Shown here: positions 1-55,018 of the stretch, piece after piece
How the letters are laid out: each line of letters starts with the position of its first letter
Position numbering within the stretch: the first letter of the stretch is position 1
Source of the DNA: Magnetococcales bacterium
Lineage (GTDB): Bacteria > Pseudomonadota > Magnetococcia > Magnetococcales > JADGAQ01
DNA length: 55,018 bases
Assembly: GCA_015231925.1 (NCBI GenBank)
Contig: JADGAQ010000007.1
Location: 1 to 55,018 of the forward strand
Direction of reading: 5' to 3'
Translations under genes and position numbers: made by a program
The notes under the pieces: model-generated
Told to the model about the DNA's origin: nothing
Databases searched by the model: none
Seen by the model: the letters and a program-made list of their open reading frames with translations, nothing else

Positions 1-8
1 TGGACCCG

Positions 9-31
9 TCGGGGGGGATAATCCCCCCCGA
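9..31. repeat. Perfect GC-rich palindrome upstream of imuB
   Basis: TCGGGGGGGAT and its exact complement ATCCCCCCCGA flank a single A. As RNA it would fold into a 9-10 bp stem with a tiny loop. No T-run follows on either strand, so it is not a textbook intrinsic terminator. It could be the end of an upstream transcription unit outside the window, or a copy of a dispersed intergenic palindrome. I saw no second copy in this window. Confidence 0.6.
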
Positions 32-74
32 ACCCCCGTATACCTGAATAGATACGTTGAAGGAGGGGACTTGC

Positions 75-1271
75 ATGGGCGGGGGACGGACCGTGGCGGC
101 CCTGGCCATTCCGGGATTGGCGGTGGCGGCGGTGTGCCGGCGGGAACCGGCTGTGGCGGTGTGTCCGCTGGCGGTGGTCGGGGCGGAAGGGCGGGTTGTG
201 GCGGTGAACCGGGAGGCCTGGCGGCGTGGGGTGTGGCCGGGCCAGGCGGAAGGGAGATTGTCCGCCGAGGTGGTGCGTCGGCGCTCTGCGGAAGAGGAGG
301 AAAACGCCATCCGGCAACGTGTGGTGACGCGCCTGCTGGCGGTTACGCCCGCAGTGGAGGAGAACCGGCGGGGGCGCTGGGTCATGGATTTGAGCGGAAC
401 GGAGCGCTTGCACGGGCAGGCGGGTGTGGTGACCCTGGATGGGCTGGTGCGGGAGTTGGGGCGGGAGTTCCCGGTGGTGGGCGGCGTGGGCAGCGGGCGT
501 CCGGTGGCGCTCATGGCGGGGGAGGCGGCCTGGCGTTCCGGGCTTGACTGGTTGCGGGTCTTGTCCGGGCAGGAGAGCCGTTTTCTGGGGCCGCTGCCGG
601 TAGGCTTGTTGCCCCGCATGGGGCAGCGCACCGTGGCGCGGTTGCAGCGTTTGGGGGTGGTGCGCATCGCCCAGTTGCTGCAGTGTCCGCAGGAGGCCTT
701 GTTACGGGTTTTCGGGCCTCGGGCCGTGTTGTGGCGACAGGTGGCTACCGGTCAGGATCCGCTGCCCTGGCGACTTTCGGATGGTGCGACGCAGAGGTTG
801 ACGGTGGAGCTGGAACCGGGTCTTGCCCTGCAAAAGGAGGAGTCTTTGCGGGCCTTGGTTGCGGGAGGGTGCGAGACGTTGGGCGCCGGACTGCGGCAGG
901 CCGGGCATCATGCCGTGGGGCTGGGGTTGGTTTGGGTCGATTGGGACGGGGTGCGACGGGAAAAGAGTTTGCGGCTGGAAACGGCGGAACAAGGATTCCA
1001 GGGTTTGCTGGAGGCGGTTTGGGCGGGCTTGCAGAGCTTGCGGCAACGACGGGTCATGGTGCGGCGGGTGATTATCCGCGTGGAACGGGTGGTGGCGCAT
1101 CGGCCACGGGACCTCTTCGCCCCGGATGACGAAGCGGCGCGACGGCGGGCCGGCGCCCTGGATCGCACTCTGGACGCCATTCGGGATCGTTTCGGGGGGA
1201 ATGCGGTCAAGAGGGGGATTCTGCTGGCGGCGGAGTCTGCAACGACGTTGCGTGAGGTGATGCCGCGATGA
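75..1271 (+). CDS. imuB: ImuB-like Y-family DNA polymerase homologue (mutagenesis accessory protein)
   Basis: ImuB is the non-catalytic Y-family partner that links the error-prone polymerase DnaE2 to the sliding clamp during SOS mutagenesis. The ATG at 75 is chosen because AAGGAGGGG lies about six bases upstream; an in-frame TTG at 57 has no such site. Residues 103-114 (VMDLSGTERLHG) match the ImuB version of the palm motif, where true Y-family polymerases carry the catalytic Asp-Glu pair, so the protein is probably inactive as a polymerase, as is usual for ImuB. Residues about 170-215 look like the helix-hairpin-helix/thumb region. At 398 residues it is somewhat shorter than many ImuB proteins. 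The stop overlaps the dnaE2 start (ATGA), indicating translational coupling. imuA is not visible; it would lie upstream of the window. Confidence 0.85.
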   Translation: MGGGRTVAALAIPGLAVAAVCRREPAVAVCPLAVVGAEGRVVAVNREAWRRGVWPGQAEGRLSAEVVRRRSAEEEENAIRQRVVTRLLAVTPAVEENRRGRWVMDLSGTERLHGQAGVVTLDGLVRELGREFPVVGGVGSGRPVALMAGEAAWRSGLDWLRVLSGQESRFLGPLPVGLLPRMGQRTVARLQRLGVVRIAQLLQCPQEALLRVFGPRAVLWRQVATGQDPLPWRLSDGATQRLTVELEPGLALQKEESLRALVAGGCETLGAGLRQAGHHAVGLGLVWVDWDGVRREKSLRLETAEQGFQGLLEAVWAGLQSLRQRRVMVRRVIIRVERVVAHRPRDLFAPDDEAARRRAGALDRTLDAIRDRFGGNAVKRGILLAAESATTLREVMPR

Positions 1272-4200
1272 GTTCGCTCGAAGAGGTGGTGCCGTTGTCC
1301 CTGCGCAGCGCCTACTCTCTGTTGGAGGGGGTGGAGCAGCCGGGCGACTGGGTGGCGGAGGGGGTGCGCCGGGGTTGGTCGGCCATGGCGTTGACCGATG
1401 TGAATACCCTGGCTGGCATCGTGCCGTTCGTTCAGGCGGCGCACATGGCGGGTATTCAGCCTCTGGTGGGCGTGACCCTGCGACAGGATGCCACCGATGC
1501 GGGCCTGGTGGTGCTGGTGGCGGGTGCTTCCGGTTGGCGCGGCGTGTGCCGCGCCGTCTCCTCGTGGCGGCACGGGCGGCGGGAGGAGGCCTGGCAGAAT
1601 CTTCGGGAGGGGGCCGAGGCTCTGGTGGCGCTGCCCGGTACCGCGCAATGGTTGTGGCGCTGTCTGAAGGTGGAGGGCTGGCGGCGGCAGGAGGCGGGTC
1701 TCTTTGCGCGGGTGGGGCCGACAGCCGGTGTCGAGGGGGAGGCCGGTCGGGCCGCGCTTCTGGAGTTGGCCCGCAAGGCGCGGGTGCCGCTGGTGGCCGT
1801 TGGGGATGTCGTGGCGCGGGATGTCGGCGGCTTGCGCGCCCAGCGGGTGGTTCGAGCCCTGGCTTCGGGCACCACGGTGCATCGGCTGCCGCCGAACGGG
1901 TCGGCCCCCTCCTGGGCGGTCTCTCCCGAGGCCTCTTTCGTGGCGGCCTTCTCCCATTTGCCGGAGGCGTTGGCCAATATCCGGCGTGTGGTGGAGCGTT
2001 GTCGTTTCGTGCCGGAGCTGGGCAGACCACTGTTTCCCGTCATGGCGGGCGATGTTCCCCCGGAGGAGGTGTTGCGCCGCCGCACCATGGAGGGGCTGGC
2101 CTGGCGTTACCGGCCAACGCTGCCGTTGGAGGCCTTGCGGCGTACCCGCAACGAGCTGGAGTGCATCGGGCGCATGGGCTACGCCAGCTATTTTCTGGTG
2201 GTGCATGAGATCGTCCTGGAGGCGCGACGGCGGGGTCTGCCCGTTCTGGGGCGGGGTTCGGCGGCCAACTCGACGGTGGCCTATGCCCTGGGCATCACCC
2301 ATGTCGATCCGGTGGCTCACCAGCTCTTTTTCGAGCGGTTTCTCAATCCCGAACGTCTGGATCCTCCCGATATCGATCTTGACGTGCCCTGGGATCAGCG
2401 GGAGAACCTGTTGCGTTTCGTGGTGGAGCGTTTCGGCGAGGAGCATGTGGCCCTGATCGGGGCCTTTCAGACCTTTCAGACCCGTGGTTTGTTCCGGGAG
2501 GTGGGACGGGCACTGGGGCTTCCGCCGGGGATGTTCGGCGCCTTGGCGCGACGCCTGCCCGGTGGATCCCTGGAGCGGTTGGACGCGGTGCTGGCCAGCG
2601 GGCATCCGGGTTATCGGGGGTTGCCGTTGCACGAGCCGCCGTGGCGGGATGTGCTGGCCGTGTCGCGCCGTCTGGCCGGGCTGCCCCGCCACTTCGCCCT
2701 GCATCCGTGCGGCGTGGCGGTATGCGGACTTCCCGTGCGGGATGTGGTGCCGGTGGTGCCCTCTCCGGAAGGGTGGCCCGCCACCGATGCGGCCATGGGA
2801 CCGGCGGAGGATCTGGGCCTGATCAAGATCGATCTGTTGGGCAACCGTTCCATGAGCGCCTTGTGTACGGCGCTGTCCGCCCTGGGACGGCGTCGCGCCG
2901 AGGATCCGGAGGGAGGGCTGGCTCCGGAGCAGGCCATGGCCGACCCGGCTACCGGAGATCTTCTGGCGCGGGGGGAGACGGTGGGCTGTTTCTACATCGA
3001 ATCGCCATCCATGCGGGGCGTGCTGAAGCGTCTGGCCTGCCGGGATTTCGAAACCCTGGTCGCCGCCAGTTCCATCATTCGGCCCGGAGTGAATCAGGGC
3101 GGGCTGATGGATGCGTTCATCCGGCGGCATCACGGGCTGGAGGAGGCGAGCTGTCCCGATGAGCGTCTGCGTCCCATTCTGCAGGAGACCCACGGCATTC
3201 TGGTCTATCAGGAGCAGGTGATTCGCACGGCGGCGGTCATCGCGGGCATGAGCCTGGGGGAGGCCGATCTGTTGCGGCGGGCCATGGGCAAGAAACGACA
3301 CTGGGAGAAGATGGATTGTTACCGGGAGCGTTTTTTGCGGGGCGCGGTCTCCGGGGGCATGACGGCGGAAGGGGCGCAGGCCTTGTGGGAGCAGATCAGC
3401 TCCTTCGCCGGTTACGCCTTTTGCAAGGCCCATTCGGCCAGCTTTGCCCGGCTGAGTTTTCAGATGGCCTGGTTGAAGGTGCATCATCCGGCCTGGTTTT
3501 TCGCCGGGATTCTGACCCATCAGGGAGGGTTTTATCATCCCCAGGTCTATGTGGACGAGGCGCGACGCCTGGGCATCGAGCCGCGCCGACCCTGTCTGGT
3601 GCTGGGAAGCTGGGAGAGCGTGGCCGAGGGGGAACGGGCCGTGCGTCTGGGCTGGCAATGGATTCGCCATCTCGGACGGGAGGCGGGGGAGCGCATTGCC
3701 CGCGCCGCGCCGTTTCGCCATTGGCGGGATTTTTTGCAACGGGTGCCGTTGGACCGGGAAGCGGCGGCCATGCTGGTCTTGAGCGGGGCCGCGGACGCCC
3801 TGGAAGGGGTTGTGGACCAAGCGGACCGGCAGGCGTTGTTGTGGGAGCTGGAGGCTTTTCACGGCGCGGCAGCCAAGCCGGAGGCGACGGAGCGGGGCGG
3901 TTTGTGGCCGCAAGAGGGGGAGGCCCCCCTCGCGGAGCGTGAACGGACTGCGGAAGAGGTGACCGAGACCCTGTTGCGCCAGATGCAGAGCATGGGGTTG
4001 TCCCTGGTGGATCATCCCTTGCGGCTGTATCGGGGGGAGTTGGAGGGGTTGCGAGGACGGGTGGTTTCGGCAAAACGGCTGCTCGACGTGGCGGAAGGGG
4101 CCGGCGCCCAATGCGTGGGTCTGCCGGTGGCCCGCAAGGAGATGGTGACCAAACGGGGAGAGCCCATGGCCTTCATGACCTTGTCGGATCGCACCGGGTT

Positions 4201-4336
4201 GATCGAGACGGTGCTGTTCCCACCGGTTTTACGGCAGGTGGGACCGGCGTTGCGGGGGCCGGGTCCCTGGCATGTGGGGGGCGTGATGCGTCAGGGCAGT
4301 CTGGTGGTGGATTGGATGCGGCGGGTTGGAACGTGA
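1268..4336 (+). CDS. dnaE2: Error-prone DNA polymerase III alpha subunit DnaE2 (ImuC)
   Basis: C-family translesion polymerase that copies damaged DNA together with ImuB. The 1022-residue length fits DnaE2, which is shorter than replicative DnaE. The N-terminal PHP domain (about 5-200) is degenerate: the HxH metal site is replaced by SLRS near residue 11. GRGSAANS at 328-335 and PPDIDLD at 366-372 are the core polymerase motifs with two catalytic aspartates; IKIDLLGNR around residues 519-527 supplies the third (D522). A helix-hairpin-helix region follows, and a C-terminal OB-fold lies near 920-1010. The ATG overlaps the imuB stop by four bases. About 118 bases without a gene follow before the next operon. 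They contain an 8-base inverted repeat (4390-4397 with 4436-4443) but no terminator that I can recognise. Confidence 0.93.
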   Translation: MSSLEEVVPLSLRSAYSLLEGVEQPGDWVAEGVRRGWSAMALTDVNTLAGIVPFVQAAHMAGIQPLVGVTLRQDATDAGLVVLVAGASGWRGVCRAVSSWRHGRREEAWQNLREGAEALVALPGTAQWLWRCLKVEGWRRQEAGLFARVGPTAGVEGEAGRAALLELARKARVPLVAVGDVVARDVGGLRAQRVVRALASGTTVHRLPPNGSAPSWAVSPEASFVAAFSHLPEALANIRRVVERCRFVPELGRPLFPVMAGDVPPEEVLRRRTMEGLAWRYRPTLPLEALRRTRNELECIGRMGYASYFLVVHEIVLEARRRGLPVLGRGSAANSTVAYALGITHVDPVAHQLFFERFLNPERLDPPDIDLDVPWDQRENLLRFVVERFGEEHVALIGAFQTFQTRGLFREVGRALGLPPGMFGALARRLPGGSLERLDAVLASGHPGYRGLPLHEPPWRDVLAVSRRLAGLPRHFALHPCGVAVCGLPVRDVVPVVPSPEGWPATDAAMGPAEDLGLIKIDLLGNRSMSALCTALSALGRRRAEDPEGGLAPEQAMADPATGDLLARGETVGCFYIESPSMRGVLKRLACRDFETLVAASSIIRPGVNQGGLMDAFIRRHHGLEEASCPDERLRPILQETHGILVYQEQVIRTAAVIAGMSLGEADLLRRAMGKKRHWEKMDCYRERFLRGAVSGGMTAEGAQALWEQISSFAGYAFCKAHSASFARLSFQMAWLKVHHPAWFFAGILTHQGGFYHPQVYVDEARRLGIEPRRPCLVLGSWESVAEGERAVRLGWQWIRHLGREAGERIARAAPFRHWRDFLQRVPLDREAAAMLVLSGAADALEGVVDQADRQALLWELEAFHGAAAKPEATERGGLWPQEGEAPLAERERTAEEVTETLLRQMQSMGLSLVDHPLRLYRGELEGLRGRVVSAKRLLDVAEGAGAQCVGLPVARKEMVTKRGEPMAFMTLSDRTGLIETVLFPPVLRQVGPALRGPGPWHVGGVMRQGSLVVDWMRRVGT

Positions 4337-4454
4337 AAGCGGCATTAAGATGAAGGGCTGAACGGTTATGGATGGATTTATATCCCTCTTTTCGGGTTAA
4401 ATGAGGGGCTGATGGTTCATTTGGTCCCGTCCGCTACCCGAAAGGGGGGAAGCC

Positions 4455-7400
4455 TTGTCCGAAGAACCCGCCGCTCCCTCGGTCTCCTGGTGGAAACGTC
4501 CGGTGCGGTTGCTGTTTCGCCTGCTGGCTCTGGTTGTCCTCTTGATCGTTTTGCTGCTGGGCGGCCATTCCTACCTGGTGGAATGGGCACCGGTTCAGGG
4601 AAAGCTGCGCGCCGTTCTCAAGGCCAATCTGCCGGGAGAAGTCGATTTTTCCCACATTTCCTTCAATCTGTTTCGCGGCCTGGCCCTGGCCGATGGTCAT
4701 TGGACCGGCTGGAAGGGGCTCGATCTCCATTTCAAGGAACTTCTCCTCGACTACAAAGCCGCCGCCCTTCTGGGGGGCAAGGTGCAGATCAACCGCGTCG
4801 AGCTGAAGGGCTTTCGGGGAGGTGTCGACCTGGAAGCCTTGCGGCAACCTTCGACAGCGCAAACCGAGGGGCCGAGAACCGCTGCCTCCGCGCCGCCGCC
4901 ACTGCCGCCGCTGGTGCTGGGGGAGTTGCTGGCGGAGGTGGAGAGCTTTTCCCTGCGCTTGACCTCCAGCCGCAGCATCCATCTGGAGCGGCTGAGACTC
5001 ACTTCCAACCTGAATGCCACGCTCAAATCGTTGAGCGGCCAGGCGACGTTGCAGGTGGCTTCCGTGGGGCTGGTGGAGGGGAAACGCCATCTGACCACGC
5101 CGTTGGTGATGCGTTTTGAGCTGCAAGGCAGTCCGAAAGAGGGCCGCATCCGGCTGGACTCCTTTTTCACCCAGTTGGGCCCGGCGTTGGAGGTGCAAGG
5201 CAAGGGGGGGGTGACGCGGCTGGAGAACGGCGCCCTGGGGGTGACGGCGGAGGTGGAGCAGGCGGCGCTGCAACTGCCGGAAATCCGCAACCTGCTGGAC
5301 CACTGGCTGCCCTCCCTGATGAGCGATGCCGAGTTCAAGGGCGGTCTCACCCTGAAAGGGCGGGTTTCGGGAGAGATCCCGCCCGGCGGTCCGGCGAGTC
5401 TGGTGGCCGGGGCGGAGCTGGAGGCCAAGGCCGTGGCGGTGCATTGGCCCATGGTGGGGCTCTATCTGGAGCCCAGCCAGGTGGGGCTGCGGGTGGAGGA
5501 GATGACCACCCATGCCGATCACCGCTTCGGGGGCCGTTTCGAGGCCACGGGGCGCATTCCGGCGTTGAGCATGGGCGGGCAGCGTCTGCAAGGGGGCGAA
5601 TTCAGCCTCAAGGGTCGGTTGGAGCCCGACGGCGCGGGGGAGGCATCGCTGCACGCAGGCGTGGAGAGCATCATTCCCGATCTGACGCAGGGCCAGTTGG
5701 CGCCGTTCCCCCTGCAGGTTGATCTGCAGAGCCGGTTGAGCGCGGACCATCGCCGTCTGGAATGGCACCTCTCCCGACTGGATTCGGACAAGCTGCTGCA
5801 GATGCATTCCAAGGGCCGGCTGCATCGGGTCGACGGGGGCACGGGGTGGGAGAGTTCCGGGGAGGTGCAGGCCAAGGTGGTCCTGAAGGAGCTGTTGACC
5901 CGGCTGGCGTCGTTCATTCCGGGAGAGACGCCTCTGCGGCCCGAAGCCCGCAAGGATACCCTTTCCCTCTCCTGGCAGGCGGGGCTGGATGAGCGTTTCC
6001 AACCGGTCAGTGGTGATGCCGAAGCCCATCTGCAGGTCGCCTCGTTGCCGTTGGATGCCCGGACCTCCGGTTGGAACGGCAAAGTGGAGACGCTGAGCGC
6101 GGATGTGCAGGCCCACCTTCAGGATTCCCGCATCAAGGCGGACACCCGGATAGGCCTCGATCTGACCGGGTTGCGGCAGGGGGCGGATCCGGTACTGAAA
6201 CGGGCGCGACTGACGGTTCAGGGTTCCGGCACCGGGACTTGGGACGCTGCTACCGGGCGGCCGGTTGCGGATCAGGTGAACCAGCGGCTGGAGATGGAGG
6301 TCGAGGGGTTGCACCTGCGGCAGCAGGAGGTTGCCACCGATCTGGATCGCCTGACCCTGCGGGCTGCGGGCACGGCCTGGCCGGAGACGCGACGTTTCCA
6401 GTGGGAGCGGTTGAACCTGGAGGCGCCGTCGTTGTTGCAGGTGGAGAGTCGGGGCGAGGTGCAGGGGGATTCCGGCAAGGTGGACGGCAGTCTGGAGATC
6501 AAGGCGGGCGATTTGGCCAAACTGAACAAGGCCGTGCGTCTCAAGGTTCTGGAAGAGCGGGAGATCGGCGATTTCGCGGGCCGACTGGCCCTGCGTCTTC
6601 AGACCAAGGGCCGGTTGCCCTCGGAGGAGGAGTTGGCCAAAACGACCTTGCCCATGACGGCCTCCCTGTCGCTTCAGGGAGAGGGGTTGGCGGGGCGCAT
6701 GGGCAATCTGTCGTTCAAGGGGGTGCATCCGGACATGCGTTTCGGGTATACGCCGGGAGTCGGCGAAGGCCTCGACTGGAACGGCAAGGTGAAGGCCGCC
6801 CGGTTGCAGCTTCCGGGCGAGATGGTGCTACAGGAGGTGACGGGGGATTGGGGCATTGCCCTGAAGGGGGGCAGACTGTTGCAGGTGGATCACCTGAAGG
6901 CGGCGTTTCCGGGAGTCGATTTTCAGTTGGAGGGGCGGACGGAGGGTTTTGACGCGGTGCGACAGGCCCGGGGCGAGGAGGCCCTGACGGCGGCGTTGCG
7001 TCGTCTGTTTGCCACACTGCACAGCCGGTTGTTCATCGATCTGGAACGGATGAGCGCCATGTTGGCCAGGCCCGATGTGCAGGGGCGCGGCCAACTGGCC
7101 CTGGAGTTGGGACTGACCAAGGAGGAGAAGAAGCAGCAGTTCGCCTCCCGGCTGGAGATGGATTTCAAGAAGGTCGATCTGACCGCGCCGGGATTGCGGT
7201 TGCAGGGACTCGACGGGGAGGTGGATCTGCGCAAGAACCTGCGCTTTGCCAGAGAGGAGAGTCGGGGCAAAACGGCGGTCTCCCACCTGGTGCCCACGGA
7301 TCTGCTGCCGGAACTCCTGGGAACCGGGAAAGAGGGGCGGGTGATCCGCATCAAATCCCTGCAATCCGGGGCCTGGAAGCTGGACGATATCCACGCCTAC

Positions 7401-8000
7401 CTCGATTTCCAGCAGGAGACCCTGCGCTTGCAGCAACTGGGATTGAACCTCCTGGGGGGCAACGTCGGCGGGGATCTGCAGTTGGTGACCGGCAAGGAGC
7501 CGTTGTTGCGATTCCGGCTGGAGGGGGTCAACCTCGACGTGGCCACCTTGACCGGGGTCAAATCCACCTCTGCGGAAGGGGGCAGTCAGGTCGATCTGTT
7601 GCTCAACGGGGTGATTCCCTTGAGTTCCGGGGAGGAGCCGCTGGTTCTGGAGCGGGCCGAAATGAACGTGGTGGCGCCGCGCATCGGTCGGCGGGCGGTG
7701 GTGGATCTGTTGCGGTTTCTGGATCCGGAGGATCGCAACCCGGCTCTGGTGGATGCCCGTTCCAAGGTGAATCTGGCCAACCCTTCCCGGTTGGAGGTGC
7801 GATTCCGCCATGGGGTGGTCTCGTTGCGCATCGATTTTCAGGAAGGGGTGTTGGATGCCTTGCGCATGGAGCGCATCCCGGTGCGGGGTCTGGCGAAACT
7901 GAAGGGCATGCAACCGGTGCTGGAGCCGTTGCGCGGGCTGGTGGCGGTTTTACAGCGCATTGGCAGCGACAGTCTGGCCGGGGAGGAAAAGAGTCCATGA
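4455..8000 (+). CDS. ydbH: YdbH-like AsmA-superfamily inter-membrane protein
   Basis: Very long (1181 residues), with one N-terminal membrane segment at about residues 17-42 and then a continuous run of amphipathic beta-rich repeats, the pattern of AsmA-like bridge proteins (TamB, YhdP, YdbH) that form a hydrophobic groove for phospholipid transfer across the periplasm. Assignment to the YdbH branch comes mainly from the next gene, which is YdbL-like, as in the E. coli ydbH-ynbE-ydbL operon. The start is a TTG at 4455 with AAAGGGGGGA just upstream; no good ATG is available. The 8-base inverted repeat at 4390-4397/4436-4443 reaches into this ribosome binding site. The stop overlaps the next start (ATGA). 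The AsmA fold is confident; the YdbH branch is an inference. Confidence 0.75.
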   Translation: MSEEPAAPSVSWWKRPVRLLFRLLALVVLLIVLLLGGHSYLVEWAPVQGKLRAVLKANLPGEVDFSHISFNLFRGLALADGHWTGWKGLDLHFKELLLDYKAAALLGGKVQINRVELKGFRGGVDLEALRQPSTAQTEGPRTAASAPPPLPPLVLGELLAEVESFSLRLTSSRSIHLERLRLTSNLNATLKSLSGQATLQVASVGLVEGKRHLTTPLVMRFELQGSPKEGRIRLDSFFTQLGPALEVQGKGGVTRLENGALGVTAEVEQAALQLPEIRNLLDHWLPSLMSDAEFKGGLTLKGRVSGEIPPGGPASLVAGAELEAKAVAVHWPMVGLYLEPSQVGLRVEEMTTHADHRFGGRFEATGRIPALSMGGQRLQGGEFSLKGRLEPDGAGEASLHAGVESIIPDLTQGQLAPFPLQVDLQSRLSADHRRLEWHLSRLDSDKLLQMHSKGRLHRVDGGTGWESSGEVQAKVVLKELLTRLASFIPGETPLRPEARKDTLSLSWQAGLDERFQPVSGDAEAHLQVASLPLDARTSGWNGKVETLSADVQAHLQDSRIKADTRIGLDLTGLRQGADPVLKRARLTVQGSGTGTWDAATGRPVADQVNQRLEMEVEGLHLRQQEVATDLDRLTLRAAGTAWPETRRFQWERLNLEAPSLLQVESRGEVQGDSGKVDGSLEIKAGDLAKLNKAVRLKVLEEREIGDFAGRLALRLQTKGRLPSEEELAKTTLPMTASLSLQGEGLAGRMGNLSFKGVHPDMRFGYTPGVGEGLDWNGKVKAARLQLPGEMVLQEVTGDWGIALKGGRLLQVDHLKAAFPGVDFQLEGRTEGFDAVRQARGEEALTAALRRLFATLHSRLFIDLERMSAMLARPDVQGRGQLALELGLTKEEKKQQFASRLEMDFKKVDLTAPGLRLQGLDGEVDLRKNLRFAREESRGKTAVSHLVPTDLLPELLGTGKEGRVIRIKSLQSGAWKLDDIHAYLDFQQETLRLQQLGLNLLGGNVGGDLQLVTGKEPLLRFRLEGVNLDVATLTGVKSTSAEGGSQVDLLLNGVIPLSSGEEPLVLERAEMNVVAPRIGRRAVVDLLRFLDPEDRNPALVDARSKVNLANPSRLEVRFRHGVVSLRIDFQEGVLDALRMERIPVRGLAKLKGMQPVLEPLRGLVAVLQRIGSDSLAGEEKSP

Positions 8001-8566
8001 AAAGCCATTGGAAAAGAGGCGTTGCGCTGGTGTTGAGCCTGGTTCTGGCGGGGTGCGGCTCGGGACCGCTGGTGGGCATCACCGTGGTGGACGAACGCAC
8101 CGCCCTGGAGAATCAGGTGTTGGGCAGCTACGAATCCCTGGGCCGGGAGATGCAACTGGTGGCTTCGGTGCGGGGCATCGATCCCCAGGGCAAGCTGGTG
8201 GAACAGGCGGCCACGCCTCCCGGCAAGATGAAGGTGGTGCGGGCCATGCAGCGTTCCGCCTTCAACCGGGACGATCTGGTCCGCTTCAAGAAGGAGGGGT
8301 GGATCGGGGAGGCCAACGACGGGCGTTTGCTGGTTCGGGAGGGGGCGACCCTGCCGGAGTCGGAACGCAAGATGGTGGAGGCCCTGATCGGAGAGGAGAA
8401 CAGTGACCGGGAGGCCATCATTCGCCGGGTGCTGGAGAGCAACGAAGGCATGAAGGAGGAGGATCTGCAACGCATTCGCCGCACCTTTGCCTCCATGCGC
8501 CGGGATCAGGCCCAGCCGGGAGAGTGGTTGCAGGAGGAGGACGGCAAATGGCGACAAAAACCCTGA
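7997..8566 (+). CDS. ydbL: YdbL-like DUF1318 lipoprotein
   Basis: A 189-residue outer-envelope lipoprotein. A short signal peptide ends in a lipobox (LVLAGC), so Cys19 or a close neighbour is probably lipidated. The C-terminus GEWLQEEDGKW closely resembles the GEYVQGINGKW end of E. coli YdbL, and the preceding helical stretch (about residues 130-170) also fits DUF1318. In E. coli YdbL is a soluble periplasmic modulator of the YdbH-YnbE bridge and a separate lipoprotein, YnbE, is the outer-membrane end. Here a single gene has both a lipobox and the DUF1318 tail, so it may combine the roles, although the segment just after the lipobox does not look like YnbE. Its start overlaps the upstream stop (ATGA), and its 3' end overlaps the next gene by 19 bases. 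Confidence 0.75.
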   Translation: MKSHWKRGVALVLSLVLAGCGSGPLVGITVVDERTALENQVLGSYESLGREMQLVASVRGIDPQGKLVEQAATPPGKMKVVRAMQRSAFNRDDLVRFKKEGWIGEANDGRLLVREGATLPESERKMVEALIGEENSDREAIIRRVLESNEGMKEEDLQRIRRTFASMRRDQAQPGEWLQEEDGKWRQKP

Positions 8567-11500
8567 TCGCCGCGCTCCTCGGTCTCTTTCTGCTGCCGGC
8601 GGCTGCCACGGCGCAGGAAGGCGCGGGGCAGATCCCGCGTCCGATACCGCTGGCGGGACATTCCGCGCTGGATTTCGCTCCCTCGCTGTCGGCCAACGGA
8701 CGGCTGGTGGCCTTCTGTTCGGAGCGGTCCGGCAACCGGGATATCTGGCTTCTGGAACGGGGCGAGGCGGCCCGTCCCATTCCCCGGCAGGTTACGGACC
8801 ATCCGGGGGAGGACCACTCTCCCGCCCTGAGTTCCAAGGGGGATCGGCTGCTCTTCGTCTCCCACCGCACCGATACCCGTGGGGATATTTACCTGCAGGA
8901 TCTGCTGACCGGCAAGGTGGAGCGGTTGAGCGACGGGGCCAGCGCCGACAGTCGTCCCTTCTGGGATGGGGAGGGGCGTTTCGCCTACTACCTGAAACGC
9001 CTGCCCGGCGAGAGTACGGGTCGGTTGATGAAACGCCTGCCGGGCGAAAACCGGGAGGAGGAGGTTCTGGCCGGCCTTTCGGATTACGCCCCGGGGCCTG
9101 GGGGGCAGGTGGTGCGGCCGGGCAGACGGGGCCTGGAGGTTGTCTCTCCCGCCGACGGCGTGGTGCGGGAAGTGACCGACGGGGGATTTCTGGAGACCAA
9201 CCCGGTCGTCGACGAGGCGGGTCGGATCGTTTTCGCCCGATACAGCGAAGACTCCAACCAGGACGGGGTGGTGAATTCGGCGGATCATTCCGCCATCTGG
9301 ATGGCCCTCTTCGACTGGTCGGCGGGCCGGACCACCGGGCTCTATCAGATTACCCCGGAAGGGGGGTTTCACCTGCAGCCCACGGCGGCGCAGGGGGTTG
9401 TGGTCTATGCCGATCTGGGGGCGGGGGATGTCAAGGAGCTGTCGATTGCCGGATTGCCCGCCTTTTACGCTCGGGAGCAGGAGGCGCGGGAGCTGGCGGA
9501 GAATCTCTTCGACGAAGGGCGTTCCGACGAGGGGTTGATGGTGCTGGGCAACCGGGTGCGTCAGATTTCGCAGCAGGCGGCGAGCGGTCTGACCTTCGAT
9601 CTGGCCTGGCGGCTTCGGGAGGCGGGACGTTTCCATCAGGCGGAAAATGTGTTGCGTTCGTTGCAGGGGTTTTCCCCCCGGGATGCGGCTTTGGGGGAGA
9701 TGGGAAGGCTGGTTCTGCCTCTCTACCGCCAGGCCGGTACCCTTGATTCCCGCACGCTGCGCCAGCGCGTGGAGGAGACATCCCGCAAGGTACTGGAGCG
9801 GGCGGGTCGGGAGAAGGGGGATGCCGTGGTGGCAGGCACCGCCTGGATCGAAAGCGGGCACCTTTTCCTGCTGGCGGGGGATACCCTGCGGGCTCTGGAA
9901 CACCTCTCACGGGCCACGGCCTCGGCGGACGCGGAGGTTCGGGGCCGGGCACTGTTCAGCAAGGCCAAGGTTTTTCGCACCCTGAACAACGACGGGGAGC
10001 TGCGCAAGCTCTTTCTGGAGGTGATCGCCACCTTCGGGGAGGAGAGCCGCATGGGGCGGCGGGCCATTGCCCAGGCGCTGGAAGTTGCAGCGGTGGGGGC
10101 GTCGGTTATGGATCAGACGGCGGCGTTGCGGGCCTTTGCCGACACCCGTCCCGATTTGCCGCAACTGGGCAGCGAGGCGCAGTTCCGGGTGGCGGAGTTG
10201 TACCATGCGGCGGGTGACGGTCCCAAGGCCGTGGAGGCTTTGGACGATCTCCTGCAACGCTTCGCGGAACGCAAGCCGGCGATTCGGGAACGGGCCTGGC
10301 GGCTCAAAGCCGACTGGCTGACGGAACTGGAACGTTACGAAGAGGCTGCGGCGGCCTACACCCGACTGATGGAGGTGGGGGCCAATCCGCGGGAGGCGCG
10401 GGAACTGTTGCACCGTCTGGTGGTGCAACAGGTGCGGGCCGCCCTGCAGATACGGGATCTGGGGGATGGACAGGTGGCCTTGCGACGCTTGCGCCAGATT
10501 CTGGATCGCCATCCGGAGATGGTGGAGGTGCATCGCGGCTATATCGAAACCCGGGCCATGTTGGGGGAGATGACGGGGATACGGGATCTTTACCGCACCC
10601 GGATGGGAGAAAATCCGGGGAATCCCCTCTACCAGTACGGTTACGCCCTGGCCCTCTCCTACGAGGCCAATCCCGACTTTTCCCGGTTGATCCAACTGCT
10701 GGAGGAGGTGGTGGCCCGTGATGGCGGGGTGGCCTCCTATTTCCAGACCCTGGGCTGGGCTTACGAGCAGGCGGAGCAGGTGGGCAAGGCGGGGCAGGGG
10801 CTGTTGGAAAAGGCGGCTTCGAGTTATGGCAATGCGCTGCAGTTGACCGATACCGCCCTCTTTCCGGAGAGTGAGGCGGCGCTGTTGCTCAATCTCGGCA
10901 ACGTCATGCACGCCCTGGACAACCACGGCGAAGCCTTTCGCCATTACGCCCGGCGCGAAGCCCTGGGGCGCTTTACCCGCAACGTCACCACCGAATTGAT
11001 CTTTCACAAGCGCTTCGGCCAGAGCGCCTTCCGCATCGGTCAGATGGAGGAGGCCGTGCGACAGTTCGACAAGGCGCTCTCCATGGTTCCCGAAAAGGAG
11101 GAGCCTCTGCGCACGGAGATCATCGAACGCCTGGCGCTGGTCTACCAGGAGATGGGACGCCACACCGAGGCGGTGGCCCGTTTTTCGGAAGCGTTGGAGG
11201 CCAATGTCAAGGCGGGGCGCACGCGCAATCTGGCCATGCTGCGGCGCAACATCGGGGTCAACCTCTATCGATTGGCCCAGTCCGGCAAGGGGGGCGACCG
11301 CAAAGCGCTGGAGTCGGCCCTGGAGAGCTATTTCCTGGGGCTGGACGCCTTGCGGCAGTTCGGCGTCAAGGAGCAAAAAGCCGGGGATAGCCTGATCCAG
11401 ATGGATCTGGCTCTTTCGGGCGGCGGAGGTGGTGCGGCCAGGGGCTTCGATCAAAACGGGGAGGAGAAGCTGCTCTTCGGTTATCTGGCCGACAGCTTCG

Positions 11501-14500
11501 CCCGGTTGGGCGAGAGCCAAACCGCCAGGGAGTGGTTTTCCCGTCAGTTGCAGCGGTTTCCCTCGGGATTGGCCCCCGGACCGGGGGCTTCGGTTTCGCT
11601 GCTGGCCGAAAAGGCAGTGGTGCTCAACCGCCTGGCGGGGCTGGCTTATGTGCAAGGGGAGAAGGAGGTGGCCCTGGGGCATCTGCGGGAGTCACTGGGC
11701 ATCACTCGCGCCTTGAGCCTCTCCCACGGCAGCCGGGTCAATCTGTTCAACCTGGCGGTGATCCTCGGAGAGTTCGTGGTGGCCGGGCGCGACGTTTCCC
11801 TCCCGCTGGTCGGGGAGATGGTTGCGGCTTGGCGGGAGCTGGCTCCGGGGGGAACGGAGCCCCTCGATTTCCACCTGATGACTTCACTGGCCTTTCTCTT
11901 CGCCACCCTGGAGGAACCGCTCGCCGTGGCGGGCGAGGAGCCGCGCAGGGGGGCCGAAAGGCTCTTTGTCTGGCAGGAGCGGGTGGCTTTGGGGCACGAC
12001 CTCTACCGTCGGGCCCAGGAGTTGCTGGAGAAGGAGTCCCCTTTCGACGCCGGAGAGACGGCGGGTTTGTTGTGGCGGGTGCTGCTGAACCGGCTGGAGC
12101 TGGCGGCCTGGGCCGGAAAAGAGGAAGGTGAAGGGCAACTGCGGAAACAGGCCGGAGGTTTGCTGGAGAGCTGGTTGATGGCCGAGGGCTGGATGGCCCG
12201 CTGGCAGGAGGCCCAGGCCCAAAGCGACCCGGAGGTGCGCCTGCAAAAGCTGCTTCAGGCGGGGGAGAGCCAGCTCTCCCTCTCGCCGTTGCTCTTTTCG
12301 AGGGGCGGCGAAGCGGGTTTGGATCTTCTGGCGCGTCGCTTCCAAAGGGAGCTGGTGCGCACGCTGTGGGAGGCGGGACGGGGTGCGGAGGCCTTCCACT
12401 GGCTGGAGCGCCTCGAAGCCCGACGCCTGGCCGCGCTCCTTTATGCCCGCCACGGGGAGCCGCTCTTCTTCGCCGGATTGGGAGAGGCCGGCAGGACTCT
12501 CAAGGATCGCTTGGCGGCCATGCGGGAGGCGATTGCCCAGCCGGTCCCGGCGGCGTTGCGGAGCCGCATGGGGGAGGAGTGGGGCCAGGAGGTGTTGAGC
12601 CTTTTCGAGGAGCATCCCGAGGCGGTGGCCCTGCTCTGGTCCTATCCGCTGGACCAGGGGGTTTTGGGCAATTCATTGAGTGCCGAAGCCCCTTACCTGC
12701 GCACGTTTTCCCTCGGCGAGACCACGCTGCTGTTCCTGCACGACGGCCAGCGGATTCTCGTCTCTTCGCTGGGTGGTGATGGCCAGCCGGTGGAGGCGGC
12801 GCTGCGGGAGGCCTTGTCCGCAGCCAAACACCTCTCCTGGGCGGGCGCTTCCGCCGCCCGGTCCGATCGCCCCTCGGTGCGGGTGGGTACGGTCTACGAT
12901 GTGGTGGCCGCCAACGCCTTGCGAAGGGTCTTTTTCAATCGGGTCGTGGTGGCGGGGGTGGGGGTCGACCTTGCCGGAAGGCTTCCCGGTGGCGAGAAGA
13001 GCGAGTCGGCCAAGGATCGGGAGCAGAGTCTGAAGCGGGTGAAAGAGGGTCATGTGCTGGTCTTCAACCAGGCACCCGGAGTCCAGGGTCTGGTCCTGGG
13101 GGCCTCACCCCGCGGGGTGCATTGGCAGGCCTCCTTCGCCGAGCTGGCCGGGGGGCGTGGGCATACGGTCTTTTGGCGGGGCAGCGCCCAGGCCGGAGAG
13201 GAAGAGGAGGCGGTTGCATCGAGTGGCTGGTTGCGCAGCGGCTTCCCCCATCTGGTGCGGGTGGATGGCGCGGTTTCCGAGGAGAAGCTGCTTGCATTGG
13301 TGTCGCACTACCAGCAAGGTTTGGAGCGGGGGCGCTCCCATGAGGCCCTGACGACCGCTGCCGCCGCCGTCGGTATCGCTCCGGAGAGTCTCCGGCTGTG
13401 GGGCGGCATGGGACTCGATCCGGAGGGGCGTTCGGAAGAGGTGCGACGCCTCTTTCAGGAAGAGGTGCTGGCTGCGGGAGCCGCCGCCAGGGAAGAGAAA
13501 TGGCCGGAAGCGGTGTTGCATGGGGAGAACGCCCTGGCCGTCCTCGACCGGACGGGGCAGGAGGAGTTGCGTTCCCGGTTGACCCGCTTCGTGGTGGACG
13601 GTTGTTTCCGCACCGAGGCCTTCGACCGGGCGGTGGGTCATCAGCAGCAGTTGCTGGCCTGGCTGGAGAAGCGGCAGGCGCCGGTTGCGGATCTCTCCCA
13701 GGCCCACTTCACCCTGGGGGTGTTGTATTCCCGGGTGGAAGCCTTCCAATCCGCCGTGGACCATTTGCAACGGGCTCTGACCCTGTGGGAGGGCTCCAAT
13801 GCCCGGGAGCGTCTGGCGGAAGGGCTCTCCACCCTGGGAGTGGTGCGGGAGAATATGGGGGATTACGCCTCCGCCCTCGAAGAGTTCGCCCGCTCCTCCA
13901 GCCTTTACGGCGAATTGGGTTCGCAAAACGATCTGGCGCAACAGTATCGCAAGATCGGTCGCATCCACTATCTGCGGCTGGGACAGTACGAGCGGGCCAG
14001 GGAGGCGTTTCTGGAGGCGTTGCAATACTTCCGCCGGACGGGGGATCGCAAGGGCGAGGTGGAGTCCCTCTACGATGTCGGCCTGACCTGGGAAAAATCG
14101 GGCAATCTGGAGGAGGCGGACCGCCATTTCCAGGAGGGGCGCACCCTGGCAACGGCTCTGGAAGATGCCTTTCTGGTGGCCAGCGGCACCTTGTATCTGG
14201 CCAACTCCGCCTGGTACCGGGGCGACTACCAGGATGCCTTCCGGCTGCTGCTGGAGACTCGCGAGGAGGCGCGCAAGGCCGGGGACAAGCCGTTGGAGAT
14301 CATGGTGGAAAACACTCGGGGTCTGGTCTACTGGACCCTCAACCAGCTCGACAAGGCGCTGTGGCACCTGGAAGAGGCGGTCAAGATGTCCAAGGAGGCG
14401 GACATTCCTTCGGAGCTGGCCTCCTCCTACAACAATCTGGGGCAGATCTACCGCAGTCGGGGGGATTGCCAACAGGCCCTGACCTGGTTCGGACGGGCGG

Positions 14501-16275
14501 AGGAGATCGATATCCGCCTCAAGAGCCGTTGGGGGCAGAGCTACGATGCCCGCAACATCGGTTCGTGTCTGCAGATGCTGGGGCGCCTGCCTCAGGCCAG
14601 GGAACGGTTGCTGCAGGCCCGGACGCTGAGCAGCGAGCTGGGCGACGCGGTGAACCTCTCCAAAACGCTGCTGGAGTTGGGCTTGTTGCATCGCAAGCTG
14701 GGGCAAAGTGCCGAAGCGGACGCCTACTTCAACGAAGCCTTCGAACTGGCCAGTCGCCATCTGCTCAAGGAGGTTTTGTGGCGGGCTGCGGCGGGCCGGG
14801 CGGCGATTCTGGCCGAGGCGGGCCAGGCGGAAGAGGCCATCCGGTGGTACGACCGGGCGGTGCAGATGGTGGAGTGGATGCGGGCGGCGCTGCGCATCGA
14901 CGAGTTGCGCAACAGCTTCCAGGAGAACAAGCAGGATCTCTACCGGGAGCTGGTCTCCCTGCTGGTGCAACAGGGGCGGGAACGGGAGGCCTTCGACTAC
15001 GTGGAGCGCTTCCGGGCCCGCAACTTCATCGACCTTCTGGGCAATCAGCGCATCGCCCTGCGGGACAGCGGCGACGAAAAGGAGGTGGCTCGGGTGAGTC
15101 GGCTGTTCCAAGAGCTGGAGGGGGTTTCCCGCGAGGTGGCCTCCCACGCGGGCAAGGTGCCGCCGGCCTTGCAGGAGCGTTTGCGACAGATGACCCTCAA
15201 GGCCGAAGAGGCCCAGTTGGAGTTGCGGCAGAGGAATCCCGAACTGAGTAGCTTCGTCAGCGTCAACCCCATGGGTCTGGCCGGTTTCGAAGCCAAGGTG
15301 GAGCCGGGCGTGGCCTATCTGGCCTATCTGATCGGTGAGAAGGAGCTGTTCATCTGGCTGGTGGAACCGGGCCGGACCCGCTTTTTCAAGGTGGCCGTGG
15401 GGGCCGGGGAGTTGGGGGAGACCATTCGGCAATACCGGGAGCGCATGCAGCGGCTGGAACCGGTGGATCCGATTCTGGAGCGGCTCTACGGCTGGCTGGT
15501 GGCTCCGGTGGGCGAGGCCCTGGCCTCGGTGCGCTACCTGGGCATCATTCCCGACGGGCCGCTGCATTTCCTCTCCTTTTCGGCGCTGCGGGGGCCCAAG
15601 GGCTACCTGGTGGATGAACGTCCCCTTTTCTACGCGCCTTCGGCCTCGGCGGCCATCTTCTCCCAGGGCAAACGCAAGGCGGTGAAGAACACCCGTGTGC
15701 TGGCCATGGGCAATCCCGATCTGGGCAACTTCAATCTGAATCTGCCCCTGGCGGAACTGGAAGCCAACAGCATTCGCTGGCCTTTCCCGGACGGCGATTT
15801 CCTGGTGGGAGCCAAGGCATCCAAAGAGTGGTTCACCCGCAACGTCTCCCGCTACGGCATCATCCACATCGCGGCTCACGGGGAGTTTCAGGGGGTCAAT
15901 CCCCTCTTTTCGGCCCTCTTTCTGTCGGGCAGGGAAGATGATCAGCAACGCCTGACCATGAAGGAGATCTTCTCCCTGGAGATCAACGCCGACCTGGTCA
16001 CCCTGAGCGCCTGTCAGACGGGATTGGGCCAGCAGCACGGCGGGGAGATCATCGGCATGAACCGGGCCTTCCTCTATGCCGGCACCCACGCCCTCATCTC
16101 CTCGTTGTGGCGGGTGGACGATCTGGCCACGGCGGTGTTGATGAAACATTTCTATCGGGAATACGCCAAACGCAACAAGGCCGAGAGTCTGCGCGCCGCC
16201 CAGGTGACGGTGAAACGGCAGTTTTCCCACCCGGCCTATTGGGCGGGCTTCCAGTTGCAGGGGGATTATCAGTAG
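8548..16275 (+). CDS. Giant exported TPR protein with degenerate internal CHAT and C-terminal CHAT protease domain
   Basis: A 2575-residue protein. The ATG at 8548 is chosen because CAGGAGGAGG lies just upstream and a signal peptide (MATKTLIAALLGLFLLPAAA) follows. Residues about 35-300 form TolB/WD-like propeller blades, with an EF-hand/dockerin-type calcium loop at D235-D246 (DSNQDGVVNSAD). TPR helices fill about 310-1340. Residues about 1355-1626 form a CHAT-like domain lacking catalytic residues. A second TPR array covers about 1630-2165. A complete CHAT domain (about 2245-2575) has the catalytic pair His2444 (HIAAHGEF) and Cys2489 (LSACQTG). CHAT domains are caspase-like cysteine peptidases, as in separase relatives and Craspase/TPR-CHAT. 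Here the signal peptide puts it in the periplasm, beside a YdbH/YdbL pair, which suggests envelope surveillance or processing; the substrate is unknown. The 3' end overlaps the convergent cca gene by seven bases. Confidence 0.9.
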   Translation: MATKTLIAALLGLFLLPAAATAQEGAGQIPRPIPLAGHSALDFAPSLSANGRLVAFCSERSGNRDIWLLERGEAARPIPRQVTDHPGEDHSPALSSKGDRLLFVSHRTDTRGDIYLQDLLTGKVERLSDGASADSRPFWDGEGRFAYYLKRLPGESTGRLMKRLPGENREEEVLAGLSDYAPGPGGQVVRPGRRGLEVVSPADGVVREVTDGGFLETNPVVDEAGRIVFARYSEDSNQDGVVNSADHSAIWMALFDWSAGRTTGLYQITPEGGFHLQPTAAQGVVVYADLGAGDVKELSIAGLPAFYAREQEARELAENLFDEGRSDEGLMVLGNRVRQISQQAASGLTFDLAWRLREAGRFHQAENVLRSLQGFSPRDAALGEMGRLVLPLYRQAGTLDSRTLRQRVEETSRKVLERAGREKGDAVVAGTAWIESGHLFLLAGDTLRALEHLSRATASADAEVRGRALFSKAKVFRTLNNDGELRKLFLEVIATFGEESRMGRRAIAQALEVAAVGASVMDQTAALRAFADTRPDLPQLGSEAQFRVAELYHAAGDGPKAVEALDDLLQRFAERKPAIRERAWRLKADWLTELERYEEAAAAYTRLMEVGANPREARELLHRLVVQQVRAALQIRDLGDGQVALRRLRQILDRHPEMVEVHRGYIETRAMLGEMTGIRDLYRTRMGENPGNPLYQYGYALALSYEANPDFSRLIQLLEEVVARDGGVASYFQTLGWAYEQAEQVGKAGQGLLEKAASSYGNALQLTDTALFPESEAALLLNLGNVMHALDNHGEAFRHYARREALGRFTRNVTTELIFHKRFGQSAFRIGQMEEAVRQFDKALSMVPEKEEPLRTEIIERLALVYQEMGRHTEAVARFSEALEANVKAGRTRNLAMLRRNIGVNLYRLAQSGKGGDRKALESALESYFLGLDALRQFGVKEQKAGDSLIQMDLALSGGGGGAARGFDQNGEEKLLFGYLADSFARLGESQTAREWFSRQLQRFPSGLAPGPGASVSLLAEKAVVLNRLAGLAYVQGEKEVALGHLRESLGITRALSLSHGSRVNLFNLAVILGEFVVAGRDVSLPLVGEMVAAWRELAPGGTEPLDFHLMTSLAFLFATLEEPLAVAGEEPRRGAERLFVWQERVALGHDLYRRAQELLEKESPFDAGETAGLLWRVLLNRLELAAWAGKEEGEGQLRKQAGGLLESWLMAEGWMARWQEAQAQSDPEVRLQKLLQAGESQLSLSPLLFSRGGEAGLDLLARRFQRELVRTLWEAGRGAEAFHWLERLEARRLAALLYARHGEPLFFAGLGEAGRTLKDRLAAMREAIAQPVPAALRSRMGEEWGQEVLSLFEEHPEAVALLWSYPLDQGVLGNSLSAEAPYLRTFSLGETTLLFLHDGQRILVSSLGGDGQPVEAALREALSAAKHLSWAGASAARSDRPSVRVGTVYDVVAANALRRVFFNRVVVAGVGVDLAGRLPGGEKSESAKDREQSLKRVKEGHVLVFNQAPGVQGLVLGASPRGVHWQASFAELAGGRGHTVFWRGSAQAGEEEEAVASSGWLRSGFPHLVRVDGAVSEEKLLALVSHYQQGLERGRSHEALTTAAAAVGIAPESLRLWGGMGLDPEGRSEEVRRLFQEEVLAAGAAAREEKWPEAVLHGENALAVLDRTGQEELRSRLTRFVVDGCFRTEAFDRAVGHQQQLLAWLEKRQAPVADLSQAHFTLGVLYSRVEAFQSAVDHLQRALTLWEGSNARERLAEGLSTLGVVRENMGDYASALEEFARSSSLYGELGSQNDLAQQYRKIGRIHYLRLGQYERAREAFLEALQYFRRTGDRKGEVESLYDVGLTWEKSGNLEEADRHFQEGRTLATALEDAFLVASGTLYLANSAWYRGDYQDAFRLLLETREEARKAGDKPLEIMVENTRGLVYWTLNQLDKALWHLEEAVKMSKEADIPSELASSYNNLGQIYRSRGDCQQALTWFGRAEEIDIRLKSRWGQSYDARNIGSCLQMLGRLPQARERLLQARTLSSELGDAVNLSKTLLELGLLHRKLGQSAEADAYFNEAFELASRHLLKEVLWRAAAGRAAILAEAGQAEEAIRWYDRAVQMVEWMRAALRIDELRNSFQENKQDLYRELVSLLVQQGREREAFDYVERFRARNFIDLLGNQRIALRDSGDEKEVARVSRLFQELEGVSREVASHAGKVPPALQERLRQMTLKAEEAQLELRQRNPELSSFVSVNPMGLAGFEAKVEPGVAYLAYLIGEKELFIWLVEPGRTRFFKVAVGAGELGETIRQYRERMQRLEPVDPILERLYGWLVAPVGEALASVRYLGIIPDGPLHFLSFSALRGPKGYLVDERPLFYAPSASAAIFSQGKRKAVKNTRVLAMGNPDLGNFNLNLPLAELEANSIRWPFPDGDFLVGAKASKEWFTRNVSRYGIIHIAAHGEFQGVNPLFSALFLSGREDDQQRLTMKEIFSLEINADLVTLSACQTGLGQQHGGEIIGMNRAFLYAGTHALISSLWRVDDLATAVLMKHFYREYAKRNKAESLRAAQVTVKRQFSHPAYWAGFQLQGDYQ

Positions 16276-17525
16276 CCCCGGCGCAAGCGGGCGATGAGAC
16301 GACGGCGGGCCTGATGCAGGGCGAGGCCCAGTTCGGGACCGGGAGGGAGCTTCAGAGAGGCGCCGGTGAGGCGGCGTCCCTGCTCCAGACAGGCTTCCAG
16401 AAAGGTCAATTGGGGCAGCGACGCTGCTTCCGCCCGACGGGCCAGCAGATCGGCCCGACAAACCTGAACAACCCCGTTCAACCGCTCCGGCTGACGCCAG
16501 ACATCCATGGCGTCCAGCAGGCGCAGGATACCGGTGGGGGAGAGGGCCAGGGCACGACGCACGGGTTTATGAAAGCGGCAGCCCAGGAAGGCGGCCTCCT
16601 GGTAAGCGTTGGGGGCCCGCAGACGCCGGCAGAGGCCTCTGGCCTCCTCCGGCTCCAGTTCGTGCAACAGGGCCGCCAGACGCAGGCGGGGATCCCGGCT
16701 GAGGCCGCAGGCGGCGTCGAGGGCTTGCAGGGCGTGCTGCCAGAGGGTTGCGGCCCGATGGTGGCAGCGGCAGGGGCTGCGCCGTTTCAGGGCGGCCAGT
16801 TCGGGAAAGAGGGCCTGCAGGGCGCCCCACTCCTCCAGCGCCGTGAAGAAGGCCGCCGGGTTCTCTCCGCCCAGGGCCTTGCGGGTCTCGTCGAAGAGGC
16901 GTTCCGGGGAGAGACAGGCCAATTCGCCGTGGCCGACCATTTCGGTCAACAGCACAGAGGTCTCACCGGCCACGGTGAAGCCGTTCAACGTAGCCCGAAA
17001 ACGGGCCACCCGCAGTACCCGCAGGGGATCGTCCCGAAAGGAGGGGGAGACGTGGCGCAACAATCGCTTCTCCAGATCCCGCCGCCCCCCCCAGGGGTCC
17101 AGCAGGGTGTTGCCGCGCGGATCCAGGGCCATGGCGTTGATGGTCAGATCGCGCCGTTGCAGATCCTCCTCCAGGGTGACATCGGGGGAGAAGCGCACCT
17201 CGAAGCCGGTATGTCCGGGGGCGGTCTTGTTTTCGGTGCGGGCCAGGGCATACTCCTCCTTGGTTTCGGGGTGCAAAAAAACCGGAAAGGCCCGCCCCAC
17301 CTGTTTGAAACCACGCTCCAGCATCGCCTCCGGCGTGGCGCCCAACACCACCCAGTCCCGCTCTGCGGAGGGGCGTCCCAGGAGCGCGTCGCGCACCGCG
17401 CCCCCCACCAGATGGCACGAGAGTCCCTCCGTAAAGGGATCCGGGTGGGTGGAATCTTCCGGCAAACATTGCGCCGATGGTGGTGTCGGGTTACGGTGAA
17501 GCCTTTTTTTCGGCTCGTTTTTCAT
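16269..17525 (-). CDS. cca: CCA-adding tRNA nucleotidyltransferase
   Basis: Adds or repairs the 3' CCA of tRNA in the cytoplasm. LVGGAVRDALLG followed by ERDWVVLG is the nucleotidyltransferase motif of class II enzymes and is nearly the E. coli Cca text; RRDLTINAMA and DDPLRVLRVARF (template-binding neck) are also present. Length from the ATG at 17525 is 418 residues, close to E. coli Cca (412), but with about 40 extra residues before the motif. In the C-terminal part the HD phosphohydrolase signature is changed to LLHELEPE (His-Glu), so the phosphohydrolase activity of E. coli Cca may be missing. In-frame ATG 17546 and TTG 17579 are alternative starts that would overlap msbA; none has a strong ribosome site. 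Confidence 0.9.
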   Translation of the reverse strand: MKNEPKKRLHRNPTPPSAQCLPEDSTHPDPFTEGLSCHLVGGAVRDALLGRPSAERDWVVLGATPEAMLERGFKQVGRAFPVFLHPETKEEYALARTENKTAPGHTGFEVRFSPDVTLEEDLQRRDLTINAMALDPRGNTLLDPWGGRRDLEKRLLRHVSPSFRDDPLRVLRVARFRATLNGFTVAGETSVLLTEMVGHGELACLSPERLFDETRKALGGENPAAFFTALEEWGALQALFPELAALKRRSPCRCHHRAATLWQHALQALDAACGLSRDPRLRLAALLHELEPEEARGLCRRLRAPNAYQEAAFLGCRFHKPVRRALALSPTGILRLLDAMDVWRQPERLNGVVQVCRADLLARRAEAASLPQLTFLEACLEQGRRLTGASLKLPPGPELGLALHQARRRLIARLRRGY

Positions 17526-17544
17526 GGGGGACCATTTCCAAGGC

Positions 17545-19320
17545 ATGAAACCGGCTATCGTTTCGGAAATCAATAACAAGGCCCTGCTGCACCGCTTCTG
17601 GGAGATCGTCTGGCCCTACCGCTGGAAACTGCTGCCCGCCATGCTGGGCATGATCGTCCTCGCGGCCACCAACGGGGCCATCGCCTATCTGGTGCAACCC
17701 ATTCTGGACCAGGTCTTCATCAAACAGGACCGCCAGATGCTGATGGTGATCCCTCTGGCGGTGCTGGGCATCTTCATGGTGCGCGGGGTGGCCTACTATG
17801 TCCAGACCTACATGATGGAAATGGTGGGCCACCGCGTGGTGCAGACCCTGCAACTGCGCATCTACCGCCACATGCTGACCCTGGATCTCTCCTTTTTCCT
17901 CTCCACCAGCACCGGGGCGCTCATCTCCCGCATCACCAACGATACCACCCTGCTGAAGGGGGCCGCCTCCACGGTGATCTCCAACATCCTTCGGGAAGGC
18001 ATGACCGTGGTCTTTCTGCTGGGCGTGGTGGTCTATCGGGACTGGTCCCTCTCCCTGATCGCCATGCTGGGCCTGCCGCTGGCGGGCTACCTGATCTACC
18101 GCTTCGGACGGCGCATGCGCAAACTCTCCCGCACCCGTCAGGAGCTGATGGAAGGGGTGGTCACCCACCTGGAACAGACCATCTCCGGACTGCGCATCGT
18201 CAAGGCCTTCTGCATGGAAGAGTACGAGCAGAAGGCCTTCACCCGGGTGACGGAACAGGTGCTGACCAATAATCTCCGGGCGGCGGTGGTGCGCTCCCTG
18301 TCGAATCCCTCCATGGATCTGATCTCCGGGGTGGCGGTCTGCGGCGTGATTCTCTACGGTGGACAGACGGTGATCGACGGGCAGACCACCACCGGCAACT
18401 TCTTCTCCTTCATGACCGCGTTGCTGATGGCCTATACCCCCATCAAGCGCTTCACCGGACTGAACAACTCGTTGCAGGAGAGCCTGGCGGCGGCACGGCG
18501 CATCTTCGATTTCCTCGATATCGAACCCGATATGAAGGATGCCCCCCAGGCCGTCGAGCTGCCGCCGATCCAGCGCGAACTGCGGTTCGAAGGGGTCTGG
18601 TTTTCCTACGGCGAAGGGCTCGATCCGGTGTTGAAAAACATCGAGTTGACCGTCCGTGCTGGGGAGCGGGTGGCCCTGGTGGGCAAGAGCGGCAGCGGTA
18701 AATCGACACTGGTGCATCTGGTGCCGCGCTTTTTCGACGTGCAGTCGGGGCGGGTCAGCATCGACGGGTGTGACATCCGGGACTGCTCCATGCTGAGTTT
18801 ACGTTCCCAGATCGCCATGGTGACCCAGGAGGTCATCCTGTTCAACGACACCATCGGCAACAACATCGCCTACGGGGCTTCCCACTCCACCCGCGAGGCG
18901 GTGGAACAGGCGGCGCGGGATGCCAACATCCTGGATTTCATCCTCGGATTGCCCGAAGGCTTCGACACCGAAATCGGCGACCGGGGCATCAAACTCTCCG
19001 GCGGGCAGCGCCAGCGCCTCTCCATCGCCCGTTCCCTGCTGCGCAACGCCCCCATCCTGATTCTGGACGAGGCCACCTCCGCCCTCGACAGCGAGAGCGA
19101 GCTGGCGGTGCAGGAGGCCCTGGAGCGCCTGATGACCCACCGCACCACCCTGGTGATCGCCCACCGTCTCTCCACCATCCGTAGCGTGGATCGCATCGTG
19201 GTCCTGCGGGAAGGGGAGATCGTGGAGATCGGCAACCACGCCGAGCTGATCGCCCTGGACGGGGAATATGCCCGGCTGCACGCCCTGCAATTCCGCGAAC
19301 CGGTGGAAGAGGGGCCATGA
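17545..19320 (+). CDS. msbA: Lipid A/phospholipid flippase ABC transporter MsbA
   Basis: Homodimeric ABC exporter that flips lipid A-core across the inner membrane. The N-terminal half has six membrane segments (about residues 20-320). The ATPase half carries Walker A GKSGSGKST, signature LSGGQRQR, Walker B ILILDEA and the switch histidine in IAHRLST. The 591-residue length matches MsbA. The start is uncertain: ATG 17545 gives a typical N-terminus, while ATG 17524 adds seven residues and would share a CATG palindrome with the cca start on the other strand. The stop overlaps the next gene (ATGA), and the neighbours are LPS glycosyltransferases, which supports MsbA over a generic multidrug exporter. 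Confidence 0.9.
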   Translation: MKPAIVSEINNKALLHRFWEIVWPYRWKLLPAMLGMIVLAATNGAIAYLVQPILDQVFIKQDRQMLMVIPLAVLGIFMVRGVAYYVQTYMMEMVGHRVVQTLQLRIYRHMLTLDLSFFLSTSTGALISRITNDTTLLKGAASTVISNILREGMTVVFLLGVVVYRDWSLSLIAMLGLPLAGYLIYRFGRRMRKLSRTRQELMEGVVTHLEQTISGLRIVKAFCMEEYEQKAFTRVTEQVLTNNLRAAVVRSLSNPSMDLISGVAVCGVILYGGQTVIDGQTTTGNFFSFMTALLMAYTPIKRFTGLNNSLQESLAAARRIFDFLDIEPDMKDAPQAVELPPIQRELRFEGVWFSYGEGLDPVLKNIELTVRAGERVALVGKSGSGKSTLVHLVPRFFDVQSGRVSIDGCDIRDCSMLSLRSQIAMVTQEVILFNDTIGNNIAYGASHSTREAVEQAARDANILDFILGLPEGFDTEIGDRGIKLSGGQRQRLSIARSLLRNAPILILDEATSALDSESELAVQEALERLMTHRTTLVIAHRLSTIRSVDRIVVLREGEIVEIGNHAELIALDGEYARLHALQFREPVEEGP

Positions 19321-20441
19321 ATGATTCTCCGCAGCGCATCCTGGTCATCAAGTCCCGTCACATCGGGGACGTGCTGCTGACCACGGCCTTGATCGCCACC
19401 CTCAAGGCCCACTATCCCGACAGCCGCATCACCGCGCTGGTCAAACGGGGCACCGAGAGCATGCTCTCGGCCAATCCCCATCTGGAGGCGGTCCTGACCT
19501 TTCCCCAAAGGGAGCGGGAGGAGGGCGCGGTCGCTTTCGGCGCACGGGGGTTGCGCTGGTTTCTGGCTTTGCGACGGGCGCGTTTCGACTGGGTGATCAA
19601 TACCACCGAAGGGGATCGGGGGGTGATCACGGCTTTTCTGTCGGGAGCGCCGAAGCGAACCGGACTGGTGCGTTCGGAAGGCGACAAGCGTTGGCGACGC
19701 TGGCTTCTGACCGAGCCGATGACCTCCCTTCCGGGCAATCGCCACACCGTGGAGCGCAACCTCGACCTCATCGCGGGCACCATCCCCGACAATTGGCGGC
19801 GGGAGGTGGTGCTGGTTGCCACCGCCGAAGCGGCGGCCAGGGTGGAGGGGCTTCTGCGGGAGGCGGGGTGGGACGGCGCACAACCTCTGGCTTGGATCCA
19901 TCCGGTGGCGCGCTGGTATTTCAAATGCTGGACCCACGACGGCTTCGCCCGCACGGGTGACTGGTTGGCGCAACGGGGCTTTGCCGTGGTGGTGAGCAGC
20001 GGGCCGGACGAGACCGGCATGGCCTGGTCGGCGGAGATGCTATCCCGCATGAACGCCCCCGTACTCGATCTTCGGGGGCGGTTGTCCCTGGAGGAGCTTT
20101 CGGCTCTGGCGGCGCGGTGCCGGTTTTTTGTGGGGGTCGATTCCGCGCCGATGCACATGGCGGCGGCCATGGGCGTGCCGACCCTGGCCCTGTTCGGACC
20201 GTCGGGCGCCTTCGACTGGGGACCGTGGCCCAACGGTTGGGAGGGGCGAACCACCCCCTATCCGCATCGCCACGGTATTCAGCAGGCCGGGAAACACCTG
20301 GTCGTTCAACAGGATTGGGAGTGCGTGCCCTGCGGCAAGGACGGCTGCAAGGGCAGCAAACGCAGTGATTGTCTGGAAACGTTGCGCTTCGAGGATGTGG
20401 AACCGTTGCTTGCCAGTCGGATAAAGGAAATCCTGCCATGA
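19317..20441 (+). CDS. waaQ: GT9 heptosyltransferase, WaaQ (heptosyltransferase III)-like
   Basis: ADP-heptose:LPS heptosyltransferase family member of 374 residues. The N-terminus ILVIKSRHIGDVLLTT is the GT9 acceptor-side motif. NTTEGDRG near residue 100, HPVARWYFKCW near 200, and the cysteine-rich end DWECVPCGKDGCKGSK resemble the RfaQ/WaaQ group rather than WaaC or WaaF, both of which are present elsewhere in the window. VGVDSAPMHMAAAMG is the conserved donor-binding motif. The ATGA overlaps on both sides place it in a three-gene operon with msbA and a GT4 enzyme. It probably adds a branch heptose to the inner core; the exact linkage cannot be read from sequence. Confidence 0.8.
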   Translation: MNDSPQRILVIKSRHIGDVLLTTALIATLKAHYPDSRITALVKRGTESMLSANPHLEAVLTFPQREREEGAVAFGARGLRWFLALRRARFDWVINTTEGDRGVITAFLSGAPKRTGLVRSEGDKRWRRWLLTEPMTSLPGNRHTVERNLDLIAGTIPDNWRREVVLVATAEAAARVEGLLREAGWDGAQPLAWIHPVARWYFKCWTHDGFARTGDWLAQRGFAVVVSSGPDETGMAWSAEMLSRMNAPVLDLRGRLSLEELSALAARCRFFVGVDSAPMHMAAAMGVPTLALFGPSGAFDWGPWPNGWEGRTTPYPHRHGIQQAGKHLVVQQDWECVPCGKDGCKGSKRSDCLETLRFEDVEPLLASRIKEILP

Positions 20442-21610
20442 CACGGGTATTGCTGATGACCCAGGAGATCCACCCCATTCCCCCGGTCAAGGGGGCGGCG
20501 GTGGAGTATTGGATCTACGCGGTCTCCAAACGGTTGGAGAACTATCAGCCCTTTATCGTATCACCGCCGCATCCCTTCCGTCCCGATTGGGAAAGGGAGG
20601 GGGACGTCCAGTTCCAGCGCATCGGCATCGGGCGTCTTTATACCCGGCTGTTTCGCAAGCTGACCCGACTGGATCCCTACGGCTATGTGGATCGGGTGGC
20701 GCATTACGCCCGCAGGGAGAAGATCGGGCTGATCCACATCCAGAACGCCCCCAAACTGGTGGCTCCCCTCCGCGCCAAGGTGCCGGGGGCCAAAATCATC
20801 CTGCACATGCAAAACGACATGGATGTGTCGGGCCTGCCGGAACTCGACGGGCTGGCTGGCTGCAGCGAATACATTCTGGACCGCTGCCGGGAGCAGGGTG
20901 TCAAGGCCCGGGTGATCCAGAGTCTGCCCAACGGGGTCGATCCGGCCCTGTTCGTGCCCTGGTGGCAGAAGCCGGAGGAGAAGGAGCGCCTGCGGGCCAC
21001 CTTCAAGATGGATGGCAAGAAGGTGATTCTGTATGTGGGGCGCATCTCCCAGGAGAAGGGGGTGGATCTGCTGGTGGAGGCGTTCCGTCACCTGGACCGG
21101 GAGCGTTATGTGCTGGCGTTGCTGGGGGAGTGGCCCCAGGGTGATCCGGCCACCAGCCAGAGGGTGGCCTTTGCCCAGGAAGTGGAGCGTCGTCTGGAGG
21201 GATTGCCGGTGATTCGTCTGGGGACGGTGGAGCCGGAAGAGGTGCCCCGTTTTCACCCGTTGGCCGATTTGCTGGTGGTGCCGTCGCGCTTTGAGGAGCC
21301 TTTTTCCATGGCGGCCATCGAGGCCATGGCTTCGGGAATTCCCGTGTTGGCTTTGAAGCGCGGGGGCATGGTCGAATACATGGAAGACGGTCGCAACGCC
21401 TTTCTGCTGGATCCCTCCACCACGGACGGACCCGCTCTGGCGGATGCCATCGAACGGGTTCTGGGGGATCAGGAGACCTTGCGCCGGGTGACGCACAATG
21501 CCCGGCGTCTGGTGGAGCACCGCTTCAGTTGGAAGGAGGTGGCGGCGGCGACCGAGGCCTATTACGACGCGGTGATGGGCTGGGAAGGGGAGCAGCCCAG
21601 TGTTTCCTGA
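20438..21610 (+). CDS. GT4-family glycosyltransferase
   Basis: A 390-residue GT-B fold glycosyltransferase. The C-terminal half has VILYVGRISQEKGVDLL, followed by the family's E-x7-E nucleotide-sugar motif (EEPFSMAAIEAM). The start at ATG 20438 overlaps the waaQ stop (ATGA). A CSEYILD segment near residue 145 and the SLPNGVDPALF linker are typical of LPS and capsule enzymes. It probably adds a core or O-chain sugar after WaaQ, but the donor is not predictable. Its last 49 bases overlap the 3' end of the convergent gene at 21562-22659, so neither operon has room for a separate terminator between them. Confidence 0.8.
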   Translation: MTRVLLMTQEIHPIPPVKGAAVEYWIYAVSKRLENYQPFIVSPPHPFRPDWEREGDVQFQRIGIGRLYTRLFRKLTRLDPYGYVDRVAHYARREKIGLIHIQNAPKLVAPLRAKVPGAKIILHMQNDMDVSGLPELDGLAGCSEYILDRCREQGVKARVIQSLPNGVDPALFVPWWQKPEEKERLRATFKMDGKKVILYVGRISQEKGVDLLVEAFRHLDRERYVLALLGEWPQGDPATSQRVAFAQEVERRLEGLPVIRLGTVEPEEVPRFHPLADLLVVPSRFEEPFSMAAIEAMASGIPVLALKRGGMVEYMEDGRNAFLLDPSTTDGPALADAIERVLGDQETLRRVTHNARRLVEHRFSWKEVAAATEAYYDAVMGWEGEQPSVS

Positions 21611-22659
21611 AGGGCCTGCACACCCTGCCGCAAATAGTCCGCCTCGCTGAAGACCTTGCAGGTTGTTGAGTTGGCGAAGCAGCGTTCCTGCTGGGTGCGA
21701 TTACGGTAATGGCAGGGGCAGCATCCCAGGGGATGGAATATGACCAGACTGGCGGCTGCGGGATGCAGGGTATGCACCGGCAGATCGTGAGACATGAAGG
21801 CCAGATGGATATTGGCCCCGAGTTGGGCCACATGGGAGACGAAGCTGTCGCAGGTGGCCGTCACCCTGGCATGGCCGACCACGCCCAGAATGCTTTCCAG
21901 GGAGGGGGTGGTGACACAGGGCAGACCGGCCTCTTCGAACTCCCGGCGCAGGGGATCCTTGGGGGCGAAAAAGCAGCGGAAGCGTTCCGGGGAGAGCCCG
22001 GCCTGCTCGGTCAGGTCGCGCAGAAAGGCCGGTGGCAGGAACTGGAAAGAGGCGCCGCTGGGGAAGATGGCCAGATCCAGATCCTCCGGACACTCCGGGG
22101 GCAGGGGGGAGGCCACGGCCAGGGAGTGCATGCGTCCCGCCAGAACGGGATAGGAGAGGAAGTGCCCTCGCATGAGATCGATTTCCGTGCAATCCCAGGC
22201 TTCCGCCAGGGGGGCCCACATCTTGTGACCGTAATAGACCGGGGTCTCCCGGTGCCAGCGGGTGCCGGCGGCCATGGTTTCATCGGCCCAGCGTTGCAGC
22301 ATGCGTTCGAAGAAACCGGGACGGGGATAACCGTAGGAGGCCAGGCGGCGGCGTTGGGCGAAATCGTGGTAGAAGTCGCCGGAGTAGCGATTGCGAAAGA
22401 CGGTGGTCCAGGAGGTTTTGGACGAGGTGTGATAACGAGGACGCGGGGCCCCCTGACTTTCCGAGAGGGAATCGGCCCGGATTTCGGGAAGCAGGGCCTG
22501 AACCAGGGGTGTGGCCAGGGTGCGGGTATAGAAACAGGCATCCTGGGAGAGGAATCCCTCCTGGATCTGCATCAAGGCATGCAGACCGTAGACGGCCATG
22601 AGACCATCGCCCTGTCCCCCCTGGGCGAGAATGGATCGAATGGGTTTGGTGCGGGCCAT
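21562..22659 (-). CDS. Divergent GT9-like (heptosyltransferase-like) protein
   Basis: A 365-residue protein, the last gene of the minus-strand glycosyltransferase operon; it starts ten bases after the preceding GT9 gene ends. The N-terminus (ILAQGGQGDGLMAVYGLHAL) resembles the GT9 phosphate/acceptor loop. The C-terminal part (ATCDSFVSHVAQLGANIHLAF) corresponds to the GT9 donor motif with altered residues, followed by a cysteine-rich stretch (GCCPCHYRNRTQQERC). A GT9-like fold is my reading, but the similarity is weak and function is unassigned. The ATG at 22659 is chosen because the upstream extension is the shadow of the GT9 gene. Only a poor ribosome site (GAAGAAA) precedes it. Confidence 0.6.
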   Translation of the reverse strand: MARTKPIRSILAQGGQGDGLMAVYGLHALMQIQEGFLSQDACFYTRTLATPLVQALLPEIRADSLSESQGAPRPRYHTSSKTSWTTVFRNRYSGDFYHDFAQRRRLASYGYPRPGFFERMLQRWADETMAAGTRWHRETPVYYGHKMWAPLAEAWDCTEIDLMRGHFLSYPVLAGRMHSLAVASPLPPECPEDLDLAIFPSGASFQFLPPAFLRDLTEQAGLSPERFRCFFAPKDPLRREFEEAGLPCVTTPSLESILGVVGHARVTATCDSFVSHVAQLGANIHLAFMSHDLPVHTLHPAAASLVIFHPLGCCPCHYRNRTQQERCFANSTTCKVFSEADYLRQGVQALQETLGCSPSQPITAS

Positions 22660-22669
22660 GGCGGTTTCT

Positions 22670-23698
22670 TCACGGTCTGGAATGGGAGAACGGGGCCAGC
22701 CGGTGTTCGACCTCGGACCAGACACGATCCGCAGCGATCTCGGCCATCGAGGTCTTCTCACTGCAAGAACCTTGCCTTGCCGGATGCTCCACCACGGAAA
22801 GGTTGTCGTGCTGCCGGGGGCAAAGCAGGTGGCCGGGGAAGCGGCAGTGGTAGAGTACCACCATGGGTATTCCGAGGGCTCCCGCCAGATGGCTGGGGCC
22901 GGTATCGACCCCGATGTAGAGATCGAGCCGGGCCATGAGCGCCGCCGACTGCCGCAGGGAGAAGTTCCCCGCCGCGACAAGGCAGCGACCGGGGAAGCGC
23001 GCCTGAAAAATCCGGGCGGTTTCCCGGCTCTCCGCACCCCCCAGGATCACCAGTCCGGCTTGAGGGTAAGCGCCGAGGAGACGATGGGCCAGGGTCATGA
23101 AATGATCCAGGGGCCAGTCCCGGTAGGCCTTGGTGGGAAAACTGCGCAGTTGCAGGCCCACCAGGGGGCGGGGCAGGTTCGGGCCGGCAGTCGATTCCAG
23201 CCACTGTTGCGCCTGCCGCGCCTCATCCGGGCTGACCTGGTAGGCCAGTTTGAGGTTTTCGGCCCGCAAGCCCAGGGGTTGGCTCAGCAGCAGACGTTCT
23301 TCCACGGCGTGCAGGGGTTCGGCGGGTTCGGCCACGGCGGGTTGCAGCCGCGCGTTGAGGGAGTCGTCGGGCTGACGGAAGGCGATGACCCGTTTGGCCC
23401 TTCTCAGGGCATAACGCAGAGTCGGGGCGTGGTGGCCGTAAACCAGGGCCAGATCCCAGCGCACGCCAGCCAAATGGCCCAGCAGGGGGGCGAGCTTCGG
23501 ACGAAAGGCCTGCAGGCGATCGACGAAGGGCAGGTGTTCCAAAAGCGCCACGCGATCCGGGTGGCCCATGAAGGTCAGATGTGCCTGGGGATAGGCCTCT
23601 TTCAGCAGGCGCACCGTCGGCGTGACCAGCAGGGTGTCGCCGATACGCGCGGTTTGGATGACCAGGATGCGGGATGGCGTCTCGACGGAGTGGGGCAT
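22670..23698 (-). CDS. GT9-family heptosyltransferase-like glycosyltransferase
   Basis: A 342-residue GT9 protein. The N-terminus ILVIQTARIGDTLLVTP and the donor motif YIGVDTGPSHLAGALG are clear family marks, and HCRFPGHLLCPRQHDN occupies the place of the usual FGPTxP stretch. It is not WaaC or WaaF, both of which lie further on. It sits between two other glycosyltransferase genes, and its start overlaps the upstream gene's stop (ATGA). It probably adds heptose or a related sugar to the core or to another surface polysaccharide. Confidence 0.78.
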   Translation of the reverse strand: MPHSVETPSRILVIQTARIGDTLLVTPTVRLLKEAYPQAHLTFMGHPDRVALLEHLPFVDRLQAFRPKLAPLLGHLAGVRWDLALVYGHHAPTLRYALRRAKRVIAFRQPDDSLNARLQPAVAEPAEPLHAVEERLLLSQPLGLRAENLKLAYQVSPDEARQAQQWLESTAGPNLPRPLVGLQLRSFPTKAYRDWPLDHFMTLAHRLLGAYPQAGLVILGGAESRETARIFQARFPGRCLVAAGNFSLRQSAALMARLDLYIGVDTGPSHLAGALGIPMVVLYHCRFPGHLLCPRQHDNLSVVEHPARQGSCSEKTSMAEIAADRVWSEVEHRLAPFSHSRP

Positions 23699-24891
23699 CA
23701 GACCGACTCCCGCGCCGCCAAAGGGGTGACATTTTCTGTCGGTTTGCCATGCTGTTGAAAAAATTCCAGCATCTGCCGGGCCCGCTCGGCCCAGGAATAT
23801 CGCCTTGCCACCAGCACTCCCGCCTCCCCCAGCCGGTGCCGCAGGGCCTCGTCCCGCAGCAGCGTATTCAGACCATCGGCCAAAGCGGTGGGATCCTCCG
23901 GGTTCACCAGCCAGCCGTTTTCCCCGTGGTGCAACACGTCCCGAATGGTCGGCAGATCACCGGCCACCACCGCTTTGCCCATGGCCAGATATTCGAAGAG
24001 CTTCAGCGGGCTGGTATAGCGACTGCCCAAACCGGTGTGGCTCAGAGGTAAAAGACAGATATCCGCCTGGGCGATGGCCTCGAAACGACGCAAGGGGGCG
24101 ATGCGTCCGGCGAAGTCCACCTTGTCGGCGACTCCCAACTGTCGGGCCAGGGCCTGCAACTCGGCAATGCGCCCATCCTCTCCGCCCACGATGCGCAGCA
24201 GCGCCCCTTCCACCTGCCCCATGGCCTGCAACGCCGTTTCCAGTCCCTTCCAGCGGTGCAGACTGCCGAGATAGAGAATGGTCGGCGGGCCTCCGGTTGC
24301 CGGGGAAACCCGGCTGCGGGACGCCAGCTCCAGATCCACCCCGCTGGGGGCCACCCGGTGGGGGGTGTCGAAGCCGTAGGCGGCCTGAAGATCGGGGTAG
24401 AGGTGCGGGGTGATGGTCAGCAGCCCCTGACAGCGGGTATAGACCCGTGCCTCCCGTTGCTGCAGAAGATATCCCTTGCGCCGCCTCTTCCAGGAGTCGA
24501 GGGGATGCTCCTCCTGAAAGCTGCGGGCAAAATGCTCGTGGGTTTCGAAAAAGAGCGGCGGGTGGCCCGGTTGGGCCAGAAGCCTGTCGGCCAGCTTCAG
24601 ATTGCGCAGCAGAACGACATCGGGGGCCAGCCGGGCCAGTTGCCGTTCGGCGTGCCGGTAGAAGGGCCGGTTGGAAAACCGCGACAGCAGTCTCGGGGCA
24701 TCGTAAGGCAACAGGCTGACCCTGGCGGACAGAGGTCTGCCCAGGATGCCCTCCACGCTTTGCACGGGCCGGGGGGTGACCAGGTAGAGTTCGACACCCA
24801 GGCGTCCCAGGGCATCCACGGTTTGCAGAATCTGCAGGGCTTCGGGGGAGTCATCGGGCACGGGATGGGGGTCGAGGTAGGCCAGACGCAT
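23698..24891 (-). CDS. GT4-family glycosyltransferase
   Basis: A 397-residue GT-B glycosyltransferase. ILYLGSLHRWKGLETALQAM opens the donor domain near residue 205, and SRYTSPLKLFEYLAMGKAVV carries the nucleotide-sugar binding region, where the E-x7-E motif is relaxed to S-P-L-K-L-F-E. HEHFARSF near residue 118 lies in the acceptor domain. The 3' end overlaps the next gene's start, and 11 bases separate it from the upstream GT4 gene. Acceptor and donor are unknown; the operon context points to surface polysaccharide assembly at the cytoplasmic face of the inner membrane. Confidence 0.78.
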   Translation of the reverse strand: MRLAYLDPHPVPDDSPEALQILQTVDALGRLGVELYLVTPRPVQSVEGILGRPLSARVSLLPYDAPRLLSRFSNRPFYRHAERQLARLAPDVVLLRNLKLADRLLAQPGHPPLFFETHEHFARSFQEEHPLDSWKRRRKGYLLQQREARVYTRCQGLLTITPHLYPDLQAAYGFDTPHRVAPSGVDLELASRSRVSPATGGPPTILYLGSLHRWKGLETALQAMGQVEGALLRIVGGEDGRIAELQALARQLGVADKVDFAGRIAPLRRFEAIAQADICLLPLSHTGLGSRYTSPLKLFEYLAMGKAVVAGDLPTIRDVLHHGENGWLVNPEDPTALADGLNTLLRDEALRHRLGEAGVLVARRYSWAERARQMLEFFQQHGKPTENVTPLAARESV

Positions 24892-24902
24892 GATGGGCTT
24901 CT

Positions 24903-26018
24903 CTAAGGAGTGGGGAGTTGCAAGGCCTGCTCCAGCAAAGCGGAGACGTGATCCCAGGTGAAGCGTTGCACAATGCGCTGTCGGGCGGCCATGCCCATGG
25001 TCTCGCGTTCACGGGCATCGGCGGCGAGACGGGCCATGGCCCGGCCCAAGGCCCGGGCATCGCCGATGGGTGTCAGGATGCCGCAGGCCTCCTGGTTGCC
25101 CACCACCTCCGGGATGCCGCCGACGTGGCTGGCGATGACCGGTTTGCCGCTGGCCATGGCTTCGGCGATGGTGATGCCGAAGGCCTCATCCCCGATGCTG
25201 GGAAAGACGCCGCAATCGATGGCCCGATAGTATTCGGGCAGCTGATGGTGCGGCTGGCTTTGCAGAAAGATGACCCGATCGGCCAGACCCAGAGCGGCGC
25301 TTTTTTGTATCAGATGAGGTTTTTCCGCGCCGTCGCCGATGATCAGCAGACGGGCTTCGGGAAAGTCGGCCATGGCCGGACTGGCCAGGGCCTCGATGGC
25401 GAAGCGCAGCCCCTTCCACCCCACCAGGCGACCGGCGAAACCGAAGAGCAGCCCCTGGGGCAGTCCGAGGCGCTGCCGGTCCGGTGTTTCGGAGGCAGGA
25501 TGGAAACGGCTGCAATCCACGCCGTTGGGCACCACCAGGGGAAATCGCTTGTAACGGCTCGCCAGTTGCCAGGCGTTGAAATGGCTTACGGAAAGAATCC
25601 GGTCGATGCGGGAGACCAGCTTGCGGTCGCCCGGAAAAAAGTCGGTGCCCCCGCTGCAAAAGGCGAAGCGGGTGGTGGTGCCGCGAGGCAGCAGCCAGGG
25701 CCAGAAGAAATCGAAGGGTTTGGTGAGGATGGCCCAGTCGAAACGGCCCGCCAGGAAATCGCCTCGGGCGGGAGGGAGCAGGGAAAGGCGTTCGCCGATA
25801 CGCTGAAAGCGGCTGCCCAGATCGGGAAACCGGTCTCTCTTGCGGATGGGGTAGGTGCGGATCTCGAAGGGGACCGTCGGCAGCGAGGCGGCCTCGGCGG
25901 AAAAGAGGGTCACCTGATGCCCTCGGCGGGCAAGGTTTTCCGCCAGGCTCCAGACCCAGGTTTGGATGCCTCCGTAGGACCAGGTGACGGTTGCTTCAAT
26001 GAAGGCGATGCGCGCCAT
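24903..26018 (-). CDS. GT4-family glycosyltransferase
   Basis: A 371-residue GT-B enzyme. The glycine-rich N-terminal acceptor loop (WSYGGIQTWVWSLAENLA) and a complete E-x7-E motif (DEAFGITIAEAMASGKPVI) are visible, with FGFAGRLVGWKGLRFAIEAL starting the donor domain. The start ATG lies 23 bases inside the 3' end of the asnB-like gene, which is strong overlap for translational coupling. It is probably a hexosyl- or aminohexosyltransferase of the same surface glycan as its neighbours; specificity is not predictable. Confidence 0.8.
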   Translation of the reverse strand: MARIAFIEATVTWSYGGIQTWVWSLAENLARRGHQVTLFSAEAASLPTVPFEIRTYPIRKRDRFPDLGSRFQRIGERLSLLPPARGDFLAGRFDWAILTKPFDFFWPWLLPRGTTTRFAFCSGGTDFFPGDRKLVSRIDRILSVSHFNAWQLASRYKRFPLVVPNGVDCSRFHPASETPDRQRLGLPQGLLFGFAGRLVGWKGLRFAIEALASPAMADFPEARLLIIGDGAEKPHLIQKSAALGLADRVIFLQSQPHHQLPEYYRAIDCGVFPSIGDEAFGITIAEAMASGKPVIASHVGGIPEVVGNQEACGILTPIGDARALGRAMARLAADARERETMGMAARQRIVQRFTWDHVSALLEQALQLPTP

Positions 26019-27831
26019 GACGGGTCAACTGTTCCAGGGAGAGGGTCAGAAGGAGGAGTTGAAACACCTGTTCCGCCAGTCGATGGTGGCCCTGTTGAAA
26101 AGCCCTTGTCAATGCCGTGACTGCGCCGGCCTCGATTTGAGCCCCGCTCACCTGTTGCAGGCGGGGACCGAGATCCTGCAGGAACGGTGTCAGGGGACCG
26201 GTCAACCATGTGTTCAAGGGGGGATTGAAGCCGCGTTTGGGGGCGGTGAAGAGCCGCTCCTCCTGACAGGGGGGACAGCAGGGTCTCAAAGCCAGTTTGG
26301 CGGGTCGGGTGAAGCGTTCGGGGTGAGGCAGCGCCCAGACCTCTTCCACCAGCTTGTGGTCCAGCAGGGGCACCCGCAGCTCCAGGCCGTGGGCCATGGT
26401 GCAGAGATCGGCCTTGCGCAGGATGTAGTCGGGCAGATAGTTGTGAAAATCGATCCAGGAGAGGCGCTCCAGGGGGGAGACATTCGGGGCGGAAGGGGGC
26501 GTTTTCCAGTAGGGTTTGGGGTTGACGGGAAAATCGGGCTGCAGAAAGCGCCGCATGGCGGGGAACAGCCCCGAAAAGCGCAACATGTAGGACTCCTCCC
26601 AGGAGAGGGCGAGGGCGTCGTTGATCTTGGCCAGGCGGCCCGGCGGGGCGTGGGGGGTGAAGGTGGGCCAGATTCCCGGCAAACGGGGCTGCCAGCGGGT
26701 GGCGAGGTGTTTGGCGTAGCGTTTGTAGCCGCCGAAGAGTTCGTCCCCCCCGTCGCCGCCCAGCACCACCACGGCGGATTTGCGGGTTTCACGGGCCAGA
26801 TACCAGGTGGGAATGGCGCTCGGGTCGGCGAAGGGCTCGTCCAGATCGGCCACGATGCGGGGAAAATCCTCGGCCAACTCTTCCCGGATCTGCAAAATGG
26901 TATGGGGAAACCCAAGGCGTGCGGCGAGACGGGCGGCGGTGGGCGACTCGTCGAAAGGGGTGCCGGGAAAGCCCATGGTGAAGGCCTGCATGCGGGGGCG
27001 CACCGCTTCGGGCAGGGAGGCGGCCACGGTGGCGGAATCGATGCCGCCACTGAGAAAGAGCCCCAGAGGCCGGTCCGACGGGGTGCGCAGCTGCACCGCC
27101 TCCCGCACCCGTTCCGCCAGATTGCCGGGGTGACGGGTGGCAGCCAGTTGCCAGTAGGGTCGGATCTCCATTTGATGATCCCGCAGGTCGATCCGGGCGA
27201 GATAACCGGGGGGCAGGCGCCGGATGGCCGGATAGACGGAGCGGGATCCCGGTATATAGCGGTGGGCCAGATAGGCGTCCAGGGCTTCCGGGTCGAAGCG
27301 GCGTTCCTCCTCGGGCAGAAAAGGCACCAGGGCACGCACCACGGAGGCGAAGGCCACGCCGTGACGGTTGCGGGTGTAGACCAGGGGCTTGATGCCCAGC
27401 CGGTCACGCGCCAGCAGCAGCCGGTTTTGGCGGAAGTCGAGGATGGCCAGGGCGAACATGCCGCGAAGACGCTCCAGGAAGCCCAGATCCCAGGCCAGAT
27501 AAGCCTTGAGGATGAACTCCGTGTCGCCGCTGGTTTGAAAGGCGAAGCCCTGACTTTCCAGTTGCGCCCGATCCGTCTCCCAGCCGTAGACCTCGCCGTT
27601 GTAGCAGATCCACACCTGTCCATCGGGACTGGACATGGGTTGGTGGGCCGCCTCCCGCAGATCCCGCACGCTCAGGCGGGTGTGCAGCAGGGCGGTGCGC
27701 ACGGCGTGGTCCGGTTCCCAGGTTTGACAACGGGCCACATCCGGACCACGGGGTCGCAACGGCTCCAGCATGGCCTGCAGCAGACCCGGCGCCACCGGAC
27801 GGTGGGAGAGTAGTCCCGCGATACCGCACAT
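25996..27831 (-). CDS. asnB: AsnB-type glutamine-dependent amidotransferase (asparagine synthetase family)
   Basis: A 611-residue two-domain enzyme. Cys2 (MCGIAGLL) is the glutaminase nucleophile of the N-terminal Ntn domain, with RLSVRDL and YNGEVYG as substrate-binding segments. SGGIDS at 261-266 is the ATP pyrophosphatase loop, and GGDGGDELFGGYKRY confirms the synthetase domain. The family makes asparagine from aspartate, or, inside polysaccharide clusters, amidates uronic acid sugars or other carboxylates. Here it is surrounded by glycosyltransferases and abuts the next gene, so sugar or surface-polymer amidation is at least as likely as bulk asparagine synthesis. The symbol is given at family level only. 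Confidence 0.82.
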   Translation of the reverse strand: MCGIAGLLSHRPVAPGLLQAMLEPLRPRGPDVARCQTWEPDHAVRTALLHTRLSVRDLREAAHQPMSSPDGQVWICYNGEVYGWETDRAQLESQGFAFQTSGDTEFILKAYLAWDLGFLERLRGMFALAILDFRQNRLLLARDRLGIKPLVYTRNRHGVAFASVVRALVPFLPEEERRFDPEALDAYLAHRYIPGSRSVYPAIRRLPPGYLARIDLRDHQMEIRPYWQLAATRHPGNLAERVREAVQLRTPSDRPLGLFLSGGIDSATVAASLPEAVRPRMQAFTMGFPGTPFDESPTAARLAARLGFPHTILQIREELAEDFPRIVADLDEPFADPSAIPTWYLARETRKSAVVVLGGDGGDELFGGYKRYAKHLATRWQPRLPGIWPTFTPHAPPGRLAKINDALALSWEESYMLRFSGLFPAMRRFLQPDFPVNPKPYWKTPPSAPNVSPLERLSWIDFHNYLPDYILRKADLCTMAHGLELRVPLLDHKLVEEVWALPHPERFTRPAKLALRPCCPPCQEERLFTAPKRGFNPPLNTWLTGPLTPFLQDLGPRLQQVSGAQIEAGAVTALTRAFQQGHHRLAEQVFQLLLLTLSLEQLTRHGAHRLH

Positions 27832-28980
27832 TCAGCGACTCCCCGTCGCTGGGACGATGAGGCGATGAAACAGGGCCTCCATGCGGTCGAGCATCCGTTC
27901 CAGCCCGCAATGTTCGCGGGCATGATGCAGAGCCCCCTCCCCGAGTTGCTGCCGCTGCTCGGGATGTTCCAGAAGACGGCGAATGGCCGAAGCCAGGGCG
28001 TCGCTCTGTTTCGGCGGCACCAGCAGGCCGGTCTGCTCGGCAATGACCAATTCCCCGATGCTGCCGATGGGGGTGGAGATCACCGGCAGACCCGTGGCCA
28101 TGGCCTGCATCAGGGCCTGGGGCACCCCCTCTTCGGCGTAGGAGGGCAGCACGAAGAGATCCATGGCCTGCAGCCAGAGGGGCACATCCTCTCGGTTTCC
28201 GGGCATGATCAGCCGCTCCGTGAGGCCCAGTTCAGCGGCCAGTCGTTGCAGATTGGCCCGTTGCGGGCCATCCCCCACCACCAGCAGGTGGCGGGATGGC
28301 TCTTCCCGGATCAATTCCGCCATGGCCTGGAAGAGGTAGACGTGACCTTTCCAGTTGCGCAGCGTGGCCACGATGCCCACGATCGGTGCGGTCTCCGGCA
28401 GACCGAGGGCGTGCCGCGCCGCCGATTTGTCGCCGGGATGGAACCGTTCCAGGTCGATGCCGGTGGGGATCGAGGTCATGTGGTCCGGGGCAACGCCGTT
28501 TTCGCTGTGCAGCCGGCTTTTCAGCGCCTCTCCGGTGGTGACCAGATGGTCGCAGCCTTTGCTGTAGAGCCAGCGGGTCAGGGGATCCTGACCCACGGTG
28601 GTGGAGACGTGGCGCAGGCGCAGCAGCGGAGGTCGCGGGGCAAGGGTGCGCACCGCCACCGCCGCCAGCCAACTGTCCACCGAGCTGTGGGAGACCACAA
28701 TATGGGGGGCGAAGCGGAGAAGTTGCTTGCGCATTGCCCACAGAGCCGACAGACTCTTCTTACCCAAGGGGGTTGCCTGGGCGGGCACGCCATATTGGGG
28801 GGCGTTGCGCAGGATATGGGCTTCTTCGGGGGCCAGCAGCAGCAGTTCGTGGCCGCGCCCGATCAGGCCTCGCGCTTCGGTGAGGGTGCGGATCTCCTGT
28901 CCGCCCCAGCCGCAGGAGGCCTCCACATGCAGAATGCGCCAGGGTGGTGAAACGGCGCTGGGGTTCGATCCGGCTTCCAT
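27832..28980 (-). CDS. GT4-family glycosyltransferase (first gene of the minus operon)
   Basis: A 382-residue GT-B protein. SCGWGGQEIRTLTEARGL is the glycine-rich acceptor loop, VGIVATLRNWKGHVYLFQAM opens the donor domain, and EEGVPQALMQAMATGLPVI is a variant E-x7-E motif (second Glu replaced by Gln). Similar enzymes are common in core and O-antigen clusters. As the first gene, it should carry the operon promoter in the roughly 60 bases between 28981 and 29040, shared with the divergent WaaG-like gene; I could not pick a convincing promoter there. Its stop directly abuts the asnB-like start. Confidence 0.8.
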   Translation of the reverse strand: MEAGSNPSAVSPPWRILHVEASCGWGGQEIRTLTEARGLIGRGHELLLLAPEEAHILRNAPQYGVPAQATPLGKKSLSALWAMRKQLLRFAPHIVVSHSSVDSWLAAVAVRTLAPRPPLLRLRHVSTTVGQDPLTRWLYSKGCDHLVTTGEALKSRLHSENGVAPDHMTSIPTGIDLERFHPGDKSAARHALGLPETAPIVGIVATLRNWKGHVYLFQAMAELIREEPSRHLLVVGDGPQRANLQRLAAELGLTERLIMPGNREDVPLWLQAMDLFVLPSYAEEGVPQALMQAMATGLPVISTPIGSIGELVIAEQTGLLVPPKQSDALASAIRRLLEHPEQRQQLGEGALHHAREHCGLERMLDRMEALFHRLIVPATGSR

Positions 28981-29040
28981 GCTTCCCCGCTACGTGTTGG
29001 CAAGGTGATCCAGGCGGGTGATGATATCGCACTTTTTCCG

Positions 29041-30195
29041 ATGGACAAACCGCTGATGAGCGTCAACAAAAGCATCGTATTGGTCAGGCAGCGATTTTCC
29101 GCCTTCGGCGGGGCGGAGCGTTTTCTGGACCGGGCCCTGGAATCCCTGCGGCGACAGGGGGCGCAGGTCTCCATCGTGGCCCGTTCCTGGGACGGGGGCA
29201 GCGCCGCCGTGAACGGGGTGGTCTGCAACCCCTTCTTCCTGGGGCGGTTGTGGCGCGATGCGGGTTTCGCCTGGGGCGTCTGCCGTTTGCTTTCCAGTCG
29301 GGACGGGGTCTTGGTGCAGTCTCACGAAAGGCTGCCCTGCTGTGACATCTACCGGGCCGGGGATGGTGTTCACGCCGTCTGGCTGGAGCAGCGGGGGCGG
29401 GTGGTTTCGGGTTTGCGCCGGTTTCTCGACCGTTACAGTCCCTATCACGCCTACACCCGTTTCATGGAGGGGCGGCTTTACCGCAGTCCGCGCCTCAAGG
29501 CGGTGATCTGCAACTCCGCCATGGTCAAAGAGGAGATTCAGGAGAACTACGGGGTCGATGAATCGCTGTTGCACGTCATTTACAACGGCGTGGACAGTGA
29601 GGCCTTTCACCCCGACCTCAAAGTCAGACACCGGGAAGCCCTGCGTCGGGAGTGGAAGATTCCCGAGGAGGCGGTGCTGTTTCTCTTTCTGGGCTCGGGC
29701 TACCAGCGCAAAGGATTGGCCCAGGTTCTGACGGCCCTGGCCCGCCAGACCGACGAGGCCTGGTTGATGGTTGTCGGGCAGGAGAAGAGCCTGCGGCGTT
29801 ACAAAAGGATGGCCGCGCGCTTGGGCTTGAAGGACCGGGTGCGTTTCGCCGGCGCCCAGCCCGATGTGGGCCCCTTCTATGGTGCAGCGGACGCTTTTGT
29901 ACTGCCGTCGCTCTACGATCCATTCGCCAATGCGGTGCTGGAGGCCATGGCGTGTGGACTGCCGGTGATCACCTCCCGCAAATGCGGCGCGGTGGACCTG
30001 ATCGCCGACGGCGAGAACGGCTATCTGGTGGACGCCCTGGACGAAACCGCCCTGGCCCTGGCCATGACCCGTCTGCACGATGGGGCGTTGCGGGAGAAAA
30101 TGGGCCGAAAATCCCGCGAGACGGTGCTGCCCCTGAGCTTTGCCGCCATGGGGGAGAAGTTGCTGGCGCTGTATGAGGAGTTGCTTTCCAGGTAA
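29041..30195 (+). CDS. WaaG-like GT4 glycosyltransferase
   Basis: About 384 residues. Near the N-terminus, VRQRFSAFGGAERFLDRAL matches the WaaG/RfaG pattern, including the GG(A)ER loop. VHAVWLEQR and VICNSAMVKEEI are further WaaG-like features, and LPSLYDPFANAVLEAMACG holds the E/D-x7-E donor motif. WaaG adds the first outer-core glucose to heptose II, which fits a genome with WaaC and WaaF, though I give no symbol because paralogues share these marks. The start is uncertain: ATG 29041, ATG 29056 and GTG 29005 are in frame and none has a strong ribosome site. The gene is divergent from the minus-strand glycosyltransferase operon. Confidence 0.78.
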   Translation: MDKPLMSVNKSIVLVRQRFSAFGGAERFLDRALESLRRQGAQVSIVARSWDGGSAAVNGVVCNPFFLGRLWRDAGFAWGVCRLLSSRDGVLVQSHERLPCCDIYRAGDGVHAVWLEQRGRVVSGLRRFLDRYSPYHAYTRFMEGRLYRSPRLKAVICNSAMVKEEIQENYGVDESLLHVIYNGVDSEAFHPDLKVRHREALRREWKIPEEAVLFLFLGSGYQRKGLAQVLTALARQTDEAWLMVVGQEKSLRRYKRMAARLGLKDRVRFAGAQPDVGPFYGAADAFVLPSLYDPFANAVLEAMACGLPVITSRKCGAVDLIADGENGYLVDALDETALALAMTRLHDGALREKMGRKSRETVLPLSFAAMGEKLLALYEELLSR

Positions 30196-30351
30196 AGCAG
30201 ATGAGAGATGAATCAGCTTCCTTTCAATATTTATCCTTTAAAATATCAAAAAAAGAAAATGTTCTATCTTTTGACTTTTGCTTTGTTTACAATTCTTCTG
30301 TTAACGTACATCGCCAAAAGTTTTTAAGCTTGCTGGATAGCAGTCCATCAC
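30196..30351. other. AT-rich gap at the left edge of the accessory island
   Basis: About 155 bases, far richer in A and T than the preceding genes, with runs such as CAAAAAAAG. It separates the WaaG-like gene from hicB. I see no convincing gene; a plus-strand reading from 30201 has no family features and continues antisense through hicB. A short ATATTT/AAATAT inverted repeat at 30227-30246 is too weak to call a terminator. The change in composition marks where the accessory region begins. Confidence 0.5.
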
Positions 30352-30774
30352 TCAGGCGGCCTCCACGCTCACGACCACCCGTCGTCCCATGGCGGCCAGC
30401 GCCATTTCAATCTGGTCGAGGCGGGAGGCGTGGCGCAGGTCCAGCAGTCGATCCACCTGGGGCAGGTGCCAGTGCAGTCGTTTGGCCAGTTCCGTCCTGT
30501 GTACCCCATCCTCCTGCATGGCTTGATGAAGGGCCAGTTTGGCGCAGATCAGGGCGTCGGGGCAGACCGTGGGGCGGCCATTGGCGGGTGAGGGCAAAGG
30601 GATCGCTCTCCGGGTGTCGATATACATCTCCAGGGCGGTTTCCAGGGCATCCTTGGCTCGCATGAGGGATTCGTCCCGGTCTTCTCCCTGGGTGATGGCG
30701 GGAGGAAGGTCCGGGAAGGTGACGACAAACCCCCCTTCTTCGGCGGGAGTGAGTTCGATGGCGTAATCCCACAT
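30352..30774 (-). CDS. hicB: HicB-family antitoxin
   Basis: A 140-residue partner of the HicA toxin. The N-terminal 70 residues (YAIELTPAEEGGFVVTFPDL, then QGEDRDES) form the HicB partial RNase H-like fold. The C-terminal part (about 80-130: HRTELAKRLHWHLPQVDRLL) is a Cro/XRE-type helix-turn-helix, so this is the DNA-binding HicB version that represses its own operon. The start overlaps the hicA stop (ATGA) and the gene order hicA-hicB is standard. The pair is divergent from fitA and appears intact. Confidence 0.9.
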   Translation of the reverse strand: MWDYAIELTPAEEGGFVVTFPDLPPAITQGEDRDESLMRAKDALETALEMYIDTRRAIPLPSPANGRPTVCPDALICAKLALHQAMQEDGVHRTELAKRLHWHLPQVDRLLDLRHASRLDQIEMALAAMGRRVVVSVEAA

Positions 30775-30962
30775 CAGGCAGACTCCTGTTTCAGACCAAG
30801 CTGCTTTTTGATGGCCTCGACGGTACCCTTCTTCAATTCAGCGGAATGCATCGGCAATATCGACATCCGGCCATTCAGATAGACCCGGAGATGGCTTCCG
30901 CGTCCGGGTGCGAAGGTTGCCCCTTGCTGTGCCAGCCAGCGTTTGAATTCGTTGCTGTTCAT
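30774..30962 (-). CDS. hicA: HicA-family mRNA interferase toxin
   Basis: A 62-residue double-stranded RNA-binding-fold toxin that cleaves mRNA until bound by HicB. Residues 21-24 (RGSH) place the catalytic His24 in the usual position, and the C-terminal KKGTVEAIKKQLGL is typical. No ribosome binding site precedes the ATG, and a good promoter (30971-30999, minus) would start transcription only one or two bases before it, so the message may be leaderless. The order toxin then antitoxin, with ATGA overlap, is normal for HicAB. Confidence 0.9.
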   Translation of the reverse strand: MNSNEFKRWLAQQGATFAPGRGSHLRVYLNGRMSILPMHSAELKKGTVEAIKKQLGLKQESA

Positions 30963-30970
30963 GCTATGAA

Positions 30971-30999
30971 AATCTAACGGAATTATTGCTTGCGGTCAA
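30971..30999 (-). promoter_or_regulatory. Predicted sigma70-type hicAB promoter
   Basis: On the minus strand TTGACC (30999-30994) and TAGATT (30976-30971) are separated by exactly 17 bases. The predicted start falls almost on the hicA ATG. The palindrome CGGTTGACCG overlaps the -35 box and could be the HicB operator. Read by eye only. Confidence 0.5.
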
Positions 31000-31014
31000 C
31001 CGTTCTGTTATGTT
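30986..31014 (+). promoter_or_regulatory. Predicted sigma70-type promoter for the fitA-like gene
   Basis: TTGCTT and TATGTT are separated by 17 bases, ending about 80 bases before the fitA ATG. It overlaps the divergent hicAB promoter, including the CGGTTGACCG palindrome, so one repressor could affect both modules. The -35 match is moderate. Confidence 0.35.
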
Positions 31015-31093
31015 TTTCCCGGAGGGTATGGTTGGGGTGCGAAAGCCCTGCGGCAGAAGGCGTGATATTTTCGAGAACGTCGTGGAGACGGTC

Positions 31094-31351
31094 ATGGCAC
31101 AGCTTCGGATTCGAAATATGGATGAAGAAGTGGTTCGGAGGCTGGAACACGCAGCCTCCCTTCGGGGTATTCCCATGGAGAGACCTGTACGGGAAATCCT
31201 TGTCGCGAAGGAGTTCCCCTCCAAGGCCGAGCTGGTGGCACAAGCCAATGCCATCGCCGCCATGTCGCCCTGGTCGCCGAAGGGCTTGCCTACGTCGTCG
31301 GAGGTACTGATTCGCCAGGATCGGGACGGGTGTGACGATCCCTATCGTTGA
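31094..31351 (+). CDS. FitA/VapB-like ribbon-helix-helix antitoxin
   Basis: An 85-residue antitoxin. LRIRNMDEEVVRRLEHAASL is the Arc-type ribbon-helix-helix of FitA proteins, and GIPMERPVREIL the second helix. The C-terminal tail (residues 60-80, ending EVLIRQDRD) is the toxin-binding segment. The start at ATG 31094 is placed at the family N-terminus; earlier in-frame starts would add unrelated residues. The last 20 bases overlap the start of a PIN-domain toxin that is truncated, so this antitoxin may now be an orphan. Confidence 0.8.
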   Translation: MAQLRIRNMDEEVVRRLEHAASLRGIPMERPVREILVAKEFPSKAELVAQANAIAAMSPWSPKGLPTSSEVLIRQDRDGCDDPYR

Positions 31352-31529
31352 TACCAATGTGGTCAGCAAGTGGCATCTTGAAGAGGAAGAGCGGGAGGCT
31401 GCCATGCCCATTGCGGGCGGCGGTGAGGTGGTGTTGGCACTGGATTTGTTGGCGGCTGAGGTTGGCGATGTGTTAAAAATGTCGAGGAGGTATTGCTCCA
31501 AAACAGATGTTCAAGTCCGGGCAGCGTGA
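31332..31529 (+). pseudogene. Truncated PIN-domain (FitB/VapC) toxin remnant
   Basis: Only 65 codons from a GTG start. The N-terminus IPIVDTNVVSKWHLEEEE is the first strand and helix of a PIN RNase with its first catalytic Asp (D7), and LALDLLAAEVGDVL is the next conserved block. Full PIN toxins have about 130 residues and need further acidic residues near the C-terminus; here the frame stops after an unrelated tail. The sequence that follows leads straight into the AT-rich Zorya block, so the loss probably accompanied that insertion. I could not find the missing half in another frame. Confidence 0.7.
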
Positions 31530-31620
31530 TCAGGATCATCTCACGTTAGAAGTCGAAAGAAATGACTCACATTGAATGAGCTAGATTTCGGTTAATTCGT
31601 AGTTTGATGGCGAGGTATAC

Positions 31621-33033
31621 ATGAATCTCCTGGAACTCCCTAACGAAACATTAGTCTATATTTCTATTATTGTTAGCATGTTTGTCTTGTTTGTCTTTTT
31701 CTTTAACTCAAAAACGGCAGCGCGTGCCCCATCGATTCTAACAACAATGGGAATATTTTTTACCTTTCTTGGTATTGCCAAAGGGTTATTTTACTTTGAT
31801 GCAAAAAATATTCAAAGCAGTGTTCCTGCGCTACTGGATGGGTTGCGGACTGCATTTTGGGCATCCGTGTTTGGTGTTGGGTCTGCACTGTTGATTAAAA
31901 TGCGAGAGCTTATTTGGGGAATCCCAGTTCACAAAGGGGAGATTATCCGTTCCCAAGGAGCGACTATTGACGATCTGGCTGTCCATCTTATTGCTCTGCG
32001 TCAGGCACTAATTGGCACTGACGACTCAACTCTCATCACTCAACTCAAATTGGGGCGCCAGGAGAGCAACGATCGTCTTGATAGCGTAAAGCGCGTTATG
32101 GAAGAATTTACCCGCACTATGGCAGACAATAACTCCAAAGCCCTCATCGAGGCCTTGGAACAGGTCATGCGTGATTTCAATACCAAGATCAACGAGCAGT
32201 TTGGTGAGAATTTCAAGAAACTCAATTCGGCAGTAGGTGATATTTTGATTTGGCAAGAACGCTATCGTGCTCAAATGGGTGAGATGATCGTTCAGCAGGA
32301 ACGCAACACAAAATCGCTGGAGCAGGCCTCTCTGAAGTTTGAAAATTTGGTCAGCCATGCCGAGCAATATACCCGAACTGCGCAGGATTTGGCTAATCTC
32401 CTGCAAGCCATCGAAATCCAGCGGAAGTCGTTGGAGGAAGGTATGACCTCCTTGGGCCAGTTATTCATCACGGCCTCCAGGAGCTTGCCCGAGATCGAAA
32501 CTCGCATCGTCGATTTCGCTGCTCAGATAGCCCGATCAACCCAGAAGGCCAACGAAGATATGGCCATTGCCGCTCGTTCGAGCATGGAAAACATGCGGAC
32601 TTCTGTGGAGAAGGTGATCAATAGTTCTGCTGCCCAGTTGGAGAAGTTGGAAAAGGCACTCTTGGAGGTCGAGAACACTGTTCTCAAATGTGTTCATCAA
32701 GTAAAAGAGGGGTCCACCCAGGCCAACGAGATGATGGGGCGCAGTGTGCAGGAAAGCGCCCAAGCCATCAAGAAATCACTTGCAGAAGGTCAGGATGTGA
32801 TGTCTGAAGGAATACGTGCTACCAATGAGAAATTTAATAGTCAGGTCCAGGAGATGATCAATAAATCCGGGCAGCAGGTTGCTACCTTGGATTTGGCTTT
32901 AGAGAAGGAGTTGACGAAATCTCTGGAGTCGCTAGGTAAGCAACTTACTGCTCTTTCCCAGCAGTTTGTGAGAGACTATGAACCGCTAGTAGCAGCCTTG
33001 CGCGAAATCACAAACGCCGTGAGACAGAGTTAG
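31621..33033 (+). CDS. zorA: ZorA, MotA-like motor subunit of a Zorya anti-phage system
   Basis: A 470-residue inner-membrane protein. Three membrane segments lie at about residues 12-30, 40-58 and 75-95, with the MotA/ExbB-like text between them (ILTTMGIFFTFLGIAKGL, then FWASVFGVGSALLIK). From about 105 to the end it is a long helical tail, the ZorA feature thought to pass the phage signal into the cytoplasm. The length fits the shorter type II ZorA rather than the type I version. Codons are AT-rich compared with the neighbouring LPS genes, a sign of transfer. ZorB follows after seven bases. Confidence 0.87.
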   Translation: MNLLELPNETLVYISIIVSMFVLFVFFFNSKTAARAPSILTTMGIFFTFLGIAKGLFYFDAKNIQSSVPALLDGLRTAFWASVFGVGSALLIKMRELIWGIPVHKGEIIRSQGATIDDLAVHLIALRQALIGTDDSTLITQLKLGRQESNDRLDSVKRVMEEFTRTMADNNSKALIEALEQVMRDFNTKINEQFGENFKKLNSAVGDILIWQERYRAQMGEMIVQQERNTKSLEQASLKFENLVSHAEQYTRTAQDLANLLQAIEIQRKSLEEGMTSLGQLFITASRSLPEIETRIVDFAAQIARSTQKANEDMAIAARSSMENMRTSVEKVINSSAAQLEKLEKALLEVENTVLKCVHQVKEGSTQANEMMGRSVQESAQAIKKSLAEGQDVMSEGIRATNEKFNSQVQEMINKSGQQVATLDLALEKELTKSLESLGKQLTALSQQFVRDYEPLVAALREITNAVRQS

Positions 33034-33040
33034 CTTACCC

Positions 33041-33742
33041 ATGGACAAGCCCAATCTGACATCAGAGCAGGATGACCACTGGATACCGCTCAGCGACTTG
33101 ATGACGGGCCTAATGATGTTCTTTATGTTGCTTGCCGTGTCCTTCATGGTAAAAGTAGAGGCTGATTCAGACAAAATAAAACGAGTTGCTATTCTCTATG
33201 ATCAGCTTCGCTCGGACCTCTATAATGATCTGGATAGCGAATTCCGGAAGGATCTGGGGCGCTGGGGAGCCGAATTGGATGCGGATTTGACCGTTCGCTT
33301 CAAGGAGCCAGAGGTTTTGTTCGATATTGGTTCTGCGATACTCAAGCCCAGGTTTACGATTATTCTCAACGAGTTCTTCCCTCGTTATGTTTCTATCCTG
33401 TCCTCTGATAAGTATCGTAACTCAATTACCGAAATACGGGTGGAGGGGCATACGTCCAGTTCTTGGGGTCAGGATAGTGCAACGGATTATGCCTATTTTA
33501 AAAATATGGAGCTATCCCAATCCCGCACCAGATCGACTCTTCAGTATATTCTTCAGTTGCCGGACGCGCTAAAAGAGCAGGATTGGTTGCGCCGGCACTT
33601 GACAGCAAATGGGCTCTCCTCCTCGAAGTTGATTATCGGATCTGACGGCAAAGAGAATTCCCTCCGCTCCCAACGTGTTGAGTTCAAGATTCGTACTGAT
33701 GCCGATGCTCGTATCGCATCTATTTTGGAGGTGTCACGGTGA
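33041..33742 (+). CDS. zorB: ZorB, MotB/OmpA-like stator subunit of the Zorya system
   Basis: A 233-residue protein with one membrane helix just after WIPLSDLMTGLMMFF; Asp19 is the position of the proton-carrying aspartate of MotB-type stators. The C-terminal half is an OmpA-like peptidoglycan-binding domain (FDIGSAILKP near 95-105, EIRVEGHTSS near 135, LSQSRTRSTL near 160). With ZorA it would form a proton-driven complex anchored to the cell wall that senses phage attack on the envelope. Its stop overlaps the GTG start of the next gene (GTGA), so the three genes form one operon. Confidence 0.88.
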   Translation: MDKPNLTSEQDDHWIPLSDLMTGLMMFFMLLAVSFMVKVEADSDKIKRVAILYDQLRSDLYNDLDSEFRKDLGRWGAELDADLTVRFKEPEVLFDIGSAILKPRFTIILNEFFPRYVSILSSDKYRNSITEIRVEGHTSSSWGQDSATDYAYFKNMELSQSRTRSTLQYILQLPDALKEQDWLRRHLTANGLSSSKLIIGSDGKENSLRSQRVEFKIRTDADARIASILEVSR

Positions 33743-34845
33743 AACTGCCTGATTTCATTCAAGATGATGCTCTCAACGGGCTGCGCAAAAAGATGGGAGC
33801 ACCTTTGGGCGACTTTAGCTTGATAGCCGAAAAGGGATTCGTCTTGACTTGCGATGAGATTATTCGTCTGACGACTCAAGGTATCGAAATACCAATATCA
33901 GAGGTAAAAGTTCTGCCAGATGGTACGATAGCCTACAAAAATAGTAGAATAATTATTTATATTCGTGATATCGTTAGTTTCAATAATAACAATCGTGGAT
34001 TGCCGAAATTTCACATTGCAAACTGCGACACGCTGGAAAAAATGAGGTCCAATGATCGATTTGAACGGTATGTGGTTTCTACCAGAGAAGATGGTTTGTT
34101 TGTCATTAATGTAGTGCAGTCGAATGGAATGCCCATTCACCGGGAAGAACGGCTTTTGGTTTGCCAGAATTGCTTAACGCGATTGAACTGGGAAAGATTC
34201 GGATTTGGAATGAATAAAGCTGCACGCCTCGACTTTGTAAGGCGTTTCAGTATAGCGAAGTTCTTTGAACGCTATAAAAAGACATTCATATTAGATACTC
34301 CTGCGAGTACGGACAAAGACGCTCCGATCAACAATTACCCTAATGATTTTTATGATATTGCTGAAAGAATAAAAAGGGTCAGAGGGTACTGCTGTGAAAA
34401 GTGTAAAATTAATTTAATAAAACACCAAAGGTATTTGCATGCTCATCACAAAAATGGGCAAAAAAATGATTCGCGTCCCGAGAACATCGCTGTCTTGTGT
34501 GTTGCCTGTCATGCAGAGGAATTTGGGCATGCTCATATTAAGAATGCTCCTTATTATAACGATTTCTTAATAATGCGCGAATCCAAACCAATGAAAAAAA
34601 TTGCCCCCATATCATCTGGAAATGGTAATTCACCTGCTCTCGTGCAATCTGCCAAGTTTGTTGGTTGGGAAAGAGCTGCTCGGGAAATAGCTAATACCCA
34701 CGGATTGTCAGTTGAGGATTCTAGGGGTGCCGGTGGTAATTTCTGGGTTTATTTAAATTCTTCCGATCATCCAGCTTCAGATAATCTTAAAAGTATTGGG
34801 TTTAGCTACTCAGAAAAGCGTGAAGGGTTCTGGCGTAAGGAATAG
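33739..34845 (+). CDS. zorE: HNH endonuclease, ZorE-like effector of type II Zorya
   Basis: A 368-residue protein. Residues 218-257 are an HNH/zinc-finger nuclease: CCEKC (218-222), HAHH (234-237), Asn249 and CVAC (254-257). A second CxxC pair sits at 142-145 (CQNC). Type II Zorya is defined as ZorA, ZorB and ZorE, the last being an HNH nuclease, so context makes this the effector that cuts invading DNA. The start is GTG 33739 with GGAGG seven bases upstream and four-base overlap with zorB. The C-terminal 35 residues look like a small extra domain. The frame ends 16 bases before the point where the DUF5615 remnant resumes on the other strand. Confidence 0.8.
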   Translation: MKLPDFIQDDALNGLRKKMGAPLGDFSLIAEKGFVLTCDEIIRLTTQGIEIPISEVKVLPDGTIAYKNSRIIIYIRDIVSFNNNNRGLPKFHIANCDTLEKMRSNDRFERYVVSTREDGLFVINVVQSNGMPIHREERLLVCQNCLTRLNWERFGFGMNKAARLDFVRRFSIAKFFERYKKTFILDTPASTDKDAPINNYPNDFYDIAERIKRVRGYCCEKCKINLIKHQRYLHAHHKNGQKNDSRPENIAVLCVACHAEEFGHAHIKNAPYYNDFLIMRESKPMKKIAPISSGNGNSPALVQSAKFVGWERAAREIANTHGLSVEDSRGAGGNFWVYLNSSDHPASDNLKSIGFSYSEKREGFWRKE

Positions 34846-34861
34846 GTATAGCCAAAGGTAC

Positions 34862-34996
34862 TGAAGCATAATCCCAGACGGCGAAATCGGAAGTTCCCGC
34901 CAAACCGAGGCCCAGCAGGTGGTCGGCTCTGTGTCCAAGACTGGAGAGCAGACTGGCCAGGGTTACAGGCAGTTGAGTATCCACCAGAAAATACAC
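34862..34996 (-). pseudogene. DUF5615 PIN-like toxin, truncated at the Zorya boundary
   Basis: From a GTG at 34996, about 45 codons match the start of DUF5615 toxins (FLVDTQLPVTLASLLSSLGH, then LGLAGTSDFAVWDYA). After VWDYAS the open frame continues antisense through the 3' end of zorE to 34802 with no family likeness; the normal protein is roughly twice as long and holds more catalytic acidic residues there. It lies one base after the DUF433 gene, the usual antitoxin-toxin order. The break near 34861 therefore marks the right edge of the Zorya insertion. Confidence 0.7.
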
Positions 34997-34997
34997 C

Positions 34998-35222
34998 TCA
35001 CGCCACGCTCAGAATGGGATAGTCAATCTGCCGGGTGGCGTATTCCAGGGCGGCAACGATATCCTCCGCTTCCAGATAGGGATAATCCGCCAGGATCTCC
35101 TCGGCGGACATGCCGGAGGCCAGCATCTCCAGAATATCCTTGACTCGTATCCGCAGGCCCCGAAGGCACGGACGCCCGCCGCATTGCCCCGGATCGGCGG
35201 TGATGCGATGCAATGGGCTCAT
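34998..35222 (-). CDS. DUF433-family antitoxin
   Basis: A 74-residue protein with the family core CGGRPCLRGLRIRVKDILEM followed by MSAEEILADYPYL, a helix-turn-helix-like fold that pairs with DUF5615 (VapC-like) toxins. Its start overlaps the stop of the upstream GT2 gene (ATGA), so it is transcribed and probably translated as the end of the LPS core operon. The partner toxin next door is truncated, so the antitoxin may be left without a target. Confidence 0.8.
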   Translation of the reverse strand: MSPLHRITADPGQCGGRPCLRGLRIRVKDILEMLASGMSAEEILADYPYLEAEDIVAALEYATRQIDYPILSVA

Positions 35223-35995
35223 GAGTCACCCTCTCGTTTGGCGTTCCATTCCCGCTCCAACACCTTGGCATACTTCACAAAGGTATTCAAGCAGCCCAGG
35301 CCGATGTGGATCAGGCCGGGGATGCCGTCGCGCAGTCCCTGGCGCAACAGGGCGAACTTGATGAAACGCACCAGCGGACTCAGCAGCAGATGATGCCAGC
35401 GGCAGCGGAAGCCCTTTTCAAAGAGAATCCCCGCCTGCAGGCTGGTGTAGCGGTTCTGTTTGTCCAGGTAGGTGGCGATGCCCTGTTCCGATTCGTGCAG
35501 CAGATCCCCCTTCAATACGCCGACGGCAACCCCGGCCTCGGGTTGCACGAACTCGTGTACCGGGTGGCTGGTCCACTGGGCCTTTTGGCGATGGAACAGA
35601 CGCAGATTGTAGTCGGGATACCCCTCGCCGTGATAAAGCCAGCGCCCCAGAAAACGGTTGCGGCGCGGGAAGCGGTAGGCCTGGAAACGGGGATTGTCCA
35701 GGGCGTCGAGGATGGCCCGACGCAACTCGGGGGAGACCCGTTCGTCGCTGTCGAGACACAACACCCAATCGTGGCGGGCCAGGCTCACGGCCAAGTGTTT
35801 CTGGGGACCGAAACCCAGCCAGGGGTGTTGCTCCACCCGACAGCCGAAACGCTGCGCGATCTCCAGGGTCGGATCCCGACTGCCGGAATCGACCAGGAGA
35901 ATCTCATCGACGAAATCGAGGCTCTCCAGGCAGGGGGGCAATACCGTGGCAGCGTTTTGGCAGATGATGACCGCCGAAAGCGGGGGCCGGGTCAT
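35219..35995 (-). CDS. GT2-family LPS core glycosyltransferase (WaaE/KdtX-like)
   Basis: A 258-residue GT-A fold enzyme. LSAVIICQNAATVLPPCLES is the nucleotide-sugar N-terminus, VDEILLVDSGSRDPT the second binding segment, and CLDSDERVSPEL carries the metal-binding DxD-type motif. HEGYPDYNLRLFHR-like text near residue 140 (GEGYPDYNLRLF) is typical of WaaE/KdtX, which adds a beta-glucose to heptose I. The ATG at 35995 overlaps the upstream waaC stop. The function as an inner-core glucosyltransferase is likely; the exact sugar is inferred from the family. Confidence 0.8.
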   Translation of the reverse strand: MTRPPLSAVIICQNAATVLPPCLESLDFVDEILLVDSGSRDPTLEIAQRFGCRVEQHPWLGFGPQKHLAVSLARHDWVLCLDSDERVSPELRRAILDALDNPRFQAYRFPRRNRFLGRWLYHGEGYPDYNLRLFHRQKAQWTSHPVHEFVQPEAGVAVGVLKGDLLHESEQGIATYLDKQNRYTSLQAGILFEKGFRCRWHHLLLSPLVRFIKFALLRQGLRDGIPGLIHIGLGCLNTFVKYAKVLEREWNAKREGDS

Positions 35996-37023
35996 CGACA
36001 GACCCCCTTGAGGGCGCGCAATACCTGATCCGGCGAAACGGAGCGGAAACAGGGGGGATGCAGCGGACCCGAAACCGGCAGGGGACAGCGGCGCAACATG
36101 CACGGCGCGCAATCAAGGCTGGATTGGAGATGAATCTGGCGGTTTCCGGGCAGACCGGAGTAAGCCGGATTGGTGGCCCCGAACAGGGTGACCGCCGGAA
36201 CCGAAAGGCAGGTGGCCAGATGAGCCAGACCCGAATCGAGGCCCACCACCCCCACCGCCCGGACCATCAGCGCCGCCAACTGGCCGACGGAGAGAGGCGG
36301 CAAAACCACCGCACCCGTTCCGGCGGCCTCCCGCAGGCGATGGGCCCGTGCCTCTTCTTCCGCATTGCCCCGTGGCAACAGCACCCGCCAACCCTCGACC
36401 GTACAGCGTCGGGCCAGTTCCCCCCAGAAGGGTTCCGGCCAGAGTTTGCTGCTCCAGGCGGTGCCGTGCAACAGCATCACGAAGGGCTGATCGACCGGCA
36501 GGGGCGCTTCGGGCAGACGATTGGCATCCAGGCCGAATACCGGGGGCGTCGCGGGGAGGGCATAGTCGCCCGCTCCGGCCAGAAGGCGTCGCAACCGCAG
36601 CACCACATGATCCTCTGCCCGACACGCCACCCGATGGCGGTAAAACGGCAATGCCAGCCGCTCCCGAACCCAGGATTCATCGGGGCCCCAGCGGTTAATG
36701 CCACGGGCCAGACGGGCCAGCAGCGCGCTCTTCAACAAGCCTTGGGCATCGACGATGCAATCAAAGGGCTCTTGCCGCAAAGCCTGCAAAAAGCGGGAGG
36801 GGGCGCCGTGGCGCAAACTTTCCCAGGGGGTGCGACGCCACTGGCGCAAGGGAATTTCCACCACCCGATCCACCCCCGGATGCCAGCGGGGGATATCGGC
36901 GTAGGCGGGTTCGCACAGCCAGGTGAGATGGGCATCGGGATGGGCCCGGCGAAAATCGCTGACTGCGGGCAGACAGTGCAGCAGATCCCCCATGGAGGAG
37001 ATCTTGACCAGCAGCAGCCGCAC
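35992..37023 (-). CDS. waaC: LPS heptosyltransferase I
   Basis: A 343-residue GT9 enzyme that adds the first L-glycero-D-manno-heptose to Kdo. VRLLLVKISSMGDLLHCLPA is the WaaC N-terminus, LLHGTAWSSKLWPEPFW the central acceptor/donor block with the Lys-x-Trp-Pro of WaaC, and VGLDSGLAHLATCL the donor motif. The start is a GTG at 37023, two bases after the lpxL stop, with GGAG upstream; the longer ATG reading would run deep into lpxL. It lies between lpxL and a GT2 gene in the core operon. Confidence 0.88.
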   Translation of the reverse strand: MRLLLVKISSMGDLLHCLPAVSDFRRAHPDAHLTWLCEPAYADIPRWHPGVDRVVEIPLRQWRRTPWESLRHGAPSRFLQALRQEPFDCIVDAQGLLKSALLARLARGINRWGPDESWVRERLALPFYRHRVACRAEDHVVLRLRRLLAGAGDYALPATPPVFGLDANRLPEAPLPVDQPFVMLLHGTAWSSKLWPEPFWGELARRCTVEGWRVLLPRGNAEEEARAHRLREAAGTGAVVLPPLSVGQLAALMVRAVGVVGLDSGLAHLATCLSVPAVTLFGATNPAYSGLPGNRQIHLQSSLDCAPCMLRRCPLPVSGPLHPPCFRSVSPDQVLRALKGVCR

Positions 37024-37025
37024 CG

Positions 37026-37994
37026 TCAGGACTCCAGCAGACGCCGCACCCGGGGATGCAGCGGCAGGGGTGGGGTGGTGCGTTCCCGCAGCAAGGCCTC
37101 CACCGGATCCTTGCGGGTCAGATGGCGACCGTCGGGACGGGAGCGCCAGCGTCCGTGCAGCCAATTGTACTGTTCGGCGTATTCGACGATCCAGGGGGTG
37201 AAGGCCTCTTGAATGCGGGCGGTGAAGGCGTGTTCCTCCTCTTCACCCGCCTGTTTTTCGGGCGGCTCCAGAATTTCTCCCACCTTGAGACAGGCCTCTC
37301 CGGGGGCTTCGCGCACGCAGACCAGAGGGACCACCGGGGCTTGAAAACGCATGGCCAGCCGGGCGGGACCCGCAGGGCAGAGGGCGGGCACCCCCAGAAA
37401 CGGGGCCACGATGCCGCCTTCGCGGGTGTTGATGTCCACCATCAGTCCCAGCACCTGCTTTTTCAACAAGGCCGTCACGATGGCGCGGGGTTCGCGCCGG
37501 GGAATCCAGGTGCAGCCGTAGGGTTGGCGCAGTTCCGTGAAGAGAGCCTCCGCCAGGGGATTGTTGGCGTGGCGATAGACCGTGGCCAAAGGCAGACCCA
37601 GGGTGGACCCCACATGGCGCAGCCCCGGTTCCCAACTGCCCAGATGCACGGCGCAGGCCACGACGCCCCGTCCACGGGCGTGGGCGGCCAGCAGATGCTC
37701 CGCGCCTTCGTCGCGAACCCGGATGTCGGTGACGCGCACCCCCTCCAGATGGCTCAGAAAGATGTTTTCCACCGCCAGCGCGGCCAGCCGGGAATAGCCC
37801 TCTCCGGTAAGACCGTTTCCGAAGATCAACTGCGGATTGGTCCTGGCCCAATGCCATTCCGAGCGCAGCAGCAGGGAACTGAGGCGGGCCAGGCGACGGG
37901 TGCGGGCGAAGGCCGACTCCAGGCTGCCCCGTTGCAGCCAGGCGATGGCGTTGGAGAGAAACAGCCCCTCCAGACGGTGGCGAAGGGTTGTCAT
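37026..37994 (-). CDS. lpxL: Lipid A late acyltransferase (LpxL/HtrB family)
   Basis: A 322-residue member of the lysophospholipid acyltransferase superfamily that transfers a secondary acyl chain to Kdo2-lipid IVA at the inner membrane. The H-x4-E catalytic motif is HLGSWE (His117, Glu122). YRHANNPLAEALF and MVDINTREGGIVAPFLG are further family blocks. A hydrophobic N-terminal anchor is only weakly suggested. The ATG at 37994 overlaps the waaF stop (ATGA). LpxL, LpxM and LpxP cannot be separated from sequence alone, so the symbol is a family-level choice. Confidence 0.85.
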   Translation of the reverse strand: MTTLRHRLEGLFLSNAIAWLQRGSLESAFARTRRLARLSSLLLRSEWHWARTNPQLIFGNGLTGEGYSRLAALAVENIFLSHLEGVRVTDIRVRDEGAEHLLAAHARGRGVVACAVHLGSWEPGLRHVGSTLGLPLATVYRHANNPLAEALFTELRQPYGCTWIPRREPRAIVTALLKKQVLGLMVDINTREGGIVAPFLGVPALCPAGPARLAMRFQAPVVPLVCVREAPGEACLKVGEILEPPEKQAGEEEEHAFTARIQEAFTPWIVEYAEQYNWLHGRWRSRPDGRHLTRKDPVEALLRERTTPPLPLHPRVRRLLES

Positions 37995-39019
37995 GGCGCC
38001 TGCTCCATCACCTGTTCCGGGGTGATCTCCCGCAGACAGCGCAGATGTTGTTCCGGGCACCGGCGTTTGAAACAGGGGCTGCAGGGCAACTGCCGCCACA
38101 GGATGACGGCGTTATCGCTCAGGGGTGGGGTATGGCGGGGATCGGAGGAGCCGAAAAGGGCGATGACCCGACCGGGGAGCGCGGCGGCCACATGCATGAG
38201 ACCGGAGTCGTTGCTGACGGTACAGTGGGCCAAAGAGAGCAGGCAGACCGCCTCGTCGAGGGTGGTGGTTCCGGCCAGGTTGACCGCGGGTAGACCGATC
38301 CCCGTGGCGATGTCCCGCCCCAGCGGTTCTTCCTTGGCGGAGCCGAAGATCAGGGGTTGCAGACCGCGCTCCACGGCCAGACGGCCAAAGGTGATCCAAT
38401 GGTCCGTGGGCCACTGCTTGGCCGGGCCGTACTCCGCGCCGGGGCACAGGGCCAGAAGAGGGGAGTCCGCCCGAAGGGCGATGCCGAAGCGTTGCGCCAC
38501 GCTTTCCGCAAGATCCCGCTCCACCTGCAGCCGGGGTTGGGGCAGGGGAGAGGGCAGCGGGTGAGCGGAGGGCAGGGCCAGGGCCACGAAGCGGTCGATG
38601 GTGCGGGGCAGACGTTTGGCATCCAGCAGACGCCAGTCGTTGAGCAGTCCCAGACGGGCCTCCCCCAGAAAGCCGCTGCGTTGCGGAATGGCCGCCACCC
38701 AGGGGGGAATGGCCGATTTGAAGGAGCGGGGCAGTACGATGGCGCGGCGATAGTGTTCCCCGGCCAGTTGTTGGCCCAATTGCCAGCGTTTGCGCAGTCC
38801 CGCTTCGCCGTGGGCCACCTCCAGGGGGTGAACGCGGCGAATCTCCGGCATGAAGCGCAACAGACCCAGGCTCCAGGGCGGGGCCACCACATCGATGGGT
38901 TCGTCGGCATCCTGCTGTTTCAATTGGCGGAACAGCCCCTGGGCCAGCATCATGTCGCCCACCCAGGAAGGTCCGACCACCACCACGCCTCGGGGCGCGG
39001 TCTGACCGAGGTCAGCCAT
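37991..39019 (-). CDS. waaF: LPS heptosyltransferase II
   Basis: A 342-residue GT9 enzyme adding the second heptose. VVVGPSWVGDMMLAQGLF is the typical WaaF N-terminus, LALCPGAEYGPAKQWP the central motif, VSNDSGLMHVAAAL the donor motif, and ALFGSSDPRHTPP the WaaF version of the FGxTxP block. The start overlaps the 3' end of hldD by eight bases. It stands between the ADP-heptose epimerase and lpxL, matching the role in early core assembly. Confidence 0.92.
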   Translation of the reverse strand: MADLGQTAPRGVVVVGPSWVGDMMLAQGLFRQLKQQDADEPIDVVAPPWSLGLLRFMPEIRRVHPLEVAHGEAGLRKRWQLGQQLAGEHYRRAIVLPRSFKSAIPPWVAAIPQRSGFLGEARLGLLNDWRLLDAKRLPRTIDRFVALALPSAHPLPSPLPQPRLQVERDLAESVAQRFGIALRADSPLLALCPGAEYGPAKQWPTDHWITFGRLAVERGLQPLIFGSAKEEPLGRDIATGIGLPAVNLAGTTTLDEAVCLLSLAHCTVSNDSGLMHVAAALPGRVIALFGSSDPRHTPPLSDNAVILWRQLPCSPCFKRRCPEQHLRCLREITPEQVMEQAP

Positions 39020-39968
39020 CTTCTTTTTGCAAAACCTCGAAGTAGCGGTCGATGCCCTCTTCCAGACTCAGGAAGGGTTGGCTGTAACCCGTCTCCCGCA
39101 GGCGGCGCATGTCGGCCTGGGTGAAGTTCTGGTACTTCTCCCGCAGGCCGTCCGGCATGGGGACGTATTGGATGGCGCCCCGGCCCAGACGCCGGATCCA
39201 GTGGTTGGCGATGTCGTTGAAGGCGCGGGCCTGGCCGGTGCCGCAGTTGAAGACGCCCTGACGCGGTGCGCCACGGGCCAGAAAGAGGTTGACCGAGACC
39301 ACGTCGTCCACATGGATGAAATCCCGCAGTTGGCCACCGTTTTCGTAACCGCCGCCGCCTTCGAAGAGTCGGGCTCCGGAGGTATCTTTCAATTGCCGGT
39401 AAAGCTGATAGACCTGGGAGGCCATGTGCCCCTTGTGGTGCCGCTCCCTCGGGCCGTAGACGTTGAAATAGCGCAAGCCCGCCACGGTGGAGGTGAGCCG
39501 GGGGAAATAACGCATCACGTAACGGTCGAAGGCCAGTTTGGAATAGCCGTAGACGTTGAGGGGGGCCTCGTTTTCCGGCTCTTCGGCAAAACGGGTGCTG
39601 GAGCCGTAGGTGGCGGCGCTGGAGGCGTAGACGAAGGGAATCTTGTGGTTGACCGCTTCGTGGAAGAGGATTTTGGAGTAGGTGAAGTTGTTGTCCATCA
39701 TGTAGCGGCCATTGTACTCCATGGTGTTGGAGCAGGCCCCCTGGTGGAAAATCGCCTCGACGCGCATCCGCTCGAAGAGCTTGTTTTCCACCTTTTGGCG
39801 GAACTCCACCTTGTCCATGTAGTCGGCGTAGAAGAGATCCCGCAGATTGAGGAACTTGCTGGCGGTTTCCAGATTGTCCACCACCAGGATGTCGGTGATG
39901 CCTTCCCGGTTCAGGGCGGCGACGATGTTGGAGCCGATGAACCCGGCGCCTCCGGTGACGATGTACAT
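39012..39968 (-). CDS. hldD: ADP-L-glycero-D-manno-heptose 6-epimerase
   Basis: Last step of ADP-heptose synthesis: epimerises ADP-D-glycero- to ADP-L-glycero-D-manno-heptose. A 318-residue short-chain dehydrogenase-like enzyme. VTGGAGFIGSN is the NADP-binding loop, and Tyr140 and Lys144 (YGYSK) are the catalytic pair at the same numbers as in the E. coli enzyme. FHQGACSNT near residue 75 and RYFNVYGPRE near 170 are HldD-specific. GAGGAG about nine bases upstream supports ATG 39968. It is 23 bases downstream of hldE. Confidence 0.95.
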   Translation of the reverse strand: MYIVTGGAGFIGSNIVAALNREGITDILVVDNLETASKFLNLRDLFYADYMDKVEFRQKVENKLFERMRVEAIFHQGACSNTMEYNGRYMMDNNFTYSKILFHEAVNHKIPFVYASSAATYGSSTRFAEEPENEAPLNVYGYSKLAFDRYVMRYFPRLTSTVAGLRYFNVYGPRERHHKGHMASQVYQLYRQLKDTSGARLFEGGGGYENGGQLRDFIHVDDVVSVNLFLARGAPRQGVFNCGTGQARAFNDIANHWIRRLGRGAIQYVPMPDGLREKYQNFTQADMRRLRETGYSQPFLSLEEGIDRYFEVLQKEDG

Positions 39969-39991
39969 GGTTTGGCTCTCCTCGATGTGCG

Positions 39992-41479
39992 CTATTCGGC
40001 GTCTTCCCGGATTTCGGCCACGATGCGGGAGGTGGAGCGCCCCGCCACCAGCGGCACCAGGGCCACCCGGCCCCCCCAGGATTTGACTTCGTTGCCGCCG
40101 ACCACCTGGTCTTCCCGATAGTCCGCCCCCTTGGCGAGGAGGTCGGGTTCCAGGGCGCGGATCAGGGTCAAGGGGGTATCCTCGTCGAAGAGGATGACCA
40201 GATCCACGGCGGCCATGGCGGCCAGCACGCGGGCTCGGTCCTCTTCCCGGATGATGGGCCGCCGGGGGCCTTTCAGGCGGGAGACGGAGTTGTCGGTGTT
40301 GAGCCCAACCACCAGGCGGTGGCCCAGGTTGCGGGCCGCTTCCAGATAGGTGACGTGGCCGGCGTGCAACAGATCGAAGCAGCCGTTGGTGAAGACCACC
40401 GTCTCCTTGCGGGCTTTCCAGGCGGCGACCCGGCTGCGGGCCGTTTCCAGGGAGCAGATCTTGTCCGACTGGTCCAGGGCCTGGGCGGAGACCACGGCTT
40501 CCAGCAGTTCATGGGCGGCGATGGGGTAGGTGCCCACCTTGCCCACTACCACACCGGCGGCCAGATTGGCCAGGTTCAGGGCGTCCAGCCGGGGCAGACC
40601 GCAGGCCAGACAGGCCCCCAGAACCGCGATGACCGTATCCCCCGCGCCGGAGACATCGAAAACCTCCCGGGCCACGGCGGGCAGCCGGGTGGTGTGGGGA
40701 CCGCCGTCCACCAGGGCGATGCCCAGTTCGCTCAGGGTCACGGCCAGGAAATCGACCCGAATGTGCTGCCGCAGGCCCTCTCCGGCCTGCAGCAGGTTGT
40801 CCAGGTCGCCGATGGGGGCGGGAATGGCGGTGGCCAGTTCCAGCCGGTTGGGACACAGCACCGTGGCGCCGCTGTATTTGACGAAATCGACGCCTTTGGG
40901 ATCCACCAGAACCGGAATACCCAGCCGGCGTCCGGCGGAGATCACCGCCTGGCAGAGGCCGGGGGTCAGGACACCCTTGTTGTAGTCCGACAGAATGATG
41001 GCTCCCGGCGGATCGGCCTCCTCCAAACGGGCCAGAAGGTGTTCCGTCAGGGTTTGCACCGCCTCCGGGGGCGGGTGATCCGCCTCTTCCCGATCCAGGC
41101 GCAACATCTGTTGATGCCCCCCGATGATGCGGGTCTTGGTGCTGGTGGGGCGTTGCGGCAGGGCCAGGACGGAGCGGGTGTCGCAGCCCGCTTCCGTCAG
41201 CAGGGTGAGCAGACGCCGGCCGTCGGCATCCTCGCCCACCAGTCCGGCGATCAATGGACGCATACCCAGACGGGCCAGGTTGAGGACTACGTTGGCGGCC
41301 CCGCCGCAGCGGTCGCACTCCCGGTCCCAGCGCACCACCGGAACGGGGGCCTCCGGGGAGATGCGGCTGACCGAGCCCCAGATGTAGCGATCCAGCATCA
41401 AATCGCCCACTACCAGGATGGGTTTGCCGTCAAAGCGGTTTTCGATCAACTGCAGGATGGGAGTCCTATCGGTGAACAT
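39992..41479 (-). CDS. hldE: Bifunctional heptose-7-phosphate kinase / heptose-1-phosphate adenylyltransferase
   Basis: A 495-residue fusion. Residues about 1-330 are a PfkB-type sugar kinase (VVGDLMLDRYIWG at the start, and FDVSGAGDTVIAVLG with the catalytic Asp). Residues about 355-495 are a cytidylyltransferase-like domain (FTNGCFDLLHAGHVTYLEAA with the HxGH motif). Both halves look intact. The start ATG lies 14 bases inside the end of gmhA. It supplies ADP-D-glycero-beta-D-manno-heptose once GmhB has removed the 7-phosphate. Confidence 0.95.
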   Translation of the reverse strand: MFTDRTPILQLIENRFDGKPILVVGDLMLDRYIWGSVSRISPEAPVPVVRWDRECDRCGGAANVVLNLARLGMRPLIAGLVGEDADGRRLLTLLTEAGCDTRSVLALPQRPTSTKTRIIGGHQQMLRLDREEADHPPPEAVQTLTEHLLARLEEADPPGAIILSDYNKGVLTPGLCQAVISAGRRLGIPVLVDPKGVDFVKYSGATVLCPNRLELATAIPAPIGDLDNLLQAGEGLRQHIRVDFLAVTLSELGIALVDGGPHTTRLPAVAREVFDVSGAGDTVIAVLGACLACGLPRLDALNLANLAAGVVVGKVGTYPIAAHELLEAVVSAQALDQSDKICSLETARSRVAAWKARKETVVFTNGCFDLLHAGHVTYLEAARNLGHRLVVGLNTDNSVSRLKGPRRPIIREEDRARVLAAMAAVDLVILFDEDTPLTLIRALEPDLLAKGADYREDQVVGGNEVKSWGGRVALVPLVAGRSTSRIVAEIREDAE

Positions 41480-42050
41480 GGTTTTCTCCCGCCATCATGG
41501 CCTCTTCCACCCAGTCGCACAGGATGTGGCCGATGAGGATATGGGCCTCCTGGATGCGGGCGGTGGTGCGGCAGGGGATGGTCAGGCAGAGATCGGCGAT
41601 CTCCTGCAGCCTGCCGCCGGCGTTTCCGGAAAAGGCTGCGGTGAAAGCCCCGATCTCCCGTGCCTGCAACAGGGCGTTGACCACGTTGGGACTGTTGCCG
41701 GAGGTGGAGATGCCCACCACCAGATCTTCGGGACGGCAGAGGGCTTCCACCTGGCGGGAAAAGAGTCGTTCGTAGCCGTAATCATTGCCGACGGCGGTCA
41801 GAATCGAGGTATCGGTGGTCAGGGCAATGGAGGGCAGCCCCTTGCGTTCCCGGGCGAAACGTCCCACCAGTTCGGCGGCCAGATGCTGGCTGTCGGCGGC
41901 GCTGCCGCCGTTGCCCATCCAGAGGATCTTGCCTCCGGCCTGCAGGCAGCGGGTCATGGCCTCGGCCAGTTGTTGAATCCGGGGCGCCAGGGGCACGAGG
42001 GCAGCCACGGTGGCCTGGTGCTCCTGAATGGTCCTTTCGATGTCGATCAA
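41466..42050 (-). CDS. gmhA: Sedoheptulose 7-phosphate isomerase
   Basis: First step of heptose synthesis. A 194-residue SIS-domain protein with WMGNGGSAADSQHLAAELVG, GISTSGNSPNVVNALL and the metal/substrate segment QEAHILIGHILCDW. The start is a TTG at 42050, chosen because GGGAGG lies about six bases upstream and the gmhB stop overlaps it (TTGA); no ATG occurs before the conserved region. Upstream in-frame sequence is the shadow of gmhB. Confidence 0.92.
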   Translation of the reverse strand: MIDIERTIQEHQATVAALVPLAPRIQQLAEAMTRCLQAGGKILWMGNGGSAADSQHLAAELVGRFARERKGLPSIALTTDTSILTAVGNDYGYERLFSRQVEALCRPEDLVVGISTSGNSPNVVNALLQAREIGAFTAAFSGNAGGRLQEIADLCLTIPCRTTARIQEAHILIGHILCDWVEEAMMAGENHVHR

Positions 42051-42640
42051 GGCAGCCTCCCTGCTTGCAGATGCTCCACAAAGGCGGACAAATCGGCGAA
42101 TACCGGTACTTCTGGATGTTCCCTGGCCGACTCCTCGCCTTTGCCGGTACGCACCAGGGCCGGACGGCATCCCGCAGCCCGCGCGGCCAGCACATCCCGC
42201 CCGGCATCCCCGACGAACCAGGTGGTGGCCGGATCGAAGCCCCATTCGGCTTGGGCCCGAAGGATCAGACCGGGTTTGGGCTTGCGGCAGGAACAGGCCT
42301 CCGAGGCGAGGTGGGGGCAGAGGTAGATTTTTTCCAGGCTCCCCCCGGCCATCTTGCATTGTTCCTGCATGAAATGGTGGATTTTGTCCAGGTTTTCCGC
42401 CGAGAGCAGTCCCTTGCCGACACAGGCCTGGTTGGTGATCACCAGTACGGTGTATCCCAGACGATGCAGTTCGGCCAGGGCCGACAGCACGCCGGGCAGG
42501 AAGGCGAACTCCTCCAGGGAGAGGACGTAGTCGGGGCGGTCGCGATTGATGACGCCGTCGCGATCCAGCAGCACGATGGGTGGGGCTTTCGAGAGACCAT
42601 CCATGGAAAAATTCTCGTTCGGGCCGGAGAAAGGTGGCAT
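42047..42640 (-). CDS. gmhB: D-glycero-beta-D-manno-heptose-1,7-bisphosphate 7-phosphatase
   Basis: HAD-family phosphatase removing the 7-phosphate before adenylylation. LLDRDGVINRD carries both catalytic aspartates, VITNQ the motif II region, a zinc loop follows (CPHLASEACSCRKPKPG), and VGDAGRDVLAARAAG is motif IV. Two starts are possible: ATG 42640 (197 residues, GGAGG four bases upstream) or ATG 42604 (185 residues). The first would coincide with a TATAAT box that may be the -10 element of the operon promoter; if so, translation begins at 42604. It is the first gene of the heptose operon. Confidence 0.9.
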   Translation of the reverse strand: MPPFSGPNENFSMDGLSKAPPIVLLDRDGVINRDRPDYVLSLEEFAFLPGVLSALAELHRLGYTVLVITNQACVGKGLLSAENLDKIHHFMQEQCKMAGGSLEKIYLCPHLASEACSCRKPKPGLILRAQAEWGFDPATTWFVGDAGRDVLAARAAGCRPALVRTGKGEESAREHPEVPVFADLSAFVEHLQAGRLP

Positions 42641-42667
42641 TATACCTCCGGCGTATCGATGTGGAAA
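42639..42667 (-). promoter_or_regulatory. Possible promoter of the heptose/LPS core operon
   Basis: A perfect TATAAT lies on the minus strand at 42644-42639. The best -35 at 17-base spacing (TTTCCA, 42667-42662) is poor. It overlaps the ribosome site for the longer gmhB reading, so promoter and upstream start are alternatives. Its position, directly before the first gene of the minus operon, is the main support. Confidence 0.35.
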
Positions 42668-42699
42668 CCGGGGTTGGAGGTTCTTTGGAGGTTGTTCGC

Positions 42700-43449
42700 A
42701 TGAGGCTTTCAAAGCGGTCTAAAATGTCATTGGTGCAGTTTTTTTTGAGATTTAATCGTCACGAGCAACAAATACTGTTTGAAAAACACGATATCCATGA
42801 TGTATGGTATAGTTTTGATGTCATTCGCGAGTCTCTGGAGTCGGCATCGGAAGAGAGTATAACAAGTTTGCTTGATGAAATGTGCCGGACTCCGGTTTCC
42901 ATGCGAAGATGCATGGACGATGATATATATTTTGAAAGATGGGGCGATCTGTGTCGCAATCTTGAGTTGGATGGTTATATTCGTCGAATAGATGAATGGG
43001 GTCATCCATCCGGCCCGTTTATTGCTAATGATCCTGCCCCGGCGGGGCAGGAGCCGTTGGAGGATCTCCTCACGGTCGAGTTCGACGAGTCTCATCTGAA
43101 TGGAGCGGAGGATATCCTCGGGTTGTTGAGTAAGTCGGCGAAAGCTTACGTTCGAGGGGACCATAACGCCGCGCTCGTCAACGCACGGATTGCCTTGGAA
43201 TCTACTGCCAGAGCATTGGCCGACTCTCCAACATCTCCCGATTCGATCAAATGGGGATCTATCTTATGCGATCTTAAGAGGAGGGATATGATCACGGATG
43301 AGCACGAAAAAGCCTTGGCGGGTGTTTATGGCATATTATCCAAAGCAGCCCATCATCATATGACGGAACAGGAATATGCCCGTTTTGGTCGCAGTCTCGC
43401 ATGCTCTATGATATTCTTCCTGCTTAGAGTCAAGCTAAAGAGTAATTAA
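42700..43449 (+). CDS. Uncharacterised protein with HEPN/Abi_C-like C-terminus
   Basis: A 249-residue protein that I do not recognise as a whole. Residues about 135-245 are helical with the layout of HEPN or Abi C-terminal domains (AKAYVRGDHNAALVNARIAL, an Ala-Leu-Glu helix, then KAAHHHMTEQEYARFG with His218-220). Such domains are often RNases or their partners in abortive infection. The N-terminal 130 residues are charged and unassigned. ATG 42700 has GGAGG eight bases upstream; earlier in-frame starts run antisense through gmhB. Base composition is AT-rich relative to gmhB and kdsB, suggesting acquisition. The next gene starts immediately after its stop. Confidence 0.65.
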   Translation: MRLSKRSKMSLVQFFLRFNRHEQQILFEKHDIHDVWYSFDVIRESLESASEESITSLLDEMCRTPVSMRRCMDDDIYFERWGDLCRNLELDGYIRRIDEWGHPSGPFIANDPAPAGQEPLEDLLTVEFDESHLNGAEDILGLLSKSAKAYVRGDHNAALVNARIALESTARALADSPTSPDSIKWGSILCDLKRRDMITDEHEKALAGVYGILSKAAHHHMTEQEYARFGRSLACSMIFFLLRVKLKSN

Positions 43450-44148
43450 ATGGATTTCGATGTCTATTGCGATGAAAGTCGCCCGGACCTGCTGACCTCC
43501 AGAAATTCCACGGGCCGATTCATGGTCATCGGTAGCCTGTGGCTGGAATCGTTCCGCCGAAAGGGTGCCAAGAGTGACATTCATGCTCTGCGAGACCTTC
43601 ATCGGATTGGAGGAGAGTTCAAGTGGCAGAAGGTTTCCCCATCAAAAATCCAATTTTATCTTTCTCTGCTTGACTGGTTTTTCGCACAAGCGGAAAGTGC
43701 GAAGTTTAAATGTATATTGGTGTCGCATGATCCGAACGATTTGGAATTTCACGAGGGAGATGGCGAGCTTGGATTTTATAAATATTATTTTGAAATGCTT
43801 CATCCGGGAATCGTGGATCCAAATCGTTATTCAATATTTTGCGACTACAAAAGCAATCGCCTGATGACTCGATTGCAGACTTTGAGAGGCTGTCTTTCTG
43901 CCGGGTACTCCACCTCGCCAGTCGTGCAGGTGCAAGCCGTCCGCTCCGAGGAGTCGGTTCTCATTCAATTGACCGATCTTTTAACAGGTGCGGTTAGCGC
44001 CAGGTTGAATGATTCATTGGTGCAGGGCAGCGCCAAAACGGTTTTGGTTAGCCATCTGGAATCCCGACTGGGACGCCCTCTGCTGCCCGAAAATCGGGGA
44101 GGGTCAAAATTTGATATCCTAGAATTTCGTCGGGCCGGGGGAAGTTGA
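43450..44148 (+). CDS. DUF3800 family protein (RNase H-like fold)
   Basis: A 232-residue protein. The N-terminus VYCDES (Asp8, Glu9) is the DUF3800 first strand, FKWQKVS (with Glu56 just before it) the second block, FCDYKSN (Asp132) the third, and LIQLTDLLTGAVSARL (Asp176) the last; together these acidic residues fit a metal-dependent RNase H-like active site. DUF3800 proteins are found in prophages, mobile elements and defence loci, but their reaction is unknown. The ATG directly follows the previous stop and the next gene starts one base after its stop, so the three are co-expressed. Confidence 0.75.
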   Translation: MDFDVYCDESRPDLLTSRNSTGRFMVIGSLWLESFRRKGAKSDIHALRDLHRIGGEFKWQKVSPSKIQFYLSLLDWFFAQAESAKFKCILVSHDPNDLEFHEGDGELGFYKYYFEMLHPGIVDPNRYSIFCDYKSNRLMTRLQTLRGCLSAGYSTSPVVQVQAVRSEESVLIQLTDLLTGAVSARLNDSLVQGSAKTVLVSHLESRLGRPLLPENRGGSKFDILEFRRAGGS

Positions 44149-44149
44149 G

Positions 44150-44590
44150 TTGGGCTATCCTCCGCTGCTCGGATTGCTGAATGTCGAGGCCTTTCGAAAG
44201 CATTTCGAGTCTTTGTATTGCCAGCAACCGATTGTCACCTTCGACGGGATTTCCGTTCGATTCCGGAAAGAGGATTTTGATCATTGTTGTTTCGAATCCA
44301 GTCAACGCAATGGCATAAAGGATTGTTTTTCGCTGCCGAGAGCGGAGAGACTGGGGTGGATCCGGGAAGCGCTTCAGGATCCACGAAGCGACCGTTATAT
44401 CGGATGGGATAGTAGCAAAAAGCGTTACGACCCGCACCGCCGCGTGACCGTGGTGATGGGAGACTATGTTGTCGTGATCGCGATAACGGGGTATGAATCG
44501 GCTCGGTTTGTAACGGCTTTTGTGGCGGATAGTCCCGAAACCATCACAAAAATCAAAACCGCTCCTCGATGGGCCATAAAAAACCGCTGA
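44150..44590 (+). CDS. Putative BECR-fold (barnase/RelE-like) nuclease
   Basis: A 146-residue protein. The segment RAERLGWIREALQDP (64-78) followed by a basic strand, VTVVMGDYVVVIAITG and FVTAFVADS resembles the barnase-EndoU-ColicinE5/RelE-like nucleases of phages and toxin systems, where a helix with conserved Arg precedes a sheet ending in a Thr-Ala strand. The match is by eye and weak. The TTG start at 44150 has GGGGGAAG a few bases upstream and lies two bases after the DUF3800 stop. As the third gene it could be the toxic effector of the cassette. Confidence 0.5.
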   Translation: MGYPPLLGLLNVEAFRKHFESLYCQQPIVTFDGISVRFRKEDFDHCCFESSQRNGIKDCFSLPRAERLGWIREALQDPRSDRYIGWDSSKKRYDPHRRVTVVMGDYVVVIAITGYESARFVTAFVADSPETITKIKTAPRWAIKNR

Positions 44591-44875
44591 TTCGCCAGGC
44601 TGGCTCAGCGGGGGCCTTTGCAGGTTCTGCTGCCACTGGCAGAGAACACCCTCATAGTGGTTTAACGGGAAGGGTAAGTCAATCGAATTCGGTTGCTTGC
44701 AGTCTTCTGGCCATTTCCGCTGAAGACCGATCCTGATCGAGGGGCTTTTGCGGAACTGGCACCGGTGAGGGCCATGTGCCATCATGGTCTGTGCGTTGGT
44801 GAGAAAATCGTTCCTACCACGCCTGAACCCTTGGGGGGCGGACGGGCAGGATTGGCCGCAGAAAGGACTCGACTT
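44591..44875. other. Intergenic region between the DUF3800 cassette and the kdsB operon
   Basis: About 285 bases. At 44625-44648 GTTCT-TGCC / GGCA-AGAAC can form an imperfect hairpin (loop ACT), but no T-run follows, so it is not a clear terminator. An ATG-led extension of the DUF3108 frame begins at 44693 but has no family features and lies ahead of the signal peptide. I did not find a convincing promoter for the downstream operon, which must start here or be read through. Confidence 0.4.
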
Positions 44876-45676
44876 GTGACCCAGTACGTGCGTTGGCGGC
44901 AATGTCTGTTGCTCGTGGTGATGATGCTGTGGGCCCTCCCCCTGCGGGCGGAAGAGACGACGGAGACCGTCGGGCCCGCTCCCGGAGAGCGATTGCAGTT
45001 CAATCTGAGCTGGATGGGCATTCCCGGCGGTCGTGCCGAGATGCGTTACACCAAGCCAGAGGCCGACACATATTCCATCGAGACCACCCTGGATTCCATC
45101 GGGGCGGTTCGCTTCATGTATCTGGTGGAAGACCGCCTGGAGGCCAATGGGATGGTCACCCCCCAGGGTTTGTTGAGTCGCACCTACCTCAAGCTGCAGA
45201 ACGAGGGCAGCCGCAACCGTCGCACCGACTATTTTTTCAACCGGGATCTACAACAGGTGCTGATCACCATCAACAACGGCCATCCCAAGCGGTTCGACGA
45301 GATGGGGCCGGATGTCAACGATCCCATCACCGCCTGGTACGCGCTGCGTTTCCACAACGACGTGCGCCCCGGAGCCATACTGAACATGCCGATTTTGGAT
45401 GGCACCAAACGCTACGTGGCGGATGTCTTCATCGGGGAACAGGAGCGCATGGCCACTCCCCTGGGCTTCTTTGACGTGTTGCCGGTGCGGCCTCAGTTGG
45501 AACACTCCGATCTCTTTCGGCACCAGGGCAACCTGGTGGTCTATGTGACCAACGATGCCCGACGCATGCCGGTCCGGGTGGAAGCCAAGGTCAAGGTCGG
45601 CAGCGTGGTGGCGGATCTGGTCTCCTATGACGACGGCAAGGGGGGACATCAGGAAATTCAACTGGAGAAACGATGA
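44876..45676 (+). CDS. DUF3108 periplasmic protein
   Basis: A 266-residue exported protein. The GTG at 44876 is chosen because GAAAGGA lies eight bases upstream and a signal peptide follows (WRQCLLLVVMMLWALPLRA, cleavage after about residue 25). ERLQFNLSWMGIPGGRAEMR and the later VEAKVKVGSVVADL stretch near the end are the DUF3108 pattern, a beta-rich fold found in outer-envelope proteins of unknown function. The stop overlaps kdsB (ATGA), so it heads the operon; a role in envelope or LPS biology is suggested only by that company. Confidence 0.78.
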   Translation: MTQYVRWRQCLLLVVMMLWALPLRAEETTETVGPAPGERLQFNLSWMGIPGGRAEMRYTKPEADTYSIETTLDSIGAVRFMYLVEDRLEANGMVTPQGLLSRTYLKLQNEGSRNRRTDYFFNRDLQQVLITINNGHPKRFDEMGPDVNDPITAWYALRFHNDVRPGAILNMPILDGTKRYVADVFIGEQERMATPLGFFDVLPVRPQLEHSDLFRHQGNLVVYVTNDARRMPVRVEAKVKVGSVVADLVSYDDGKGGHQEIQLEKR

Positions 45677-46458
45677 ACGCGACCTCCCCGTTGAAGGTGG
45701 CCGTGGTCATTCCGGCCCGTTTTTCCTCGACCCGTCTGCCCGGCAAACCCCTGGCGGAGATCGGCGGGCGGGCCATGATCTGCCATGTTTACGATCGCGC
45801 CGTCGCCGCCGGTGTGGGGGAGGTGGTGGTGGCTACCGACGACAGCCGTATCCGTCAGGTGGTCGAGGCCGGGGGCGGGCGGGTGGTGATGACCCGTCAC
45901 GACCATCCTTCCGGAACGGACCGGGTGGCGGAAGCGGCCCGATCGCTGCCGGTGGATGTGGTGGTCAATGTGCAGGGCGACGAACCCTTTCTGGATCCGG
46001 AGATGGTGCGCCGGGTGGTGGAGCCCTTCGCCCAAGGGGCGGTCATGGCCACCCTGGCCCATCCGCTGCAATCCTGGTCCGAGTTTCTCGATCCCAACGT
46101 GGTCAAGGTGGTCTGCAATCGCCGGGGGGAAGCCCTCTATTTCTCCCGGGCGCCGGTGCCTTTTCCCAGGGATCTGCTCTCCGGGAGCGGTTCGGTGGCA
46201 GCCGTTCCGGCAGCGGCCCCCGAAGGCGTTTTGCGCCATATCGGCATTTACGCCTACCGGGCCGATTTTCTGCAAACCCTCGCCTCCCTGAGTCCCACCG
46301 CCTTGGAACGGGTGGAAAAGCTCGAACAGTTGCGTGTTCTGGAACACGGCCACCCCATCCGGGTGGTCCCGGTGAGCAAGGCTCTGCCCGGCGTCGATAC
46401 ACCGGACGACCTGGAACGGGCACGAAACCTGTACCGAAAAGGCTCGGGTGGGATATAA
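45673..46458 (+). CDS. kdsB: 3-deoxy-manno-octulosonate cytidylyltransferase (CMP-Kdo synthetase)
   Basis: Activates Kdo with CTP for lipid A glycosylation. A 261-residue enzyme with VVIPARFSSTRLPGKPL (12-28, CTP loop), VVVATDDSRI, VVNVQGDEPF and GVDTPDDLERAR near the C-terminus, all standard. The gene is followed after 48 bases by pyrG, which makes its CTP substrate, and then by kdsA, which makes Kdo-8-phosphate, so the operon groups supply and use of the same intermediates. Confidence 0.95.
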   Translation: MNATSPLKVAVVIPARFSSTRLPGKPLAEIGGRAMICHVYDRAVAAGVGEVVVATDDSRIRQVVEAGGGRVVMTRHDHPSGTDRVAEAARSLPVDVVVNVQGDEPFLDPEMVRRVVEPFAQGAVMATLAHPLQSWSEFLDPNVVKVVCNRRGEALYFSRAPVPFPRDLLSGSGSVAAVPAAAPEGVLRHIGIYAYRADFLQTLASLSPTALERVEKLEQLRVLEHGHPIRVVPVSKALPGVDTPDDLERARNLYRKGSGGI

Positions 46459-48964
<2,506 letters not shown>

Positions 48965-48975
48965 AGGGGGACACG

Positions 48976-50055
48976 ATGGGGCTCAAGACGCCGTTGTACG
49001 GGGATCATGTGGCTGCAGGGGGACGCATGGTCGATTTCGGGGGCTGGGACATGCCGCTGCATTTCGGCTCCCAATTGAAGGAACATCTGGCGGTGCGTGC
49101 CTCGTGGGGGTTGTTCGATGTCTCCCATATGGGCATTTGCGACGTGACGGGGCCCAATGCCCTGGCTTTCCTGCGTCGTCTGGTGGCCTGCGACCCGGGG
49201 CGCTTACAGCCGGGAGCGGCCCAATACGGGGTGATGCTGCTGGAAGACGGTGGTATCGTCGACGACCTGCTGGTCTACCGCCTTGGCGAAAATCGCTATC
49301 GACTGGTCATCAACGCCGGCACCCGACAAGGTGACCTGGCCTGGATGCGCCCTCTGTCGGGCGGCTATCCACAAACGGAGATTCGGGAGCGCACCGATCT
49401 GGCCATGATCGCCATTCAGGGGCCGCATGCCCTGTCGCAGGTGGTTGACCTGTTGCCGGATGGGGAAGGCATTGCCCGACTGGCCTCCTTTCATGGGCTG
49501 GAAACGGCGGAGGGCTGGTTCATCTCCCGTACCGGTTATACCGGCGAGCCGGGGGTCGAGGTCATGTTGCCGGTGGCGGAGGTGGGGCCCTTGTGGCAGC
49601 GCCTCCGGGAGGCGGGGGCGGCGTTGTGCGGCCTGGGCTGCCGGGATACCCTGCGTCTGGAAGCGGGCATGAACCTTTACGGTATGGATATGGATCGGGG
49701 CAACCATCCCCTGGAATCGGGCATCGCCTGGACCGTTCACTGGGATCCGCCGCAGCGCGATTTCGTGGGGCGCGCCGCGCTCGAAGTCCTTCGCGCACGG
49801 GGGGATCACGCCGTGCGGGTCGGTTTGGTCCTGGAAGGGCAGGGGGTGTTGCGTCGGGATCAGGCGGTATTGTTGGACGGAAAAGAGATCGGTCGCACCA
49901 CTTCGGGCACCTTTTCGCCGAGTCTGGGGTGCGGCATCGCCATGGCGCGGGTTCAGGCCAAATTGGCCGTGGGTTCGACCTGCCAGGTTCAGGTACGGGA
50001 CAAAGCCTTGACGGTTCGGGTGGTGCGTCCTCCGTTCCTGGGCAAAAAGGAGTAG
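48976..50055 (+). CDS. gcvT: Glycine cleavage system aminomethyltransferase (T-protein)
   Basis: Transfers the methylene group from lipoyl-bound aminomethyl to tetrahydrofolate. A 359-residue protein: MVDFGGWDMPLHFGSQLKEH and GLFDVSHMGI open the folate-binding fold, and SRTGYTGEPGVEVMLP and GCRDTLRLEAGMNLYG are the other conserved blocks. AAGGGGG lies five bases before ATG 48976. In most genomes with a split P-protein, gcvH follows gcvT; here gcvPA follows after three bases and no lipoyl-carrier gene is present in the window. Confidence 0.93.
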   Translation: MGLKTPLYGDHVAAGGRMVDFGGWDMPLHFGSQLKEHLAVRASWGLFDVSHMGICDVTGPNALAFLRRLVACDPGRLQPGAAQYGVMLLEDGGIVDDLLVYRLGENRYRLVINAGTRQGDLAWMRPLSGGYPQTEIRERTDLAMIAIQGPHALSQVVDLLPDGEGIARLASFHGLETAEGWFISRTGYTGEPGVEVMLPVAEVGPLWQRLREAGAALCGLGCRDTLRLEAGMNLYGMDMDRGNHPLESGIAWTVHWDPPQRDFVGRAALEVLRARGDHAVRVGLVLEGQGVLRRDQAVLLDGKEIGRTTSGTFSPSLGCGIAMARVQAKLAVGSTCQVQVRDKALTVRVVRPPFLGKKE

Positions 50056-50058
50056 CCA

Positions 50059-51414
50059 ATGCCTTTCATTCCTCACACCCGGGCGGATGTGGAGGCCATG
50101 TTGGCCACCATCGGCGTCAGCAGCCCGGAAGCGCTGTTCGACGAGATTCCCCAATCCCTGCCCCGCAGTCCCCGGGGGCTGATCGATGCGGGTTTGAACG
50201 AGATGGCCCTGACCCGGCTGATGAAAGAACGGGCCGGACGGGATGCCGAACTGGTCTGTTTTGCCGGTGGTGGGGCCTACGAGCACCACATTCCGGCGGC
50301 GGTGTGGGAGTTGGCCTCCCGAGGGGAGTTCTACAGCGCCTACACCCCCTATCAGCCGGAAGCCAGTCAGGGCATTCTGCAGGTATTTTACGAATACCAG
50401 TCCATGCTCTCCGCGCTGACGGGTCTGCCGGTGGCCAACGCCTCCATGTACGACGGAGCCACGGCCCTGGTGGAGGCCATTCGCCTGGCCCTGCGGCAGC
50501 GCAACCGGGAGCGGGGCGGGCGGGTACTGCTGCCGGCCTCCCTGGTGGAGAGCTATCGGGAGGTGGTGGAGACCCTGCTCTCCGCCCAGGGGGTGACACT
50601 GGAATACCTGCCCTGGGACGAGCGCGGCGGAGGTCTGGATACCGGGGGTGTTTCCGGAGAGGTGGATGTCCTGGTGGTGGCCCAACCCAACGGTCTGGGC
50701 ATCGTCGAGGAGGTGGACACCCTGGTGGACCGGGGCCATGGGCTGGGGGCGCTGGTGGTGGCCCTGATCAATCCGGTGGCCATGGGGCTGCTGAAACCGC
50801 CGGGTGAGTGGGGCCGCAAGGGGGCGGACGTGGCCTGCGGCGAGGGTCAGCCCCTGGGCGTGCCCCTCTCTTCGGGAGGCCCCTATTTCGGCTTCATCTG
50901 TTGTCAGAAGGAGCTGGTGCGGCAACTGCCGGGCCGGGTGGTGGGGCGTACCGTGGATCGCAACGGTCGGGGCGGTTTCGTGTTGACGCTGCAGACCCGG
51001 GAACAGCACATCCGCCGCGCCAAGGCCACGTCCAACATCTGCACCAACCAGGGTTTGCTGGCCATCGCATCGGCCATTCACATGAGCCTGCTGGGACCAC
51101 GCGGCTTGAAGGAGGTCGCTCTGGCCTGCCACGCCAATACCCGACGCCTGCTCGACGGCCTGACTGCGCTGCCGGGGGTGAGTCGCGTCCTTTCGGGGCC
51201 TTTCTTCCACGAAGGGTTGATCCGCTTGCCTTCGGGCCGTTTGAAGCCTCTTCTGGAGCATCTGCGCGGGCGGGGAATCCTTGGGGGTGTATCTCAGGAC
51301 CGGCGCGGCGCGGGCTTCGAGGATACCTTGCTGGTTTGTGCCACCGAAACCCGCACGGCTGCCGAAATCGAGCAATACATCCAGGCGGTCGGCGCCTTTC
51401 TGAAGGGGTCATGA
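50059..51414 (+). CDS. gcvPA: Glycine dehydrogenase (decarboxylating) subunit 1
   Basis: The 451-residue N-terminal half of the split P-protein. GGGAYEHHIPAAVWELASRG, SAYTPYQPEASQGILQVFYE and NASMYDGATALVEA are the conserved PLP-fold blocks of GcvPA. AAAGGAG six bases before the ATG is a strong ribosome site. It pairs with GcvPB, which follows after one base, to decarboxylate glycine and pass the aminomethyl group to GcvH, which must be encoded elsewhere. Confidence 0.95.
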   Translation: MPFIPHTRADVEAMLATIGVSSPEALFDEIPQSLPRSPRGLIDAGLNEMALTRLMKERAGRDAELVCFAGGGAYEHHIPAAVWELASRGEFYSAYTPYQPEASQGILQVFYEYQSMLSALTGLPVANASMYDGATALVEAIRLALRQRNRERGGRVLLPASLVESYREVVETLLSAQGVTLEYLPWDERGGGLDTGGVSGEVDVLVVAQPNGLGIVEEVDTLVDRGHGLGALVVALINPVAMGLLKPPGEWGRKGADVACGEGQPLGVPLSSGGPYFGFICCQKELVRQLPGRVVGRTVDRNGRGGFVLTLQTREQHIRRAKATSNICTNQGLLAIASAIHMSLLGPRGLKEVALACHANTRRLLDGLTALPGVSRVLSGPFFHEGLIRLPSGRLKPLLEHLRGRGILGGVSQDRRGAGFEDTLLVCATETRTAAEIEQYIQAVGAFLKGS

Positions 51415-51415
51415 G

Positions 51416-52888
51416 ATGCTGATCTTCGAGAAGAGCAAGGCGGAGCGCTGCTGTCAGGCTCAGATGCCGGGACCGGGACCGGAAGCGGACGATATTCCCG
51501 CGCATCTGCTGCGCAGTCGGGCACCGGTCTGGCCGGAGGTCTCCGAGTTGGAGGTGGTGCGCCACTTCACCCGTCTCTCCCAGTTGAACTACTCCGTGGA
51601 TACCCACTACTATCCGTTGGGATCCTGCACCATGAAGTACAACCCGAAGGCCTGCCATCGTCTGGCCAGTCTGCCGGGTTTTCTGCAACGCCACCCCCTG
51701 GCTCCGGATGAGAGCGGTCAGGGGGTGCTGTCGTGCCTGTTCGAACTGCAGGAGATGCTGCAAAACATCACCGGCATGGCCCAGGTCTCCCTGGCTCCCA
51801 TGGCGGGAGCCCACGGCGAATACGCCGGAGTGGCCATGATTCGCGCCTACCACGCCTCGCGCGGGGATACGGAACGCACCGAGATGCTGGTGCCTGCGGC
51901 GGCCCACGGCACCAATCCCGCCACGGCGGCCATGTGCGGCTTCACGGTGGTGGAGATTCCCATCGATGCCGAGGGGGATGTCGATTTGCAGGCCCTGGAT
52001 CGTCATCTGGGACCACGCACCGCCGGATTGATGCTGACCAACCCCTCCACCCTGGGGGTTTTCGAGCGCAACGTGGCGGAGATGGCGCGGCGGGTTCATC
52101 AGGCGGGCGGGCTGCTCTACTACGACGGCGCCAACCTCAATGCCATCGTGGGCAAGGTGCGTCCCGGCGACATGGGTTTCGACGCCATTCACGTCAATGT
52201 TCACAAGACCTTCGCCACCCCTCACGGTGGCGGCGGTCCCGGCTCGGGACCGGTCGGGGTGGGGGAGCGGCTGCGCCCCTTCCTGCCCCTGCCCATGGTG
52301 GCGTGGACGGCGGAGGGCTATCGCTGGCTCGGAGGTGAGGAGCGGCCCCAAACCATCGGGCGCATGTCCGGATTCGGCGGTAACGTCGGCATTCTGTTGC
52401 GGGCTTATGCCTATTTGCGCATGGTGGGCGCGGAAGGTTTGAGCCGTATCGCCGATTATGCCACACTCAATGCCAACTATCTGATGGTGCGCTTGACCAA
52501 AGCCGGATTCCGGGTGGCCTATCCCGGCAGGCGGGCCACCCATGAGTTCATCGTTACCCTGGAGAAGGAAGCCCACGAGATGGGGCTGCGGGCCCTGGAC
52601 ATGGCCAAGGCTCTGCTGGATCGCGGTTTTTATGCGCCCACGGTCTATTTTCCCCAGATGGTGCCCGAGTGCCTGCTGATCGAGCCGACCGAGACCGAGA
52701 CGCGGGAAGAGCTGGACCGTTTTGCCGATGCCATGATCGCCATTCGGGAACAGGCTCGCACCGAGCCCGGCTGGCTGGCGACAACCCCCACCACCACTCC
52801 CGTCACCCGGCTGGATGAAGCCCTGGCGGCGCGCAAGCCCGATCTGGTCTGGAGTGGCGTCAACGCGAATCAGGAGAAGCAAGCATGA
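51416..52888 (+). CDS. gcvPB: Glycine dehydrogenase (decarboxylating) subunit 2
   Basis: The 490-residue half that carries the cofactor. [19 protein letters not shown] holds the PLP lysine (Lys264), and [13 protein letters not shown] and [11 protein letters not shown] are family marks. The ATG follows the gcvPA stop after one base, and the stop overlaps the eno start (ATGA), so the glycine enzymes are physically locked into the kdsA-eno operon. Confidence 0.95.
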
Positions 52889-54189
52889 GCCGAATTACCC
52901 GTCTGCAGGCGCGTGAGATCCTGGATTCCCGAGGGAATCCCACGGTTGAAGTCGATTGCTGGACCGAAAAGGGGGCTTTCGGACGAGCCGCCGTGCCATC
53001 GGGGGCTTCCACCGGCACCCGCGAGGCCGTGGAACGCCGCGATGGCGAGGCCGGGCGCTATCAGGGCAAAGGCGTGCGCCATGCCGTGGCCTCGGTTCGG
53101 GATGAGCTGGCTCCTGCGGTCAGTGGCATCGAGGTGAGTTTCCAGGGGGATATCGACCGGATCATGATCGAGCTGGACGGCACGGAGAACAAGTCCCGCC
53201 TTGGGGCCAACGCCATTCTGGGCGTCTCCATGGCGGTGGCCAAGGCGGCCGCAGCGGAGGCCGGTCTGCCGCTGTTCCGCTATCTGGGCGGCGCCCACGC
53301 CTCCTTGATGCCGGTGCCGATGATGAACATCCTCAACGGCGGAGCGCATGCCGACAACAACGTCGACATCCAGGAGTTCATGATCATGCCGGTGGGGGCG
53401 GGCTCCCTCGTCGAGGCGGTGCGCATCGGCGCGGAGATCTTCCATGTCCTCAAAAAGGTGCTCAAAAAGCGCGGTCTGAACACGGCTGTCGGGGACGAGG
53501 GCGGCTTCGCCCCGAACCTCGACTCCAACGAAGAGGCCATCCGGGTCATTCTGGAGGCGGTGCAGCAGGCGGGTTACGCCCCCGGCGAAGAGGTGGTGCT
53601 GGCCCTGGACTGCGCCTCGTCGGAATTCTTCGACACCCAGACCGGTCGTTACCGTCTGGCGGGCGAAAACCGGAATTTCACCTCCGACGAGCTGGTGGAT
53701 TATTATCAGAACCTGTGCGAACACTATCCCATCCTCTCCATCGAGGATGGCTGTGCCGAAGACGATTGGGACGGGTGGAAGATTCTGACCAAACGCCTGG
53801 GAGATCGCATTCAACTGGTGGGCGACGATCTCTTCGTGACCAATTCCCGGATTCTGGCTCAAGGCATTCAGGAAGAGGTGGCCAACGGCATCCTGGTGAA
53901 GGTGAATCAGATCGGTACCCTCAGCGAAACCTTCGAAGCGGTGGAGATGGCGCAGCGGGCCGGTTTCTCCACCATCATCAGCCATCGTTCCGGCGAAACG
54001 GAAGATACCACCATTGCCGATCTGGCGGTGGCCATGAATGCCGGACAGATCAAAACCGGCTCTTTGTGTCGCACCGACCGGGTGGCCAAGTACAATCAGC
54101 TGATTCGCATCGAAGAGAGCCTGGGCCGTTCCGCGCGCTACGGCAGTCGGGAGATTTTCTGCAATCTGGTTCCGGGGTCGGGGGGTTGA
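52885..54189 (+). CDS. eno: Enolase
   Basis: Interconverts 2-phosphoglycerate and phosphoenolpyruvate. A 434-residue enzyme with [15 protein letters not shown]-type N-terminus ([15 protein letters not shown]), [11 protein letters not shown] loop, GDEGGFAPN with the catalytic Glu, [13 protein letters not shown] with the catalytic Lys, and the signature [15 protein letters not shown]. It is the last gene of the DUF3108-kdsB-pyrG-kdsA-gcv run. The 100 bases after it hold no terminator that I can see, so read-through into the MerR gene is possible. Confidence 0.97.
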
Positions 54190-54232
54190 TACAGGATAAC
54201 TATTTCTAACTTTGCGCTTTTCTTGTCGGTCT

Positions 54233-54264
54233 CCTTGAGATAGACTCGCAGCTCAGGGTATCTC
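54233..54264 (+). promoter_or_regulatory. Possible MerR-type promoter/operator
   Basis: CCTTGAG (54233-54239) and CTCAGGG (54252-54258) form a near-perfect inverted repeat. TTGAGA (54235-54240) and TATCTC (54259-54264) with an 18-base spacer resemble the long-spaced promoters that MerR proteins remodel, with the dyad between the boxes. The -10 match is only three of six, so this is a suggestion for autoregulation of the gene at 54292. Confidence 0.35.
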
Positions 54265-54291
54265 CCTACACGCAACGAGAAGGAACCGTCC

Positions 54292-54786
54292 ATGGCCAGA
54301 AAAGCCGCCCAGCCCGTCAACGAAGAACCGATGGTGAAAATCGGTGTGGTTGCCCGTCACCTGGGAATTTCCATCCGCACCATTCACATGTACGAAAGGG
54401 AGGGGTTGTTCATCTCCTTTAAAAATCCGGCCGGAACCCGCTATTTCAACCATCAGGATGTGGAATGGCTGGAGGAGGTGCGTCACATGATCAAGGCGGG
54501 CATCAGCATCGCTGGCATCCGCCGCCTGATGTCTCTGATTCCCTGTTGGGAAGCCAAGGACTGTGTGCATGTGGCCAAGGGAACCTGTCCGGTGTTGACC
54601 GACGGCACCCAACCCTGTTGGGCCAATCGGAACAATAAATGTTCCCAGGGACCGCAATTCTGCCGTCAGTGTGAGGTCTATGGGCTGCGTTTCATGGTGA
54701 CCTCCCTGAAGAACAGCATGCAGATCAGTCTGCGTGACAAACAGGGCCTGTTGAACGGACGGGTTGCCAATGCGACTGCCGCCTGA
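54292..54786 (+). CDS. MerR-family regulator with seven-cysteine two-CW-like tail
   Basis: A 164-residue transcription factor. Residues 15-83 form a winged helix (VKIGVVARHLGISIRTIHMY, then GTRYFNHQDVEWL) of the MerR superfamily, resembling HspR-like proteins. Residues 84-130 carry seven cysteines: 85, 91, 99, 109, 117, 124 and 127, with Cys-Trp pairs at 85-86 and 109-110, a pattern resembling what has been named a two-CW domain. This suggests a metal or iron-sulfur sensor; the ligand is unknown. GAGAAGGAA lies about eight bases before ATG 54292. A terminator follows at 54803. Confidence 0.82.
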   Translation: MARKAAQPVNEEPMVKIGVVARHLGISIRTIHMYEREGLFISFKNPAGTRYFNHQDVEWLEEVRHMIKAGISIAGIRRLMSLIPCWEAKDCVHVAKGTCPVLTDGTQPCWANRNNKCSQGPQFCRQCEVYGLRFMVTSLKNSMQISLRDKQGLLNGRVANATAA

Positions 54787-54802
54787 TCCATCGTCTCTTG
54801 CC

Positions 54803-54836
54803 GCGAGGCCCGGTTCGGGCCTCGCGCACGGTTTTT
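54803..54836 (+). terminator. Intrinsic terminator after the MerR gene
   Basis: GCGAGGCCCG (54803-54812) pairs perfectly with CGGGCCTCGC (54816-54825) around a three-base loop, and TTTTT (54832-54836) follows after six bases. The stem is strong; the gap before the T-run is slightly long. Confidence 0.8.
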
Positions 54837-54846
54837 CGGTCTGAAC

Positions 54847-55005
54847 ATGGATTGGAATGACCCCCCGTTTTCCGAGAGCGAACCCCCCGCAGCCTCTCCC
54901 CAGCCGACGCCGCCCCCGGACGGCATGCCCCTTTGGGTGCGCCATTTGGAGGAGGCTCGCCAGGAACAGCGTCGTGTCCTGGAGCGGCTCCACGAAGCCC
55001 AGTAG
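54847..55005 (+). CDS. Possible small proline-rich ORF
   Basis: An ATG-started frame of 52 codons ending TAG at 55003-55005. The first half is rich in Pro and Ser/Glu; the second half is a charged amphipathic helix (HLEEARQEQRRVLERL). It follows the terminator and has no good ribosome site, so it may be a real small gene with its own promoter or chance. I recognise no family. It is included because nothing else explains this stretch on either strand. Confidence 0.35.
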   Translation: MDWNDPPFSESEPPAASPQPTPPPDGMPLWVRHLEEARQEQRRVLERLHEAQ

Positions 55006-55018
55006 ACCGAGCAGCGCG

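Follow-up and report, generated by a model that had tools for sequence, protein, structure and literature searches.

In ToxIN, the ToxI repeat array sits upstream of its toxin gene. Phage PhiTE evades ToxIN through a ToxI-like RNA (PMC10853763), and a proven parallel to the locus described here is AbiF, a HEPN toxin with the sRNA antitoxin RCd22 (PMC12373285). DUF3800 proteins have an RNase H fold (PMC10910872). In Anantharaman et al. 2013 (PMC3710099), the RlfA/NamA domain is treated as an RNase H nuclease and a HEPN gene is placed beside a nuclease gene of this type. The rlfA and rlfB genes of phage P1 are nonessential for P1 growth, and their annotation gives a possible association with lytic replication (PMC10695390); this dispensability fits a moron or a defence role without proving either. 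PDC-M04 of PADLOC-DB is neither named nor tested in the literature searched and, as far as that literature shows, is a catalogued defence candidate as yet unexamined at the bench. The present analysis identified a previously undescribed, predicted sRNA gene, without an Rfam match, at the end of a PDC-M04 gene pair, and suggests that the sRNA restrains the two predicted nucleases and that phage-borne copies of it serve to disarm a defence.

The window analysed is a stretch of 55,018 nucleotides from a Magnetococcales bacterium (contig JADGAQ010000007.1, positions 1 to 55,018), to which all unprefixed coordinates refer. Three plus-strand open reading frames, separated by gaps of 0 and 1 base, lie between gmhB and DUF3108-kdsB: gene 1 (ATG at 42700, stop at 43449, 249 aa), gene 2 (ATG at 43450, stop at 44148, 232 aa) and gene 3 (TTG at 44150, stop at 44590, 146 aa). 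The GC content is 0.46-0.52 across 42.5-44.7 kb, compared to 0.57-0.70 in the flanks on either side. In six relatives (L178, L179, L180, L183, L184 and L186), gmhB and the DUF3108 gene located 5' of kdsB are only ~170-350 bp apart; since these neighbours are split here by the cassette, the cassette is a true insertion. An earlier note on this DNA had described a compact, AT-rich group of three plus-strand genes between gmhB and the kdsB operon, and the ORF coordinates, the base composition and the comparison with kin genomes bear out that description.

Gene 2 was identified as a DUF3800 protein by Pfam (PF12686; 5e-14, 53.7 bits against a gathering score of 21) and as PDC-M04A by PADLOC model PDLC04353 (8.5e-59). 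Conserved acidic residues are present at D8, E9, D104, D132 and D176, and in an alignment of 45 relatives D8, E9, D132 and D176 are invariant. The protein is a predicted RNase-H-fold nuclease and a relative of RlfA, and its assignment to DUF3800 in the earlier note was correct. Gene 3, a relative of RlfB, was matched by the PDC-M04B model PDLC04359 (5.5e-56), and the adjacent genes 2 and 3 satisfy the PDC-M04 definition, with both models matched in the right order and spacing. The earlier statement that no named system has this composition was thus mistaken, both for this pair and for the combination of a HEPN gene with a NamA/RlfA-type nuclease gene described in 2013 (PMC3710099). Gene 3 is probably a PBECR-like nuclease, and the resemblance to barnase/RelE-like toxins noted earlier is probably right. 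The Pfam family PBECR2 was matched by 7 of 43 gene 3 relatives (best 5e-4), the window protein itself giving no match, and the AlphaFold model (pLDDT 90, pTM 0.85) shows helices followed by a four-stranded sheet. Foldseek comparison with BFVD returned matches at 1e-6 to 1e-3, including nucleases of phage polyvalent proteins; against the PDB, YafQ, HigB, BrnT and RelE-type toxins ranked high at non-significant E values of 0.25-1. For genes 1 and 3 alike, what AlphaFold and Foldseek show lends support and falls short of proof. Neighbours of the pair include type I restriction-modification (RM), Shedu and Abi_C genes, so that the defence setting proposed for the cassette is supported for genes 2 and 3.

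Gene 1 consists of an N-terminal region and a C-terminal half that is probably HEPN-like by fold comparison. The Abi_C/HEPN-like C-terminus claimed earlier is probably right in its HEPN part: in Foldseek, the top matches were HEPN proteins (probability 0.97, E 0.2-0.7, TMq 0.3) using a model of pLDDT 74 built from two sequences. HEPN domains are four-helix folds with an R-x4-6-H motif; in gene 1, H218 is conserved, and no Pfam or PADLOC family was matched by the protein. Of the linked loci examined, just two have this gene type directly before the gene 2 and 3 pair: those of the window and of Magnetococcales genome G007, both with tight spacing. The pair is kept in six Magnetococcales relatives at 58-68% identity, and the preceding gene matches the type of gene 1 in one of the six and belongs to other types in the remaining five. 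Among 39 linked loci, the gene directly 5' of DUF3800 was HsdS in 13, Shedu SduA in 3 and Abi_C in 1; several linked loci have no close same-strand gene upstream. Homologs of gene 1 were found without the pair on plasmids, in Magnetococcales genome G008 and as cargo of a P2-like phage. In that phage (L167:3177-4792), the cargo comprises two genes between tail genes, one judged by eye to be nucleoside-deoxyribosyltransferase-like and the other the gene 1 homolog.

The sRNA gene, about 70 nt long and absent from the earlier note, is structured and lies on the strand opposite to genes 1-3 at about 44683-44578 (sRNA at 44578..44648, minus strand, ends approximate). It comprises a 5' hairpin (44647-44624), a linker with a conserved AGGC, a terminator hairpin (44611-44584) and a U run (44583-44578), and at its 3' end it shares about a dozen bases with the final codons of gene 3. 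A sigma70-like promoter precedes it on the minus strand (44654..44682), with the -35 element TTGACT at 44682-44677 and the -10 element CACTAT at 44659-44654 separated by 17 bp. Using an E. coli-like matrix, the mean promoter score was 9.1, compared to 5.5 (sd 2.3) for shuffled sequences and 4.8 for the other strand, and in 42 of 67 relatives the -10 element ended at a distance of either 9 or 14 nt from the hairpin. Most of 46 non-alpha relatives have the hairpin and U run on the minus strand, and an alpha-proteobacterial subtype has no clear U run. The ~70-bp stretch showed 83-98% DNA identity where the proteins were 47-68% identical, and the loop and linker sequences are conserved across phyla. 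Covariation analysis showed that 12 of 22 base pairs were changed on both sides and that 96% of the cells were paired; none of 500 shuffles reached the real value, and slid versions gave 24-50%. The covarying pairs fall outside the search pattern, whose own fixed pairs do not count as evidence.

No Rfam family matched the window sRNA, no DUF3800 covariance model did so even at a permissive threshold, and abiF RNA (RF03085) and Abi_2 had no match in the window cassette. A search with RF02969 was uninformative, as it found no match in the targets or in the controls. The sRNA had been modelled on the plus strand at first; this orientation was dropped because the promoter, the terminator and the strand of phage genes favour the minus strand. 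Counts of G.U versus A.C wobbles were mixed, do not settle the strand alone and were not used. A pseudoknot of the loop AGGC with GCCT is not claimed, one of its four pairs varying without compensation, and an integron attC site or transposon end was rejected on the basis of single copy number and the lack of a left end.

A DNA pattern derived from the sRNA, which finds exact matches only, was scanned without protein information and matched 38 viral and 89 genome contigs from many phyla. Among 76 non-redundant bacterial loci, both genes stand directly before the sRNA in 47, one gene in 9 and remains of gene 3 in 6, so that the pair or its remains accompany the sRNA in 62; one locus meets a contig end, and the 13 loci without the genes include two or three weak matches. 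Within the order, a covariance model detected the sRNA in 8 of 48 genomes, including all 7 with a close DUF3800 gene, an overlap expected by chance with a probability of 8/73.6 million (about 1e-7). The sRNA is mostly single copy per genome. Genes 2 and 3 and the convergent sRNA travel together between bacteria, and the linkage and co-inheritance of the RNA gene with the protein genes agree with what is generally required of an RNA antitoxin.

Several bacterial copies were observed outside an intact module. In genome G043, which has an intact module, a second sRNA copy (L152 and L120, contig 133) follows remains of gene 3 (RWA-stop) and is a decayed module of which the RNA survives. A solitary sRNA at L107:3058-3137, with no DUF3800 gene, lies directly behind a DarG-like macro-domain gene preceded by a DarT-like gene, as read from sequence. 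By the same kind of reading, solitary sRNAs that retain the promoter are located behind an AbiEii-like nucleotidyltransferase gene (L113), an AAA ATPase/TOPRIM-like pair (L103) and type I RM genes (L115). Doubtful members are the multi-copy elements of Erythrobacter genomes, which gave several near-identical weak matches of 47-52 bits, some on contigs classed as viral (L024, L039, L068, L069, L073, L078, L097, L118 and L126), and L062, L112 and L137 (26-33 bits).

In viruses, the sRNA was found without the genes in 26 of 31 non-redundant loci containing the pattern. These solitary copies represent ~20 distinct lineages, the others being close relatives; they match the covariance model at 47-77 bits and keep the covariation of the second hairpin. 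The 26 virus records searched, many of them fragments, contain no DUF3800 gene at any position. The sRNA is on the strand of the local phage genes in 17 of 20 cases (p=0.003), and terminases and tail fibres are among the flanking genes. The host-type promoter is mostly absent from viral copies, as expected if phage transcription supplies the sRNA. Same-strand tRNAs occur beside or near the sRNA in L052 (14 nt from tRNA-Met), L051 (within a tRNA cluster) and L026. A BLAST search of phages with the window sRNA gave no match because the sequence is too diverged; the copy in the cultured Sphingobium phage Lacusarx (L166) was found with an alpha-type query. An alpha-type tmRNA is located about 800 nt from the Lacusarx sRNA, on the strand of the sRNA (L166:1318-1711).

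The same two proteins are encoded by phage P1, in which RlfA matches PDC-M04A at 1e-95 and RlfB matches PDC-M04B at 1e-51. Behind rlfB, on the opposite strand, are a TTGAAA-N17-TAGATT promoter (score 11.3, compared to 7.6 with sd 1.5 for shuffled sequences; E. coli-like matrix), a hairpin and a strong terminator. This element is unannotated (L187:1895-2035, corresponding to P1 52894-53034) and is also present in P7 and JL22. The P1 layout recurs in two further distant PDC-M04 loci, which share with P1 the motif CTCATC..CCA.G..GAARGAG. The P1 RNA matched no Rfam DUF3800 RNA even at a permissive threshold.

A pattern based on the P1 motif matched over 120 viral stretches, 87 of them non-redundant and a few of these probably chance matches. 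A DUF3800 gene ends at the opposite-strand P1-type RNA in 9 of the 87 loci, with the second gene of the pair also present in 8, and 78 have no DUF3800 gene within the 6 kb examined. DUF3800-VIII RNA (RF03075) lies on the same strand about 100-230 nt from the P1-type RNA in six loci (L211, L215, L243, L256, L262 and L270), and tRNAs were identified in four (L201, L203, L224 and L240). In L217, abiF RNA (RF03085, antitoxin-type) and the P1-type RNA were found about 140 nt apart on the plus strand (10230-10266 and 10404-10427) of a contig that also carries tRNAs. On viral contig L027 (2786-2909), a window-type and a P1-type RNA are 20 nt apart on the same strand. Tandem arrays of a single RNA subtype were considered and were seen in only 1 of the 87 loci.

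The model that fits best is an antitoxin-type RNA leash on two nucleases, with phage copies acting as RNA mimics that disarm them, because it accounts for two predicted nucleases, an sRNA with its own promoter, protein-less phage copies and defence neighbours. The functional unit would be the DUF3800 protein, the PBECR-like nuclease and the convergent sRNA. Both nucleases, with RNA as their putative target, would be expressed from an operon that often lies 3' of a defence gene (HsdS, Shedu or a HEPN gene), while the sRNA, made constitutively from its own promoter, would bind them and keep them inactive in the manner of RNA antitoxins. Once an infecting phage shuts off transcription in the host or takes away a partner, the short-lived sRNA would drop and the freed nucleases would cause abortive infection; phages with the sRNA in late or tRNA-rich operons would sustain its level and escape. 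This leash is believed about as strongly as it is doubted. It draws on the linkage across the bacterial loci, on an RNA that covaries, is more conserved than the proteins and has its own opposite-strand promoter, on stand-alone phage copies of two subtypes, on the same layout after P1 rlfB, and on the AbiF/RCd22 and PhiTE precedents (PMC12373285, PMC10853763). Against it stand the single convergent sRNA, unlike the upstream repeats of type III toxin-antitoxin (TA) systems, the missing clear U run of the alpha-proteobacterial subtype and the 13 bacterial loci with sRNA and no genes; the sRNA could equally be a cofactor needed by the nucleases. An active guide or scaffold RNA, with which the DUF3800 and PBECR-like proteins would form a ribonucleoprotein nuclease jammed by phage copies in the way of phage-borne CRISPR-repeat mimics, would explain linkage and conservation equally well, and DUF3800 proteins occur as accessory proteins with Cas12a2 and with type VI-F CRISPR loci and are associated with ncRNAs (PMC10910872, PMC12669027). 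This alternative is rather unlikely: the ~70-nt sRNA shows no variable guide segment, and a constitutive promoter of its own together with copies in phages is what an RNA antitoxin typically has.

The convergent overlap suggests that the sRNA, without binding the proteins, might regulate the operon in cis or through base pairing, as an antisense RNA or by interfering with transcription where gene 3 ends; this is improbable, given that the overlap is so short, that loop and linker are conserved across phyla and that stand-alone phage copies keep the structure. A mere opposite-strand terminator, used as such by phages, would account for the hairpin and U run of most non-alpha relatives and for phage genes running mostly on the sRNA strand, but would leave unexplained why loops and linker are conserved, why the second hairpin covaries, why the promoter keeps a fixed spacing and why the element is tied to DUF3800 genes; it is very improbable. 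Still less credible is the single dedicated defence or toxin system of HEPN protein, DUF3800 and BECR nuclease proposed in the earlier note. Tight spacing in two genomes and HEPN genes beside NamA/RlfA-type nucleases (PMC3710099) speak for it, but the co-occurrence check showed genes 2 and 3 widely together without gene 1, which is replaced by HsdS, Shedu or other genes, or by none, and occurs alone elsewhere; as an obligate unit, the three-gene system is largely refuted and gene 1 is best described as an exchangeable upstream gene. The end of a mobile element, with DUF3800 and gene 3 as recombinase, is the least probable reading: the pair is found behind many unrelated genes and solitary elements exist, but the element is mostly single copy, no conserved left end is present upstream of DUF3800, promoter and terminator features are present and gene 3 is nuclease-toxin-like.

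With the RNA leash, the PDC-M04 candidate would gain its missing RNA component and a mechanism testable in E. coli with rlfAB, a pair of orphan genes from the classic phage P1. A wider proposal, doubted slightly more than it is believed, is that the DUF3800/PBECR-like family including P1 RlfAB may be a widespread RNA-leashed antiviral module, and that many phage lineages may carry arrays of short RNAs (the two sRNA subtypes, DUF3800-VIII and abiF RNAs, among tRNAs) that simultaneously disarm several RNA-controlled defences, as the RNA equivalent of clustered anti-CRISPR genes. Decoy action of the phage copies, if real, would assign a function to a large class of small phage RNAs that lack annotation, and noncoding RNA near phage tRNAs would be a place to seek anti-defence.

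Compared to described systems, the module has the same two proteins, order and spacing as PDC-M04, for which the PADLOC protein models scanned describe no RNA. P1/P7 rlfAB (rapAB) has the same convergent promoter-hairpin-terminator arrangement after rlfB, with an RNA of a different sequence subtype. The Rfam DUF3800 RNAs, such as RF03075, are likewise structured and tied to DUF3800 genes, and none of them matches the window sRNA. The NamA/RlfA and HEPN operons of 2013 have the same gene pairing, and the available part of that paper names another HEPN family and gives neither an RNA nor a PBECR partner. AbiF/RCd22 (RF03085) likewise combines a predicted RNase with a short structured sRNA having its own promoter and terminator; there the toxin is a HEPN protein and the RNA is upstream and codirectional, whereas here a DUF3800 and a PBECR-like protein precede a downstream, convergent RNA. 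ToxIN has a repeat array and one toxin, in contrast to the single RNA and two proteins found here; because the repeat array is absent, the sRNA being single-copy, downstream and convergent, the module is left outside the type III TA class. By analogy, the best model is that it works like an RNA-antitoxin system, sharing with ToxIN and the PhiTE ToxI mimic the proposed logic of an RNA leash, release on infection and evasion by a phage copy of the RNA.
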